Origin: a virus
Virus record (IMG/VR): IMGVR_UViG_3300003323_000141
Coordinates: 1-41,063 of that record
Direction: 5' to 3' (one strand)
DNA length: 41,063 bases
Shown here: positions 1 to 41,063 of the stretch, piece by piece
Numbering within the stretch: position 1 is the stretch's first letter
Layout: each line of letters opens with the position of its first letter
The notes under the pieces: generated by a model
Database searches by the model: none
What the model was told of the DNA's origin: nothing
The model's input: only the letters and a program-made list of their open reading frames with translations
Made by a program: the position numbers and the translations under genes

Positions 1-66
1 AAATTAGACGAATCAAACTTGCGAATAATAGAAAACGGCGCTAGTGAGAGCGCAAATAAGATCCTT

Positions 67-654
67 ATGTCTACCCCTAAGCCCTCAAAGTTCCCGCCAG
101 CGGTAAATTCCAAACAGGAGGAAAAGGTTGTCGTGCTATATGACGCAGGGCTAGAGAGCACATGCCTGCTGCATAAGTGCGCAAGAGAAGGATACGAGCC
201 GGTCCCGCTGCTTATCGCGAGAGAAATGTCTGAGATTCAAAATCACGCACGAAGGGCATGCGAGAGAGCGGGGTTGCGTCTCAACACGGCGTATATCAGC
301 GGATGGGATGGAAAGGATGGGAAGCTAGGATTATATGTCGCGCTTGCGCGGTCTTACGGTCAGAGCATAGGAGCGGTAGGCGTAGCTGTAGGAGTTACAA
401 TTAGCGACAAGCCGGAATGGAGTCGCCTAACGCTCGGGGCGATGACTAGGCAGTTCCACTTAGACGGCAGCGGTATTACAGTGATGGCACCGTACGTAGA
501 GTGCCACAGAAGAGAGGTTGCAAGAATGGCGAAAGAGTACGGAGTTGAAGAGAGGGATATTTGGGCGTGTAACGCGGCAGGCGGAGTGTATCCGCAATGC
601 GGGCGCTGTGACGGCTGCCTAAGGTTCATGGACGCCGTTTCAGCAATAGGCTAA
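67..654 (+). CDS. QueC-like protein (7-deazaguanine synthase family, divergent PP-loop)
   Basis: QueC converts carboxy-deazaguanine to preQ0 with ATP and ammonia. The C-terminal zinc site is intact (Cys168, Cys178, Cys181, Cys184, with CGRCDGC matching the family's CGRCDSC), and the middle of the protein follows QueC spacing. The ATP-binding PP-loop, normally SGGLDS, reads DAGLES at residues 26-31, so catalysis may be altered. The ATG at 67 has a weak ribosome site. A GTG at 133, 11 bases after AGGAGG, would begin the protein at its conserved core and leave palindrome copy 1 outside the gene. The frame is also open to the left edge, so an upstream start cannot be excluded. A DpdA-type partner lies at 5203-5949. 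QueC-like folds also occur in defence proteins such as QatC, so the exact reaction is uncertain. Confidence 0.7.
   Translation: MSTPKPSKFPPAVNSKQEEKVVVLYDAGLESTCLLHKCAREGYEPVPLLIAREMSEIQNHARRACERAGLRLNTAYISGWDGKDGKLGLYVALARSYGQSIGAVGVAVGVTISDKPEWSRLTLGAMTRQFHLDGSGITVMAPYVECHRREVARMAKEYGVEERDIWACNAAGGVYPQCGRCDGCLRFMDAVSAIG
91..106. repeat. Dispersed palindrome, copy 1
   Basis: TTCCCGCCAGCGGTAA. The left arm is consensus and the right arm carries the G-to-T variant. It lies in the N-terminal segment of the QueC-like frame (read as FPPAVN), or just upstream of that gene if the GTG at 133 is the true start. The next copy is 5823 bp away, the largest gap in the set. Confidence 0.9.
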
Positions 655-658
655 CCGG

Positions 659-1324
659 ATGGAACCGGAGCAAGCTAAAGCGCTCCTGGATGAAGAATTA
701 AGGCTAATTCAGGAGAAGGTAAAGGCAGGCAAGACACTTACGCCCGGAGAGCGTAAGATGATCCAAGCCGCCGCGTCAGGCAGATCCCTAGCTACGGCTG
801 GATTAAGAGTAACAACAAAGGCAGAGCTTGCTAAAGCGCTGAAGGTTACGCGAGAGACAGTAGATGTAATTGTAAAGAAGGCTCGCGATATAGTACTTAA
901 GGGAGGGAAAGCACCGGAGAGATTAGACAACGGCAGCTATGATGTAAACGAATGGGCGGCATTCGCTAGCACGGTAACTAAGGCAAAGATCCACGACGCT
1001 TCCGGCGCTCCTGTTAACGCAGGAGCGCCTATTGCTATTTCTGAGAAAGAAAAAATAGCGATCGAGAAAGCACGAGTTGATCTTGAAGCGAGTAAGGCTG
1101 ACTTAGCAATCAAGCAAGAGCGCTGGATTTCAAAGGAAGACGTAAGGGTAGAAGTGCAGCGATGCAATGCGCACGTTAAGTCTGAGCTAAAGCGGAGATT
1201 GCTACAGGTTGCGCCAGGGCAATATGAGAGCGTTGAAGGAAGCGCAGACGAATGCCGGGAGATCAATAAGCGGCACCTGGAAGAAATATTTGAGCACTTA
1301 TTCAGTGGAGACTGGAAGCAATGA
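659..1324 (+). CDS. Terminase small subunit-like DNA-recognition protein
   Basis: A 221-residue protein whose stop overlaps the start of the large terminase subunit by ATGA, the usual place of a small terminase subunit, which binds the packaging site and recruits the large subunit. Residues about 56-80 (AELAKALKVTRETVDVIVKKA) form a plausible helix-turn-helix like the Nu1 winged helix. The middle is alanine- and lysine-rich and helical, suitable for oligomerisation, and the C-terminus is acidic. Sequence similarity to any named family is weak, so the call rests on position and the HTH-like segment. Confidence 0.65.
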   Translation: MEPEQAKALLDEELRLIQEKVKAGKTLTPGERKMIQAAASGRSLATAGLRVTTKAELAKALKVTRETVDVIVKKARDIVLKGGKAPERLDNGSYDVNEWAAFASTVTKAKIHDASGAPVNAGAPIAISEKEKIAIEKARVDLEASKADLAIKQERWISKEDVRVEVQRCNAHVKSELKRRLLQVAPGQYESVEGSADECREINKRHLEEIFEHLFSGDWKQ

Positions 1325-3249
1325 GTTTCATCGAAGCAATCTACAGAGAATCATTCAGGCCGGAGCCGCTTCTAACTATCGCGCAATGGGCGCGGCAGAA
1401 TGTCAAAGTGGATTCATCTTCGCCGATTCCCGGATACTATGACGTGCAGAATAGCCCGCAAATGCATGAGCCTCTAATTGCGTGGCAGGATGAATCGACA
1501 CGTCATATATTGACACTAGGGCCGAACCAAGGTGGCAGAACGAAGGCGCAAGAAATTGCATGCATTTGGACGGCTGTGTTCAGACAGGGGCCGATGCAAT
1601 GGAACGTTAACACAAACGTAAAGGCGGAAGAAGAGGCGGAAGATAGGTTTTGGCCGATGGCAGAAGGGTGCGAGGAATTCATGCGGCTTGTCCCTAAGTC
1701 GGTTGGAAACTTCGTGAAGAAAAAGAAGACAGCGGTTACATTCACGAATGGAATGCCGTTCAGGTTCCAGGGAGCAAACGAGAGTAACGCTCAGCAGAAG
1801 ACAATCTTAAATCAATTCAACGATGAGTGTTTCCAGTGGGACCCTGGAATGATGGATAACTTCCATAAGCGGACAACTGCGTTCCCTACGTCACATAAGA
1901 TATGGGACGGATCTACGGCGGGAAGAGAAGGGAGCGAGTTACATCAAGAGTGGAATGAGTCCTCGCGTGGAGAATGGATGTTTTGTTGCAGGAAGTGCGG
2001 ACGCGTGCAGGCGTTTGAGTGGAGACAATTGCGATGGGATACTAACGACATAACGCACCCGGAGGGCAAAAGATATAATTACGCGGAGCTAGCAAAGACC
2101 GTACGTTACGTGTGTGAGAATCCAGAGTGCGAAGAGATATACAAGGACACCTACCTAGAGAGAAAGCGCATGAACGATTCTGCTACGTATGTGCATGAAG
2201 ACCCGCTTGCGAGCGTTAAGGGGTATAGGTTCAATAGCCTGTCTGTAAATTTTCCAGGCGTTAAATGGGCGTCGCTAGTTGAAGAATTCCTCAAGGCGAA
2301 GGCTCACTACAGGGAATACGGGGATGCGAAAAAACTTGAGCTATTCTTTAGTCGGAGAATGGTGGAGTTTTGGGAGGAAGCTAGATTTCTTGGCAATACT
2401 AAAGTGGAGGTGAAGTCTGATTACTTCATCAATTGGGAGCAGAACGAATATATTAGCTACAGATGGGAGGACGAAAAACAGGGCGAGAGGATTATTCCGG
2501 GTAAACGATTTCTGTCTGCTGACAGACAAGAAGATTATTATCCGTGGATCATTCGCGGGGTTAGAGCTAACGGCGCGAGTCGCATTTACGAGTGCGGAGA
2601 AGCGCGAACGGATGAGGACTTAGAGGCGATTAGGATTAAGTGGGGGGTGCTGCCTAATTGCACGATGCTGGACATATCTTTTGAATTTTCCGAATCGTTG
2701 GGTATCTGCAAAAAGTATGGGTGGACAGGAATGAGGGGATCGCAGATGGAAAGCTTCATTCACATTTTGGAGGTACGCGAAGGCGGAAAAATAAGGCGAA
2801 TGCAGGTTAAACGCGCGTTTTCGCCGTTGAGATACGGAGATCCTCATATGGGAACGAAGGATCAGATTAGGAATCGTGGAAACCTTGCTGTTATTAGACA
2901 GAAGCTTGTGCGGTATTATGAATGGAGCAACCTATCCATTAAGAACGCCTTCGCTGCGCTTATAAGCGGGCGCTCTTCGCTATATTACGGAGTCGCGGCT
3001 AATATTGGAGAAAAGTATCACGAGCATCTTAATAGCGAGGTTAGGTATAGGATTGTAGACAGCAAGGGGCAGGAAAAATGGTTTTGGAGTAACGCAGGGC
3101 GAGACGGAAAGGGGACTAAGAAGCCTAACCATTGGAAGGACGGCGAGTTACAAGTATTGGCAGCAATGGCTATACAGGGAATGATTCCTATATTAACGTC
3201 CGACGCAGACGCGCAGGATGTGAAAGAAGAAGAAAGACAGGCAGCGTAG
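1321..3249 (+). CDS. Terminase large subunit, GpA family
   Basis: ATP-driven DNA packaging motor and nuclease of the lambda gpA type (Phage_GpA family), about the normal length at 642 residues. The N-terminus has the family's IAQWARQNVKV-like opening. A Walker A-like loop GPNQGGRT is at residues 67-74, where the usual GKT/S lysine is replaced by arginine, and a Walker B-like FNDECFQWD is near residue 166. A zinc-finger pair (CRKCG near residue 220 and CENPEC near 260) sits between the ATPase and nuclease parts, as in many GpA proteins. The C-terminal half carries the nuclease domain with the LDISFEFSES segment. It is translationally coupled to the small subunit. Confidence 0.93.
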   Translation: MSFIEAIYRESFRPEPLLTIAQWARQNVKVDSSSPIPGYYDVQNSPQMHEPLIAWQDESTRHILTLGPNQGGRTKAQEIACIWTAVFRQGPMQWNVNTNVKAEEEAEDRFWPMAEGCEEFMRLVPKSVGNFVKKKKTAVTFTNGMPFRFQGANESNAQQKTILNQFNDECFQWDPGMMDNFHKRTTAFPTSHKIWDGSTAGREGSELHQEWNESSRGEWMFCCRKCGRVQAFEWRQLRWDTNDITHPEGKRYNYAELAKTVRYVCENPECEEIYKDTYLERKRMNDSATYVHEDPLASVKGYRFNSLSVNFPGVKWASLVEEFLKAKAHYREYGDAKKLELFFSRRMVEFWEEARFLGNTKVEVKSDYFINWEQNEYISYRWEDEKQGERIIPGKRFLSADRQEDYYPWIIRGVRANGASRIYECGEARTDEDLEAIRIKWGVLPNCTMLDISFEFSESLGICKKYGWTGMRGSQMESFIHILEVREGGKIRRMQVKRAFSPLRYGDPHMGTKDQIRNRGNLAVIRQKLVRYYEWSNLSIKNAFAALISGRSSLYYGVAANIGEKYHEHLNSEVRYRIVDSKGQEKWFWSNAGRDGKGTKKPNHWKDGELQVLAAMAIQGMIPILTSDADAQDVKEEERQAA

Positions 3250-3268
3250 CAAATGCTACTCTCTTTTT

Positions 3269-3529
3269 ATGAGCATTAGGCCGATTAACTGTAATCCGTT
3301 TATCACGTTCTCTGCGCAGGAAATAGCGCAGATGATCGCGACTTACAAGCAAGCTGTAATTGACGTAGCGACAACCGGCAAGAGTTACGTGGTTCCAGGC
3401 AGAACGTTCCAGGCTGAAGACTTGGATTCGTTGAAAGATACACTGTCTGAACTGTCGGCTGCGCAAGCGTACCAGAATGGAACAAAGGTGACGCGCGCAT
3501 ATCCTGTTACAGCGAGAGTCAGGGGCTAA
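3269..3529 (+). CDS. Head-tail connector, gpW-like
   Basis: An 86-residue protein between terminase and portal, the position of lambda gpW. The FTAEEI-like start, the YVVPGRTFQAEDL segment resembling the beta-hairpin of gpW, and the terminal helix DSLKDTLSELSAA fit the gpW/gp6-like head-completion fold, which closes the portal after DNA packaging. The start follows a T-rich stretch with no clear ribosome site. The length is slightly above lambda gpW (68 residues). Confidence 0.75.
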   Translation: MSIRPINCNPFITFSAQEIAQMIATYKQAVIDVATTGKSYVVPGRTFQAEDLDSLKDTLSELSAAQAYQNGTKVTRAYPVTARVRG

Positions 3530-3537
3530 AGAAAAAT

Positions 3538-5202
3538 ATGAACGTACCTAGAAGGCAGTCGGATTTGATAGCCGCTGCGCAAAACTACCGTCCTGGGAAG
3601 TGGGAATCGCGCATTGATAAGCTTGTGGGGCTTGTAGCACCCAGGGCGGCGCTGCGGATGATGGAGGCTCGGAGGAAGATGCATTTGTTTTCCTACCAAA
3701 CGGCAAGGTCAAACGACTTGAGACCTAATGCTAACTCAAGCTCTGTTAGTGGGGAGACAATGCGCGGGAATCAAGAGCGCAAAAATATGATGTGGAACGG
3801 AATCCAGTTAATTGAGGACAGTGGCCTAGCATTCCGTATTCAACAATTATTTTGCGACTATGTGTGCGGAACACTTCGCTATCAAGCGCGGACAGGTAGC
3901 GCCCGCGTAAATCAACTGATCGAAGATTATGTCAAAGCAAAATTCAGTAGGTCGGTTGATATTGCTGGCAAGTGGAGTTTCCGGCAATACGCGATCAACG
4001 CCATTCGTGGATGCGTGGTAAAGGGTGACCTTGGCTTTAATTTCGTTCGCAACGGAGAGCTTTATTTGCAGGGCATAGAGGCGGACAGGATAGGGCATCC
4101 ATACGACTACCGTGCAACTAAGACGTTTATAGGGGGAGTGCACTTAGATCAATTCGGGGGGTATCAGGCGTTTGACATCTACACGCGGGACAGGATGTCT
4201 ACGCAATATTATTTCGAGGATCAGATTCCAGCGTACGACCAAAACGGATTGCCTAGGTTTCTGTTGGTAGTTAACCCGCTTACGTGTGATGACGTTCGGG
4301 GCAGGAGCGTGTTTGCGCGAACAATCGATAAGATTGATTGGCTGAACAAGATCCGAGACTATGAGTTACAGGCGCAAGAATGGGCGGCTAGTCAATCGGG
4401 TGTCTATTACACGCTAGATGGCGCGATGCCGAACGGCACGGCGTTTGACGACGGCGCGCAACCTGAAACGGATCAATTCGGAAATGTAATGAGGCGGTTT
4501 TCGATCAGAGCGAATACTATTACCGCAATGGGCTCAGCGGAGAGGGTGGAGATGCTCAAGAACGAACGGCCTAGCGAGAATGTACAAAAAATGTATCGCG
4601 AGACCGTCAGGGACATAGCTATCGGATGCGGGCTGAGTTTCGGGATGGTTTATGATATGTCTGGAGTTACAGGAACCGCAGTTAGGTTCTATAGCTCACA
4701 GGACAAACGTGCGATAATTGGCTGGCGAGAAATGCTGAAGGAAACATTCCTGGACATCGCGACTCCTCTTTTCATAGGTGACGCGATAGCACGGGGAGAA
4801 TTGCCGTTTCATCCAAAATGGAATTGCGGGGCCTGGATATTCCCGCCGCATCCAACAGTAGACGCTGGGAGGGATTCTAACGCAAACGTTATGGAGCGAT
4901 GCGCAGGGTTAACGTCCGGGGCTCAAATTGCTACAGAGGACGGCGAAGACATCGAAGAAATCACGCAGCAACTAGGTATCGAGGCGCAGGCGACTATTCA
5001 GCTAGCAATGGACATTGCGAAACAGCTAGGTCTATCTGACTGGAGGGAAGTTGCTGATTTTATAGGCAATGGACGCAGGACTATGCAGGGTGTTGCGTTT
5101 GAGGCAGCGCGCAGCTTACAGGCAAGAGGGACAGCGGAGCAGAGGGCGGAAGCTGGAGGCAATCCACTAGATGCAACGTCCGAAGGCGCGGAGATGCAAT
5201 AA
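3538..5202 (+). CDS. Portal protein, lambda family
   Basis: The 554-residue protein matches the lambda gpB portal family. The N-terminal region crosses the Y-x-aromatic and RSNDLRPN segments where these proteins become recognisable. The core contains the ADRIG and GGVHLDQFGG patterns and the NPLTCDDVRGRSVFA segment typical of this family (lambda-type portals have RGvs at this place). The C-terminus is acidic and Q-rich. Portals form the dodecameric DNA-entry channel at one capsid vertex. The gene follows gpW and its stop codon abuts the ATG of the DpdA-like gene, so the modification gene is part of the same late transcript. Confidence 0.92.
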   Translation: MNVPRRQSDLIAAAQNYRPGKWESRIDKLVGLVAPRAALRMMEARRKMHLFSYQTARSNDLRPNANSSSVSGETMRGNQERKNMMWNGIQLIEDSGLAFRIQQLFCDYVCGTLRYQARTGSARVNQLIEDYVKAKFSRSVDIAGKWSFRQYAINAIRGCVVKGDLGFNFVRNGELYLQGIEADRIGHPYDYRATKTFIGGVHLDQFGGYQAFDIYTRDRMSTQYYFEDQIPAYDQNGLPRFLLVVNPLTCDDVRGRSVFARTIDKIDWLNKIRDYELQAQEWAASQSGVYYTLDGAMPNGTAFDDGAQPETDQFGNVMRRFSIRANTITAMGSAERVEMLKNERPSENVQKMYRETVRDIAIGCGLSFGMVYDMSGVTGTAVRFYSSQDKRAIIGWREMLKETFLDIATPLFIGDAIARGELPFHPKWNCGAWIFPPHPTVDAGRDSNANVMERCAGLTSGAQIATEDGEDIEEITQQLGIEAQATIQLAMDIAKQLGLSDWREVADFIGNGRRTMQGVAFEAARSLQARGTAEQRAEAGGNPLDATSEGAEMQ

Positions 5203-5949
5203 ATGCTTTTCTACGTCGGCCTACATCATCCTAGCGATTCTGTCCATTTTGACAGGACGTTCATCTCGATTAACTCAGTCCGGAATAGGAGGTCTTGGTT
5301 TTGCGCCAACTGTTTCATTCTGGACTCTGGGGCATTTACTGAGATTTCGAAGTACGGAGAATATAGAAAGGAACCGGAAGAATATGCTAGAGAGATAGAC
5401 GTATGGAGGACGAATAACGGATTTCAGATGGCGGTGACGCAAGACTATATGTGTGAGCCGTTCATTTTGAGAAAGACGGGCAAAACTGTGTTAGCGCATC
5501 AGAAGATGACGATCGAGAGATATAAGAGAATAAGGAACGCAACAACGGCAGCGGTAATGCCTGTCCTGCAAGGATATAAGCCTTCGGAATACCTAGAACA
5601 CTTAGAGATGTATCACGAACAAGGGTTACTGAATGTAGGGATGAGAGTAGGAATAGGCTCTGTATGTAAGCGAAATTCAGATGTTCAGCAGATTGAGGAC
5701 TTACTAGAAATAGTAAAAGCAGCATGTGGCGGCATGAAGCTTCACGGATTTGGACTTAAGACAACAGCTCTAAGCAGTAGAAAAGTGTGGGAGTCTCTGT
5801 ATTCTGCGGATTCTATGGCGTGGTCCCTGGCTGCTAGGTTCTCCGGGGAAAATCAAAACCTCTGGTGGAACGCTAAGAAGTTTGAGGAAAAGATACTAGC
5901 GAAGCACAGAATTTTCCCGCCAGCGGGAAAAGTAGTTGCTAGTACCTAG
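5203..5949 (+). CDS. dpdA: DpdA-family deazapurine DNA transglycosylase (TGT-like)
   Basis: Protein of 248 residues in the tRNA-guanine transglycosylase superfamily, closest in pattern to DpdA, which swaps guanine in DNA for a 7-deazaguanine base. It carries LDSGAF (Asp41; TGT has DSGGF), QDYMCEPF (Asp81), PVLQGY near residue 122, RVGIGSVC, LHGFGLKT near 182 and ADSMAWS (Asp203). This motif order is the one seen in the DpdA-like group. Asp41 and Asp203 are my inferred catalytic pair. The gene begins directly after the portal stop, so it is expressed with the head genes. Palindrome copy 2 encodes residues near the C-terminus, after the last conserved motif. The base installed cannot be told from sequence; a QueC-like gene at 67-654 could supply precursor. 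Confidence 0.85.
   Translation: MLFYVGLHHPSDSVHFDRTFISINSVRNRRSWFCANCFILDSGAFTEISKYGEYRKEPEEYAREIDVWRTNNGFQMAVTQDYMCEPFILRKTGKTVLAHQKMTIERYKRIRNATTAAVMPVLQGYKPSEYLEHLEMYHEQGLLNVGMRVGIGSVCKRNSDVQQIEDLLEIVKAACGGMKLHGFGLKTTALSSRKVWESLYSADSMAWSLAARFSGENQNLWWNAKKFEEKILAKHRIFPPAGKVVAST
5914..5929. repeat. Dispersed palindrome, copy 2
   Basis: Perfect core with extended arms: positions 5912-5931 read TTTTCCCGCCAGCGGGAAAA. It lies in the last 15 codons of the DpdA-like gene, translated as FPPAGK, beyond the conserved domain. Confidence 0.95.
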
Positions 5950-5973
5950 AAGGTAATTAGTATAGCTAAGAGC

Positions 5974-7080
5974 ATGAAATTCTTTTCAACCCATTTATTC
6001 CGAATGAGTTTAGCGGAAGGAGCTAACTCAAACATAGAGCGAGACTCCGGGATAATCCGCAACGTTGCCTTAATCAGCATGGGTGCGGCAAAGGGGCATG
6101 AAGTCCTCGTGGATGACACAACGCTGAATCAGGTACAGGACGCGATTCCGCAGTCAGGATTGAAAGTTAGGTTTAATCCTAACACTTTCCAGCATACCGA
6201 AGGCGGAATTGCTGGAATTGTTCCAAAACAAAGCGTGAAGCTTGATAAACAAGATGGAGTGCTAAGGGGCGATCTTCATTTGCTTAAGAGTTATCCCTAC
6301 AAAGATTACATTTTCGAGCTAGCAGAGGAGCAGCCGGAAAGCTTCGGCCTTTCGATCGAATTTAACGGAGATCCTGAAGAAATCGGGGGAGTTAATTATG
6401 CTCGCTGCGAACAAATTTTTGCGGTTACCGTAGTTGATGAACCTGCGGCTAACGCAACAGGGTTATTCCGCGCCCTAGACAGCGGGAGAAAACAAAACGA
6501 AAACCAGAAACCTATGACGAAAGAAGAGATGGCCGAAATTAAGGCTATGATGTCTGAGGCTGTGGGGCCGGTCTCCGCAAAGCTCGGGGAGATGGAGTCT
6601 CAGCAAAAGGCGCTTGCGACGAAATTCGAGGCGTACGAAAAGAAATCGCAGCAGGACGCGGAGGACGAAGAAGACCCAGACACAGAAGGTATGAGCGAGG
6701 AAGATGTGGAATCCGAAGCCGCTATGGCTGGAGTAGTTGAGGGAGACAGCAAGATGGCCGCGAATCGGAAAGTTCACCGCTTCCGGCGCAATGCGAATAA
6801 GCCGGTTACATTCGCGCAGTTGAAGGGGCTTATGCAGAACACTCAGCTTGGTGTATTGCGTGCAACTGGCGGGCGCGCGATGTCTAGCAGTGCAGGAACT
6901 GGCGGAGACAAGCCTCAGACTGCCGTCCAGAGGTTTGCGGCTATCGTAAAAGGCATTCAGGAGTCATCGAAGTGCGGTCCGGCGCAAGCGCAGAGTTTGG
7001 CGATGAAGCAACACCCGGAAGTATACTCAGAAACGCTAGTGGAGCGCGGAATTGCTCCGGCAAAGAAAGGAGCTAAGTAA
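5974..7080 (+). CDS. Prohead protease fused to scaffold
   Basis: A 368-residue protein upstream of decoration and capsid genes. Residues 1-165 resemble phage prohead serine proteases of the S14/S78-type modules: the SFGLSIEF segment and the following VVDEPAANATGLFRA segment are typical of the catalytic region and domain end. Residues about 185-250 are charged and probably coiled coil (EEMAEIKAMM ... AEDEEDPDTEG), as in the internal scaffold part of protease/scaffold fusions. The C-terminus is basic (RKVHRFRRN, then KKGAK), as expected for a scaffold tail binding capsid protein. It probably shapes the prohead, then processes itself and neighbours. A second in-frame ATG at 6004 is a possible start. 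Confidence 0.8.
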   Translation: MKFFSTHLFRMSLAEGANSNIERDSGIIRNVALISMGAAKGHEVLVDDTTLNQVQDAIPQSGLKVRFNPNTFQHTEGGIAGIVPKQSVKLDKQDGVLRGDLHLLKSYPYKDYIFELAEEQPESFGLSIEFNGDPEEIGGVNYARCEQIFAVTVVDEPAANATGLFRALDSGRKQNENQKPMTKEEMAEIKAMMSEAVGPVSAKLGEMESQQKALATKFEAYEKKSQQDAEDEEDPDTEGMSEEDVESEAAMAGVVEGDSKMAANRKVHRFRRNANKPVTFAQLKGLMQNTQLGVLRATGGRAMSSSAGTGGDKPQTAVQRFAAIVKGIQESSKCGPAQAQSLAMKQHPEVYSETLVERGIAPAKKGAK

Positions 7081-7083
7081 GCC

Positions 7084-7473
7084 GTGGGAGTCAATGCAAT
7101 TGGAATCCTGGAGGGTGGCGACATTACCGTGTATAACGGTACCAACGCTACGTTAGGGCAATATCTCGGGTTAAAGGTCGGAGGCGACCCCCAAAACAAT
7201 GCGGTAAATGTGACACTTGCCGGAGCAGGCGATATGCCTATGGCATTTACGCGTCAGCCGATTCCGGCAGGAGAAACCGGAGTGGCAAGGCTTGTTAACG
7301 CATCCGGGACTCTAGTTGGAGTTGCCGCTGTTGATATGAGCGCCGGAGATCCTGTGTATCAGGCAGCGAATGGCACAGTAACAAACGATAGTAACGCTGG
7401 AGCAAACAAGCTCGTAGGTACGTGCACGGCTGGCGCTCTCACTGGAAAAAAGATTCAGTTCGCAAGTTACTAA
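7084..7473 (+). CDS. Capsid decoration protein, DUF2190-like
   Basis: A 129-residue protein between protease/scaffold and major capsid gene, the usual place of a decoration or stabilising protein. It has short beta-rich repeats and the VGVAAVDMSAGDPV segment, which matches the GV-A-x-D-x-x-xG pattern of DUF2190 proteins. These coat the outer capsid surface. The start is GTG at 7084, just after AAGGAGCTAAG, which serves as the ribosome site. The gene ends two bases before the capsid ATG, consistent with coupled high-level expression. Confidence 0.72.
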   Translation: MGVNAIGILEGGDITVYNGTNATLGQYLGLKVGGDPQNNAVNVTLAGAGDMPMAFTRQPIPAGETGVARLVNASGTLVGVAAVDMSAGDPVYQAANGTVTNDSNAGANKLVGTCTAGALTGKKIQFASY

Positions 7474-7474
7474 T

Positions 7475-8452
7475 ATGATCTATTCGAATACAGCGGCGCT
7501 GCCGCGCGAAGAGCTTGTGTTGATCTTGGTTCAAGGCGAAGGCCTGAATTCGGATCTAATTTGGAAAGAAATCCTTCCGGAATATCCGGTTGATAGGCGC
7601 AACGCGCATCTTATCAATGCGACAATTGCGACGGCGGAGCTTTTGAGAGTCGCGGACAAAGTTGCTGCGCCGGGAGCGAACGTAGAGCGTATTACGCTCA
7701 CGTTTGGGGATCAGAGCTTTAAGGTCGTTATCCGAAAGGAAGAAGTTCTTATTCCTGATGAGATTGAAAAGGATTACGGCGACTACTTCAGCACTGAGGC
7801 ATTTGCCAGCCGTAAGGGTCAGGAGCGTCTTGATTTGCTGATGGAGTATCTGTGTGCAATCGCGATCTTTAGCACCGCTACTTTTGGCGCGGCTACAAAT
7901 TCGCTGGTCGCATACACAGAGGCTAACATCGCTACGATTTCCTTCGTGGCAGACATTTACGCTGCTATCGAAAAGGTGAGGGATCAAGGCGAGCAGCCTA
8001 ATACTGTAGTAATCCCTGCGCAGGTGTATCAGCGGATTCGCCGTTCGTCGCTTGTTGTTGCGTTCGTTCGCGGCGTGCTGATGGCGCAACAGGAGGTTAA
8101 CACGAATACAATCCAAAAGGCGTTTGAGGATGAGGGTATCAAAAAGGTTGTAGTAGGACGGGCGCGTTACAACAGCGCCGCGTCTGGAGATACCCCCTCG
8201 CTGCAAAAGGTATGGCCGAATACTTATATCTTTGTCGGCAAGACCGGCGACAAGTTTAACGAAGAGGCGGACGGAATGAACACGGTTTCTGGAGTAGGAG
8301 CAACGGTGTACTGGAGCGAATACGGTATGCGCGAGGTTCAGACGTATCGAGACGAACCGAAGGAGAGCAACGTAGTTCGCGTTAAAACGTCAGCAATCCC
8401 ATACATCGCAAACGCGAATGCGGGAACACTGATCGCTACGCAATTCGCCTAA
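7475..8452 (+). CDS. Major capsid protein
   Basis: A 325-residue protein located directly after the decoration gene, as in lambda-like head operons. The order of features suits an HK97-fold capsid protein: N-terminal helical segment, an E-loop-like region near residues 75-110, a long central helix region with VADIYAAIEKVRDQG and NTVVIPAQVYQRIRR (the spine and P-domain pattern seen in capsid proteins), and a beta-rich end (GATVYWSEYGMREVQTYRDE). No close named family can be assigned by eye. Position, length and fold-like pattern support the call. Confidence 0.85.
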   Translation: MIYSNTAALPREELVLILVQGEGLNSDLIWKEILPEYPVDRRNAHLINATIATAELLRVADKVAAPGANVERITLTFGDQSFKVVIRKEEVLIPDEIEKDYGDYFSTEAFASRKGQERLDLLMEYLCAIAIFSTATFGAATNSLVAYTEANIATISFVADIYAAIEKVRDQGEQPNTVVIPAQVYQRIRRSSLVVAFVRGVLMAQQEVNTNTIQKAFEDEGIKKVVVGRARYNSAASGDTPSLQKVWPNTYIFVGKTGDKFNEEADGMNTVSGVGATVYWSEYGMREVQTYRDEPKESNVVRVKTSAIPYIANANAGTLIATQFA

Positions 8453-8486
8453 ATTCGGGCATTTAAACGGTTAAACGACACGCTAT

Positions 8487-8810
8487 ATGGCAGAAGACAA
8501 GAAGCCGGAAGACAAGAAGCCTAAGGAGGAAATCTCCGCCTTGAACCAGCAGAGGGTCCCGCCTGACCTTGAGAAAGAAGGGTATAATCTCAAGGGCAAG
8601 GGATTCGTGCATGTCAGGGAAGTGGAAGTCGGCAAAAAAGGCGAAACGGAACGCGTTCCCCGCGAGAATCCGGATGGCTCACAGATGCAGCGGTTTTACC
8701 TAAAGATCGTAAAGGATGATCCGATGGGTAAAACGCACAAACTCAAGAGCGAAACGCATTTCTGGGAAGGGAATGCGGCTGAATTCCGCCGTCATTTCGA
8801 GGCGGCATAA
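8487..8810 (+). CDS. Small charged protein, possible head-associated
   Basis: 107 residues. The first 20 are a K/E/D/P-rich repeat (EDKKPEDKKPKEE) and the rest is a small soluble domain rich in charged residues. I do not recognise a family. It lies between the capsid and connector genes and is followed by a strong hairpin (8835-8865), so it is the last gene of the head block. A role in capsid maturation or as a head-tail adaptor is possible from position only. Confidence 0.65.
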   Translation: MAEDKKPEDKKPKEEISALNQQRVPPDLEKEGYNLKGKGFVHVREVEVGKKGETERVPRENPDGSQMQRFYLKIVKDDPMGKTHKLKSETHFWEGNAAEFRRHFEAA

Positions 8811-8834
8811 CTAACACATAGGGAAAATGCTACA

Positions 8835-8865
8835 AGCGGCGCTGCTCCAAAAGGGCAGCGCCGCT
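8835..8865 (+). terminator. Hairpin after the head genes (possible attenuator)
   Basis: Perfect 11-bp stem AGCGGCGCTGC (8835-8845) with GCAGCGCCGCT (8855-8865) and a 9-base loop, followed by AACATTTT. The T run is short and belongs to palindrome copy 3. It is likely a partial terminator lowering expression of tail genes relative to capsid genes. Confidence 0.6.
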
Positions 8866-8871
8866 AACATT

Positions 8872-8887
8872 TTCCCGCCAGCGGGAA
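8872..8887. repeat. Dispersed palindrome, copy 3
   Basis: Perfect core with full arms (8870-8889). It is intergenic, starting 4 bases after the 8835-8865 hairpin and ending 2 bases before the ATG at 8892, so a protein bound here could block translation-start DNA or the ribosome site region. Confidence 0.95.
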
Positions 8888-8891
8888 AATT

Positions 8892-9239
8892 ATGATTGAT
8901 GTATCTGCGATGTCGCGACACGGACAGGCTGCGATTAACGCTCTTCCTGTTACGGTTAAATTCGAGGGAGGGGAAACCTGCCGCGCATCATTGTTACAGA
9001 ATAGGACAGGAGTCCAGGGAACGGATGGGGGTATCATTTGGGGGATTGGAGGAGAGTTACTAATTTCGAAAGCGGAGATGGCGGCAAATGGAATTGCAAT
9101 AATGCCTAGAGCGGAGGATGTGATACAGGTTAAGCAGTCGGATAACTCGTTTCTTGCCTATAGGGTAGAGACAGTCATGGGCGACGATCATCCTAACGCA
9201 ACAGAGATTCAGGTGGCGCTAGGCGCGCCTAATAAGTAA
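8892..9239 (+). CDS. Putative head-tail joining protein
   Basis: 115 residues. Position after the capsid block and before a tail-terminator-like gene matches head-tail joining proteins of the gpFII type. The protein is beta-rich, with VTVKFEGGETCRASLL at the start and a terminal domain ending in a TEIQVALG-like strand, consistent with a small beta-barrel connector. No specific motif is decisive. Copy 3 of the dispersed palindrome ends 2 bases before its ATG and there is no normal ribosome site. Confidence 0.55.
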   Translation: MIDVSAMSRHGQAAINALPVTVKFEGGETCRASLLQNRTGVQGTDGGIIWGIGGELLISKAEMAANGIAIMPRAEDVIQVKQSDNSFLAYRVETVMGDDHPNATEIQVALGAPNK

Positions 9240-9241
9240 CT

Positions 9242-9688
9242 ATGTCAAACGCACTTGAGAGAAACGCAGCAAACGCTGTTATATCTGTGCTAAGTACAGA
9301 CGGAACGCTAGCGGCTATCCCTCCTAGGGAGTGGAATAGCGAGGAAGGCGCAGCGTTTCCTAGGTTATCGGTGAAGTGTACGCAACAAGAGGAAATGGTA
9401 TTCCTGCACGGTCTGTATAGAGTAGATTGCGAAGTAAAAATGGTTACTCGCGTAACTGACGACATGTCGGATCTATGGATGCAGAAGGCGCGGGCGCTTA
9501 CGACTGATATTGCTGCAAACACTATTTACGGATTACCTGGAGGAGCGGAGGTCTTAATTAGCGATGATCATTTCCAATGCTTAGCGCTTGAGCCCAGGCC
9601 AGCGAGTAATTCAACAGATGCGGATAAGCGTACGCAAATCTTGCATTTTTCTTTGGTAGGATTCGACAAGGATAGATTTACGGCTTAA
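9242..9688 (+). CDS. Putative tail terminator/completion protein
   Basis: 148 residues, starting 2 bases after the preceding stop. The pattern resembles tail terminator proteins of the gpU type: an N-terminal helix with repeated alanines, a central beta segment (RLSVKCTQQEEM, then YRVDCEVKMVTRV) and the common ending HFSLVGFDKDRF. Tail terminators cap the tail tube and join it to the head. Position supports the call; sequence evidence is moderate. Confidence 0.6.
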   Translation: MSNALERNAANAVISVLSTDGTLAAIPPREWNSEEGAAFPRLSVKCTQQEEMVFLHGLYRVDCEVKMVTRVTDDMSDLWMQKARALTTDIAANTIYGLPGGAEVLISDDHFQCLALEPRPASNSTDADKRTQILHFSLVGFDKDRFTA

Positions 9689-9717
9689 ATAGATTTGCAG
9701 CATAACTAGCACAAAAC

Positions 9718-9903
9718 ATGAAAGATAAATGTCCAAAGTGTAATGGCGAAGGAGTCATTGACTCAGTAGCTGGAAAGCCGTGGAGCGAGGCAGACAGGAT
9801 CAAGGTGCGGAGCGGAGAATTGCAGCCTGAAACCTGTCCGGAGTGCAAAAGGACAGGGAAGGTTGAAAAGGCGGAGCCTGCTAAACAGGAGGTATCTAAC
9901 TAA
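9718..9903 (+). CDS. Small DnaJ-type zinc-finger protein
   Basis: 61 residues with two CxxC motifs spaced like the DnaJ cysteine-rich domain: CPKCNGEG near residue 4 and CPECKRTG near residue 40. The CxxCxGxG form is clear in both. It probably binds zinc and may help fold a tail or head protein. It stops directly before the ATG of the next gene (TAAATG), so the two are coupled. The ribosome site for the following gene (CAGGAGG) lies inside this gene. Confidence 0.7.
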   Translation: MKDKCPKCNGEGVIDSVAGKPWSEADRIKVRSGELQPETCPECKRTGKVEKAEPAKQEVSN

Positions 9904-10299
9904 ATGCCTGCTTCACCTATCCTGCAAAACCTATCAGGACTTACGTTTCTAATGCCTGCGGAAACCGGCATTATTAAGCGTAACTTCGGTAGAAATACTG
10001 AGCGGGAATTCATTTGGGTCTATGATTCCTCGCAGGGTTTCGATATTGGATTTGTTGCGCACAATCCTGCCGCGACATATAACCTAGGAGGGTTCCTGTC
10101 CGGAGATACTGGAGTGGCTGCGGCGGCTCCGGGAATCGCGTTAACTATCGCTGATACCGATTTCGGCAATGGCGTAGGAACGGATGGAACGGATAACGGA
10201 ACGGTCTGGACGCTAACGACAGCGCTTCAGCACGGGGAAAAGAATCTAAGGGAATTTTCCGTGACAGCGAGGCAAGCGCCTGGAGTAACGGCGGCTTAA
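9904..10299 (+). CDS. Putative tail tube or other structural protein
   Basis: 131 residues with no recognised motif. It is glycine- and threonine-rich, has low charge and ends in a beta-rich region (TVWTLTTALQ, then FSVTARQAPG). Its place, before the chaperone gene pair that carries the frameshift, is where siphophages encode the major tail tube protein, but it is short for that and another gene intervenes. A cargo or minor tail role is equally possible. Confidence 0.5.
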   Translation: MPASPILQNLSGLTFLMPAETGIIKRNFGRNTEREFIWVYDSSQGFDIGFVAHNPAATYNLGGFLSGDTGVAAAAPGIALTIADTDFGNGVGTDGTDNGTVWTLTTALQHGEKNLREFSVTARQAPGVTAA

Positions 10300-10333
10300 A
10301 CGAATTGCGACATAATATAACATCCTGCCAATC

Positions 10334-11038
10334 ATGAGTGAAGAGACAGAAGCTAGGTACGGGACGCGCAACACGAAGCTAGCGGCAGCGCTTTTGGTGT
10401 TAGGGTTTAGCTTGAGAAAGCAGCCTTTTACCAGCGCTATGAACACGTCCGATCCAGGACGAGGATATATTACTACGATATGGTTTCAGCCGGTGGCGAA
10501 GATAGGGGATGAGGACAAGAAGTTTCCAAACGGTACTGCCGCAATTGCGATTGCTGCGGACTGGATGAGCCCGAAGCCTTCCAGGGATTATGTGTTATGG
10601 ATGCGGAAGGCATTAGAGACTAGGGACTATCTAATAAAGCAGGTAATCAGGGCGAAGCAGACGCCGTCGCAAAAAATCGACAGTTCTTGGATAAGCACAG
10701 ACGTTTTGAAGATTGCGGCGGCTATTATTCCTGGTGGTTACGCGCTCCAGGGGTACAGGGACAGGCGTTTCTATTTCGAGCAAAGAGCGCAAGCCGCTAT
10801 TAACGAGTATCACGCAGAGGTAAAGCCTTTGGAGCGTGCAACGCAGATACAATGGGGAAAACTGGCGATTCTACAGCAGGATTTGCTAGTGATGGAAATT
10901 AAAGGGCCGAAAAATCACAAGCAAATCATCGTTGAAAACGGGCCGACACAGCTAGTTATGGGCGCGCAATGTCCGGAGGAGGTCAGACGCGCACACTTAT
11001 ACCGTATGCACAACCTGCCGCAACGGAGGATCAAGTAG
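10334..11038 (+). CDS. Unknown protein in tail operon
   Basis: 234 residues. Not recognised. The N-terminus NTKLAAALLVLGFSL resembles the opening of small phage domains of the DUF5659 type, but similarity is low and only over 20 residues. The centre has a short hydrophobic stretch (IAAAIIPGGYAL) and the C-terminus is basic. It lies between the putative tail tube gene and the chaperone and could be a tail-assembly factor. A start at 10334 is preceded by no clear ribosome site. Confidence 0.55.
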   Translation: MSEETEARYGTRNTKLAAALLVLGFSLRKQPFTSAMNTSDPGRGYITTIWFQPVAKIGDEDKKFPNGTAAIAIAADWMSPKPSRDYVLWMRKALETRDYLIKQVIRAKQTPSQKIDSSWISTDVLKIAAAIIPGGYALQGYRDRRFYFEQRAQAAINEYHAEVKPLERATQIQWGKLAILQQDLLVMEIKGPKNHKQIIVENGPTQLVMGAQCPEEVRRAHLYRMHNLPQRRIK

Positions 11039-11039
11039 T

Positions 11040-11543
11040 ATGGAGTACGAAGTTGATCCTACGGACACAGCGGTTCCGAATCAGAACAATAACGAAGGAG
11101 AGGAGCAAAAGGAGTGGAGGGGAAATAGGCTGGCACCGTTCGGACAGGCTGCGAGGATGATATGGCTTAACCTAATCGAGAATTCGGACGGGTGGGTGTT
11201 TTCAAGCGTCTGCCTGCTTTGGGTGCTTATTGAGATACAAGCAGCGTTTGAAGCGGCGCTAAAGAGGGGTAATGGAGATTTGGAAACGGCGTTCTTTCTG
11301 GCCAAGTCGCACGTACTGACAAAGGTTTCGCAGAAGCAGCACGCCAGGGCTAGCGTGCTGAAAATGATGGAACAAGCCGGACACGAAAAGGCGGTTCTGT
11401 CGGAAGCGTGCGATATTGTACATAAGATCTTAGACGAAGTTGATAAGACAGAAGAAGAGAGCGATCCAGGAACGAAGGGAGCGGATAGCGTGGGAAAATC
11501 GAGGTCTTCGGAATCTCCGAAGAAATCTCGTCGCAAGAGTTAG
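11040..11543 (+). CDS. Tail assembly chaperone, short (G-type) product
   Basis: 167 residues in the normal frame, ending in a basic serine/lysine-rich tail. It occupies the position of lambda gpG, upstream of the tape measure gene. The chaperone coats the tape measure protein during tail assembly. Helical segment at residues 40-110 and an acidic/basic tail fit. The slippery heptamer GGGAAAA lies 45 bases before its stop and allows a longer product (next feature). No primary sequence family is recognised; the call depends on location and the frameshift signal. Confidence 0.75.
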   Translation: MEYEVDPTDTAVPNQNNNEGEEQKEWRGNRLAPFGQAARMIWLNLIENSDGWVFSSVCLLWVLIEIQAAFEAALKRGNGDLETAFFLAKSHVLTKVSQKQHARASVLKMMEQAGHEKAVLSEACDIVHKILDEVDKTEEESDPGTKGADSVGKSRSSESPKKSRRKS

Positions 11544-11740
11544 TTACAATTCTGATAGCGGAAAAAACCGGATGGGGAGATAACTACATAAATTACGGGC
11601 TTCCGCTAACTAGGCTGAATAAAATTAAGCGTGTAATAGCCTTTTTGAGCGGAAAGAATTACACGCTTAAGGGGAAAATAGCAGCGATGAGCAAGCGCAT
11701 TCGTGATATGATAGCGGATGCCGAACGTAGCGAACATTGA
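11040..11740 (+). CDS. Tail assembly chaperone, frameshift fusion (GT-type)
   Basis: Product of a -1 slip at GGGAAAA (11492-11498). The first 153 codons are read in the normal frame, then reading continues from 11498 for 80 more codons to the TGA at 11738-11740, giving about 233 residues. The -1 frame extension (beginning IEVFGISEEISS and ending in AERSEH) has coding character: it is fully open across 243 bases, has a GDNYINYG segment and a helical C-terminus. It also fills what would otherwise be a 174-base gap. Its stop overlaps the next gene (ATG 11718). In lambda the G/GT ratio is set by the same device. Confidence 0.8.
11492..11530 (+). promoter_or_regulatory. Programmed -1 frameshift signal
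   Basis: The heptamer GGGAAAA is in the correct X-XXY-YYZ register (zero-frame codons GTG GGA AAA). Six bases downstream, 11505-11512 TCTTCGGA pairs perfectly with 11516-11523 TCCGAAGA around a 3-base loop, and CGAG (11500-11503) can pair with CTCG (11527-11530) beyond an internal loop. Spacing and stem are those expected of a stimulatory hairpin. Confidence 0.85.
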
Positions 11741-12485
11741 CGCGGGTGTTAGCGCCCTGGAAGCATTCGACAAGAAATTCCGGGAGTACATGACACTTAA
11801 CCCCAGGGAGTTAGAGGAACTCCTTAGGAAGCAGGCTAAGGAGTTAGCAGAGAATTGCTTCCTGCTAACTCCTAGGGCCGAAAAGGCGGTAATAGCGGCA
11901 AAGCTGGAAAGCTTAGGCCCTCAGTTTAAGCGTGCTCCGCAAGGGTTTGCGCGTAAGTTTGCCGCTAAAGATCAGTCCGTGAAAGATGCGGTTACTAAGA
12001 TACGGCGACAAGAGAGGCGGAAGGCGTTCAAGGCTCTGGGTGTAATACGCAGGCCAAACGAAAGCATGAGGGCGGCTCATAATAGGGCCGCGATGAACAT
12101 GCCGGAGACATACGCGAAGTTTGTAGCAACGGCCAAGCTTACTCTTGAGGAAGAGAGGAAAGCTGCGCTTTTGTACAGGAGCCGTGCAATAGGTGCGTTG
12201 GCATCTAGTTGGCTTGCTGCGATGAAGGCGCTTGGGAGTAAAATGGCGGCATCGCAGCATGACAGGAACCAAAGTAGACCGTTATCTAGCGTACAGGTGA
12301 GCAGTGGAGCGCATAGTAATCCGTTCATTCACATACTGAACGAAGCTAACGGAATGGTTAAGATCGCGCAGCAATCCGGGTTTGTAAGCGCTGCTCTAAT
12401 CGCTACAATTAAAAACATGCAGACCTATATAGACCGGAAAAAAAGAGAATTTGCTACCGTGTTTAATCCGACCGGAGCGCCGTAA
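11718..12485 (+). CDS. Unknown protein between chaperone and tape measure
   Basis: 255 residues, starting inside the frameshifted extension of the chaperone. Basic and helical in the first 150 residues, with a central alanine-rich hydrophobic helix (IGALASSWLAAMKALG) and a more polar C-terminus. Not recognised. A tape-measure chaperone or a minor tail protein that precedes tape measure assembly would fit the location. ATG at 11718 lacks a good ribosome site and is probably translated by coupling with the frameshifted frame. Confidence 0.6.
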   Translation: MPNVANIDAGVSALEAFDKKFREYMTLNPRELEELLRKQAKELAENCFLLTPRAEKAVIAAKLESLGPQFKRAPQGFARKFAAKDQSVKDAVTKIRRQERRKAFKALGVIRRPNESMRAAHNRAAMNMPETYAKFVATAKLTLEEERKAALLYRSRAIGALASSWLAAMKALGSKMAASQHDRNQSRPLSSVQVSSGAHSNPFIHILNEANGMVKIAQQSGFVSAALIATIKNMQTYIDRKKREFATVFNPTGAP

Positions 12486-12488
12486 AAG

Positions 12489-12504
12489 TTCCCGCCAGCG
12501 GTAA
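12489..12504. repeat. Dispersed palindrome, copy 4
   Basis: TTCCCGCCAGCGGTAA with the same G-to-T variant in the right arm as copy 1. It lies between genes, 4 bases after the stop at 12485 and 12 bases before the ATG of the tape measure gene (12517). Confidence 0.92.
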
Positions 12505-12516
12505 ATTTCAAATCAT

Positions 12517-14544
12517 ATGGCAACACAAGAAGAAGTTTTAAAGCTCACGCTAGCGGGAGATTCCTCTAGTTATGAGGCGTCGATTAATAGGGCAAATGTC
12601 GCGAACGGGAACCTGCTTAATGGGCAGAAGAAGGTCAGGAAGGCGCTTGTTGGATTCGCGCAGGACTTCAGCAACGCAGGGAGCGCTTCGGATATTTTCA
12701 CAAGCGCTATTACACGCGCATCCGCTGCGTTTAAGGTAGGGTTCGCTAGCTTTGCTGCTGTAGGCGTAGGACAGGCTCTTGCGACAGGGATAAAGCACGC
12801 GGCAGAAGAAACGGACAAGCTCAGCGAGGCTTTAGAAGAGGTAGGCAGCTTTGATATGCGGGACGAATCAAAGACCGTTTCGCAACTAACGGAAGAGATC
12901 AAGAAGACAACTAAGGCATTCTCGGATCTACAGGAGGCAGAAAAGAAGATAGGGTTATTCCAGAAGACGCTAACTTACTTCAAAACCGGGGAAAACTTCG
13001 GCGAGCAGGAAAGGCTTAACAAGAAGGCAGAGGATGAATTAACGGACGAAATACGGCATAAGACAGAGGCTTTAGTTGATCTTGAGAGGCAGAGGACATA
13101 TGCCGCGCAGCTAACGGCGCAAGGATACGATGAGCAGGCAGAGAAGCTAAATAAGCAAATCCAGCGCGCGCAAGAACTGCATAAAGTGGAGAAGGATGAA
13201 GGCTTCCTAGCTGCTCAAGCTGTTAAGGAGAGGTTTGCGGCTGAAGATGCAGCAGAGCAGCGGAAAAAGCAGTTTCAAGATTTAGAGCTTGAGCGGAACA
13301 AAGCTATTTTGTCAGCGGAGCGAATCGGAGCGGACGTAGAGATCGAAAAAGCAAAAGCTGTTGTTGCATACAGGGAAAAGGTCCTGGAGCTAACTAATGA
13401 TCCACGGCAAAGACAGGCGGCGGCGTATGAACTTGATGCAGCGTATCAGGCGCTTGATACGGCAAAGAAGCGGAAAGAGGTTGAGCGCGAAATTGCGGAT
13501 TTGCGAATCGAATCGGCAAAAGTTATTGGAGATGAAGATAGAAAGCGATGGGTGGAGTTACAGAGGGAGGGCAAACGGCTTCAGGACTTAGTTGATTCAA
13601 CGACCGGAGATGCATTGCCGGGGCTGCAAGCTCAACTAGCAGAAAACATGCAGGCGCAATTAGCTGCGCTAAACGAGATGCAAGCGAATGTGTTTGGCAG
13701 GATGCGCAATGAAGTCGTGTCGAATCAGGGGAACGGTCCGGAGGCTGAAATTGCAGCGCAGCAGGAATTACTAAACCTTAAGAAGCAGGAATACGCAGTT
13801 GATTCGAAGACAGAAGACTTTGACTCGAATAAGTTGTCCTCGCTACAAGCGGAAATCGCTACCGGAGAAAGGAGCCTATCGCAAAAGAAAGCTGAATATG
13901 AAATCAAGCAACTTGAGATCAGGCTAGAGGCGGAAACGAATGCGATAAACGAAACGAATCTTTCGAGCGAGGCTAAGAAGTATAAGATTCTACAGGAGCA
14001 GATAAATACCCTGGAGACGGAGGCGGAGATACAGCGCGACCTAAATAGTGAAGTAGCGGAAGAATATCGGCTACGCGCGGAGAATCTTCGGAACGAACAG
14101 CGCCTAATGGATCAGCAGCTTAACTACGGAAAGAGCACGCTGGAAATCGACCGGCGCTTACGGCAGGAGCGAACAGATGCAAGAAAGAGGGATGAATTCG
14201 ATGCTAAGCGCAAATCAACAGAGGGGCTGATTAATGTGCATAGAGATATGGGCGGGGCAATAATTAGCGGCACGAATCCAGTAACCGGAGAGAAGGAGCA
14301 AAGGCACCCTGCTGATCCGTTAGATCCGAATAACCGCAGGCCGCATATCAACACCAAGCCGCATCTACAGGACGACTTTGATAAGCAGCGGAAGGAATTC
14401 GAAAAGAAATTCAAGCCGCACAACCCTGATGACGACTGGAATCCAGTAGATCAGGCCAAGGCTAAGCCTATGAGCGAAAACGAGAAAATCGTAGCGGCGA
14501 TCGTGGACTTGAAAACAAGCCTAATTTCAGCACTTATTAAGTAA
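12517..14544 (+). CDS. Tape measure protein
   Basis: 675 residues, by far the longest coiled-coil protein in the window, located after the chaperone genes as expected. Residues about 60-110 are hydrophobic and glycine/alanine-rich (AFKVGFASFAAVGVGQAL), a typical tape measure N-terminal segment, followed by roughly 450 residues of K/E/Q-rich coiled coil. The C-terminus ends with SLISALIK. If the usual rule of about 0.15 nm per residue applies, the tail would be about 100 nm long. The gene sits 12 bases after palindrome copy 4. Confidence 0.8.
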   Translation: MATQEEVLKLTLAGDSSSYEASINRANVANGNLLNGQKKVRKALVGFAQDFSNAGSASDIFTSAITRASAAFKVGFASFAAVGVGQALATGIKHAAEETDKLSEALEEVGSFDMRDESKTVSQLTEEIKKTTKAFSDLQEAEKKIGLFQKTLTYFKTGENFGEQERLNKKAEDELTDEIRHKTEALVDLERQRTYAAQLTAQGYDEQAEKLNKQIQRAQELHKVEKDEGFLAAQAVKERFAAEDAAEQRKKQFQDLELERNKAILSAERIGADVEIEKAKAVVAYREKVLELTNDPRQRQAAAYELDAAYQALDTAKKRKEVEREIADLRIESAKVIGDEDRKRWVELQREGKRLQDLVDSTTGDALPGLQAQLAENMQAQLAALNEMQANVFGRMRNEVVSNQGNGPEAEIAAQQELLNLKKQEYAVDSKTEDFDSNKLSSLQAEIATGERSLSQKKAEYEIKQLEIRLEAETNAINETNLSSEAKKYKILQEQINTLETEAEIQRDLNSEVAEEYRLRAENLRNEQRLMDQQLNYGKSTLEIDRRLRQERTDARKRDEFDAKRKSTEGLINVHRDMGGAIISGTNPVTGEKEQRHPADPLDPNNRRPHINTKPHLQDDFDKQRKEFEKKFKPHNPDDDWNPVDQAKAKPMSENEKIVAAIVDLKTSLISALIK

Positions 14545-14547
14545 GCT

Positions 14548-15333
14548 ATGTCTGAACTAGATCCTATCGTGCAAGGGATGATAAGAGGTAGGCTAACTCC
14601 CATTCCTGGCAGTACAGTTACGAACAATAAGTACGGAGTTGATTCGCTAGTTAGGAGGTACTTCGGATTTACGGATGAGATATACAAGCTTCTACCAAAG
14701 AAGGGGATTACTCGCGATGCGTACATAAAGACGATGCTATGCGACAGTTACAAAGTAACTGAAGGGAAAGGGCTTACGTCTGAGGCGGAAGTTACTTACA
14801 TAGGGTTAGTAGACGACAAGTTGCCGCCTGTAAATGTAACTGGAGGATGGAGCGAGCAGACAGTTCAGCTAAGCACAACGACACGCTACGGGACTTTTAA
14901 TCAAGGTCCGATTGTAGTTGGCTATCCTGAGGTCGGAACCGCTGGCGACGGACTGCCTACTAAAATGCTAGTCGGCGTGAACTACAACCCTGTTACAGAC
15001 GACACTGGAGAGGCTTCGATTATCTATCATTCTCCAGAGAGCACATTTGTGTATCTGACTAAGAAGAAGCCAACGGCTCCGAAATACTTCGATACGCTCC
15101 AAGTTGGAACGGCGGATTTCAGCATCAAGGAAGTAAGACCAAACACAATATCAGGACGCATAGTCTATGCTATGGTTATCAGAACAGTTAGGTTTGATGT
15201 CGTGCGAGCGGGGCTATACTGGCAGATAACGGAGACTACGCGCGGAACGCTGACTAGCGCAAAGGTACTAAGTGGATTTGCGGGAGCGCTTGGATTTGCT
15301 CAGAAGAGATTGCCTGTATTTGGAACGCGATAA
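14548..15333 (+). CDS. Putative distal tail or baseplate protein
   Basis: 261 residues immediately downstream of the tape measure gene (3-base gap), the position of lambda gpM/gpL or a distal tail protein. Predominantly beta-type sequence: many T/V/Y-rich strands (TYIGLVDDK, then GWSEQTVQLSTTTRYG) and no long helices. No named family is recognised. The start has the sequence AAGTAAGCTATG without a strong ribosome site. Confidence 0.6.
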   Translation: MSELDPIVQGMIRGRLTPIPGSTVTNNKYGVDSLVRRYFGFTDEIYKLLPKKGITRDAYIKTMLCDSYKVTEGKGLTSEAEVTYIGLVDDKLPPVNVTGGWSEQTVQLSTTTRYGTFNQGPIVVGYPEVGTAGDGLPTKMLVGVNYNPVTDDTGEASIIYHSPESTFVYLTKKKPTAPKYFDTLQVGTADFSIKEVRPNTISGRIVYAMVIRTVRFDVVRAGLYWQITETTRGTLTSAKVLSGFAGALGFAQKRLPVFGTR

Positions 15334-15334
15334 T

Positions 15335-15541
15335 ATGGACGGGAATTTAGATGCTCCAATTGATGACGTGACGGACGGAACGCATTCAGCTAGAGCGAAA
15401 ATCAATAACGCCTTTGAAGTTATTAGGGCTCTTAGGGCGAAAGCGAAGGGAACGGAAAACGACACGCTGACCGCCAGGAAGGTACTTGTTATGATAGATG
15501 GCTTTCCTACCTGGGCTATGGTTCCGATGACTATTGTATGA
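15335..15541 (+). CDS. Small unknown tail-region protein
   Basis: 68 residues, starting at ATG 15335 (context ATAATATG) two bases after the preceding stop. It is followed by an ATGA overlap with the next gene, so it is translated in a chain with its neighbours. Helical central segment ARAKINNAFEVIRALRAK, hydrophobic end. Not recognised. Confidence 0.6.
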   Translation: MDGNLDAPIDDVTDGTHSARAKINNAFEVIRALRAKAKGTENDTLTARKVLVMIDGFPTWAMVPMTIV

Positions 15542-16233
15542 GGTTTATCGCGTTGCAGTTTATCAACCCTGTAAATGAAGTAACCGGGGATTTTCCGCCG
15601 TTTCCGCTGCAAGCGTTAGGCGAGATGTCGGCTTTTGAATTAGCTTTTTGGACGTGCAGGGTGAGAGATTACCGTGTCGCGGGAGCAGTTTCATGCGGAG
15701 GGCAAACAGCGAGCGTAGATTTCATCATATCAGGAGACACGGAGGAGCTAAGTAAATGGCAAACTGGTAATGTGTTTGACGGATTCGGAGGCAGCGGGCC
15801 TGTAGCCACTCCTCCGGGGTGTGACGCGGAATTTGCGACATTATTTATACCTGGACAGTTCGCGCATGCTTCAGGGCAGGACTCGGATGAAGGGTGGAGT
15901 ATTTGCGCAGCGTGTTTCCTGGATGTCTCTACATACGACGCAATGGGCACTGAGGTTGCTGGGAATACGTTGATTCAGCATAATTTCGGCAGTCAGACGC
16001 TTAGCGCATTTGTGTTAAAGATGACCGGATTCGACGCGCTTACAGGAAGTAGCTATGAGAGGGTTATACAGTTATTCGAAGAGGTTGATCCAGGCGGGAC
16101 TATAAACAGACCGGTAACAGGGATTGTTACTATCACGCCTAACTCATTCTTTACGTTTGCGGATGAGTTTGGGAATCCGAAGTACGATGCAGCAACGGGC
16201 GCGTTAATGCCTGGAATTGGCTTACGCGGGTAA
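15538..16233 (+). CDS. Unknown tail-region protein
   Basis: 231 residues. Rich in beta-type and glycine segments, with pairs of cysteines (WTCRVRDYR, SCGG, PGCDAE, ICAACF) that could hold disulphides or metal, unusual for a cytoplasmic virion part. Located between a tape-measure-proximal block and large adhesin-like proteins, so it could be a baseplate component. Family not recognised. It begins with an ATGA overlap on the previous gene. Confidence 0.6.
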   Translation: MRFIALQFINPVNEVTGDFPPFPLQALGEMSAFELAFWTCRVRDYRVAGAVSCGGQTASVDFIISGDTEELSKWQTGNVFDGFGGSGPVATPPGCDAEFATLFIPGQFAHASGQDSDEGWSICAACFLDVSTYDAMGTEVAGNTLIQHNFGSQTLSAFVLKMTGFDALTGSSYERVIQLFEEVDPGGTINRPVTGIVTITPNSFFTFADEFGNPKYDAATGALMPGIGLRG

Positions 16234-16235
16234 AC

Positions 16236-16251
16236 TTCCCGCTGGCGGGAA
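16236..16251. repeat. Dispersed palindrome, copy 5 (inverted centre)
   Basis: TTCCCGCTGGCGGGAA, perfect core with the central TG instead of CA. It lies between genes, beginning 3 bases after the stop at 16233 and ending 27 bases before the ATG at 16279. Confidence 0.93.
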
Positions 16252-16278
16252 AAGTTTAGTTAGGTACACTGAATAGCT

Positions 16279-17841
16279 ATGAGCGAAGCGCCGTCCGTTA
16301 TTATCGACATAGGAGACAACGACAAAAACGGGATGTTTACGAATTCGGAGCATCCTACGCCCGCCCGCGTTGGCGGGATTGTTCGTTTTGACGGGATTCC
16401 ACAAAGGGTTAAGCTGGTAAGGAAATCGCAAGATCCGGACAGAGATTTCGATGATGTTAATATCACTGGCGCTACGGTTGAGTTTGCCGTAGGCGTACCG
16501 GATCAGCAGCCGACAAGCGGAACGTTTTCGCTGACGTACAACGGAGCAACTGGAGGGCTCACCGATTTACCGTATAACATAAGCGCAACAGCGCTCGCGG
16601 CGGCTATTAACGCGAATGCGGCAGTTATCGCGGACGGAGGCTTGCCTGTAACGGTGAAGCAGTACGGATCTAGTTATGTGGTTATGTGGACAGGGGTGGG
16701 CGCAAAGCATGTCTTCGCAGCGAATGGAGACGGCTTAGCGCCGCTATGTGACGCGACGGTTAGCGAGGTCCAGGCCGGAACAGCATCGCGGCAAGAGATG
16801 CAAGTAATAAAGCTGGCTGCTCTGCCTTATGGATATTCAGACTCCTACGCCCCAAGTGCGGCGGGAGCTATTACTGTAACTAGTGTACAGGTTGGAGATC
16901 CGGGAAAGAAGGAAGTGCAGAAGCTAACATGGAACGCAACGCCTTACGCGGGAACATTTACGGTTAACTTAGGTATCAAGGAAACTACTAGCGTAACCTG
17001 TAAGCCAGATACGGCTGGAGCGTTGAACGGGAAAGGCTTTCAGTTACAGGATGTAGATGGAAGCGTGGGAATATGGCTAGACGAAGGCGCTAGCGCTATG
17101 CCTGCGATTGTAGCGGCTAGCAATAGGTTCATAAAAGTAACCATTACTTCCGGAGACACTGCGGACCAAATAGCAACCGACATAAAGACAGCGCTTGATG
17201 CAGATGCGTACTACACGACGAATATAGTTAACGGATACAAGCTGGAGATCGCAGACGGACAGGGGGGCAGCAGAGCTAACGCAGATGCAGGAGATTCGAC
17301 ATTTGTAATCGGAAGATTCGAGGCCGGAGCTAGCTACAGTGTTACGGTGCCGTATAACGCTACGGAAATAGACCTTGAAAACGGATTCGGAGGTTATTTT
17401 ACCGTCAAAGCGACAAAGAGCGGGTTCACGCTGACTGCGGTAAATCCTGGAACGTCCAGCCTTGTGACGGTAGAGGACAGCGACTTGGTTTATCCGGTAT
17501 TCTTGGAGGGAGAGGTTAATTGCAACACGTTCTCTACATTTATGGCGTTCGCTACTACTACGGCGGACAATATCTCAGCGGTGTTTGAGGCGAAAGTGAC
17601 CTTTCCGGGAAAGCAGCCTTACACGTTTTACAGGGAGCAGGTTACTATCTACAGGAATGTGATAGACCTATCAACGATGAGCCCTGCTGTACGGCCTGGA
17701 TTTGTGGGAATTAATTTCAGAATCAAGGCGGACGGAACTGGACAATTTTATAACCCGGACAATAATCTATGGTACACAGTGCGAGTTAGGGGCGCTGAGC
17801 CAGGCGTCTATCTCGAAATTGTAACACCCGGAGAAGCTTAA
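16279..17841 (+). CDS. Large beta-rich virion protein (tail or fibre)
   Basis: 520 residues of low-complexity-free, alternating beta-strand sequence with repeated threonine/glycine segments (GTFSLTYNGATGG, SGTFTVNLGIKETT-like pattern). Residues about 100-250 and 280-400 look like two related beta domains with ALAAAINA- and DQIATDIKTALDAD-type helices between strands, suggesting an internal duplication. The C-terminal 100 residues resemble a receptor- or baseplate-binding end. Position suggests a tail or baseplate protein. No family assigned. Twenty-seven bases before its ATG is palindrome copy 5. Confidence 0.65.
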   Translation: MSEAPSVIIDIGDNDKNGMFTNSEHPTPARVGGIVRFDGIPQRVKLVRKSQDPDRDFDDVNITGATVEFAVGVPDQQPTSGTFSLTYNGATGGLTDLPYNISATALAAAINANAAVIADGGLPVTVKQYGSSYVVMWTGVGAKHVFAANGDGLAPLCDATVSEVQAGTASRQEMQVIKLAALPYGYSDSYAPSAAGAITVTSVQVGDPGKKEVQKLTWNATPYAGTFTVNLGIKETTSVTCKPDTAGALNGKGFQLQDVDGSVGIWLDEGASAMPAIVAASNRFIKVTITSGDTADQIATDIKTALDADAYYTTNIVNGYKLEIADGQGGSRANADAGDSTFVIGRFEAGASYSVTVPYNATEIDLENGFGGYFTVKATKSGFTLTAVNPGTSSLVTVEDSDLVYPVFLEGEVNCNTFSTFMAFATTTADNISAVFEAKVTFPGKQPYTFYREQVTIYRNVIDLSTMSPAVRPGFVGINFRIKADGTGQFYNPDNNLWYTVRVRGAEPGVYLEIVTPGEA

Positions 17842-17845
17842 TAAC

Positions 17846-19549
17846 ATGAAGACTATTTTCGCAGCAATTTTGCTGGCCGCGCTTAGCTGCGCGGCATTTT
17901 GCGCAAACACGGTGGTAACTGACAGCAGCGGAAACTTGCTTGCTCCGACAGCGGGGACATTTCGCACGCAAAACGGGATACAGGCACACTCTACCGTGCT
18001 AGATGATCTGGCAGGGCTAGCGAATGCGCAGGGCAAGCTAGTCAATAACGGCAGCGGTTTATTGTCCTACTCGAAAGACGGTGAGTTATTCGCGTATAGG
18101 TCGGCTAAATCTGCCAGCTTTTCAGTTGGAACTGATCCAAAGGGGCAGGTGTACACGGTAACTTCGGGTTCGTCTGTTATTACAGCCACGCTTCCCGCTG
18201 CTTCTAATCAGTGGTACGGGTGGTTTCACAAAGTCGATACAAGCTCAACAGGTAGGATGAACACATCTCCTGTAACGCTGAATCTGTTGAACGCAAACCA
18301 AATGCTTTTCGTTTGGAGCGATGGAACAACCTATCACGCTTCAGTGCTGCAGGGAGAGGACCTAAAGAATTCGGGAACCCTGAAGACACCCACGCTTGTT
18401 TCTCCGATCGTGCAAACGCCTTCGATTTCAAGCCCGACAGTAACAGGCGACACAACGTTTAGTAGCGGCGGGAATGTCAACATTGCGGGAACGCTTACAA
18501 TGTCCAATAATCCAATTGGACAAATCACATTCAGCAACTCGGCAGTGGCGCAGTTCAGCGCGTCTGGCGTTTTCGACATTCAGGATAGTTTGCAAAATTT
18601 CATGGAATTTGCCGGAACACTTGCGGGCGGCCCTCAAATTTCGTTCGGAACGAATTTATTCCTAAATGGTAACACGTTCAATATTGACGGGTTTTCGTAC
18701 TTCTATGGAGATAACGCAGGTGATGTGTACTTTACGACGCCGGGAATTGCGTACTTCAATAACACGGTAGGCGCAGGAAGCGGATTTCAGGGCGACGGTT
18801 ACTACATCACGGGATTGAATGCCGACAACATGACCAATGGGACGCTTGGAACTGCTTACGGCGGAACCGGAAAGAACTCATTCACAGAGGGAACGGATTA
18901 CATGAGCCCGGCGTATTTCTGGCCGGGCGCAACTTCTGTAAGTCAAACTGCAAACAGCATCGTGACCAGTGGCGGGAGTGGTCATTATGCGTTCTTTCGC
19001 CTTGCTGCATTTAGCGCGCACGCTACGGGGGCGGCTGACCAGACATCTCCCGTTATAGGCTATGCGTCCGGCGTTGGATCAATCACGGTGATGCAGGGCA
19101 TTGCGTCGCAGTTTTATTCAGCGATTATTGATGCCAATGCGGCGGCTGGTGTTGCTAATACGCTTCCAAATGGCGGAAGCAGCCCATTGGTTTATTACCC
19201 GGGTGCACCCTACATAGTTCTGAGTGGTTCAATAACTGTTTCAGCCGGTGACGTTCTGACGGATGCGCACGGGGCTTCTGCTATAGTCTATGCGAACCAC
19301 ACAGGCACTGATCCTTCTCTGCAATGGATGACTGGAACGAAATGGTTCACGTTAGGAGATACGATTGTGAAAAACGGAACGTCGCTGACGGGAACGACAA
19401 TTACGGACACAGGCCCTCTGCCTAGTGGCGAGAATAATCGACAGATACTCTTTCGCGGCAGGCATCTAGTGTCTGATCCGGTTGTTTGGTGTATATGGAA
19501 CGACACAACAACAAATTCTTCAGGTGCAACCATCGAAGTTAAACAGTGA
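17846..19549 (+). CDS. Tail fibre-like protein with Sec signal peptide
   Basis: 567 residues. Residues 1-20 look like a Sec signal (Lys at 2, then an alanine/leucine core and AFCA before a probable cut), followed by long beta-rich repeats with S/T/G-rich runs and segments such as GTLGTAYGGTGKNS, typical of tail fibre shafts. Without the leader it would be called a tail fibre by position. A signal peptide on a cytoplasmically assembled fibre is odd, so either the leader is not used or the protein is secreted. No chaperone is recognised next to it. Confidence 0.65.
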   Translation: MKTIFAAILLAALSCAAFCANTVVTDSSGNLLAPTAGTFRTQNGIQAHSTVLDDLAGLANAQGKLVNNGSGLLSYSKDGELFAYRSAKSASFSVGTDPKGQVYTVTSGSSVITATLPAASNQWYGWFHKVDTSSTGRMNTSPVTLNLLNANQMLFVWSDGTTYHASVLQGEDLKNSGTLKTPTLVSPIVQTPSISSPTVTGDTTFSSGGNVNIAGTLTMSNNPIGQITFSNSAVAQFSASGVFDIQDSLQNFMEFAGTLAGGPQISFGTNLFLNGNTFNIDGFSYFYGDNAGDVYFTTPGIAYFNNTVGAGSGFQGDGYYITGLNADNMTNGTLGTAYGGTGKNSFTEGTDYMSPAYFWPGATSVSQTANSIVTSGGSGHYAFFRLAAFSAHATGAADQTSPVIGYASGVGSITVMQGIASQFYSAIIDANAAAGVANTLPNGGSSPLVYYPGAPYIVLSGSITVSAGDVLTDAHGASAIVYANHTGTDPSLQWMTGTKWFTLGDTIVKNGTSLTGTTITDTGPLPSGENNRQILFRGRHLVSDPVVWCIWNDTTTNSSGATIEVKQ

Positions 19550-19550
19550 T

Positions 19551-20027
19551 ATGAAATACGCACTCTTTGCATTGCTTTTTATTTCGAACATGGCGCTAGG
19601 GTCTATTCCAGCGGATGTGCTGACGCGGCAAGCTGTGATGCTGATTACAGGAGGAGAGTTAACAGACGCGGATTTCACTGTGGACGCACAGGGTAATATT
19701 ACGTGGCTAAAAAACGGCGGCAGTCCAGACCCTAGGGTTACCGTGGAAGCGTTGGCGATAGCGAAGGCGAACCTCGTTAATATTTCGAAGCCGAGCGCTC
19801 AAGACATCCTTGCGAAAGCAACTGCGCTTTTAAACTCGTCCGTTCCATCGGCTGATACTCGTGCGGCGCTGCTTCCAATGACATCGCAGGTTCGCGCGGC
19901 GCTTGTTAGCGGCGACATTGATGCCGCGAAAGCTGTGATTAATAAATTCACAAACCCTGCGGACAGTGGATTGACAGACGAACAATTTTCGGCGCTCAAG
20001 GCGAATGTCTTGGCGCTATTCCCGTAA
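19551..20027 (+). CDS. Secreted protein, unknown
   Basis: 158 residues from ATG 19551, two bases after the fibre stop. N-terminal signal peptide with a hydrophobic core (FALLFISNMALG). The mature part has a short helical domain with alternating helices (QDILAKATALLNSS and AKAVINKFT). Not recognised. Together with the next two secreted proteins it forms a small exported-protein cluster between the fibre and holin genes. Possible role in envelope modification or lysis, by position only. Confidence 0.6.
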   Translation: MKYALFALLFISNMALGSIPADVLTRQAVMLITGGELTDADFTVDAQGNITWLKNGGSPDPRVTVEALAIAKANLVNISKPSAQDILAKATALLNSSVPSADTRAALLPMTSQVRAALVSGDIDAAKAVINKFTNPADSGLTDEQFSALKANVLALFP

Positions 20028-20040
20028 CAAAGAAAAGCAC

Positions 20041-20349
20041 ATGAAAAAACGAGAGTTAGCATTAGTAGCGGGCGCAATAGCGCTAGGGATCATAGCGGGG
20101 TTTGTTTTACCTGGAAACGCCAAGGCGCAAGCGGCGGCACCTACACCGACGCCTATTGCGGTAACTGCGATCACACAAACTGTGGTAAAGCCGTTTACTA
20201 TGCAGCTTACGGCGGAGCAGATTGCGGGACTTCGTGCGGCGCTCGCTGGGCAGGGGGTTACGTTTCCTGACGGGCATCAAGTATCGGACATTCGTGTAAT
20301 GATAAAACCGGACGGCTCCGCTACGGCGATTATAGCATTCCGTAACTAA
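20041..20349 (+). CDS. Small membrane-anchored or secreted protein
   Basis: 102 residues from ATG 20041. Basic MKKRE start, hydrophobic segment at residues 7-27, and an AKAQA-like possible cut site followed by a proline/threonine-rich linker and a small C-terminal domain (ltAEQIAGLRAALAGQGVTFPDG). It could be an inner-membrane spanin-like or holin-associated protein because the holin follows, but there is no recognisable partner or lipobox, so the role is not claimed. Confidence 0.6.
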   Translation: MKKRELALVAGAIALGIIAGFVLPGNAKAQAAAPTPTPIAVTAITQTVVKPFTMQLTAEQIAGLRAALAGQGVTFPDGHQVSDIRVMIKPDGSATAIIAFRN

Positions 20350-20354
20350 ACATT

Positions 20355-20370
20355 TTCCCGCTGGCGGGAA
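20355..20370. repeat. Dispersed palindrome, copy 6 (inverted centre)
   Basis: TTCCCGCTGGCGGGAA, a perfect core with central TG; the left arm extends to TTTT from 20353, and the right side is followed by CG. It lies between genes, 6 bases after the stop at 20349 and 26 bases before the ATG at 20396. Confidence 0.93.
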
Positions 20371-20395
20371 CGTTTGATTCCGCCCCTACCGCCGA

Positions 20396-20875
20396 ATGTT
20401 TCACGCGCTTATGTACGAAATTAAACCGATTGCTCCTTTCCCCGTTTGGACGGAAATTGTCCTTTCGTGGTTTGAGAAACAGCCGGTACTTCAGACGCTT
20501 CTGATCCTGATAGGGTTAGATATTGTCACAGGAATCCTTGTCAGCATAGGAAACAAAAACCTTGATTCGTCTATCAGTTGGCGCGGAATGAGCCGAAAGG
20601 CGCTAACTATCGTATTGGTAGGAGTTGCCGCCGCTATAGAGCCATTTGCGCACGGCGTCCCGCTTATGAATCTAACTGCGATGTTCTATTGCGTCAGTGA
20701 AGCAATAAGCATCGTAGAAAACGCGGCGGCTGCGGGCGTACCGCTTCCGCAAGCGCTTGTGGATGTTCTCGCGAAATTGCGCGAGGATAAAAAGAGTCGG
20801 AGGCGTCCGGTTGGCGAAGTAACTCAGCCGGTAGCGACTCCCGTAAACGTAAACGTAAACATACCGAAAGAATGA
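20396..20875 (+). CDS. Phage holin, holin-4 (phi LC3/toxin-secretion) family
   Basis: 159 residues matching the family of small holins with a hydrophobic core. Transmembrane segments are visible at about residues 27-49 (LLILIGLDIVTGILVSI), 61-82 (KALTIVLVGVAAAIEPFA-like) and a third hydrophobic part near 85-105. The motif SISWRGMSRKALTI is characteristic of the family, and so is the conserved GVPLPQ pattern. Holins make the pores that release endolysin. The start may be ATG 20396 or 20411; neither has a strong ribosome site. It overlaps the next gene by ATGA. Confidence 0.85.
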   Translation: MFHALMYEIKPIAPFPVWTEIVLSWFEKQPVLQTLLILIGLDIVTGILVSIGNKNLDSSISWRGMSRKALTIVLVGVAAAIEPFAHGVPLMNLTAMFYCVSEAISIVENAAAAGVPLPQALVDVLAKLREDKKSRRRPVGEVTQPVATPVNVNVNIPKE

Positions 20876-21573
20876 AGTACATTACAGCACTGGCAGCAAT
20901 GGCACTCGCTTGCACGGCGCAAGCGCAACTTGTAATCAGCGAAGTTAATGGCATGCAGGTTACTCCTACAGCCGCAAAATTGTCGCTTGCGCGCGGCAGC
21001 ACATTCAGTACGACCGGGGCTTACTCTATCGCGCTTACCGCTACGGCAAACACGGCTTTGACGTTTCCGACAACGGGAACGCTGGCAACGCGAGCGGGAA
21101 CGGAGGCGCTTACCGGCAAGACGGTAAACGGCCTTACGGTCACAACGACAACCGGCACGCTTACGCTTGCGAACGGGTCTACGTTGGCAACGTCTGGGGC
21201 GCACAGCGTAACACTTACGCTTGCGGCGGACGCTAACGTGAATGTTCCAGCGAATGGAACCCTAGCAACCCTTTCGGACGTTGTTCCCGCTAGTCAGTCG
21301 CTGTCGGCGCTTGCTATCGACTGGAGCACGGCGAAAGTGTTCTATAAGACGCTCGGTGCAAGCAGCACGTTTACCTTTGCGAATCTTGTGGACGGCAAGA
21401 CGATCAAGGTTTTTCTGACTAACACAGCGTCAAACTATACCGTGACGTGGCCAGCGGGAGTCAAATGGGTTGGCGGTTCAGCGCCAGTTCAGACGACGGG
21501 CGCGCATACCGATCAATACGAGTTTACGGATGTGAACGGAACCGTTTACGCCATCGCTACGCAGAACTACTAA
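20872..21573 (+). CDS. Secreted repeat protein with tail-fibre-like repeats
   Basis: 233 residues with a Sec signal (AALACTAQA before a likely cut after residue 18) and a middle region made of threonine-rich repeats of the form TGTLATRAGTEAL and TGTLTLANGSTLATSG, the repeat style found in tail fibres. The terminal 90 residues form another small beta domain (VYFKTLGAS-like and NYTVTWPAGVKWVGG). It may be a receptor-binding or secreted adhesin-like protein. It overlaps the holin gene by ATGA, so it is co-translated. Confidence 0.6.
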   Translation: MKYITALAAMALACTAQAQLVISEVNGMQVTPTAAKLSLARGSTFSTTGAYSIALTATANTALTFPTTGTLATRAGTEALTGKTVNGLTVTTTTGTLTLANGSTLATSGAHSVTLTLAADANVNVPANGTLATLSDVVPASQSLSALAIDWSTAKVFYKTLGASSTFTFANLVDGKTIKVFLTNTASNYTVTWPAGVKWVGGSAPVQTTGAHTDQYEFTDVNGTVYAIATQNY

Positions 21574-21593
21574 CCTTTAGTTGCTAATACACT

Positions 21594-21623
21594 GCCGCGC
21601 TTGTGCTTTGGCATGGGCGCGGC
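21594..21623 (+). terminator. Hairpin before endolysin gene
   Basis: 7-bp stem GCCGCGC (21594-21600) with GCGCGGC (21617-21623) and a 16-base loop, followed by a T-rich stretch up to the endolysin ATG at 21640. Candidate weak terminator or translational control element. Confidence 0.45.
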
Positions 21624-21639
21624 ATATTCGTTTCTTAAT

Positions 21640-22320
21640 ATGAATAACATAAGCCAAGCTGCCATTGATCTAATGGCTAAGTATGAGACAGGAGGCAGGG
21701 CATATTACGAAAAGGTTTACAAGTCGGGCCCATGCTGGCCGCAAGGTAGGAGCGGGATTACAATAGGGGTAGGGTATGATTTAGGTTATGAGACAACCTT
21801 GCGGGATGACTGGAGCGACAAACTGTCATCCAGCGATTTAGCGAGGCTGTCAGACGTTACGGGCTTAACGGGACAGCATGCGCAAAGTGAGTTATCTCAC
21901 GTTAGGGGAATCGTGATTCCGTGGGACGTGGCAATGGACGTGTTTATGCGCCGAACGCTTCCGCGTGAGGTACAGGCGACATTGAGGACCTTTCCGGGGT
22001 GCGATGAAAAACTTTCCTCTAACGCTTTCGGCGCGCTTGTGAGTCTTGTTTACAATAGAGGCGAGAGCTTAGCTGGAGATCGCAGGGATGAGATGCGGCA
22101 TATTCACGATGCGATCTTGGCTAACGTTGGGAGCACATGCGCTAATCCCAATCAGGATTTGTTAGCATACATCGCGAAGGAGTTTATTTCCATGCGGAGA
22201 CTTTGGCCGCACGTGAAAGGCAGCGACGGAGATTTGTGGACACGTAGGGGTGAGGAAGCCGCATTAGTTACTACGCCCGATGTCGCTGCAAAGACGCAAG
22301 CCTCTACGGTGCAAGCCTGA
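21640..22320 (+). CDS. Endolysin, GH24/pesticin-type lysozyme
   Basis: 226 residues from ATG 21640. The YETGG motif places a probable catalytic Glu at residue 16, and the SGITIGVGYDLG motif gives the threonine/aspartate region of the GH24 lysozyme family, matching pesticin-like and T4-type enzymes that cleave the glycan strands of peptidoglycan. The C-terminus has MRRLWPHVKG and a LWTRRGEEA motif typical of this family. No signal sequence is visible, so it would depend on the holin at 20396-20875. The HNH gene that follows overlaps its 3' end. Confidence 0.85.
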   Translation: MNNISQAAIDLMAKYETGGRAYYEKVYKSGPCWPQGRSGITIGVGYDLGYETTLRDDWSDKLSSSDLARLSDVTGLTGQHAQSELSHVRGIVIPWDVAMDVFMRRTLPREVQATLRTFPGCDEKLSSNAFGALVSLVYNRGESLAGDRRDEMRHIHDAILANVGSTCANPNQDLLAYIAKEFISMRRLWPHVKGSDGDLWTRRGEEAALVTTPDVAAKTQASTVQA

Positions 22321-22648
22321 AAAGGTATTAGCCTGGAAGCGGAGATCTTCTAAACCTCTGCCAAAGAAGGGGAAGAAGGGGAAGGCGTGGGATAAGGCAA
22401 AGAAGGATGTGGACGCGGAGGCGGTAGAGGCCGGAGCAATGTCGTGCGAGTTGCGCTATCCTGGATGCACTGGATCTATGTTTCTAACGCGCGCACATAG
22501 CAAGAAGCGCAGAAATATTACTAGCGAAGAGGAATTGAGAGAGTGCATTATGGCATGCGTTAGTTGTCATGAGATAATCGAGCGCAAGCCGGAAAGCGAA
22601 ATGTGCGATATAGTTCGAAAAGTTAGGAAAAATCGCTTGCGTATATGA
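22280..22648 (+). CDS. HNH nuclease-like protein
   Basis: 122 residues. A basic N-terminus (many K/R) leads into a zinc-binding region: CELRYPGC at about residues 55-62, then a histidine in FLTRAHSKKRR, and CVSCHEI near residue 95. The C-x(n)-C / H / C-x2-CH pattern and the central HxxxR are those of HNH-type phage nucleases. Such nucleases often cooperate with terminase, but here the gene ends the late block, just before a strong terminator. Start at 22280 overlaps endolysin by 41 bases. Confidence 0.7.
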   Translation: MSLQRRKPLRCKPEKVLAWKRRSSKPLPKKGKKGKAWDKAKKDVDAEAVEAGAMSCELRYPGCTGSMFLTRAHSKKRRNITSEEELRECIMACVSCHEIIERKPESEMCDIVRKVRKNRLRI

Positions 22649-22693
22649 ACACGATGCGCGAAATGTGCGTCGTCTAAAGTTGTTGCTACCACA

Positions 22694-22740
22694 CCGCCGC
22701 TCTAGCGTTCTGTCGGGAACTAGAGCGGCGGTTTCTTTTT
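22694..22740 (+). terminator. Strong rho-independent terminator of late operon
   Basis: Perfect 12-bp stem CCGCCGCTCTAG (22694-22705) with CTAGAGCGGCGG (22720-22731), 14-base loop, followed by TTTCTTTTT. It separates the late operon from the early one that follows and is the clearest terminator in the window. Confidence 0.9.
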
Positions 22741-22764
22741 CCTGTAAAAGACTTCAAAAAGTTA

Positions 22765-22792
22765 TTTACAGCTAGAGAAGTGCGTATAGTAT
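22765..22792 (+). promoter_or_regulatory. Early promoter candidate (P1)
   Basis: TTTACA (22765-22770) and TAGTAT (22787-22792) with a 16-base spacer, preceded by ACTTCAAAAAGT at 22751-22762. The upstream element has a near-identical counterpart at the 29.5 kb promoter. It lies between the terminator and the first early gene, exactly where a promoter is needed. Confidence 0.65.
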
Positions 22793-22800
22793 CGGAGTAC

Positions 22801-22828
22801 ACCCTTAAGCACCCCTGTAATACCCTTA
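22801..22828. promoter_or_regulatory. Phased repeats in early leader (operator candidate)
   Basis: ACCCTTA at 22801-22807 and 22822-22828 with a related ACCCCTG at 22811-22817, giving start-to-start steps of 10 and 11 bases. Same-face spacing is typical of multi-copy protein binding sites. It lies in the leader between promoter P1 and the ATG at 22838. Confidence 0.5.
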
Positions 22829-22837
22829 GAAAATAAT

Positions 22838-24328
22838 ATGGAAAACAGTAGTATTGTCTCAACGCAACAGCCGTGCGGAGCGCTGTCACCGATGGGAGTC
22901 ACTGCGCTTCTTGAGCAAGTGCAGTTAGTTAGGCAGGTAATGGAAAGCATAATGAAGGAGGACGTTCATTTCGGAAAAGTGCCTGGGACGGACAAGCCGA
23001 CGCTCTACCAAGCTGGAGCGCAAAAGCTAGGGCTAGTGTTTAGGTTGAGTCCGTTTTTCGAGATCCGTAGAGAAGATGATGCGGCTCACCGTGAATATAC
23101 GGTTATTTGCACGCTGAAGAATGCCGGAAATGATCTAGGGCAAGGTCTAGGTTCCTGTTCCACGATGGAGAGCAAATACAGGTTCCGCTCGGATAAGTCT
23201 AATTTCGTTCCTACTGGTGTCACAGTGCCTAAAGCATATTGGGCGTGTAAGACCTATCAGGACAAAAAGAGAGCGCTGGCGCAAATCATGGATGACGCAA
23301 CAACGGCTTTTGATGTAAAGAAGGTGGAGGGAGTTTACCAAATCGTTAAGCTATCGTCTGCCGGGGAGAAGGTGGAAAATCCGAACATTGCGGACACTTA
23401 CAACACTGTCCTGAAGATGGCGAAGAAACGCGCGTATGTAGACGCTGTGTTGAATGTTACGGCAGCAAGCGACGTGTTCTCACAGGATCTTGAGGAGATC
23501 GAAGAAAACCTTGAGGCCGTGCGATCATACGAAGACGAGCAAACCGGCTACGTAGGCTCACAATCAACGCAGGACAGCCGCCAGAGTGCCGATACGCGAA
23601 CGGAGGATGAAGTGCTAGGAAAGAAAGAAAACGAGCTAAGACGAGGCGCTAGCGAGGCGCAGCAGGCTAATGAGACGCAGCCGAAAGGGCTGAACTGGCG
23701 GCAAGTGGTAATTCACATTAAAACGAACATGGCACCCGGAACGAAGCTAGGGCAAATCAGCGAAGCGCAAATGCAGGCATTAGAGGAATTCTGCCAGCGC
23801 AAAAACTTAGCTAATGGTGACGCTAGGGACAAAAGGTTTGCGGCTGCTGTAACGTTCGCAATGCTTGAATTCAAGGAAAAGAACAAGCAGCCGAAACAGG
23901 AGGTAAACACGCCTCAGAAACAAGAAAAACAAGAGCCGAAAGCAAAAGACCCATATCCGCCAATGGCGAGCGAGATAAACGCGAAGAAGCAAGAAGTTCC
24001 CGCCAGCGGGAAAATTGAGAAAAAGCCGGAAGACGACAAAGAGGAGCAGCAGAGGCAGAAGACGGAAGAGGAGATAATGCAAGAGGAAGACGCGAAAATA
24101 ACGGAGGAAGTCCGGCAGAAGCTCCGCGAACTCCTCGGCGAAGAAGGCGTCACAGAAGAGCAGTTTATCGAACACGCCAAGAGAAAAGGGGATGTCCCTA
24201 ACATGCCTAGCATTGTAAACCTACGGGACGTAACGGAAGGGAATTGGCTGGCCTATATGGTGACTAAATTTGACGAAGCGATGATAAGATACGGAGAGCG
24301 TAAGCCTCCCAAGGCAGCAAAGAAGTAA
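22838..24328 (+). CDS. Single-strand annealing-like recombination protein (Rad52/Erf-type suspected)
   Basis: 496 residues. Residues 1-215 are a conserved-looking phage domain with motifs HFGKVPGTDKPTLYQ, REYTVICTLKN and YNTVLKMAKKRAYVDAVLNVT, of the type commonly seen in single-strand annealing-like proteins next to exonuclease genes. The last half is a long charged linker rich in E/K/Q. Palindrome copy 7 lies in that linker (residues near 388) and is read as VPASGKI. As the first gene of the early operon and neighbour of an exonuclease, a recombination role is likely but not proven. Confidence 0.55.
   Translation: MENSSIVSTQQPCGALSPMGVTALLEQVQLVRQVMESIMKEDVHFGKVPGTDKPTLYQAGAQKLGLVFRLSPFFEIRREDDAAHREYTVICTLKNAGNDLGQGLGSCSTMESKYRFRSDKSNFVPTGVTVPKAYWACKTYQDKKRALAQIMDDATTAFDVKKVEGVYQIVKLSSAGEKVENPNIADTYNTVLKMAKKRAYVDAVLNVTAASDVFSQDLEEIEENLEAVRSYEDEQTGYVGSQSTQDSRQSADTRTEDEVLGKKENELRRGASEAQQANETQPKGLNWRQVVIHIKTNMAPGTKLGQISEAQMQALEEFCQRKNLANGDARDKRFAAAVTFAMLEFKEKNKQPKQEVNTPQKQEKQEPKAKDPYPPMASEINAKKQEVPASGKIEKKPEDDKEEQQRQKTEEEIMQEEDAKITEEVRQKLRELLGEEGVTEEQFIEHAKRKGDVPNMPSIVNLRDVTEGNWLAYMVTKFDEAMIRYGERKPPKAAKK
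23997..24012. repeat. Dispersed palindrome, copy 7 (in frame)
   Basis: Perfect core TTCCCGCCAGCGGGAA inside the charged linker of the annealing-like gene, encoding VPASGK. The frame is different from that of copies 2, 9 and 12, so the encoded peptide is not what is conserved. Confidence 0.93.
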
Positions 24329-24361
24329 GGTAACAACGAAACAGAAAGCACCCTGAGACAC

Positions 24362-25210
24362 ATGCAAACAGTAATATACGACATTGAGACGGAGCCGAAG
24401 AGCGCACAGGAACTAGAGGCGCTTATGCCTGCTGAAATTCGAGATCCGTATATGCCGGATGAACTGCGGGAGTTCAACGTAAAGCCGGAGGACTTCAATC
24501 ATGCGAGCATGAAAGATCCGTCGAAAATAGAGGAATGGCGGGCGGAGAAGATGCGAAAGGCGCACGCGGACCATAAGGAGAAAATTAGCAAGTGGCAGGA
24601 CAAGTGCCTGCAAGACAAGCTGAAATGGATCGAGAAAGCGGCGCTTAGCGCAGGGACGTGCATTATACGGCTAATCGGACTTAGTTTCGAGGACGGGGCG
24701 ATAATTATTATGGTGAACGACGCTAAGGCATTTTCAGAAGCGGAATCGGATCTAATTAGACGAATGGAGGGAGTAATTGCTATTCGCTTCAACACAGAAG
24801 CGGAGATGCTGGAGCAGTTTTGGAAAAATGTAGACAACACGCGCCAGCCGGATGATGAGATCTTCGGAGAAGATGAGGCGCGGTTTGCTGGATTCCACAG
24901 CAATAGGTTTGATCTGCCGATGCTGAGGCGAAAAAGCTGGAATCACGGTGTCCGCGTTACCGCCCCGATTATGAGCGGAAACTATATAGACAGGAAACTA
25001 TGGGTGGACTTACACGAAGAGTGGCAGTCTGGAGACAGGGAAACGCGAGACAGTCTAAATACTGTAGCGAAGGCGCTTGGAGTAGAGCAAAAGAACGGGA
25101 GCGGAGAATATTTCTACAAGCTATATGCTCGGGACCGTATAGCTGCATTGGAGTATTTAGTGCAGGACTTGAAGGCTACGCGAGCCGTAGCGGCAAAGAT
25201 GGGTTTCTAA
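24362..25210 (+). CDS. DnaQ-like 3'-5' exonuclease
   Basis: 282 residues of the DEDD exonuclease superfamily. Exo I is DIET at residues 7-10 (YDIET), Exo II is the FHSNRFDLPM motif at about 178-187, and Exo III is YLVQDLKAT near residue 265. A long charged insertion fills residues 15-95. It would degrade single strands or RNA primers in recombination or replication. It is 33 bases from the previous gene, and its stop overlaps the next ATG (TAATG). Confidence 0.85.
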   Translation: MQTVIYDIETEPKSAQELEALMPAEIRDPYMPDELREFNVKPEDFNHASMKDPSKIEEWRAEKMRKAHADHKEKISKWQDKCLQDKLKWIEKAALSAGTCIIRLIGLSFEDGAIIIMVNDAKAFSEAESDLIRRMEGVIAIRFNTEAEMLEQFWKNVDNTRQPDDEIFGEDEARFAGFHSNRFDLPMLRRKSWNHGVRVTAPIMSGNYIDRKLWVDLHEEWQSGDRETRDSLNTVAKALGVEQKNGSGEYFYKLYARDRIAALEYLVQDLKATRAVAAKMGF

Positions 25211-25659
25211 TGAGCGCTACTGATCTATTTGGAGAGCAGATAAACGAAGAGTGCATTTTACCTGGAGTTAGCGAAGACCAAAAAACTAAGAAGAAACGCA
25301 AGAAAAATGGCAAATCCCCCACCGTCAGAACACTTGAGGAATTGCGCAGGAAGGGTGCAATTGCGGGAATCGTTGAGAGGTTCATTAAAGCGCCTGGAAA
25401 GGCAGGCGGAGGCTTCAGAAGCGACTTGTTTGGAGCGATTGACATTATCGCTATTCGGAACCGTCGCATTATCGGCATTCAGTGCAGCACAGCCACAAAC
25501 AGGGCGGCACACATCAAAAAGATCATGGCAGACCCGGAGACGCGATCGGCGCTGTGGCATTGGATGGACGCGGGCGGAGAGATTGAATTATGGTCATGGA
25601 AAAAAGACAGTAAAGGCAAGTGGAGTGTAGTTATAGACCCCCTGGAAAATTCGAAATGA
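25210..25659 (+). CDS. PD-(D/E)XK-like nuclease or resolvase-like protein
   Basis: 149 residues. The first 40 are lysine-rich, then the core RSDLFGAIDIIAIRNRRIIGIQCST carries the typical PD-(D/E)XK layout, where an aspartate (Asp in AIDIIAI) precedes a strand ending in IQC. The usual E-x-K is replaced by Q-C, so activity is unsure. It may be a VRR-Nuc or Holliday-junction-type enzyme. The gene overlaps the exonuclease stop and the next start by ATGA. Confidence 0.6.
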   Translation: MSATDLFGEQINEECILPGVSEDQKTKKKRKKNGKSPTVRTLEELRRKGAIAGIVERFIKAPGKAGGGFRSDLFGAIDIIAIRNRRIIGIQCSTATNRAAHIKKIMADPETRSALWHWMDAGGEIELWSWKKDSKGKWSVVIDPLENSK

Positions 25660-26081
25660 GCGCCTGGAGTGCAGAAGACGAAGAAGCTATCGGACGGCTG
25701 TTAATCGACTTAGTTGAAGAATGGACAGACAAAAAACTACCTCATGCGCCGAAGGTGCTTCGATTGTGCGAGCTATCGAAGAGGCAAGCAGAGGAGATAA
25801 TCAGGCTCCGTGTAAAGCTAGCAAAGGCGACAATGGAGCTAGAAGAATTCAGACAGGGGCAACAGATACTCCACTTATCAAGCAGTGGGGGAGTCCAGTG
25901 TGCTACAAAGTCAGAAGTGAACCCGCAAAGCCGGAATACTGCGTTAACCTTACCGTTAGGCCAAAAGGAGATTGTGAATGCTGGGAGTATACCAAAATCC
26001 GGAGATTGCTCGAAAAAGGAGGAGTGCGGACGATGTGTAAACATATCATCGCAGCACGGCGGCATCTTAGGGCAAGAATAG
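25656..26081 (+). CDS. Unknown early protein overlapping a SWIM-type gene
   Basis: 141 residues beginning by ATGA overlap on the nuclease-like gene. Residues 1-68 have good coding character (amphipathic helical, SAEDEEAIGRLLIDLVEE). The last 60 residues are read in a frame that looks random and overlap the next gene by 184 bases. The true C-terminus may therefore be elsewhere, by frameshift or sequence error. Family not recognised. Confidence 0.55.
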   Translation: MSAWSAEDEEAIGRLLIDLVEEWTDKKLPHAPKVLRLCELSKRQAEEIIRLRVKLAKATMELEEFRQGQQILHLSSSGGVQCATKSEVNPQSRNTALTLPLGQKEIVNAGSIPKSGDCSKKEECGRCVNISSQHGGILGQE

Positions 26082-26116
26082 CGAGCGGAGAATTTGACCA
26101 TATATTAACTGAATGA
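25898..26116 (+). CDS. SWIM-like zinc protein, small
   Basis: 72 residues from GTG 25898 (with GGGGGAG ending 4 bases upstream as ribosome site). It contains CECWEYTKI and CKHI about 20 residues apart, matching CxCx(n)CxH of a SWIM-type zinc site. The frame is open further upstream (ATG 25721), but that region overlaps the previous gene and does not look coding. It may be a separate gene or the C-terminus of the preceding gene after a -1 shift. The stop overlaps the next ATG. Confidence 0.6.
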   Translation: MCYKVRSEPAKPEYCVNLTVRPKGDCECWEYTKIRRLLEKGGVRTMCKHIIAARRHLRARIASGEFDHILTE

Positions 26117-26379
26117 ACCCGTATCAATTCCCTGAAGCGGACGAAACGATAAGTCCTGCGGATGATTTAAAGGCTGTGTGCGGAGCGATACCCTGCAAGA
26201 AGTCTATTATAACAGGAGGGGCATTTGATGGGGCTATTATGGTGCAAGTTGCGTACATGCCTACTGCGGAAGAATTAGAGAAGATTCAACAAGGCGAAGC
26301 TATTTACATTCAATTCATCGGAGGAGTTCCGATGCATAGCATAACTGCCGGTCAGCACGTTAGGTATGAGCAAAACTGA
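26113..26379 (+). CDS. Small unknown early protein
   Basis: 88 residues, started by ATGA overlap on the SWIM-like gene. It has a compact acidic/hydrophobic body, with the IMVQVAYMPTAEEL segment and no motif I recognise. The 3' end overlaps the next gene. Function unknown. Confidence 0.6.
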   Translation: MNPYQFPEADETISPADDLKAVCGAIPCKKSIITGGAFDGAIMVQVAYMPTAEELEKIQQGEAIYIQFIGGVPMHSITAGQHVRYEQN

Positions 26380-26557
26380 AGAAGGCTACAGGAGGCGCAT
26401 AGAAGCGAAGCTAGATAGATGCTGGATAGGCATTGCTCGCAATACACGGAGAGGCTTCCGGAACGTCGAGCCCGAGAGGGCTCACCACAGGAGAAGGCGT
26501 AGCGCGTGGGATAGGCAATATGAGAAGTGGGCAAATCGGCTTCCTTTGCCCTTTTGA
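26366..26557 (+). CDS. Small basic protein (tentative)
   Basis: 63 residues, strongly basic (RRRIEAK, RRGFRN, HHRRRR), starting by overlap on the preceding gene. The DNA also holds two hairpins: GAGCCC (26468-26473) with GGGCTC (26478-26483) around GAGA, and the terminator at 26529-26555, which covers the 3' end. It is therefore possible that this stretch is a leader or RNA rather than a gene. Confidence 0.4.
   Translation: MSKTEEGYRRRIEAKLDRCWIGIARNTRRGFRNVEPERAHHRRRRSAWDRQYEKWANRLPLPF
26529..26555 (+). terminator. Rho-independent terminator before initiator gene
   Basis: 7-bp stem GGGCAAA (26529-26535) with TTTGCCC (26545-26551), 9-base loop, followed by TTTT. It lies 26 bases before the ATG of the replication initiator, so it probably limits read-through into replication genes. 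Confidence 0.65.
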
Positions 26558-26580
26558 ATCCGAAGACAACAACTTAGACG

Positions 26581-27459
26581 ATGATCCGACACATTGAAGT
26601 AGCGAGGCGAGTAAACCCTTATGTGATGATTGATAAGCGCGTCCTTGAGGACACGCGGATCTCATATAAAGCGAAAGGGTTACTTGCTTACTTATTGAGC
26701 CGTCCTCCTGACTGGAAAGTAATGATGGAGGACTTGATTAACCGTAGCACGGACGGCAGAGAGGCCGTGCAGAGCGCTTTGAAGGAATTGGAGGCATGTG
26801 GTTACGCGCAGTTAGTTGCATGCGCTGGAGGTCAGGGGAACACGTTTGCTGGCAAGCGTTGGATAGTGGCGGAGAGTCCGGAGCTTCTGGAGAGTCCCGA
26901 CAAACGGGTTTCCCCTTCGTCGGGTTTCCCGACCGTCGGGAAATCAGCGACTACTAATAATGATCTTACTAAGAATGAAGTAACTAATAGCGAAGGCTTG
27001 TTGTTTGATCTTGGAGAAGAGCAAGGGATTCAGGTTGAGAAATCGACTACTCAGCAACCTAGAGAGAAGGGCGGACAATTTACCGCCAGCGGGAAAATCT
27101 TAGAGACACAGGCAGAGAAGATATACGCAGAGTATCCGCGCAAGCAGGATAAGACGGCTGCAATCAAAGCGATCGTTACGATTCTGAAGAAGGCGGAGTT
27201 TGGAGAGAACACGTTTACATATCTGCTTAGCAAGGTTAAGAGGTACGCGATTCTCCGGATGAGCAAGGAAATGCAATTCACGAAGAAGCCGGAGAACTTT
27301 TTCAAGGACGGAACTTACCTGGACGATGAAGAAGCATGGGCGGAATTACATCTCGGAAAGAAACCGCAGAACGGTACGGGTGCTAGCTATCAGCAACAGC
27401 AGCAACCGAAGCATAAGATCATGAGCGCTCAAGAAAGGAGGAATGCTGCCAATGTCTGA
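26581..27459 (+). CDS. Replication initiator-like protein (winged helix, lambda O-like arrangement)
   Basis: 292 residues. Residues 1-90 (VNPYVMIDKRVLEDTRISYKAK, then LLAYLLSRPPDWKV and the segment after DLINRS) match the winged-helix N-terminal domain of phage/plasmid replication initiators. The linker holds the iteron-like repeats at 26905-26943 and, downstream, palindrome copy 8 (read FTASGK). The C-terminus is charged, with helix-rich part (about 180-250), likely for helicase loading. The next gene is a DnaB-type helicase, as expected for an initiator/helicase pair. Confidence 0.75.
   Translation: MIRHIEVARRVNPYVMIDKRVLEDTRISYKAKGLLAYLLSRPPDWKVMMEDLINRSTDGREAVQSALKELEACGYAQLVACAGGQGNTFAGKRWIVAESPELLESPDKRVSPSSGFPTVGKSATTNNDLTKNEVTNSEGLLFDLGEEQGIQVEKSTTQQPREKGGQFTASGKILETQAEKIYAEYPRKQDKTAAIKAIVTILKKAEFGENTFTYLLSKVKRYAILRMSKEMQFTKKPENFFKDGTYLDDEEAWAELHLGKKPQNGTGASYQQQQQPKHKIMSAQERRNAANV
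26905..26995 (+). other. Candidate replication origin: iterons plus AT-rich stretch
   Basis: Three repeats start with CGGG at 26905, 26921 and 26937, exactly 16 bases apart; the first two share 13 of 16 bases. The second contains GTCGGGTTTCCCGAC (26919-26933), an inverted repeat. An A/T-rich stretch with few G/C bases follows from about 26945 to 26995. Lambda ori has the same layout, iterons then an AT-rich part inside the initiator gene. Confidence 0.5.
27080..27095. repeat. Dispersed palindrome, copy 8 (in frame)
   Basis: TTACCGCCAGCGGGAA, with the left-arm C-to-A variant. It is read in frame as part of FTASGK in the linker of the initiator gene, about 85 bases downstream of the candidate origin. 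Confidence 0.9.
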
Positions 27460-28771
27460 ATTGAGAACATTACCGATGTCTCTAGATACGGAAAAGGCGT
27501 TACTAGCATGCATGTTTAGAATGTCGGTGGACGCAATTGCTTCGCTGCCTATCACTAGCCGTTGCTTTTGGGGACACGGCACGCGGTTGATGTTTGAGGA
27601 AATGCTTAGCGTAAACGCAGACGGACTAGATCAAGACCTAGTGCTTTTGGTTAATCGACTACGCGAGTCCGGAAACCTTGAGAACATGGGTCCGGATAAC
27701 GCAGGGGCTGGACTATGCGCAGAGATCTACGGCCTGTCCGGGTATACGCTGAGCTTAGTGGGAGAATACTGCGAACAGCTTCAGGCGTTAGCCAAGCGCC
27801 GCGAAGCTATCGACACGATGCAGAGGGGGCTAGCTTTAGCTTATGATCCTGGCGCACGAATCGAAGAGACTATAAACAGCGTACAGGCTAAGCTAGCTGT
27901 AGCAGAAGAGGGCGCGGACAATGATTGTGTAAGCGCCGAAGTATTCAGCGAGTTCCTGAAGGAGATTGACAGCCGCGAGGCGGGGAAGGTACAGATGGGA
28001 TTTATGACTGGAGTTCCTGCGTGGGATCAATCCACGCGCGGAATTCCCAGGGGGCAAATGTACCTCATAGGGGCGCGCCCGAAAGTTGGCAAGACGGCTG
28101 CGATAGAGATAGCGATTGACACGATGACGGAATCAGGGGTTCCGATTCTGCTTATACAGCGAGACACGAACATAAAGACTATGATAGGCCGAATGGCGTG
28201 CAGGCGTGCGGGTGTGATATATGACAACTACGAAACCGGCTACGGTATGAGTAAGGAGAATTACCGTAGAGTTAGAGAGGAGGCGAGGAAGCTAGCGAAA
28301 CGGCAGAATCTAATTCGGATCTATGACCCGGTTAGGATGACTGCGGATGATTTGTTTAGCATAGCGCTTCGCGAGCAGAGGAAATCAGGTATTCAGGCGT
28401 TCTTCTTGGATCATTTTCAGACGTTAGACTATGACAAGAATAACCGAACAGAGGGACTTACGCTCGCAAGCTCAAGACTTCGGAGACTTATTAACCAAAC
28501 CGGAATAGCTGGAGTTATCATAGCGCAGCTAAAATCGGATGCTGACAAGGGGCGTCCACACAGCGGGCAGTTCAAATGGTGCGATCAGTTGTTTAGCGAC
28601 GCCGACAAGATTGCGCTAATGTGGAGCGAGGTAGATCCTAAGCTACTTAAGCCTCACGCTAGGCAAGAGGTTAACTGGACGATTGCGGATAGCCGAACAG
28701 GCGCGCCGTCCGATAACGTCATGTTATTTCATCGCGAGTACATGAACTTTGAGCACATGAAAGACTTATGA
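27452..28771 (+). CDS. Replicative DNA helicase, DnaB-type
   Basis: 439 residues from ATG 27452, which sits 10 bases after AGGAGG; the ATG at 27443 is too close to that site. Residues 1-150 form the N-terminal helical domain (LDTEKALLACMF). The RecA-type motor has Walker A GARPKVGKTA at about residue 207, Walker B AFFLDHF near 317, and DnaB-family motifs such as RDTNIKTMIGRMACRRAG (H2/H3-like region) and IIAQLKSDADKGRP before GQFKWCDQLFSDADKI. It unwinds DNA at the fork and follows an initiator gene. Confidence 0.9.
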   Translation: MSELRTLPMSLDTEKALLACMFRMSVDAIASLPITSRCFWGHGTRLMFEEMLSVNADGLDQDLVLLVNRLRESGNLENMGPDNAGAGLCAEIYGLSGYTLSLVGEYCEQLQALAKRREAIDTMQRGLALAYDPGARIEETINSVQAKLAVAEEGADNDCVSAEVFSEFLKEIDSREAGKVQMGFMTGVPAWDQSTRGIPRGQMYLIGARPKVGKTAAIEIAIDTMTESGVPILLIQRDTNIKTMIGRMACRRAGVIYDNYETGYGMSKENYRRVREEARKLAKRQNLIRIYDPVRMTADDLFSIALREQRKSGIQAFFLDHFQTLDYDKNNRTEGLTLASSRLRRLINQTGIAGVIIAQLKSDADKGRPHSGQFKWCDQLFSDADKIALMWSEVDPKLLKPHARQEVNWTIADSRTGAPSDNVMLFHREYMNFEHMKDL

Positions 28772-29190
28772 TAGAAGCATTTGAAGAGAAACAACCTGGA
28801 GATAGAGACAGAGAATTTAGAGAGCAGGCAACGCGAATGCTGTCAGCTATGTTTGAGGATTGGCCGAAGTGCGAAAGGTGCCATACTGAAATAAGCTTTA
28901 GTCAAATGAGGTTTTCCGGATACGAAGACAGAATTAGGAATCAATTTGTCATCCGACTGCGGATTGACTGCCATGGGCAGATATGGAAAGGTGAGTGCGA
29001 TTACGACAGTTACGAAAGGCCGGAGAAAGGCACTTCGCGCTTTCCTGCTGCTATATTCGACGCACAGGGCGCACCGTATAATGTAGATGTTCGGCAAACG
29101 ATGGCGAAAAAAACACCTGTAGTGCTGGACTGCCAAATGTTTCCTCCTTCCGTAGTGGTATCCAGGGCAATTACCTTGCGAGATGAGTAG
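28768..29190 (+). CDS. Unknown early protein with CxxC pair
   Basis: 140 residues, overlapping the helicase stop by ATGA. It has CERC near residue 33 and further cysteines later, suggesting a metal site, and beta-rich sequence in the middle (FVIRLRIDCHGQIWKGECDYD). Not recognised. Located between helicase and the end of the replication block. Confidence 0.6.
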   Translation: MIEAFEEKQPGDRDREFREQATRMLSAMFEDWPKCERCHTEISFSQMRFSGYEDRIRNQFVIRLRIDCHGQIWKGECDYDSYERPEKGTSRFPAAIFDAQGAPYNVDVRQTMAKKTPVVLDCQMFPPSVVVSRAITLRDE

Positions 29191-29503
29191 GCCAAAATAC
29201 AAGGAACCTCCGGAGCCGAAGACGCGGAGGGAAGCTATTGACGCGCTGTTCGGTCACCCGAAAGTGAGGAGCGCTCTTGTCCAGACCAATGAAAGCCTGG
29301 ACGTGAAACGCGAAAGAAAGATGGAGGGAGGCAACGCATTCAACGAGAGCCAGCACCGCAGGACTACCTTCCGCGTCTGTATATGGACTACGGAAGGAAA
29401 ATTCGGCGAGTGCGAGGATGAGGAGATGAGAGCGGCTCTGCATGGGGCAAAAAAGCTGGCGGGACTTTTCCCGCCAGCGGGAAAATCTAATGGAGGAGCT
29501 TGA
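29183..29503 (+). CDS. Unknown protein carrying palindrome copy 9
   Basis: 106 residues, starting within the end of the preceding gene. It has an N-terminal basic region and a small domain (FRVCIWTTEGKFGECED). The palindrome at 29468-29483 encodes FPPAGK near its C-terminus, after which only five residues remain. Without the palindrome, the protein would probably end near residue 94, so this copy could have been added to the 3' end. Confidence 0.6.
   Translation: MSRPKYKEPPEPKTRREAIDALFGHPKVRSALVQTNESLDVKRERKMEGGNAFNESQHRRTTFRVCIWTTEGKFGECEDEEMRAALHGAKKLAGLFPPAGKSNGGA
29468..29483. repeat. Dispersed palindrome, copy 9 (in frame)
   Basis: Perfect core and arms (29466-29485). It falls near the C-terminus of the small gene at 29183-29503 and is read as FPPAGK, just ahead of promoter P2 at 29550. 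Confidence 0.95.
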
Positions 29504-29555
29504 TTTTCAGGCACTTCCAAACAATCGCGAAAAAAACTTCAAAAAAGTCTTGTAG
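29490..29555 (+). CDS. Tiny ORF overlapping promoter P2 (tentative)
   Basis: 21 codons beginning with ATG 29490, just after the palindrome. It has a plausible ribosome-rich sequence only downstream of the start, and its 3' end coincides with the promoter -35 at 29550. It could be a leader peptide or chance. I list it only as a candidate. Confidence 0.25.
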   Translation: MEELDFQALPNNREKNFKKVL

Positions 29556-29577
29556 GGAATTCAAAAATCTCTACAGT
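29536..29577 (+). promoter_or_regulatory. Second promoter candidate (P2) with shared upstream motif
   Basis: ACTTCAAAAAAGTC at 29536-29549 followed by TTGTAG (29550-29555), a 16-base spacer and TACAGT (29572-29577). The upstream motif has the same distance to the -35-like hexamer as in P1 (14 bases from its first base). It lies just upstream of the structured RNA candidate. Confidence 0.6.
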
Positions 29578-29957
29578 GGGTCTCACAACAAGAGCGAGTC
29601 CGGCAGCGAAGCAAGCCCGGAGACCCCGCAAGTAAACGGCGGAACCTGGAGTGCCAAAGTGCACAGCAGTCCTAGAGACGCAGGGAAACAGTAACCGTAG
29701 GTCCAAACGACAGGTACAAGCGTGAGTCCCGAACGAAACACGGGGCACTGGAGAAGGGAGCGCAAAGCCAATACGGCGGGCGTATTTTCCAGGATAAATA
29801 AAACCGCGACAACTCAGAGCAAGAGCGCGGAAACATACGGGTGACACCCGGCAAGGAAAATGGAGGCGGGAGAAGTGGAAAGCGACAACAACAAAAAAGA
29901 CAACGATTTCAGTAGATACTCAGCGGGCGGCAAGCAACAAGCCGCCCGCTGCAATCT
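29578..29957 (+). ncRNA. Candidate structured noncoding RNA, about 380 nt
   Basis: No credible reading frame here, but many self-complementary elements lie in order: GGGTC 29578-29582 with GACCC 29622-29626; TCCGG 29599-29603 with CCGGA 29617-29621; AATACG 29770-29775 with CGTATT 29781-29786 (5-base loop); CCGCG 29804-29808 with CGCGG 29826-29830; CGGGT 29838-29842 with ACCCG 29846-29850; and CAGCGGGCGGC 29921-29931 with GCCGCCCGCTG 29941-29951. GAAAC occurs repeatedly. The promoter P2 precedes it and the final hairpin ends six bases before the next ATG. I recognise no known RNA family. Alternatively it is a long untranslated leader. Confidence 0.6.
29921..29951 (+). terminator. Hairpin directly before gene at 29958
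   Basis: 11-bp perfect stem CAGCGGGCGGC with GCCGCCCGCTG, 9-base loop, followed by CAATCT and the ATG. It has no T tract, so it may be a processing or translational element rather than a classic terminator. Confidence 0.5.
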
Positions 29958-30434
29958 ATGGAAAACACAACACAGAATAACTCAGCGGCAGAGAAGCAAG
30001 CCGCACTCCGCGAAGCAGCAGTTAGGGCCGTGCGCGAATACGCGGCGGACAAGATGATTGATCTAAAGGTGCATCAGCACATGACGCGTGGTAAGTTGCT
30101 TGCGGCGGCGAAAGCGGCGGCGACGGAAGGTATACAGGCGAGTGAGCGGCGCTATCCGATTGCGGCCTACGTAGCGGAGTGCTTGGAGCTTCGCAATGAA
30201 TCGTGCGATGTAATGCTTCCAGTGGAAGCTGCCATAGTGCTGAAAGCAGCAAGTGACGCAGGGCTGTTTGACGAAACGGGGACGTATATTTCGTGCGGCG
30301 GTGTAGATGTGCGCAATGACGGTCTGCTCGTATATCTTAAGCGCGACCCTGAATATCTTAAGAGCGAAGCCGGCAACGCTCACAGCAGGGTGGCGTCATA
30401 TAACAGCGTAGTGGAGTCGGTAGCTGCGCTGTAG
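29958..30434 (+). CDS. Unknown protein downstream of structured RNA
   Basis: 158 residues, rich in alanine and charged residues in the first 60 (AEKQAALREAAVRAVREYAAD). It continues with a domain containing SCDVMLPVEAAIVLKAASDAG, a pattern without family match. Start at ATG 29958 is preceded by the hairpin and no normal ribosome site. Possibly translated from the RNA upstream. Confidence 0.6.
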   Translation: MENTTQNNSAAEKQAALREAAVRAVREYAADKMIDLKVHQHMTRGKLLAAAKAAATEGIQASERRYPIAAYVAECLELRNESCDVMLPVEAAIVLKAASDAGLFDETGTYISCGGVDVRNDGLLVYLKRDPEYLKSEAGNAHSRVASYNSVVESVAAL

Positions 30435-30457
30435 TTTGCTGGGGTGTTACACAGCAC

Positions 30458-30488
30458 AACGCGCATTGGCTGCAAGTCAGTGCGCGTT
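30458..30488 (+). promoter_or_regulatory. Hairpin directly before gene at 30493
   Basis: 8-bp stem AACGCGCA (30458-30465) with TGCGCGTT (30481-30488), 15-base loop. It ends 4 bases before the ATG, so it would cover the place of a ribosome site. Candidate translational control element. Confidence 0.45.
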
Positions 30489-30492
30489 AGCT

Positions 30493-30942
30493 ATGGAGCA
30501 AACCAAAAATAACAAAAGCGCTACGGCAGCGAAGCAAGCCGGTTACCTGATCGTTTCAAAAGTAGATTTGGAGGTAATCGCGAGAGCGATTGCTAAGGAT
30601 GGGTATTCGAGCGTTAGTATACCTGTTGAGGTAATACAGGGCAGGGACGTTGCTGGGCGGGTTCAGGTGTCGATTGATTATACGGAGATTGTACGGCGCG
30701 GGTACGATATACGCGGGGTTGATCTGACAGGCGAAAAGCAGGCTCTGCGAGATTTCTATAATCTCAGCACGAACCGCGAACAGTGCGTCAAAACAATCTG
30801 CGAGCATTGGCCGGAGCACGCGGAGATGATCCGGGCCTATCACGAATCGCGCTCGAATCCGATTAGGATTACGTTACCTGACCGTCATTCGGTAGGTGGA
30901 CACAGGAGCACATGCGAAGAGTCCGTGTCTAGTAGTGAATAG
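30493..30942 (+). CDS. Unknown protein with alternating basic/hydrophobic domain
   Basis: 149 residues from ATG 30493; the frame is open upstream through the hairpin but no better start is visible. Residues 15-80 look like a small domain (VSKVDLEVIARAIAKDGYSSVSIPV). Not recognised. It has similar general composition to its upstream neighbour, but I see no clear homology. Confidence 0.55.
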   Translation: MEQTKNNKSATAAKQAGYLIVSKVDLEVIARAIAKDGYSSVSIPVEVIQGRDVAGRVQVSIDYTEIVRRGYDIRGVDLTGEKQALRDFYNLSTNREQCVKTICEHWPEHAEMIRAYHESRSNPIRITLPDRHSVGGHRSTCEESVSSSE

Positions 30943-30947
30943 ACGGC

Positions 30948-30973
30948 TAGCCGCTAGCTAACACTGGCGGCTA
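30948..30973 (+). promoter_or_regulatory. Hairpin directly before gene at 30980
   Basis: 7-bp stem TAGCCGC (30948-30954) with GCGGCTA (30967-30973), loop of 12, ending 6 bases before the ATG at 30980. Third example in 1.1 kb of a stem placed just before a start codon. Confidence 0.45.
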
Positions 30974-30979
30974 TGGTCT

Positions 30980-31675
30980 ATGCACAGCAAACCTGAAATA
31001 AACCACAACGGAGCAGCGCCGGAGCAAGCTGCGATATTCCTTTTTGAGAAAGGAGTGATAACATGCAGAAGGAACGGAGAAGAGATACGGGAAAGGGACT
31101 GGCCAGTACTCACCGAAGAGCAAGAGGAAGAGCTAAGGCGGTCGGGGAGTCTGACGCTCGGGGAGATCGCGAAGGTTACGGTTTACCCATCGCAGACACT
31201 TACGGCGGAATATGGTTTTGCGGTGTATAGCGTGGATACGGCGGACGTTCCGAAAATCGGCTACATGGCTGGAGCGCAGGTTATGCCAATCAAAGACGGC
31301 TCGCGGCCCGTGGTTACGATCCAGCGCGGCAGCGTAGCGGAGTCATTTATTCGCGTGCACGGAGTTGCAGCTAACCTGCTCGAAAAGAAACGGCTAGCAA
31401 AGCCGGATACAGCGCTTTTGAGCCTAGATGAAGCGCGGTGGAGAGTGTCGGCGCTCACTAATAAAGTGAAGGAGGCTAAGTCCAAGCGCAGCACTGCGGC
31501 AGGCTCGCTGCTGGACGCAGAGAAAAAGGTGAAGCTGCACCGCGCCGAAGTGGAGCGCCAAAATGCAATCCTGGACTCACTGCGTAAGGAGGCGCATACA
31601 ATGGCCGTTAGTGGGTTGTATGACGCTATAATCAACGGAAAGAATCATCTTATAAACCTCAGCCGCGACGTATAA
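30980..31675 (+). CDS. Unknown coiled-coil protein
   Basis: 231 residues. N-terminal acidic domain of about 120 residues, then a K/E-rich coiled coil (about 152-205) with leucine spacing. Not recognised. The following AAA+ gene begins 4 bases after the stop, so the two are probably made together and could interact. Confidence 0.6.
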   Translation: MHSKPEINHNGAAPEQAAIFLFEKGVITCRRNGEEIRERDWPVLTEEQEEELRRSGSLTLGEIAKVTVYPSQTLTAEYGFAVYSVDTADVPKIGYMAGAQVMPIKDGSRPVVTIQRGSVAESFIRVHGVAANLLEKKRLAKPDTALLSLDEARWRVSALTNKVKEAKSKRSTAAGSLLDAEKKVKLHRAEVERQNAILDSLRKEAHTMAVSGLYDAIINGKNHLINLSRDV

Positions 31676-31679
31676 GACT

Positions 31680-33152
31680 ATGGCAACAACGCTAGACAAA
31701 TGGAAGGCAGCACGGCGGGCGGCGGTTCCGTTGGTGGTAATTCATACGCCTGATCCGAACGCTACAATTCTTGAAATACTTAGAGAGACAGAGAAAGCGC
31801 CGATTAATAGGTGGGATTGCATTACGGGTGTACAGCCGATAAATCAACCGGCTCGAAAGCTGGCGTCATGGAGTAGCGGCGGATTTGAAACGATAAATCC
31901 AGTACAAGCAATTATGGCTGCCGATGAGCGGATGCCGGAAATGTCAATCCTGTTCATGTGCAATCTACATGCGTTTATAAGCTCTGGAGACGCAAGCGCA
32001 ATGGAGGTAATCCAAGCGCTGCAAAACGCTAGAGATAGGATGAAGAACAACAAACGCACTATCGCCATCCTTTGCCCATCTCTAACGCTTCCTGAGGAGC
32101 TGAAACATGATGCTGTTGTCATTCGGGAGCCTCTCCCGAATGAACAGCAAATCGAAGAGATCGCAAAGGTTACGCTAGATGCTTTTCCTACTTTTACCGC
32201 TGGCGGGAAAATTGCTGGGATCGTAGACGCAACTGCTGGCCTGTCGGCATTCGAGGCAGAGCAGGCCATTGCTATGAGCGTAACACCTGATGGCATTGAT
32301 TCGGAAATGCTATGGGAGAACAAGCGAGCAGCGATTGAGGCCGCGCCAGGGCTTAAGGTATGGCGGGGAAAAGAGGGATTCGGAAGCATTGGCGGATACA
32401 GCGCAATAAAGGGGTTTCTGCAAAAGCTGTTCAGCGGCTCGCTTAAGCCGCGAGTCATCGTGTTTATTGACGAGATAGAGAAGCAGTTAGCCGGACTTGC
32501 AGGGGATAGCTCAGGCGTAACACAGGATCAGTTAGGGGAAATCCTTACATTCATGGAGGATGAGCGATGCTCAGGAATCCTGTTACTCGGACCGGCTGGA
32601 ACGGGTAAGAGTAACATCAGCAAGGCGGCAGGCAATGAGGCGGGAGTGCCGGTTATTGCGCTGAATCTTGGCGCAATGAAACATGAGCACGTCGGACAAA
32701 GCGAAGCTAGAATCCGTGGAGCGCTGGATGTTATTCGAGCGATAGGGCAAGACAAGATTCTGTTCGTGGCGACGTGCAACAGCGTAGCCGTATTGCCTCC
32801 AGAGCTTAGGCGGCGCTTCCGTTTGGGTTCGTTCTTTATGGACTTACCGAATAAAGAGGAGCGTTCGGCTATTTGGAGACTTTACGGCGGCAGCGCAAAA
32901 GGCATACAAGAAGACGGATGGACAGGCGCGGAGATAAAGCAGTGCTGCGAATATGCGCAAGCATTTGGATGCTCTGAGAAAGAGGCGGCGAAGTATATCG
33001 TTCCGGTAAGTGTAAGCGCTGCGGATGTGGTAAAAGGGCTCAGGCAGCAAGCGAGCGGTAGATTCCTGTCAGCTAGTTACCCTGGACTATATCAGGAGAA
33101 GGCAGCAAGCGAATCGGTAAACGGTCGGAGTCTAAGCTTAGGGGAGGACTAA
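31680..33152 (+). CDS. AAA+ ATPase, Ycf46-like, with permuted motif order
   Basis: 490 residues. The N-terminal 240 residues follow the Ycf46 pattern (WDCITGVQ near 45, ending with the GLSAFEAEQA segment and WENKRAAIE). The AAA+ core has an unusual order: a Walker B-like FIDEIEK at about residues 260-266 lies before the Walker A loop GPAGTGKS at about 304-311, followed by sensor-1-like FVATCNSVAVL and PPELRRRF near 365-380 with the arginine finger region. In canonical Ycf46 the Walker A precedes the B motif. Palindrome copy 10 is inside (32194-32209, read FTAGGK in a variable segment). Role unknown; neighbours are DUF1257 and DUF2997 genes. Confidence 0.85.
   Translation: MATTLDKWKAARRAAVPLVVIHTPDPNATILEILRETEKAPINRWDCITGVQPINQPARKLASWSSGGFETINPVQAIMAADERMPEMSILFMCNLHAFISSGDASAMEVIQALQNARDRMKNNKRTIAILCPSLTLPEELKHDAVVIREPLPNEQQIEEIAKVTLDAFPTFTAGGKIAGIVDATAGLSAFEAEQAIAMSVTPDGIDSEMLWENKRAAIEAAPGLKVWRGKEGFGSIGGYSAIKGFLQKLFSGSLKPRVIVFIDEIEKQLAGLAGDSSGVTQDQLGEILTFMEDERCSGILLLGPAGTGKSNISKAAGNEAGVPVIALNLGAMKHEHVGQSEARIRGALDVIRAIGQDKILFVATCNSVAVLPPELRRRFRLGSFFMDLPNKEERSAIWRLYGGSAKGIQEDGWTGAEIKQCCEYAQAFGCSEKEAAKYIVPVSVSAADVVKGLRQQASGRFLSASYPGLYQEKAASESVNGRSLSLGED
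32194..32209. repeat. Dispersed palindrome, copy 10 (in frame, inverted centre)
   Basis: TTACCGCTGGCGGGAA with the left-arm variant and central TG. It is read in frame in the ATPase gene, in the variable part between conserved segments of the N-terminal domain. Confidence 0.9.
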
Positions 33153-33160
33153 CACTGTTG

Positions 33161-33254
33161 CGTGCAATAGCCAATAGGAGGGCGAATAAGAAGCGTCCTT
33201 AGGTTCCATAGGGCTTGCACGAAGTGAGGGGAGCAGGCTCCTATACTGCTCCCC
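33161..33254 (+). ncRNA. Candidate small structured RNA followed by terminator hairpin
   Basis: CGTGCAA (33161-33167) pairs perfectly with TTGCACG (33215-33221) and GCC (33170-33172) with GGC (33212-33214), forming a long basal stem around about 40 bases. Inside, AGGGCG can pair with CGTCCT (one G-T pair). A terminator-like hairpin follows. It lies between the ATPase and the DUF1257 operon and contains no credible gene. I recognise no family; a tRNA-like fold was considered and rejected. Confidence 0.5.
33228..33254 (+). terminator. Terminator-like hairpin after the ATPase gene
   Basis: Perfect 9-bp stem GGGGAGCAG (33228-33236) with CTGCTCCCC (33246-33254), loop of 9 bases, followed by TTGCTAAC. 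Weak T tract, but a good stem. Confidence 0.6.
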
Positions 33255-33376
33255 TTGCTAACAGATTATGCAGACAGCAAAAGAGAGGGGTGATGCAATG
33301 TGATTAGCCTTTTGAGTAGACTAAAGACAATACTCCTACGGCTAGCTTTCCGATACAGGAAGTGCAGCATCCTAAC

Positions 33377-33410
33377 GGCGCGGCGAAAGGTCCCAACCCT
33401 TAGCCGCGCC
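33377..33410 (+). promoter_or_regulatory. Hairpin before gene at 33423
   Basis: 8-bp stem GGCGCGGC (33377-33384) with GCCGCGCC (33403-33410), with an inner AAGG/CCTT pairing. It ends 12 bases before the ATG and is followed by AAATTACTTT. Possible attenuator. Confidence 0.5.
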
Positions 33411-33422
33411 AAATTACTTTCC

Positions 33423-33554
33423 ATGAGCAACAACGAAGACAACACAAACGGAACGGCTCCGATGCAAGCCGTATGGTGCGGATATGATGACGCACTAGGA
33501 TCGTATGTCGTGGAATATGCAGACGGCAGAAAGGAGGCGATATGTCTCACGTAG
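33423..33554 (+). CDS. Tiny unknown protein before DUF1257 gene
   Basis: 43 residues from ATG 33423, overlapping the next gene. Sequence has a short beta-type domain (AVWCGYDDALGSYVVEYADG). The frame is open from GTG 33300, which would add an arginine-rich N-terminus encoded by the hairpin; I prefer the ATG because the upstream residues look random. The DUF1257 ribosome site AGGAGGCGAT lies inside this gene. Confidence 0.5.
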   Translation: MSNNEDNTNGTAPMQAVWCGYDDALGSYVVEYADGRKEAICLT

Positions 33555-33982
33555 CAACTGTAGATTTGCACATAACATCGCTACCGGCGCTAAGGGAAGC
33601 CTGCGAGTTGATGGGGCTGGAATTTGTGGAAGGATCAAAAAGCTATAAGTGGTACGGGCGGCATGCGGGAGACTATCCTTTGCCAACAGGATTCAGCAAA
33701 GATGAGCTTGGCAAATGTCTCCACGAGATCAGGGTTAAGGATAATTCTGGAGCGTACAGCGTTGGCGTGTGCGAAAGGCGTGATGGAAAGCCGGGATATA
33801 CGCTATTGTGGGATTTTTGGGCAGGCGGAAACGGGCTTCAACAGGCGATAGGAAAGGATGCTGTAGCGATTAAAAACGCCTATGCGGCAATTACAGCAAA
33901 GCGCGAGTTAGCTCGGAAGGGTTACCGGATTGCTAGCATTGAGCGCAAGGGCCATGCGTTCGCAATCGTGGGGAGGAAGTGA
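33542..33982 (+). CDS. DUF1257 (Ycf35-like) protein
   Basis: 146 residues starting MSHV, matching the DUF1257 pattern: TVDLHITSLPALREACELMG at the start, KWYGRHAGDYPLPTGF and GKCLHEIRV in the middle, and TLLWDFWAGGNGLQQAIG in the second half. The start at ATG 33542 follows AGGAGGCGAT. DUF1257 is known in plastids and cyanobacteria (Ycf35) and in phages and bacteria next to AAA+ ATPases and DUF2997, as here. Function in the family is unknown to me. Confidence 0.85.
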   Translation: MSHVATVDLHITSLPALREACELMGLEFVEGSKSYKWYGRHAGDYPLPTGFSKDELGKCLHEIRVKDNSGAYSVGVCERRDGKPGYTLLWDFWAGGNGLQQAIGKDAVAIKNAYAAITAKRELARKGYRIASIERKGHAFAIVGRK

Positions 33983-33983
33983 T

Positions 33984-34166
33984 ATGAAACAGATTAAGGT
34001 AACAGTGAGTGAGGACGGCAAGATTACGCTAGAAACCAGCGGGTTCGCTGGCAAAGAATGTACTAAGGAGGCTGAGAGCATTCGCAATGCGCTTGGTGAA
34101 ACTACTGACGTAAAGGCAACTCCTGAAATGTATGAGCGCACAGTCAGAAATAAGGCTAAGCATTGA
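33984..34166 (+). CDS. DUF2997 protein
   Basis: 60 residues from ATG 33984, directly after the DUF1257 stop (GAGGAAGTGATATG). The pattern IKVTVSEDGKITLETSGFAGKECTKEA with a glycine/alanine/cysteine core and the helix that follows is that of DUF2997. These are usually encoded beside DUF1257, so a two-protein unit with the AAA+ ATPase is likely. The next gene overlaps its 3' end. Confidence 0.85.
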   Translation: MKQIKVTVSEDGKITLETSGFAGKECTKEAESIRNALGETTDVKATPEMYERTVRNKAKH

Positions 34167-34383
34167 AGATGGATCTGTGCGGTTCATTTACTCGGATGAG
34201 TTATGCGACTTACTCCGAGAGGGAGAGGCGGAGATCAAACGGGCGTCGCACGTAGAGCCATGCGGCGCTATGTGGACTGCTGATATGTCGCCAAGCTGCG
34301 GTCCGCTGCTAGGCCCGTTCCGGACCAGAGGCGAAGCGCTCCAGGCAGAAGTTGAATGGCTCAAAACAGAAAGGAACCTATGA
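34132..34383 (+). CDS. Small unknown protein after DUF2997
   Basis: 83 residues, overlapping the DUF2997 gene by 35 bases. Acidic, with two cysteines (VEPCGAMW, PSCGPLLG) and a helical C-terminus. Not recognised. The stop overlaps the next gene by ATGA. Confidence 0.55.
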   Translation: MSAQSEIRLSIEDGSVRFIYSDELCDLLREGEAEIKRASHVEPCGAMWTADMSPSCGPLLGPFRTRGEALQAEVEWLKTERNL

Positions 34384-35255
34384 TCCAAAAGAAGGCAATC
34401 GCGCTTTCCGTGTCGTTTTCGAGATTCGGCAATACGCGGAAAGTGGACACAGGAAGCGTACAGGTAAACGCGGACAAGAATCTGCTAAGTGTTAGCAAAA
34501 AGTTGTTCGTGAGCGCTGAATATACTGCGATAAAGCGCCGGGACGACGAAACTAGGGGATGGCTTTACGCTAGAACGCTCCCTAGCATGTTTAGGGCAGG
34601 GATATTTCTAATTCCCACACCGTTAGTGGAAGAGGTCTACAAGAAGCTGAAGGCGATTGCTTCGGACAGGGAGAAGCTTGTAAATAAGTTCCTGGAGTCG
34701 TACGACCGCATAATGATGCAATCCGCATTACAGTTGCGGGCGTTATTTAACGCAAACGACTATCCGCACAAATCGGAAGTAGCTAGGCAATTCGCTATGT
34801 CCTGGCGCATTATCACGCTAGGTCCGGAAGCGCTGGCAACGGTGTCAGAAGCGTTATTTGAGGAGGAGAAGAAAAAAGCGGAACAGGAATGGAGCGAGGC
34901 GACGCGAGAGATCCGTAACTTGCTCAGGACTGAGATGCAAGGGTTTGTTAGCGATATGGTGACAAAGTTAGCGCCTTCCGAAAACGGAAGGGCAAAAGTC
35001 TTTAAGCCTGCATGCCTGGACGGGATTAAGGAGTTTCTATCGCTAATAGACGTTCGGAACATCGCGGACGACAAAGAGTTAGCAAAGCTAACAAGTGCAG
35101 CGAGAATGCTATTACGTGGAGTTAACGCAGAATCACTAAGCGGAAACCTACCGCTGCAATCATCAGTCCAGGCCGGGTTTAAGGAAATTTCGGTTGCTAT
35201 GGATGGAATGGTTATAGAAAAACCAACAAGAGCGATTACATTCGAAGACGAATAA
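34380..35255 (+). CDS. Unknown protein, resembles DUF3150-type
   Basis: 291 residues from ATG 34380. N-terminal beta-type domain (SVSFSRFGNTRKVDTGSV) followed by helical regions with motifs YDRIMMQSALQLRALFNANDYPHKSEVARQF and a terminal domain with NIADDKELAKLTSAARMLL. It is generally like DUF3150 proteins, which accompany AAA+ ATPases, but the match is by eye and weak. It is between the DUF2997 neighbour and the HTH gene. Confidence 0.5.
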   Translation: MIQKKAIALSVSFSRFGNTRKVDTGSVQVNADKNLLSVSKKLFVSAEYTAIKRRDDETRGWLYARTLPSMFRAGIFLIPTPLVEEVYKKLKAIASDREKLVNKFLESYDRIMMQSALQLRALFNANDYPHKSEVARQFAMSWRIITLGPEALATVSEALFEEEKKKAEQEWSEATREIRNLLRTEMQGFVSDMVTKLAPSENGRAKVFKPACLDGIKEFLSLIDVRNIADDKELAKLTSAARMLLRGVNAESLSGNLPLQSSVQAGFKEISVAMDGMVIEKPTRAITFEDE

Positions 35256-35258
35256 TAT

Positions 35259-35507
35259 ATGGCAGAATACAAAAACGAGTTCATGGAGCGCCTGAAGCGC
35301 TTCGTTCCGATGAAGACAAGGGGTAAGAAGGGTATTGATTTCATCGCGCTATCTCAGGAGACGGGGGTTCCGTACGACAATCTTTATTCGTGGTTCAAGC
35401 GCGGATATTGTCCTTCCGGAGAGCATGCGGACACCATGCTAAAATGGGTGCAAGGCAAGGAAGAGCAGGAGCGTTTGCGCAACTTAAAAATTGCGCAGCA
35501 GTGCTAA
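35259..35507 (+). CDS. Small DNA-binding-like HTH protein
   Basis: 82 residues, start at 35259. A helix-turn-helix is likely at residues 25-50: DFIALSQETGVPYDNLYSWFKRG, with the typical helix-turn-helix pattern of repressors. Short length suggests a phage repressor or Cro-type. Its stop is three bases before palindrome copy 11, which lies between this gene and the next one. That placement makes it a candidate binder or regulator of the palindrome. Confidence 0.6.
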   Translation: MAEYKNEFMERLKRFVPMKTRGKKGIDFIALSQETGVPYDNLYSWFKRGYCPSGEHADTMLKWVQGKEEQERLRNLKIAQQC

Positions 35508-35510
35508 AAG

Positions 35511-35526
35511 TTCCCGCCAGCGGGAA
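35511..35526. repeat. Dispersed palindrome, copy 11
   Basis: Perfect core TTCCCGCCAGCGGGAA, intergenic. It sits 3 bases after the stop of the HTH gene and about 77 bases before the ATG of the ParB/KorB-like gene (35603), consistent with autoregulation by either. Confidence 0.95.
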
Positions 35527-35602
35527 AATTGATTTGCAAAAACATAGACGCGGAATAGCGTCGGACACCGCGAGAAATTCGCACAACTTAGAAAGACATA
35601 AT

Positions 35603-36571
35603 ATGAAAAAGCAGTCTCAGCAGGAGCAGCATTCGAACACGGTTCGCCACAACAAGCAGCAGCAACAGCAGCAGGGCAAGAACGCAGCTACGAAAAAGCC
35701 GAAGAGCAAAGGCGGCGGAGAAGGCGAGCAGCAGCAGGAGAAACAGAAAGAAGGAGAAACAGGCGAGCAAGCATCCGGTGACTCGGATAAGCAAATCCAG
35801 CTTGCGCAGCCCGTTCAGGTGGTATGCTCGGAGCGCGATATTCGCGAAATCCTACAGGAGCGCATTAGCTTCCTTCCCGGAAGCTCTGGCGTGCAGATTG
35901 ACCCTAACACGCCTGTAGAAGAGTACGCAGCGGCGCTGAAGTATTTTTGCGGCCTGCAAGAAAACATTGGGTTCATTATCGGGGATTTCCTCGTTTTTGG
36001 CCAAGCGACATACGGCAGCAAGTACGCTGCGGCGGTCGAGGCGACCGGCAGGACTTATGCGACGCTGAGTAACTGGAATTCGATTGCCAAGGCTGTTCCG
36101 CCGTCTCTGCGCCGTCCGGAACTAACTTTCTCGCATCATGCGGAAGTTGCGGCGCTTCCGGAAGCGAAGATGAAGCGCGCCCTGGATAAGGCTGTAGAGA
36201 ACAAATGGACGAAATCCGATCTACGCGCCTACATCCAGGAGGAGAAGCGGAAGGATGCGGAACGCGCGGCAGCAAAGGCCGCGAAGGCTGCCGGAGAAGC
36301 AGGCGCGGGAGAACAGCAGCCGGGAGGACCGCAGGGCGAACAGCAGACAGGACAGCAGCAGCCAGGGGAAGGGGCAGCGGCTCAGAGCGAGAAGCCATCC
36401 GAAGATGCGCAGCTACAATACGACAAGTGCATTGAGCACTTGGATGCGGCTGCTACGTACCTCCGCAGCGCAGCTTTCAGCGAAATGCCGCTTACCGCTG
36501 GAAAGGCGATGATTAACACGATCAAGCCTATCGTGGCGGTTTACGAAAATTGGATCGAAAAGCACGGGTAA
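35603..36571 (+). CDS. Q-rich protein with ParB/KorB- or LmbU-like DNA-binding domain
   Basis: 322 residues from ATG 35603 (ACATAATATG). Residues 1-70 are a low-complexity Q/K/E/G-rich tail. The central part, about 75-215, has YGSKYAAAVEATG, RTYATLSNW, then PELTFSHHAEVAALPEAKMKRALDKAVENKWTKSDLRAYI. The FSHHAEVAALP and WTKSDLR order recalls the LmbU regulator family, and also the ParB/KorB HTH domain layout (gHArall..L...Q......lSvRe). A second Q/G-rich linker (about 220-270) precedes a helical C-terminal domain. Likely a DNA-binding organiser or regulator. It lies next to palindrome copy 11 and is my main candidate for the protein that binds the palindrome. Confidence 0.6.
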   Translation: MKKQSQQEQHSNTVRHNKQQQQQQGKNAATKKPKSKGGGEGEQQQEKQKEGETGEQASGDSDKQIQLAQPVQVVCSERDIREILQERISFLPGSSGVQIDPNTPVEEYAAALKYFCGLQENIGFIIGDFLVFGQATYGSKYAAAVEATGRTYATLSNWNSIAKAVPPSLRRPELTFSHHAEVAALPEAKMKRALDKAVENKWTKSDLRAYIQEEKRKDAERAAAKAAKAAGEAGAGEQQPGGPQGEQQTGQQQPGEGAAAQSEKPSEDAQLQYDKCIEHLDAAATYLRSAAFSEMPLTAGKAMINTIKPIVAVYENWIEKHG

Positions 36572-36591
36572 CCTATTTGGTCTAAGTGGAA

Positions 36592-36628
36592 AAGCGGGCG
36601 CTCTTAAAACAGGGGAGAGCGCCCGCTT
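36592..36628 (+). terminator. Strong hairpin after the ParB/KorB-like gene
   Basis: Perfect 13-bp stem AAGCGGGCGCTCT (36592-36604) with AGAGCGCCCGCTT (36616-36628), loop of 11 bases. It is followed by AGTGCTTACTG, without a T tract. It closes the accessory operon and precedes the lipoprotein gene by 16 bases. Confidence 0.6.
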
Positions 36629-36644
36629 AGTGCTTACTGAACTT

Positions 36645-36797
36645 ATGAAAGCTATACTATGCGCAATGTGCTGCATGCTAGCGACGTGCTCTGATCCGTA
36701 CAGTGTGCAAATCGGCGGCTATTACCAAAGTCCGGACGGGGAACAAGTTGGCGGGTACATCAGGCTTAATCCGGATTACGTAAAACAGAAAAAATGA
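36645..36797 (+). CDS. Small lipoprotein
   Basis: 50 residues. A short hydrophobic signal (MKAILCAMCCML) leads to LATC, a near-lipobox with Cys15, so the mature protein would be about 36 residues, polar and glycine/tyrosine-rich (QIGGYYQSPDGEQVGGY). Small phage lipoproteins often block superinfection or receptors; this is inference. It overlaps the next gene by ATGA and follows a strong hairpin. Confidence 0.65.
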   Translation: MKAILCAMCCMLATCSDPYSVQIGGYYQSPDGEQVGGYIRLNPDYVKQKK

Positions 36798-37063
36798 GGT
36801 CGCAGTTCTTGCCTCAGGAAGCTAAGGTAACTCTTGCGAGGTACGCAAAGCGGGATCTATGTAATTGCGGATACGGAGTGCTTAAAGACAGCGTTGAGAT
36901 AGGCAAGCTCTTCAAAGTGGAAATTGAATCAAAGCAGGACGCAATATTAGTGTGCGGCGGATGCGGTACAAAAATTGCAATTACTGTTGTACGCGCGTTA
37001 CAGGAAGAAAGCTCGGAGCCGTTCGGTTACCTTCCGCTTGAAATCCTGGAGATCGTAGGCTGA
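36794..37063 (+). CDS. Small zinc-ribbon-like protein
   Basis: 89 residues. Cysteines CNCGYG near residue 22 and CGGCG near 54 form a likely four-cysteine zinc site. The rest is small and beta-rich, with a helical end. Not recognised by family. It overlaps the lipoprotein gene. Confidence 0.6.
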   Translation: MRSQFLPQEAKVTLARYAKRDLCNCGYGVLKDSVEIGKLFKVEIESKQDAILVCGGCGTKIAITVVRALQEESSEPFGYLPLEILEIVG

Positions 37064-37079
37064 GGCAGAATTTAGCGAA

Positions 37080-37095
37080 GCTTCCCCCCGGAAGC
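37080..37095 (+). terminator. Short hairpin
   Basis: GCTTCC (37080-37085) with GGAAGC (37090-37095) around CCCC. It lies between the zinc-ribbon gene and the next one, about 28 bases before the ATG at 37123, which has AAAGGAGAAA as a ribosome site. Confidence 0.4.
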
Positions 37096-37122
37096 ACAAC
37101 AAACCTAAACACAAAGGAGAAA

Positions 37123-37467
37123 ATGAACGGACAAAACAAGTCATTGCTGCTTTCGTTCGCTGCGCTGATTGCGCATGCGCTTGCGGCATTCGCTGACACC
37201 GAAGCAGAAAAGGCAGCCTCTACTACAGGAACCACCAACGGGACGCCTACGGCGAATCCTCCGGCTGCAAAGCCGCACATGAGTATTGAGGACATTCACT
37301 CAGCTTTCGCGGCCTCTGGCGACCCGCTTACGGCGGAGGAAAGCCAATTCCTGCATGCGACCGTCGCGGCGGCTACTGAAGCCGTCCCGAGCATTTCGGC
37401 ACCTCCGCCGAAAAACGTACCTGCGGCGGCTGCCGCTACGGATAACGAGCAGACCGCTGCCGGTTAG
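37123..37467 (+). CDS. Exported protein, unknown
   Basis: 114 residues with a Sec-type signal (residues 1-24, core LLLSFAALIAHALAAFA before DTE). The mature part is threonine/alanine/proline-rich with one acidic helix (SIEDIHSAFAASGDPLTAEESQF) that looks like a small binding domain. Good ribosome site AAAGGAGAAA. Not recognised. Confidence 0.65.
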   Translation: MNGQNKSLLLSFAALIAHALAAFADTEAEKAASTTGTTNGTPTANPPAAKPHMSIEDIHSAFAASGDPLTAEESQFLHATVAAATEAVPSISAPPPKNVPAAAAATDNEQTAAG

Positions 37468-37494
37468 CCTGGATTCGCAGCGAGGGAGGAGAAA

Positions 37495-37522
37495 CCGCCC
37501 GTTCTGGAAACAGAACGGGCGG
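37495..37522 (+). terminator. Terminator-like hairpin with GAAA tetraloop
   Basis: 12-bp perfect stem CCGCCCGTTCTG (37495-37506) with CAGAACGGGCGG (37511-37522) around GAAA, followed by ACTTCATTTT. It precedes the tiny gene at 37533. Confidence 0.7.
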
Positions 37523-37532
37523 ACTTCATTTT

Positions 37533-37712
37533 ATGAGACAGCAATCAGACAGGATAAGTGACGGCTTTGCTTTTGCGTGGATGCCGTACAGCGGAAAGGC
37601 TTATTTCATGTTCGTGCACATCCTTTTACGCAGAGTGAATAATGGCGAAATGCATATTACGCCAAGAGCGCCAGGGCTTCCGTCCATAGGCAGAATTCCA
37701 GGGCACGACTAG
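37533..37712 (+). CDS. Tiny unknown protein
   Basis: 59 residues from ATG 37533 (TTTTATG). It has a hydrophobic middle (SGKAYFMFVHILL) that could be one membrane helix or a small beta domain, with basic ends. Not recognised; coding character is modest but no alternative feature fits. Confidence 0.5.
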   Translation: MRQQSDRISDGFAFAWMPYSGKAYFMFVHILLRRVNNGEMHITPRAPGLPSIGRIPGHD

Positions 37713-37818
37713 AGACGGGCGCAATCGAGCGGAAACAGGGTAAATCCTGGCGATCAGAGCAAAGCAGTAACAAGACAGCGGAAACAACAAGCGAGGCGCT
37801 ACGCGCCATTTAAATACG
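37713..37818 (+). other. Noncoding stretch with short hairpins
   Basis: About 106 bases without a gene. GGCGC (37795-37799) pairs with GCGCC (37803-37807), and CAGG/CCTG near 37736-37749 forms a small loop. The sequence CAGAGCAA followed by GCGGAAACA resembles a part of the 29.6-29.9 kb RNA candidate, but too short to be sure. Confidence 0.4.
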
Positions 37819-38127
37819 ATGAAAAATCAAATTAACGGCAATGCAGCGATGCCGCCGAAAACGAAAGAAGAAGCTAGCGTTGAGAAGCGCATTAGAAACA
37901 TAGCGTTTCTAAGCTATTCGAAAGAATTAAACGGGCCGGAGATTAGGAAAATCTGTTTCGAGGTTTTGGAGATCCTGGCGCGAATTTTCCCGCCAGCGGG
38001 AAAATGTTCCAAGTTTGAACGCGGAATTATGATGCTAGTGACGCACTCTATTGCGATTGCGGCTGGAATGTATATAGGGGCTAGGCTGCTGCTTTGGAAC
38101 ATGGATCATTCTGTTTCTGGATTATGA
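37819..38127 (+). CDS. Membrane protein carrying palindrome copy 12
   Basis: 102 residues. The C-terminal half has a likely transmembrane helix (LVTHSIAIAAGMYIGARLLLW). The palindrome at 37987-38002 encodes FPPAGK just before it. The N-terminal half is a soluble helical domain with RKICFEVLEILARI. Not recognised. ATGA overlap with the next gene. Confidence 0.6.
   Translation: MKNQINGNAAMPPKTKEEASVEKRIRNIAFLSYSKELNGPEIRKICFEVLEILARIFPPAGKCSKFERGIMMLVTHSIAIAAGMYIGARLLLWNMDHSVSGL
37987..38002. repeat. Dispersed palindrome, copy 12 (in frame)
   Basis: Perfect core with full arms (37985-38004) in the membrane protein gene, read as FPPAGK between a soluble domain and a transmembrane helix. Distance to copy 1 across the joined ends would be 3167 bases. 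Confidence 0.95.
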
Positions 38128-38426
38128 GCCCTGAGAAAATGGAAGAGATCTTCGGGGAATTGCAGAGGCTAGTTCCCGAGATGAAAAGCTCTATGCAGAA
38201 GTTTGCTGACCCTAGGGACAAGGCAATGCTACTTGGATGCGCTCTAGCGAACCTATTAGGGCCGATGAGCGAAAAGGAATGGCTAGATTTCTCGCATTTG
38301 GAATTAAACAATAAGCCGTGCGGAAGACCGGGATGCGAATGCCACATCGCGCGAAAGAAGCTATTCGAGGGATTAGTAGCGATACGCGCTGACTGGAGAA
38401 AGGTAATGCGCTTAAGACGTAATTAA
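38124..38426 (+). CDS. Unknown small protein with zinc-like cysteines
   Basis: 100 residues from ATG 38124. Helical, with CGRPGCECH near residues 74-82 giving a possible metal site. Not recognised. Overlaps the preceding gene by ATGA. Confidence 0.6.
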   Translation: MSPEKMEEIFGELQRLVPEMKSSMQKFADPRDKAMLLGCALANLLGPMSEKEWLDFSHLELNNKPCGRPGCECHIARKKLFEGLVAIRADWRKVMRLRRN

Positions 38427-38427
38427 T

Positions 38428-38802
38428 ATGAAATTCCTAATTGCTGAAGAATCCGGCAGGGCTTGCATAGTTGAAGCAACCGAAATAGAAGGCAGAATAG
38501 ACGGCGGTACTTTTGGGAAGCTAAAGATTGAAGGTTATGTGAAACTAGGTGCGGGGCTAGTTAGCGAAGCGCGTGAAATACTTGCAAAATCTCCGATATG
38601 CATTGAAGACAAGTCGCCAGAAAGACAGATAGCGAGTCTGCAAGCGTTTTCACACACGCCGATGTTGCTAGAGATCAAGAAGCGCGCCGAAGCGATACAG
38701 GCACTTGCTAACGATCAAAAATGGACAAGTACGCGGCAGGCCAAAATTCACATGCACGCGGCGCTAATCCTTGAGGCACTGGAAAATATCAAACAGCAAT
38801 GA
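38428..38802 (+). CDS. Unknown small protein
   Basis: 124 residues, start in AATTAATATG. It is soluble and helical with a small beta start (KFLIAEESGRACIVEATEI). Ends with a helix. Not recognised. ATGA overlap with the next gene. Confidence 0.6.
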   Translation: MKFLIAEESGRACIVEATEIEGRIDGGTFGKLKIEGYVKLGAGLVSEAREILAKSPICIEDKSPERQIASLQAFSHTPMLLEIKKRAEAIQALANDQKWTSTRQAKIHMHAALILEALENIKQQ

Positions 38803-39170
38803 GCAAGCAAGCTGTAGAGGCGGCTATTCACGCTGTGGAGATCGCGGAGAGAATGGTTTCTAACGCTAGCTCACATCCTGGATACAACCCGGATAAAATG
38901 GAGGCACTGCTTAAGGAATTCAGACAAGCGAAGTCATGGTTAAAAGATCAAAGAGCCGAAATGCGGCCAAAAAGCGAGATACTCAAGGCAATGGAAGTAT
39001 CACTGCCAGGAATGACGCTCGCGTTAGTGTTCGCAAGCGGACTAAACGCAGCGAGCGGGAAGGCAGGAGCGGCTATATTTACAGGAGCGGTGGCGGCAGC
39101 AGCGCAGATATGGCTAATATCAGCGAGATGTCTGCACAAGCTGAGCGGGAGAGAGTTTGGATTAGAATAG
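38799..39170 (+). CDS. Small membrane protein
   Basis: 123 residues. N-terminal helical region, then two likely membrane segments (MTLALVFASGLNAASG and AAIFTGAVAAAAQIWLI), so a small inner-membrane protein. Role unknown, possibly a second holin-like or exclusion protein; the sequence does not show which. Confidence 0.6.
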   Translation: MSKQAVEAAIHAVEIAERMVSNASSHPGYNPDKMEALLKEFRQAKSWLKDQRAEMRPKSEILKAMEVSLPGMTLALVFASGLNAASGKAGAAIFTGAVAAAAQIWLISARCLHKLSGREFGLE

Positions 39171-39194
39171 CTAGTGTAACCGGATTTTACTGAA

Positions 39195-39338
39195 ATGAAC
39201 AATCCTCCTGGAAACGCGCGCCAGCGGAGACAATTTAGGCGCAAGCATATATCTCGCTATGAATTGTTTTTGCGCCATGTGGTAAAAGACATAGCGAAAG
39301 GGCTAGCGATCCCTCAGCGGTTCATTGTCGCAAAATGA
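39195..39338 (+). CDS. Tiny basic protein
   Basis: 47 residues, strongly basic in the first half (RQRRQFRRKHISRY), ending with an amphipathic helix. Overlaps the next gene by ATGA, which supports it being real. Not recognised. A near-palindrome resembling the dispersed repeat was rejected here. Confidence 0.55.
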   Translation: MNNPPGNARQRRQFRRKHISRYELFLRHVVKDIAKGLAIPQRFIVAK

Positions 39339-39613
39339 ACAACAAGTGCGACTGCGATAAATGGAAGGAACGGATTGGTACAGCAATGCGTTGCTGGAGC
39401 TTCTGCCCATACTGCGGGAGCCACATAGCAATGCGAAGAATGGAAGATTATGAAAGGCCGGACAGCAGAAACGGAGATCAAGAGAAATGGCGCGGCAAGT
39501 GGCACAACACAACCTTTGGCGGCTTTAGTACAGTCGCTCAAATAAACGAGAAACGAAAATCAAACGGCCTGGAACTGATGGAGTTCCGGACAATCAAACC
39601 AAGAAAGGAATAA
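39335..39613 (+). CDS. Small zinc-ribbon protein
   Basis: 92 residues with CDCDKW and CPYCGSH about 18 residues apart, a typical zinc-ribbon. The C-terminus is basic. The following gene has an AAAGGA ribosome site overlapping this one's 3' end. Confidence 0.65.
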   Translation: MNNKCDCDKWKERIGTAMRCWSFCPYCGSHIAMRRMEDYERPDSRNGDQEKWRGKWHNTTFGGFSTVAQINEKRKSNGLELMEFRTIKPRKE

Positions 39614-39617
39614 CACA

Positions 39618-39857
39618 ATGGGTAGAGCAATATTAGACACAGCAGTTACGGAAGAAGGGTGGAGGATGCGCACGGTGCGTATCAATATGGGCATGGAGAA
39701 GGCGATGTTAATCAGAGCAAACCCTGCATTGCATGAGTCATTTCATGTAAGGGTTGGCAGAAAGGTTCAATTCATTGAGCGAGAGGGCGAAGAGCCGCGC
39801 AATGGAGTCGTAACATTCGTTAAGGAGAAGCATTCAATCGTCTACGTGGAGGCATAG
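39618..39857 (+). CDS. Unknown small protein
   Basis: 79 residues with a small beta-type fold (VTFVKEKHSIVYVE at its end) resembling an SH3-like or KOW-like domain, in the same style as the gene at 40384. Ribosome site AAAGGAATAAC before ATG 39618. Not recognised. Confidence 0.6.
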   Translation: MGRAILDTAVTEEGWRMRTVRINMGMEKAMLIRANPALHESFHVRVGRKVQFIEREGEEPRNGVVTFVKEKHSIVYVEA

Positions 39858-39865
39858 AGGCGTAG

Positions 39866-40069
39866 ATGAAGTTAGATATAACTCAATGCGTGAGATGCGG
39901 AGAGGATCACGCAGACGTTGCTGTTATGATGTTTACTAATCCGCCAAGTGAGCACTTAACAGGAGGACGCCTTTGCACTCATTTTGCGATATGTCCCACG
40001 CTCGGCGAACCGATGCTAATTGCGGATCTTAAGCCTGAGAACTTGAAAGCAGAATGTCCGAAGACATAG
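39866..40069 (+). CDS. Small zinc-binding protein
   Basis: 67 residues with CVRCGEDH near residue 8 and a later cysteine pair (LCTHFAIC), suitable for one zinc site. Not recognised. The 3' end overlaps the next small gene. Confidence 0.6.
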   Translation: MKLDITQCVRCGEDHADVAVMMFTNPPSEHLTGGRLCTHFAICPTLGEPMLIADLKPENLKAECPKT

Positions 40070-40218
40070 AGCAAGAAAACAATAGGTACGTGTGCGCCAA
40101 CTGCGGGAATCGACTAATGAGAGTCGGGTTAAACCTACAGTCCTGGAGACACTGCGGAAACCGACGCACTAAGAAATCATGCACAGAGATCAAAGCGGTA
40201 AAAGAGGGCGAGCGATGA
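40054..40218 (+). CDS. Tiny zinc-ribbon protein
   Basis: 54 residues, ANCGNR after VC near residue 14 and HCGNRRTKKSC after it, a cysteine pattern for zinc. It overlaps the genes on both sides by ATGA-type joins, so it is likely real. Confidence 0.6.
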   Translation: MSEDIEQENNRYVCANCGNRLMRVGLNLQSWRHCGNRRTKKSCTEIKAVKEGER

Positions 40219-40382
40219 AGAGGCGAATCGTTAGCGTCACGCAGAATGGCCGGTTTGTGACGTTGCATCTAGCATGCAGGCACACACTGAAGCAGGCGGT
40301 TAGCTGGTGGAATGGGTGGGGATTTACTGGCCCGAGAGAAATCACATGCCCGCAATGCGGCGGATATAGAAAGAAGAAATAA
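40215..40382 (+). CDS. Tiny protein with terminal CPQC motif
   Basis: 55 residues from ATG 40215. The body is beta-rich (SVTQNGRFVTLHLACRH) and the C-terminus ends in CPQCGGY, possibly a half zinc-ribbon with the earlier cysteine. It overlaps both neighbours closely. Confidence 0.6.
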   Translation: MKRRIVSVTQNGRFVTLHLACRHTLKQAVSWWNGWGFTGPREITCPQCGGYRKKK

Positions 40383-40383
40383 T

Positions 40384-40602
40384 ATGAAGCAAAAAAGCGG
40401 GAAACTTTGGCCAAGCTTAGAAGAAAAGCCGATTCAAATAGCTGAGCGGGTTAGGCTCGCATGTAAGTTCAGGCATGGAGAAGAAGGCGAAGTGACATGC
40501 GTAAGAAAGACGGGCGCAGGTACACGTGCCATTGTCTATACCGTGCAGCTAGCAGACAGCAGCAAGTACGTGCTAACTCGCTCGCAGATAGAGCGCATAT
40601 GA
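40384..40602 (+). CDS. Small SH3/KOW-like protein
   Basis: 72 residues from ATG 40384. The pattern RVRLACKF, GEVTCVRKTGAGTRAIVYTVQLAD then RSQIERI resembles a small SH3- or KOW-like beta-barrel. Not assigned to a family. ATGA overlap with the next gene. Confidence 0.6.
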   Translation: MKQKSGKLWPSLEEKPIQIAERVRLACKFRHGEEGEVTCVRKTGAGTRAIVYTVQLADSSKYVLTRSQIERI

Positions 40603-41060
40603 GATACGCAATAACACAATGGAGTAACGGAAGCTTCGCTGTAGTATTAGACGGAACACACGCAGGAGGAGTGATAGAGAAGTTCATGCCTGCTGTACTG
40701 GACTCAGACAGCAAGGCAATGGTCTCGCTTGGTGTTTGGCACGCGAGCCTAATGGTAGCTAAGCCGGTTCAGAGAACGGCGTCAGGATGGATTGGATGGG
40801 AAGAACCAGAGACGCTAGAGTTAAGGGATAGGATAATACTAGCCGTACTAACTCAGTTTGGATGCGGGCAAGAGGTATTAGATATGCCGATTAAGGAAGG
40901 GTTATCTACCACAACGCAGATAATACTAAGAACGCCTGGAGTAAGGATAGATGACAGGCATAAGGTATTAGAGATATGGGAGAGCATGAGGAAGCTATGG
41001 AGTCTCAGGCGTGAGAAAGTCGATAGTCAGGGTACCTTAAGGAATCTCTTAACCCTATGA
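40599..41060 (+). CDS. Unknown protein at the right end
   Basis: 153 residues from ATG 40599. N-terminal small beta domain and a C-terminal helical domain with WESMRKLWSLRR. Not recognised. Its stop overlaps ATG 41057. Confidence 0.6.
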   Translation: MRYAITQWSNGSFAVVLDGTHAGGVIEKFMPAVLDSDSKAMVSLGVWHASLMVAKPVQRTASGWIGWEEPETLELRDRIILAVLTQFGCGQEVLDMPIKEGLSTTTQIILRTPGVRIDDRHKVLEIWESMRKLWSLRREKVDSQGTLRNLLTL

Positions 41061-41063
41061 GCG
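41057..41063 (+). other. Start of a cut-off ORF at the right edge
   Basis: ATGAGCG begins by ATGA overlap with the previous stop. If the ends are joined, the frame continues at base 1 and ends at the TAG at 42-44, giving a 16-codon basic peptide (MSEIRRIKLA and so on). This supports the idea that the ends are adjacent in a circular or circularly permuted genome. Confidence 0.3.

Follow-up and report, generated by a model that had tools for sequence, protein, structure and literature searches.

What does a gene for a DpdA-type, guanine-exchanging enzyme do directly behind the portal gene of a virus whose record holds no pathway of its own for the base that such an enzyme would insert? The window that raises this question is a whole IMG/VR virus record of 41,063 bases, from a bacterial virus known from environmental DNA alone, and the possibility that the record is incomplete or a fragment bears on every gene absence reported here. 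The kind of enzyme that swaps bases in DNA is already known, and the DpdA of this virus is a further member in an unusual place.

Family, fold, and catalytic residues of the DpdA protein

The dpdA gene runs from 5203 to 5949 on the + strand and encodes 248 amino acids, which we class as a singleton-type DpdA-family guanine transglycosylase (PF23859, 3e-35; phrog_1279, 5e-55). All four motifs on which the first-pass annotation had based its assignment, LDSGAF, PVLQGY, LHGFGLKT, and ADSMAWS, are present in the translation of this ATG-initiated reading frame. The lack of any gap to the portal gene had also been read correctly; the portal stop codon TAA occupies 5200 to 5202, and the dpdA ATG begins at 5203. 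Because relatives start at the same place and a Shine-Dalgarno-like GGAG lies within the 3' end of the portal gene (5190 to 5193, + strand), 9 nt before the ATG, we regard the start as sound. A gap of 24 nt separates dpdA from the gene that follows it.

By family the protein is a DpdA, a known kind of enzyme that appears to be intact as judged from its sequence. Its PF23859 score of 122.1 bits compares with a curated cut-off of 27, and a tblastn search at E≤1e-3 matched it to 421 phage records. The family profile aligned by hhalign to 16 DpdAs of the CAjan/Saguaro type with a probability of 98.2% and an E value of 2.7e-14, the DSGAF, LHGFG, and DS motifs being aligned, whereas its alignment to nine bacterial tRNA-guanine transglycosylases (TGTs) reached a probability of 0.2% and an E value of 0.25. 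Profiles therefore do not group the protein with tRNA-specific TGTs; such a grouping had been named in advance as fatal to the assignment. The DpdAs of CAjan and Saguaro have no PF23859 match, while that of mycobacteriophage Pops scores 475 bits, well above the window protein; PF23859 thus places the window DpdA in a Pops-type group that mostly lacks pathway genes.

Relatives were gathered by scanning viral contigs with a six-sequence alignment, from whose 162 hits we retained 80, and by a scan of genome contigs, which added 26 loci located in prophages or in cellular genomes. Alignment A5 took 55 of the 80 viral and 6 of the 26 genome relatives, and alignment A7 took 9 of the 10 TGT loci. The nearest relatives among named phages are Sinorhizobium phage phiLM21 (48% identity), Rhizobium phage RHph_TM3_3_3 (46%), and Microcystis phages (42%), followed at about 33 to 38% by mycobacteriophages of the K- and B1-type clusters. 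The singleton PF23859 DpdAs of phiLM21 and of mycobacteriophages Pops and Zavala share the catalytic residues of the window protein, and none of these three phages has a QueC. One close relative (L010, 7995 to 8720) is encoded on a Methylocapsa plasmid, where Dot/Icm-type secretion genes form a cluster around it.

Asp41, Asp203, and His181 do not vary among the 62 sequences aligned, and of the 35 columns in which the other 61 sequences all agree, the window DpdA keeps 34. We take Asp41 and Asp203 to be the pair of aspartates that serve catalysis in the TGT/DpdA superfamily. His181, which lies in LHGFG, is present also in the DpdA of CAjan and would be equivalent to published position 196; the part of the literature consulted describes the conserved DpdA histidine as absent from DpdA2 (PMC6884629). 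The annotated DpdA of Microcystis phage Mwe-JY07 (L004, 7992 to 8762) has lost the ADSMAWS region through an apparent frameshift and is probably inactive, or else its sequence is in error.

The AlphaFold2 model (pLDDT 93.1) is a single TGT-like domain with no extra domain. Foldseek ranked 7ui4, "DNA preQ0 insertase DpdA," first (E 6.7e-6; TM 0.57) with TGTs next, and the VIA structural aligner gave a Z score of 18.9 over 229 residues with the archaeosine TGT 1iq8, 7ui4 being absent from the best 50 VIA matches listed. Since VIA favors a TGT and leaves 7ui4 unlisted, the fold alone cannot separate a DNA from a tRNA substrate. Together with the PHROGs label for the family of the dpdA product, queuine tRNA-ribosyltransferase, this shared barrel is what could be said for a tRNA-guanine transglycosylase or other RNA-acting enzyme misread as DpdA. 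We consider such a misreading highly improbable in the face of the profile comparison; moreover, PDB sequence searches with the protein and with its profile gave no meaningful match and none to a TGT, the CxCxxC zinc motif (C-terminal in the TGT consensus) is absent from the translation, and the record contains no tRNA gene.

Possible source of a modified base

Measurements given in the consulted portion of one report (PMC6884629) cover two phages that carry dpdA only: Orion, in which no modification was found, a result ascribed to neither phage nor host making preQ0, and Salmonella phage 7-11, in which about 0.02% of G was modified, the modified base being dADG. The same portion reports that 28 to 32% of G is replaced in Rosebush and CAjan, which carry the preQ0 pathway genes folE, queD, queE, and queC, and that deletion of dpdA from CAjan abolishes all modification; it calls the role of singleton DpdAs open.

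No match to QueD (PF01242), to QueE/radical SAM (PF04055), or to the YhhQ/Vut_1 transporter (PF02592) was found in the record, and none to FolE among the 50 window ORFs run through PHROGs. Among + strand ORFs of at least 50 amino acids, none besides a holin-like one (20396 to 20875) has two TM-like stretches.

The window does contain a QueC-like gene (67 to 654, + strand; alternative TTG start at 19), which is separated by 4 nt from the gene for the terminase small subunit and whose product is matched by PF06508 (1e-9) over its C-terminal half. This protein shares its predicted fold and its zinc cysteines with canonical QueC and Cap9, all four cysteines of C(x)8CxxCxxC being kept with a spacing of 9 in place of 8. 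Unlike canonical QueC, it has lost the ATP loop, SGGxDS having become DAGLES, as well as the YGQRH and VPxRN stretches and YPDC. SGGxDS is kept in 68 of 69 viral QueC relatives, the remaining one being truncated (54 of the 69 entered alignment A6). Residues proven essential by mutation of Escherichia coli QueC, according to the part of the literature consulted, are replaced or missing in the window protein, and the QueC-family clusters that this part describes in detail all keep the SGGxDS loop (PMC13329287). On its sequence, the window protein is an unusual member of PF06508 that is unlikely to make preQ0, and we rejected the gene as a preQ0 source on account of its lost ATP loop and substrate motifs. 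Its identification as DpdL, reportedly a decarboxylase described in a 2023 paper, is likewise unsupported; Acidovorax phage ACP17, which we take to be modified with a deazaguanine, has no PF06508 match.

With no QueD, QueE, or YhhQ in the record and a degenerate QueC-like protein, any modification must use a base that is host-made or imported. The first of these sources appears to be available to many hosts: among 24 cellular genomes with the same DpdA type, a TGT is present in 23 and a near-full-length QueC in 17 (E≤2.3e-36), and synthesis of the precursor is thus probably within reach of most of these hosts. Profile searches for transporters, QueC, terminases, and portals covered the window and the 42 of the 80 relatives that lie in records of 30 kb or more. 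PF02592 was matched in 5 of these 42 records, in each case on the same strand and no farther than 330 bp downstream from the part of dpdA that had been matched. When BLAST matches are added, a YhhQ/Vut_1-type gene lies directly downstream of singleton dpdA in 8 of the 80 loci (L036, L037, L038, L059, L068, L075, L077, and L092), three of which have identical scores and may represent one virus. This pairing suggests salvage or import of the base by these relatives. The named phage of best identity, phiLM21, has a YhhQ-type transporter beside dpdA, whereas the window has none.

Fuller gene sets occur as well. In a 99-kb viral record (L105), a stretch of 20 kb holds a DpdA relative together with queE, folE, queC, queD, and a YhhQ-like gene, and a 111-kb record (L063) holds a full QueC and a QueE-like gene. 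Genes of the PAPS-reductase (PP-loop) type recur near dpdA in relatives (L035, L042, L062, L085, L003 at 9291 to 10100, and L011 at 6793 to 7926).

Placement of dpdA among the head genes

The window opens with a run of packaging and head genes. The QueC-like gene is followed by genes for the terminase small subunit (659 to 1324, + strand; phrog_57, 3.6e-6), the terminase large subunit (1321 to 3249, + strand; phrog_15, 4e-34), a head-tail adaptor (from 3269; phrog_118), and the portal (3538 to 5202, + strand; phrog_21, 3.5e-32), which abuts dpdA. Beyond dpdA come a gene in the protease/scaffold slot (5974 to 7080, + strand), a head decoration gene (from 7084; phrog_122, 3.8e-4), and the gene for the major head protein (7475 to 8452, + strand; phrog_1005, 1e-26). 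The first-pass annotation had placed dpdA between portal and prohead protease, and the portal half of that statement stands on its profile match; the protease half is a matter of position, the gene at 5974 to 7080 having no PHROG match, no Pfam match above cut-off, and no phage tblastn match. We did not accept a protease identity for it, as no profile names it and it does not convincingly resemble the protease-type gene found in L095, a distant relative of the head module. The phage as a whole is divergent: the terminase large subunit shows 22% identity to that of Verrucomicrobia phage P8625, its best-ranked match, the major head protein has no phage tblastn match, and DpdA, the QueC-like protein, and the portal, each used as a single query, retrieved 0, 0, and 1 locus, respectively, as near relatives in viral contigs. 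Inside the terminase small subunit gene, at 1004 to 1029, 11 base pairs form a stem closed by a loop of 4 bases, and a tail that contains T follows.

In L095 and in P8625, both distant relatives of this head module, nothing lies between the portal gene and the protease-type gene that follows it, and dpdA therefore looks like an addition to the module. A terminase or portal was detected in 30 of the 42 relatives whose records reach at least 30 kb, and the median distance from dpdA to the nearest of these genes is 11.9 kb. The distance is at most 3 kb in 5 of the 30, all with dpdA upstream of the terminase on the same strand; in none of the 30 does dpdA lie directly beside a detected portal. Beside the dpdA of relatives, the commonest families are DNA methyltransferases, helicases, and exonucleases; terminase accounts for 2 of the 77 immediate neighbor ORFs scanned (of 156, mostly the longer ones).

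Among better-known phages, Pops has dpdA inside its head/tail genes on the opposite strand, where the window gene is co-directional, and Zavala has it before an integrase. In Saguaro, Sour, and Knocker, as in the window, modification genes adjoin the terminase where the structural genes begin, and the layout directly before the terminase is described also for CRB2 in the part of the literature consulted (PMC6392294). In Saguaro, Sour, and Knocker, however, the dpdA/que cluster lies upstream of the terminase, whereas the window dpdA comes after the portal; those three phages have queC, queD, queE, and folE, the full preQ0 pathway that the window lacks, and their DpdAs are 18 to 22% identical to the window protein. 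The DpdA of CAjan is a profile relative of the window protein, and that of JenP2 matches it by tblastn; in both phages dpdA lies beside the DNA polymerase gene, far from the head operon and with pathway genes alongside. DNA modification by the CAjan enzyme is proven, according to the portion consulted (PMC6884629). The presence of dpdA among structural genes thus has precedent, but a co-directional insertion between the portal gene and the protease slot was seen nowhere else in our data, and the portions of the literature consulted yielded no report of dpdA in a late operon or between portal and capsid genes. The unusual parts of this locus are the placement of dpdA and its degenerate QueC-like partner.

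Late expression of dpdA is plausible from its position, and Saguaro, Sour, and Knocker offer precedents for modification genes that open a late operon. On the + strand, no promoter-like site was found from 3185 to 9000 and nothing resembling a terminator from 3259 to 9000, with counts at chance level that prove little. Lateness is not a rule of the family, given how far from head genes the dpdA of most relatives lies. The first-pass annotation had set late modification against modification during replication. Exchange of a base within a polymer is post-replicative for TGT-type enzymes, and so for any DpdA, and that contrast separates nothing.

Function of the portal-linked enzyme

The reading that we favor, and hold to be moderately probable, is that of an active DpdA, translated with the portal and late in infection, that inserts a host-made or imported 7-deazaguanine in phage DNA before packaging and so partly masks restriction sites. 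Translation of dpdA with the portal in a late head operon is suggested by the abutting genes. As a member of its family, the enzyme would remove guanine from phage DNA by way of a covalent intermediate between Asp203 and deoxyribose, with Asp41 in the pocket; these roles of the two aspartates we carry over from TGT work. The base inserted in its place may be preQ0 or a relative, its origin in the host or by import being inferred from the gene content of the record and from the dpdA-YhhQ pair of relatives. The position of the gene would put the exchange before packaging, and the partial masking of restriction sites is proposed by analogy with other DpdA phages, for which protection is known. 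Counting against this reading are the unmodified DNA of Orion, the lack of FolE, QueD, QueE, and transporter matches in the record, and the distance between dpdA and head genes in most relatives.

Palindrome avoidance served as a proxy for such protection. The observed/expected ratio for 4-mer palindromes is 0.84 in the window, 0.74 in T7, and 0.92 to 0.98 in CAjan, JenP2, and Saguaro. The window ratio is lower than that of most dpdA relatives, with 3 of 39 as low as its first 20 kb. For 6-mer palindromes, the ratio is 0.67 in the window and 0.35 in Saguaro, which has the full dpdA/que set and a 4-mer ratio of 0.98; the 6-mer test failed to separate modified from unmodified phages. The 4-mer avoidance of the window mildly argues that restriction still acts on this genome, by a measure that the control phages show to be poor.

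A rather unlikely but credible alternative is that dpdA is an intact, mostly idle passenger (moron) gene whose product modifies DNA only if the host supplies the base. The consulted account of Orion, whose DNA carries no modification when the host lacks preQ0 (PMC6884629), supports this alternative, as do the missing pathway and transporter and the empty site between portal and next head gene in L095 and P8625. The GC content of dpdA, 45% against 51% for both the portal gene and the gene at 5974 to 7080, fits a later insertion. The retention of 34 of 35 invariant columns, on the other hand, implies steady selection, and the direct abutment of dpdA on the portal gene also speaks against an idle passenger.

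We think it quite improbable that the QueC-like protein, having lost its ATP loop, serves to bind or pass on a 7-deazaguanine that DpdA transfers to DNA or protein, in the manner of Cap9 and Cap10 of type IV CBASS. As little credence goes to a packaging-coupled form of this idea, in which the QueC-derived protein and DpdA are co-expressed and load a host-derived 7-deazaguanine onto DNA during packaging, or onto a head protein; such chemistry, if real, would be undescribed for the QueC family in the portions of the literature examined. The two genes do stand on either side of the packaging genes, all in a single tightly spaced run, Cap9 (9nto_B) is the top fold match of the QueC-like model (pLDDT 90), and Cap10 is a remodelled enzyme of the tRNA-transglycosylase family, according to the consulted part of its description (PMC11996544). 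The QueC/Cap9-like fold is, however, partly built in, since the model alignment consists of canonical QueCs, on which the Cap9 match also leans. The loss of SGGxDS, kept by every QueC-family cluster described in detail in the part consulted (PMC13329287), counts against the Cap9/Cap10-like idea, as does the finding of PF06508 in the 42 long records of relatives as a single match, to a full-length QueC. PHROG searches with 50 window ORFs showed no CD-NTase, the partner (PF18144) expected in type IV CBASS.

The DpdA fold might instead have gained, through its place in the head operon, a role as a structural part or as cargo of the virion, for example as an ejected enzyme. The position between the portal gene and the protease slot speaks for this, but with a full set of catalytic residues and a model that adds nothing to the single TGT-like domain, it is the merest of prospects.

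The singleton group of DpdAs is represented in hundreds of phage records, as the 421 matches indicate, and many of these records have no base pathway. The portal-tied dpdA, the degenerate QueC-like protein, and the dpdA-YhhQ pair of relatives lead us to propose that singleton DpdAs may draw on salvage for their base and that DNA can be modified at a late step. Elsewhere in the window, a protein without a PHROG match (21601 to 22320) is 42% identical over 210 amino acids to a protein of L016, another dpdA-carrying virus.

Follow-up and report, generated by a model that had tools for sequence, protein, structure and literature searches.

Structured leaders that open a phage operon are known in the put-type RNAs of HK022, and processing-type sites lie between the early genes of T7. 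The nearest known parallel to the hairpins described below is SAS/ESAS, found in Cluster K mycobacteriophages and in Microbacterium Cluster EF phages (PMC3203893, PMC7302621). Start-associated repeats of this kind have been on record in phages for more than ten years, with no known function. A role in translation initiation was considered by the authors who described them, and no function was assigned (PMC3203893, PMC7302621). For Cluster K, reading ESAS as RNA hairpins is disfavoured: according to the authors its variation does not support RNA pairing, and pairing is not kept (PMC3203893). Here we describe a phage locus where inverted repeats stand just before consecutive start codons, at the end of a non-coding gap and at the gene junctions that follow it.

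The non-coding gap, a probable leader, and its surroundings

The stretch analysed (the window) is the 41,063 bases of virus record IMGVR_UViG_3300003323_000141. Its main genes are on the + strand, with those for terminase, portal and capsid in the left part. The nearest isolate for TerL is Verrucomicrobia phage P8625, and the nearest ATPase matches among the genomes searched are Armatimonadota contigs (46-48% identity). No close DNA relatives were found in phages and plasmids, and a single-sequence protein search of IMG/VR for gene 29958, DnaB and gene 30980 returned no relatives. There are no tRNA or tmRNA genes. The part of the window that concerns us contains the following features.

26581-27459: replication initiator
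27443-28771: DnaB-like helicase
29183-29503: gene upstream of the non-coding gap
29504-29957, + strand: non-coding gap between genes 29183-29503 and 29958-30434, with negative codon bias in all frames and with stops
29551-29575, no strand assigned: inverted repeat TGTAGGGA-N9-TCTCTACA covering the putative promoter P2; a possible, weak operator
29585-29917, + strand: leader body, about 9% T, with small hairpins that as a set do not exceed chance
29601-29617, + strand: 17-mer CGGCAGCGAAGCAAGCC, the leader copy of a start motif that genes 29958 and 30493 carry within their starts
29860-30057, + strand: doubtful open reading frame seen on inspection of the sequence, AAGGA before its ATG, spanning hairpin 1 (below) and out of frame with gene 29958, which it overlaps
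29958-30434, + strand: first gene of the operon, of no recognised family
31680-33152, + strand: AAA ATPase of the operon (Pfam AAA)

The ATPase is separated from the leader by three genes that match no recognised family.

The gap does not code for protein. A codon model trained on the phage's own genes gave a negative score in each of its frames, and 29575-29957 has three stops in every forward frame. The preliminary description of this DNA was right in calling the coding frames random. Codon bias being absent, both the coding and the pseudogene reading of the leader were rejected. What that description overlooked is the poverty in T, which is about 9-10% in this stretch compared to 20.7% genome-wide. 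Low T begins at about 29571 and extends into the start of gene 29958; the remaining T-poor windows of the phage fall in genes for hydrophilic proteins. As RNA, the leader would be rich in A and G and poor in U, with A-rich loops. A T-poor stretch of another locus (L075) turned out to be coding.

Compared to shuffled sequences, the whole stretch folds better than expected on the + strand (z -2.6) and not on the - strand (z 0.3). Most of this excess comes from the last hairpin, because 29585-29912, which lacks it, is ordinary (z -1.3, p 0.09). Within the body, 29585-29680 has z -0.3, and the z of -3.0 for 29680-29870 belongs to a piece that was selected after the fact. The last segment, 29914-29957, has z -6.5, and none of 300 shuffles was as good. 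In a genome-wide scan of 300-base windows, those at 29601 and 29801 were no outliers. Folding statistics thus support the proposed structured RNA of about 380 nt at its 3' end and not elsewhere.

One may still ask whether the gap encodes a self-standing large structured RNA of a new class. It is non-coding and U-poor with A-rich loops, its total z is -2.6, and its counterpart in a distant relative (G002, below) is strongly folded. However, the body is unremarkable, the stretch runs straight into a gene start, and neither a family match nor a homologue was found. Rfam gave no match at the gathering score or at permissive thresholds, leader and riboswitch families included. The GOLLD and ROOL models, run over 29400-30600 with E up to 5, gave none either, so that covariance-model search lends no support to kinship with these RNAs, and we do not take the leader to be of their type. 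Searches with blastn and nhmmer against ATPase-bearing or pattern-matched loci yielded no alignable homologue of the leader. In three loci from Armatimonadota MAGs (L100/L101/L103) the upstream DNA can be aligned, and its variation, judged by eye, resembles that of a - strand gene; they were rejected as homologues. We consider a standalone RNA highly improbable, and the region is probably the regulatory leader of an ATPase-containing operon rather than such an RNA.

A plainer suggestion is that we are dealing with an ordinary intergenic spacer, possibly made of gene-start remnants, in which, the last hairpin aside, neither composition nor folding has any significance. The body does behave like its shuffles, and both the 17-mer copy and the frame at 29860 look like gene starts. 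Against this, no coding bias remains, and a structured gap is kept in the same place of the relative G002. A plain spacer therefore seems to us rather improbable.

How would such a leader be transcribed? P2 (TTGTAG-16-TACAGT) matches the sigma-70 consensus at 3/6 and 4/6 positions (7/12), and a consensus promoter scan reports nothing there. Since there is also no + strand terminator immediately ahead of it and transcription could read through from the helicase genes, we do not uphold the claim that the RNA has its own promoter. The inverted repeat over P2 is the only instance of its symmetric pattern without mismatches in the window, and chance yields 8-bp inverted repeats of this kind not rarely.

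The 17-mer has four matches with at most three mismatches where 0.20 are expected. As a lead to relatives in IMG/VR it was abandoned: its 12 scattered exact matches are near chance expectation, with no longer similarity worth noting.

Two further observations concern inverted repeats elsewhere in the window. A 16-bp palindrome, TTCCCGC(CA/TG)GCGGGAA, is dispersed between and inside genes in 12 copies with at most one mismatch (13 with at most two; 0.16 expected by chance), at 91, 5914, 8872, 12489, 16236, 20355, 23997, 27080, 29468, 32194, 35511 and 37987. One copy precedes the inverted repeat at 29551 by 68 nt; it adjoins the leader without belonging to it. Intergenic segment 11544-11717, with the inverted repeat TTAAGCGTGTAAT...ATTACACGCTTAA, falls in the 300-base window that folds best in the whole genome (11601-11900).

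Hairpins before start codons

The last hairpin of the leader is one of several that end shortly before a start codon. Some genes also carry a second, smaller hairpin, B, just inside the coding sequence.

29914-29957, + strand: start-proximal hairpin 1, 11 bp plus an outer AGAT/ATCT stem
30458-30488, + strand: start-proximal hairpin 2, 14 bp, 4 nt before ATG 30493 (z -3.75)
30948-30973, + strand: start-proximal hairpin 3, 10 bp, 6 nt before ATG 30980 (z -3.9)
33377-33410, + strand: start-proximal hairpin, 12 nt before ATG 33423
36592-36628, + strand: start-proximal hairpin, 14 bp, 16 nt before ATG 36645 (start uncertain)
37495-37522, + strand: start-proximal hairpin, 12 bp, 10 nt before ATG 37533 (start uncertain; may be a terminator)
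29985-30004, + strand: hairpin B, GCGGC-AGAGAAGCAA-GCCGC, inside the start of gene 29958, encoding SAAEKQAA
30524-30541, + strand: copy of hairpin B, CGGC-AGCGAAGCAA-GCCG, inside the start of gene 30493
31013-31032, + strand: copy of hairpin B, GCAGC-GCCGGAGCAA-GCTGC, inside a gene start
33453-33472: hairpin B after ATG 33423

The stem of hairpin 1, CAGCGGGCGGC/GCCGCCCGCTG (29921-29951), is a perfect 11 bp and ends 6 nt before ATG 29958. This is exactly as it was first reported, and the shuffles place it far beyond chance.

The window and related or pattern-matched loci, 140 in all, were scanned for stems of 9 bp or more that end at most 8 nt before the ATG of open reading frames of at least 100 amino acids. 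Such stems precede 14 of 1930 gene starts and 22 of 5574 control ATGs. Three of these belong to the window and stand before genes 29958, 30493 and 30980, which follow one another; every other locus has at most one. By a graded, looser score, 6 of the 57 starts in the window (29958, 30493, 30980, 33423, 36645 and 37533) have a hairpin compared to 0.6% of random positions; the thresholds of these scans were set only once the first three hairpins had been seen. The six end 4-16 nt before the start codon, are confined to the right, non-structural part (29.9-37.5 kb) and differ from each other in stem sequence. None of these starts has a Shine-Dalgarno-like sequence. Since such a sequence is missing before the start in about three quarters of the listed genes, with or without hairpins, its absence here is uninformative.

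Some of the six could be terminators or processing sites. Hairpins 1-3 are poor candidates for intrinsic terminators, as no U run follows them. If the intercistronic hairpins are sites of RNA processing or RNA ends (RNase III-type cleavage, protection of 5' or 3' ends), no gating of translation is implied. The first three, of about 14-17 bp each, at gene junctions of one operon and free of a U run, are what one might expect of such sites. They are, however, unusually near the start codon (4-6 nt) rather than placed at random in the gaps, and we regard a role in processing alone as unlikely.

Hairpin B, a potential stem of 4-5 bp with a loop of 10 bases whose last four are GCAA, lies in an in-frame motif soon after the ATG of genes 29958, 30493, 30980 and 33423. 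We give little weight to reading it as RNA, because the amino-acid motif A-x-x-Q-A accounts for much of the similarity.

The operon has a second non-coding gap, 33153-33422, with two GC-rich hairpins and a strong fold (33153-33413, z -5.3).

A corresponding gap in a distant relative

G002 is an IMG/VR record of 41,475 bases whose TerL, DnaB and ATPase are 38%, 35% and 47% identical to those of the window. It also has counterparts of genes 26581, 33542, 34132, 34356, 35259 and 35390. Between its DnaB stop and its ATPase there is a non-coding gap of 371 nt (ATG 7736) or, with an alternative ATG at 7682, of 317 nt (L153 coordinates). The window genes between DnaB and the ATPase, two before the leader and three after it, have no match in this stretch of G002.

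The 371-nt gap has z -5.9, with the reverse strand scoring too, and its best 300-base window ranks first of 220 in folding excess over the 33 kb scanned. Here too, as in the window, part of the body (7491-7625) does not stand out, with z -1.2. It is at the 3' end that the gap has its strongest hairpins, and one of these is immediately adjacent to ATG 7682. The leaders of G002 and the window cannot be aligned; what is conserved is thus position and kind, and homology rests on position alone.

At the 5' end of the G002 gap (L153:7442-7490) there are two TTACGA-N4-TCGTAA palindromes with identical arms, 33 bp apart. The pattern without mismatch occurs nowhere else in that record, and the two are likely operators. 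This raises the possibility that the region of the window acts as DNA, as an operator or as an origin that follows the genes for the initiator and DnaB, in which the 17-mers would be candidate binding repeats for a protein. The location directly after replication genes, the 17-mers themselves and the G002 palindromes in the syntenic gap would fit. Yet the distances between the 17-mer copies are 385 and 538 bp, two of the copies fall within coding starts, and skew has no inflection. The hairpins are specific to start codons, and the fold excess of the window is on the + strand, though the reverse strand of G002 scores too. We find a purely DNA-level role distinctly improbable.

Our preferred explanation, which we put forward tentatively and regard as having nearly even chances, is that 29551-29957 acts as a regulated 5' leader in which access to the start codon is governed by the final hairpin, as it is at the following genes by theirs. 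The region would comprise the control region and the 5' untranslated part of an operon of the early or middle class that follows the DnaB helicase genes. This operon would run from gene 29958 to about 36571 and include the AAA ATPase and a DUF3150 protein. We infer that transcription enters at a regulated start near the inverted repeat, or by readthrough. If the RNA folds in the cell as predicted, the leader would close with a highly stable hairpin, set 6 nt ahead of the first gene's ATG, with a similar arrangement at the next two genes. Such hairpins may gate the access of ribosomes to start codons with no Shine-Dalgarno sequence; translation of the upstream gene, binding of a protein or processing of the RNA might open them. 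It is possible that this explanation and its alternatives overlap in part. From the preliminary description it keeps a non-coding, transcript-like leader, on the grounds of its position and of the folded gap in the same syntenic place of G002, but neither the extended RNA nor the promoter.

Comparison with known systems

Several other ATPase-bearing phages repeat sequences at gene starts. In L037 (6043-11404) eight genes have a hairpin, GTTGGTTC...GA(G/A)(C/T)CGAC, then AAAAGGAGGACGG, then the ATG; L066, L046, L020, L045, L085 and L098 are similar. Over the nine pairs of the L037 cassette, 98.5% of cells hold standard pairs compared to 12-53% in slid versions. The pairing is not above that of column shuffles (282/500), which pair equally well because the left arm hardly varies.

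The 16-bp palindrome of the window, a 7-2-7 arrangement, shares the 7-n-7 design of the 17-bp palindromic repeats of Cluster O mycobacteriophages, with a different sequence (PMC4351075). A relative of the window ATPase is present in the Cluster O phage Catdawg.

Like put-type RNAs of HK022, the leader is structured and stands at the start of an operon, but it has no sequence or family match to them. Like GOLLD and ROOL, which are partly phage-associated (PMC12286853), it is non-coding. In contrast to these it folds much less, joins a gene start directly and has no Rfam match at a useful score.

The likeness to SAS/ESAS is closer. In both, inverted repeats stand a few nucleotides upstream of start codons and the spacer between the arms is 4-13 nt for most. 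SAS/ESAS belong mostly to non-structural genes, and all six hairpins of the window are in the non-structural part. Unlike SAS/ESAS, the window has no conserved 13-bp motif with AGGAG at the position of the ribosome-binding site, and its stems stay paired while differing in sequence between genes. A bolder suggestion, which we hold to be possible though doubtful, is that the structured leader and the start-codon hairpins, preserved in pairing and place and not in sequence, together control translation of the whole early operon. If correct, this would be a structural counterpart of SAS/ESAS that works as RNA. With pairing kept where sequence is not, and with a countable set of sites in an uncultivated lineage, the window makes the RNA reading directly testable in reporters.

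Follow-up and report, generated by a model that had tools for sequence, protein, structure and literature searches.

A dispersed 16-bp palindrome and an LmbU-like protein as its candidate binder in a lineage of uncultivated phages

The IMG/VR virus record IMGVR_UViG_3300003323_000141 (41,063 bp; a virus of bacteria), which was analysed over its whole length and is referred to here as the window, carries 12 evenly spaced copies of the 16-bp palindrome TTCCCGC(CA/TG)GCGGGAA, about one per 3,400 letters. One copy lies in front of a gene for a 322-aa protein that matches the LmbU family and is predicted to have a ParB-type helix-turn-helix (HTH), and we consider this LmbU-like protein likely to be the palindrome binder, although no binding data are available. 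The analysis established the sites, their spacing, the synteny, the preservation of dyad symmetry between relatives, the protein family with its predicted fold, and the co-occurrence of gene and sites. Binding is well supported by comparison but, like dimerisation, autoregulation and silencing, it is inferred, as there are neither binding nor expression data.

Palindromes in the window and in related phages

Eight copies in the window match TTCCCGCNNGCGGGAA exactly and four carry one mismatch. When up to three mismatches were allowed, 14 matches were obtained, compared with 2.05 +/- 1.35 in shuffled sequences, and none of 100 shuffles reached 14. The spacing of the copies has a CV of 0.27, against 0.89 for random placement (P < 5e-5; mean gap 3.4 kb). 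The longest gap (5.8 kb) is found at the TerL end, where the window is without a site that is seen in relatives. The copies, for which no strand is assigned, and the genes next to copy 11 are:

91..106, palindrome copy 1 (one mismatch), within the QueC-like gene
5914..5929, palindrome copy 2, at the TGT-like gene's 3' end and ahead of the conserved 5974-7080 gene
8872..8887, palindrome copy 3, intergenic
12489..12504, palindrome copy 4 (one mismatch), a short distance ahead of the 12517-14544 gene
16236..16251, palindrome copy 5, intergenic, directly past a stop codon
20355..20370, palindrome copy 6, intergenic, directly past a stop codon
23997..24012, palindrome copy 7, within a 478-496 aa ORF
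27080..27095, palindrome copy 8 (one mismatch), within the Rep-like gene
29468..29483, palindrome copy 9, at the 3' end of a 106-aa ORF
32194..32209, palindrome copy 10 (one mismatch), within the AAA ATPase gene
34356..35255, + strand, DUF3150 protein, adjoining the cassette, with synteny in G004 and G010
35259..35507, + strand, small HTH protein of 82 aa, immediately ahead of the LmbU-like gene; rival or partner in binding
35511..35526, palindrome copy 11, TTCCCGCCAGCGGGAA, between the small HTH and LmbU-like genes; putative autoregulatory site
35603..36571, + strand, LmbU-like / ParB-HTH protein of 322 aa (assigned from the NF038070 match, AlphaFold and homologues)
37987..38002, palindrome copy 12, within a 102-aa ORF

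Copy 11 indeed lies between the two genes, as had been noted in the first-pass annotation: it starts 4 bp past the stop codon of the HTH gene (35507) and 76 bp before the ATG at 35603. A sigma70-like promoter signal was not enriched near the sites, which disfavours simple promoter operators. Five of the 12 copies are located well within genes, and this counts against the explanation that we prefer below. No integrase (PF00589 or PF00239) was matched in the window or in its relatives G004, G010, G012 and G013, records that may be incomplete, so that neither lysogeny nor a need for lysogenic silencing has been shown. When bacterial genomes were scanned for the protein and the portal of the phage, nothing was found, and hence no host or prophage is known. 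The window further contains a QueC-like gene (1-654) and a gene resembling queuine tRNA-ribosyltransferase/DpdA (5203-5949), which suggests a possible 7-deazaguanine modification of the phage DNA.

By TerL and portal searches a lineage of uncultivated phages was gathered. Every member whose sequence is long enough for a judgment carries a dispersed 16-bp palindrome of its own. In G004 it reads GTTGCGT(CA/TG)ACGCAAC (site sequence GTTGCGTCAACGCAAC); GTATCG arms are found in G002, G003, G010, G011 and G012 (site sequence of G012, GTATCGTTGGCGATAC), and CTATCG arms in G006, G008 and G009. Shuffled sequences contained at most 1-2 copies of any single arm. Across 61 sites on nine contigs the central step is CA (32 sites), TG (24) or TA (5) and nothing else, and pairing at the outer six positions is intact in 57-61 of the 61. 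The arms have thus changed, yet the dyad symmetry has been kept, and the central step is the sole asymmetry of the sites, occurring in both orientations.

Positions are shared between relatives as well. The 3' end of TerL carries a site in seven of nine genomes, and a site precedes the homologue of the 5974-7080 gene in most genomes, with the boundary occupied by copy 2 also having one in G003, G008, G009, G010 and G012. The window and G004 both have a site before the homologue of the 12517-14544 gene, where G004 carries its different palindrome at the place of copy 4, and both have one in the middle of the Rep gene at the same relative place. Intergenic sites amount to 20 of 65, against about 6% expected; these placement probabilities are simple binomials that ignore the relatedness of the genomes. 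Even spacing was found in the window, G003, G010 and G012. Besides virion genes, the four near-complete genomes (the window, G004, G010 and G012) have in common the LmbU-like gene, the small HTH gene and two nuclease-like genes, and in all four a palindrome is close to the LmbU-like gene.

No palindrome was enriched in the examined stretches of the portal relatives G014, G015 and G018, and LmbU was not matched there; G016 and G017, of which 18-21 kb were examined, likewise showed no enriched palindrome, and their match to LmbU was only weak (E about 1e-5). In G013 the match to LmbU is distant (E 3.7e-7, or 2e-11 with the profile built here), the gene being located at 60.6-61.3 kb; copies of TTCCTTACGTAAGGAA are clustered at 9.5-17.4 kb of this genome, and isolated ones lie at 30.9 and 64.3 kb (loci L196-L199). 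No dispersed palindrome accompanies the homologue in Synechococcus phage Yong-M3-232. Among the 92 stretches of a palindrome-first scan with GTATCG arms, an LmbU-like protein was found only in G012 and G035, and the site in G035 is inside the gene.

The 116-kb record IMGVR_UViG_3300037127_000056 (G001, loci L120-L125) harbors 41 copies (up to one mismatch) of TTCCCGCCGGCGGGAA, with a mean gap of 2.8 kb and a spacing more even than random. No LmbU, HTH_ParB or ParB_N homologue was found in it, and the presence of the same arms without a detectable LmbU or ParB homologue counts against our preferred explanation.

The LmbU-like protein and its small HTH neighbor

The 322-aa protein is best explained as a DNA-binding protein related to LmbU that has an HTH of the ParB/Noc type and lacks a CTPase domain, its binding of DNA being inferred. 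The first-pass annotation had seen in a segment FSHHAEVAALP...WTKSDLR both the HTH layout of ParB/KorB and a resemblance to LmbU; the segment is present in the protein, and both readings were borne out. The NCBIfam model NF038070 (LmbU_fam_TF) matches residues 96-226 with an E-value of 1.3e-26 and 93.5 bits. As the curated cut-off is 125 bits, the protein appears from its sequence to be homologous to the LmbU family, yet to lie outside the curated boundary. Pfam and PHROGs gave no confident family, and there was no Pfam match of the window protein itself; its syntenic homologue in G004 passes Pfam HTH_ParB (23.6 vs 22.6 bits). Homologues were identified in G004, G010, G012, G009 and, weakly, G013. 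A related-locus search with the single protein had returned nothing, and its relative was reached via TerL and portal.

An AlphaFold2 model built with 21 homologues has a pLDDT above 90 over most of residues 70-230. With VIA-align, residues 121-220 were superimposed on the DNA-binding domain of Noc bound to its site (Z 11.1, rmsd 2.4 A, 99 residues), and the core was matched to ParB/Spo0J with parS (Z 10.1). Foldseek E-values were weak (0.05), with probabilities of 0.97-1.0 for the top Spo0J and Noc chains, and a sequence profile of the protein searched against the PDB gave no match. The predicted core therefore fits the DNA-binding fold of Noc/ParB, and an unrelated fold, which would have refuted the proposed DNA-binding role, was not obtained. 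According to prediction, a Q-rich disordered N-terminus (residues 1-46, with residues 1-69 mostly disordered) is followed by the core (about 100-230) containing the ParB-type HTH and its recognition helix (152-164), a disordered linker (241-259) and C-terminal helices at 267-321 (267-294 and 300-321), in agreement with the disordered flanks and helical C-terminal domain that had been read from the sequence. Confidence in the modelled C-terminal domain is only moderate, and this counts against our preferred explanation. A ParB_N CTPase domain was not detected in the window, G004, G010, G012 or G013.

Profile searches revealed that the small HTH gene is kept directly upstream of the LmbU-like gene in the window, G004, G010 and G012. 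A tblastn result according to which it was not shared was rejected on these grounds, and the view of the LmbU-like protein as the sole shared DNA-binding candidate was withdrawn. Being as well conserved as the LmbU-like protein and likewise following the type of site, the small HTH protein provides a further point against the explanation that we prefer. AlphaFold predicts a four-helix HTH for it, with weak XRE/SinR/P22-c2-like matches. Upstream of the cassette, the genes for an AAA ATPase (31680-33152) and for the DUF3150 protein (34356-35255) are kept in G004 and G010 and were undetected in G012. The absence of an obvious ParA, remarked on earlier, holds, as no AAA_31 match was obtained.

Candidate binder and possible role of the sites

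The proposal that the LmbU-like protein binds the palindrome has been strengthened by the co-occurrence of gene and sites, by synteny, by the divergence of the arms in relatives and by single palindromes in other LmbU-type genes, in the absence of binding data. LmbU-type genes in other phages have one perfect 7+2+7 palindrome (16 bp, centred on YR), located within or at the gene. In four cases it is free of the RRR-codon constraint described below (GTACTGTTAACAGTAC in G025, GTCGCGACGTCGCGAC in G021, GTATGGTTAACCATAC in G024 and GTATCGTTGACGATAC in G035), whereas the density of YR-centred palindromes in the remainder of those contigs would predict 0.5. G021 (loci L207 and L208) contains in addition a separate 19-bp palindrome, TGATACC-N5-GGTATCA, three times. 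LmbU of Streptomyces lincolnensis binds the palindrome CGCCGGCG, or in extended form TCGCCGGCGA, and has been modelled on Thermus Spo0J (PMC6510168, PMC10763038); it represses its own gene (PMC6510168). When compared with CGCCGGCG, the core reads TCGC-CA-GCGA in G003/G012 and CCGC-CA-GCGG in the window. The recognition helix LSTLKGYAE occurs in both G010 and G012, which both have GTATCG arms; as the two are relatives, covariation of helix and site is confounded by shared descent.

That the small HTH protein (35259-35507) itself binds the palindrome, with the LmbU-like protein assisting or doing otherwise, is rather improbable in our judgment. Its conserved place directly upstream in the four near-complete genomes, its predicted HTH and its tracking of the site type would all suit such a function. 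However, the profile search gave no convincing small-HTH match in the single-palindrome phages G021, G024, G025 and G035, and since their LmbU-type genes carry a palindrome all the same, the LmbU-like protein is favoured; moreover, LmbU itself binds a palindrome with a similar core, and 16 bp suits a ParB-type dimer.

A second group of palindromes is spelled by codons. Six phage LmbU-type genes were taken by a peptide pattern, and in five of them the codons of S-RRR-E/D (C-RRR-Q in one case) spell a perfect 16-bp palindrome, the sixth missing by one pair, where about 0.01 per gene is expected from codon usage. In G033 both ends of the palindrome have changed together (TGC...CAA). Among nine plasmid-borne actinobacterial LmbU genes only one has S-RRR-D, and there the palindrome is present (GTCCCGTCGACGGGAC). 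This comparison was unplanned and the sample is small. In-gene codon palindromes are located at L243, L246, L259, L266 and L273 (G027, G028, G029, G033 and G036) and at L376. The view that the in-gene palindromes at L033 and L105 are a coincidence of S-RRR-E codons was reversed by the excess in the codon-usage test on unselected genes; both loci were left out of the count because they had been retrieved via the palindrome.

In the explanation that we prefer, a dimer of the LmbU-like protein would bind the palindrome at all 12 copies, and binding to copy 11, in front of its own gene, would result in autoregulation of its operon. Together with its small HTH neighbor it would act as a genome-wide silencer or roadblock and as specificity determinant, the two proteins forming a KorA/KorB-like pair on stoperator-like sites. 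Autoregulation through the intergenic copy, which had been expected from the first reading, is plausible because all four near-complete genomes have a copy ahead of the gene; autoregulation itself remains an inference. A silencer or roadblock is favoured by sites at gene boundaries in every module and by the replacement of whole arm sets together. For this explanation in full we see about equal chances of being right and wrong. The main rival leaves the LmbU-like protein on all copies and assigns it an architectural role, in which it would bridge, condense or space out the phage DNA to serve packaging, replication or segregation. It accounts for the even spacing in the window, G003, G010 and G012, for copies within genes and in every module and for the lack of a promoter signal at the sites, and it agrees with the Q-rich disordered flanks and with the structural match to Noc, whose sites scatter round the chromosome. 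It gives no obvious reason, however, for whole arm sets changing together between relatives, and the preference of the sites for gene boundaries speaks against it as well; we regard it as unlikely, though as a serious possibility.

Two further readings have very little in their favor. If the palindromes acted as RNA hairpins (terminators or processing signals) and not as protein-binding DNA, the many sites directly past stop codons would be explained, and isolated 16-mers can form 5-6 bp hairpins of -4 to -7 kcal/mol. Yet no T-tract follows the sites, the centre is CA, TG or TA throughout, a restriction for which a hairpin loop would have no need, some copies are mid-gene, and AT-rich arms give weak hairpins, so that we consider this reading highly improbable. 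Hardly more credible are centromere-like (parS) copies for the partition of a plasmid-like prophage: a ParB-type HTH and 16-bp palindromes are in line with it, but there is no ParA, no ParB_N CTPase domain was found in the window, G004, G010 or G012, and the sites are spread across the entire genome. Going beyond the silencer or roadblock as such, LmbU-type phage genes may each retain an operator of their own, in some cases spelled by synonymous codons within the DNA-binding domain, and one lineage may have multiplied this operator into an evenly spaced array whose specificity changes as a set. This would be a new genome-wide silencing or immunity system, in which a ParB-type dimer lacking the CTPase domain works with a partner resembling KorA, and we put it forward only tentatively, as somewhat doubtful.

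Relation to known systems

With the LmbU family the 322-aa protein shares a homologous DNA-binding domain with ParB-type HTH, and the LmbU target core resembles the CGC-CA-GCG of the window, binding again being inferred; it differs in being a phage gene product with about 12 dispersed sites, a Q-rich N-terminus and a different C-terminal region. NBS (PMC8429893) and OB (PMC11790492) sites likewise measure 16 bp, and in RK2 silencing by KorB/KorA involves several sites over the replicon, with KorA as small HTH partner (PMC11790492). The ParB-type HTH, the multiple 16-bp sites and, for RK2, the small HTH partner are thus common to the window, KorB/KorA and ParB/Noc, whereas the phage protein has no CTPase N-terminal domain and no ParA, and its sites vary between close relatives. 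Cluster A mycobacteriophages have 20-30 repressor sites (stoperators) over the genome in short intergenic gaps (PMC9283540, PMC6550527); a change of repressor is accompanied by a change of motif, and upstream of rep the repressor has a conserved site (PMC6550527). Dispersal, short intergenic gaps and motif change between relatives are shared, but a stoperator is an asymmetric site of 13 bp that follows the direction of transcription and is recognised by a monomer of another fold, unlike the symmetric 16-bp sites of the window. Dispersed palindromes are also found in the Cluster O phages Corndog and Catdawg, which are without integrase and have more than 30 17-bp palindromes, many of them intergenic, not at promoters and of unknown function (PMC4351075). 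Similarly, the palindromes described here are dispersed over a phage in which no integrase was found, many are intergenic and no promoter signal was seen, while the spacing is 7+2+7 as opposed to 7+3+7. In Catdawg 36.0-72.1 kb no convincing LmbU-like match was obtained (best E 0.025), and the ParB-like gp90 of this phage has a ParB_N domain.

Dispersed phage palindromes (Cluster O, PMC4351075) and regulators of the LmbU and ParB type were already known; the link between palindrome and LmbU, the re-coding of sites throughout the lineage and the palindromes within phage genes of the LmbU type are new. In the literature searched, the one paper naming both 'LmbU family' and 'phage' concerns an antibiotic-responsive signalling cascade in lincomycin biosynthesis. 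While the palindromes of Cluster O were reported without a known binder or function, the present lineage offers naturally re-coded site sets and a conserved candidate binder beside one copy. Each protein is predicted to bind the arms of its own phage but not the arms found in related phages, which makes the question of the binder directly testable. LmbU/ParB-HTH proteins, known from antibiotic gene clusters, would thereby be extended to genome-scale control in phages, and the array points to a form of control or organisation of an entire viral genome about which little is known.
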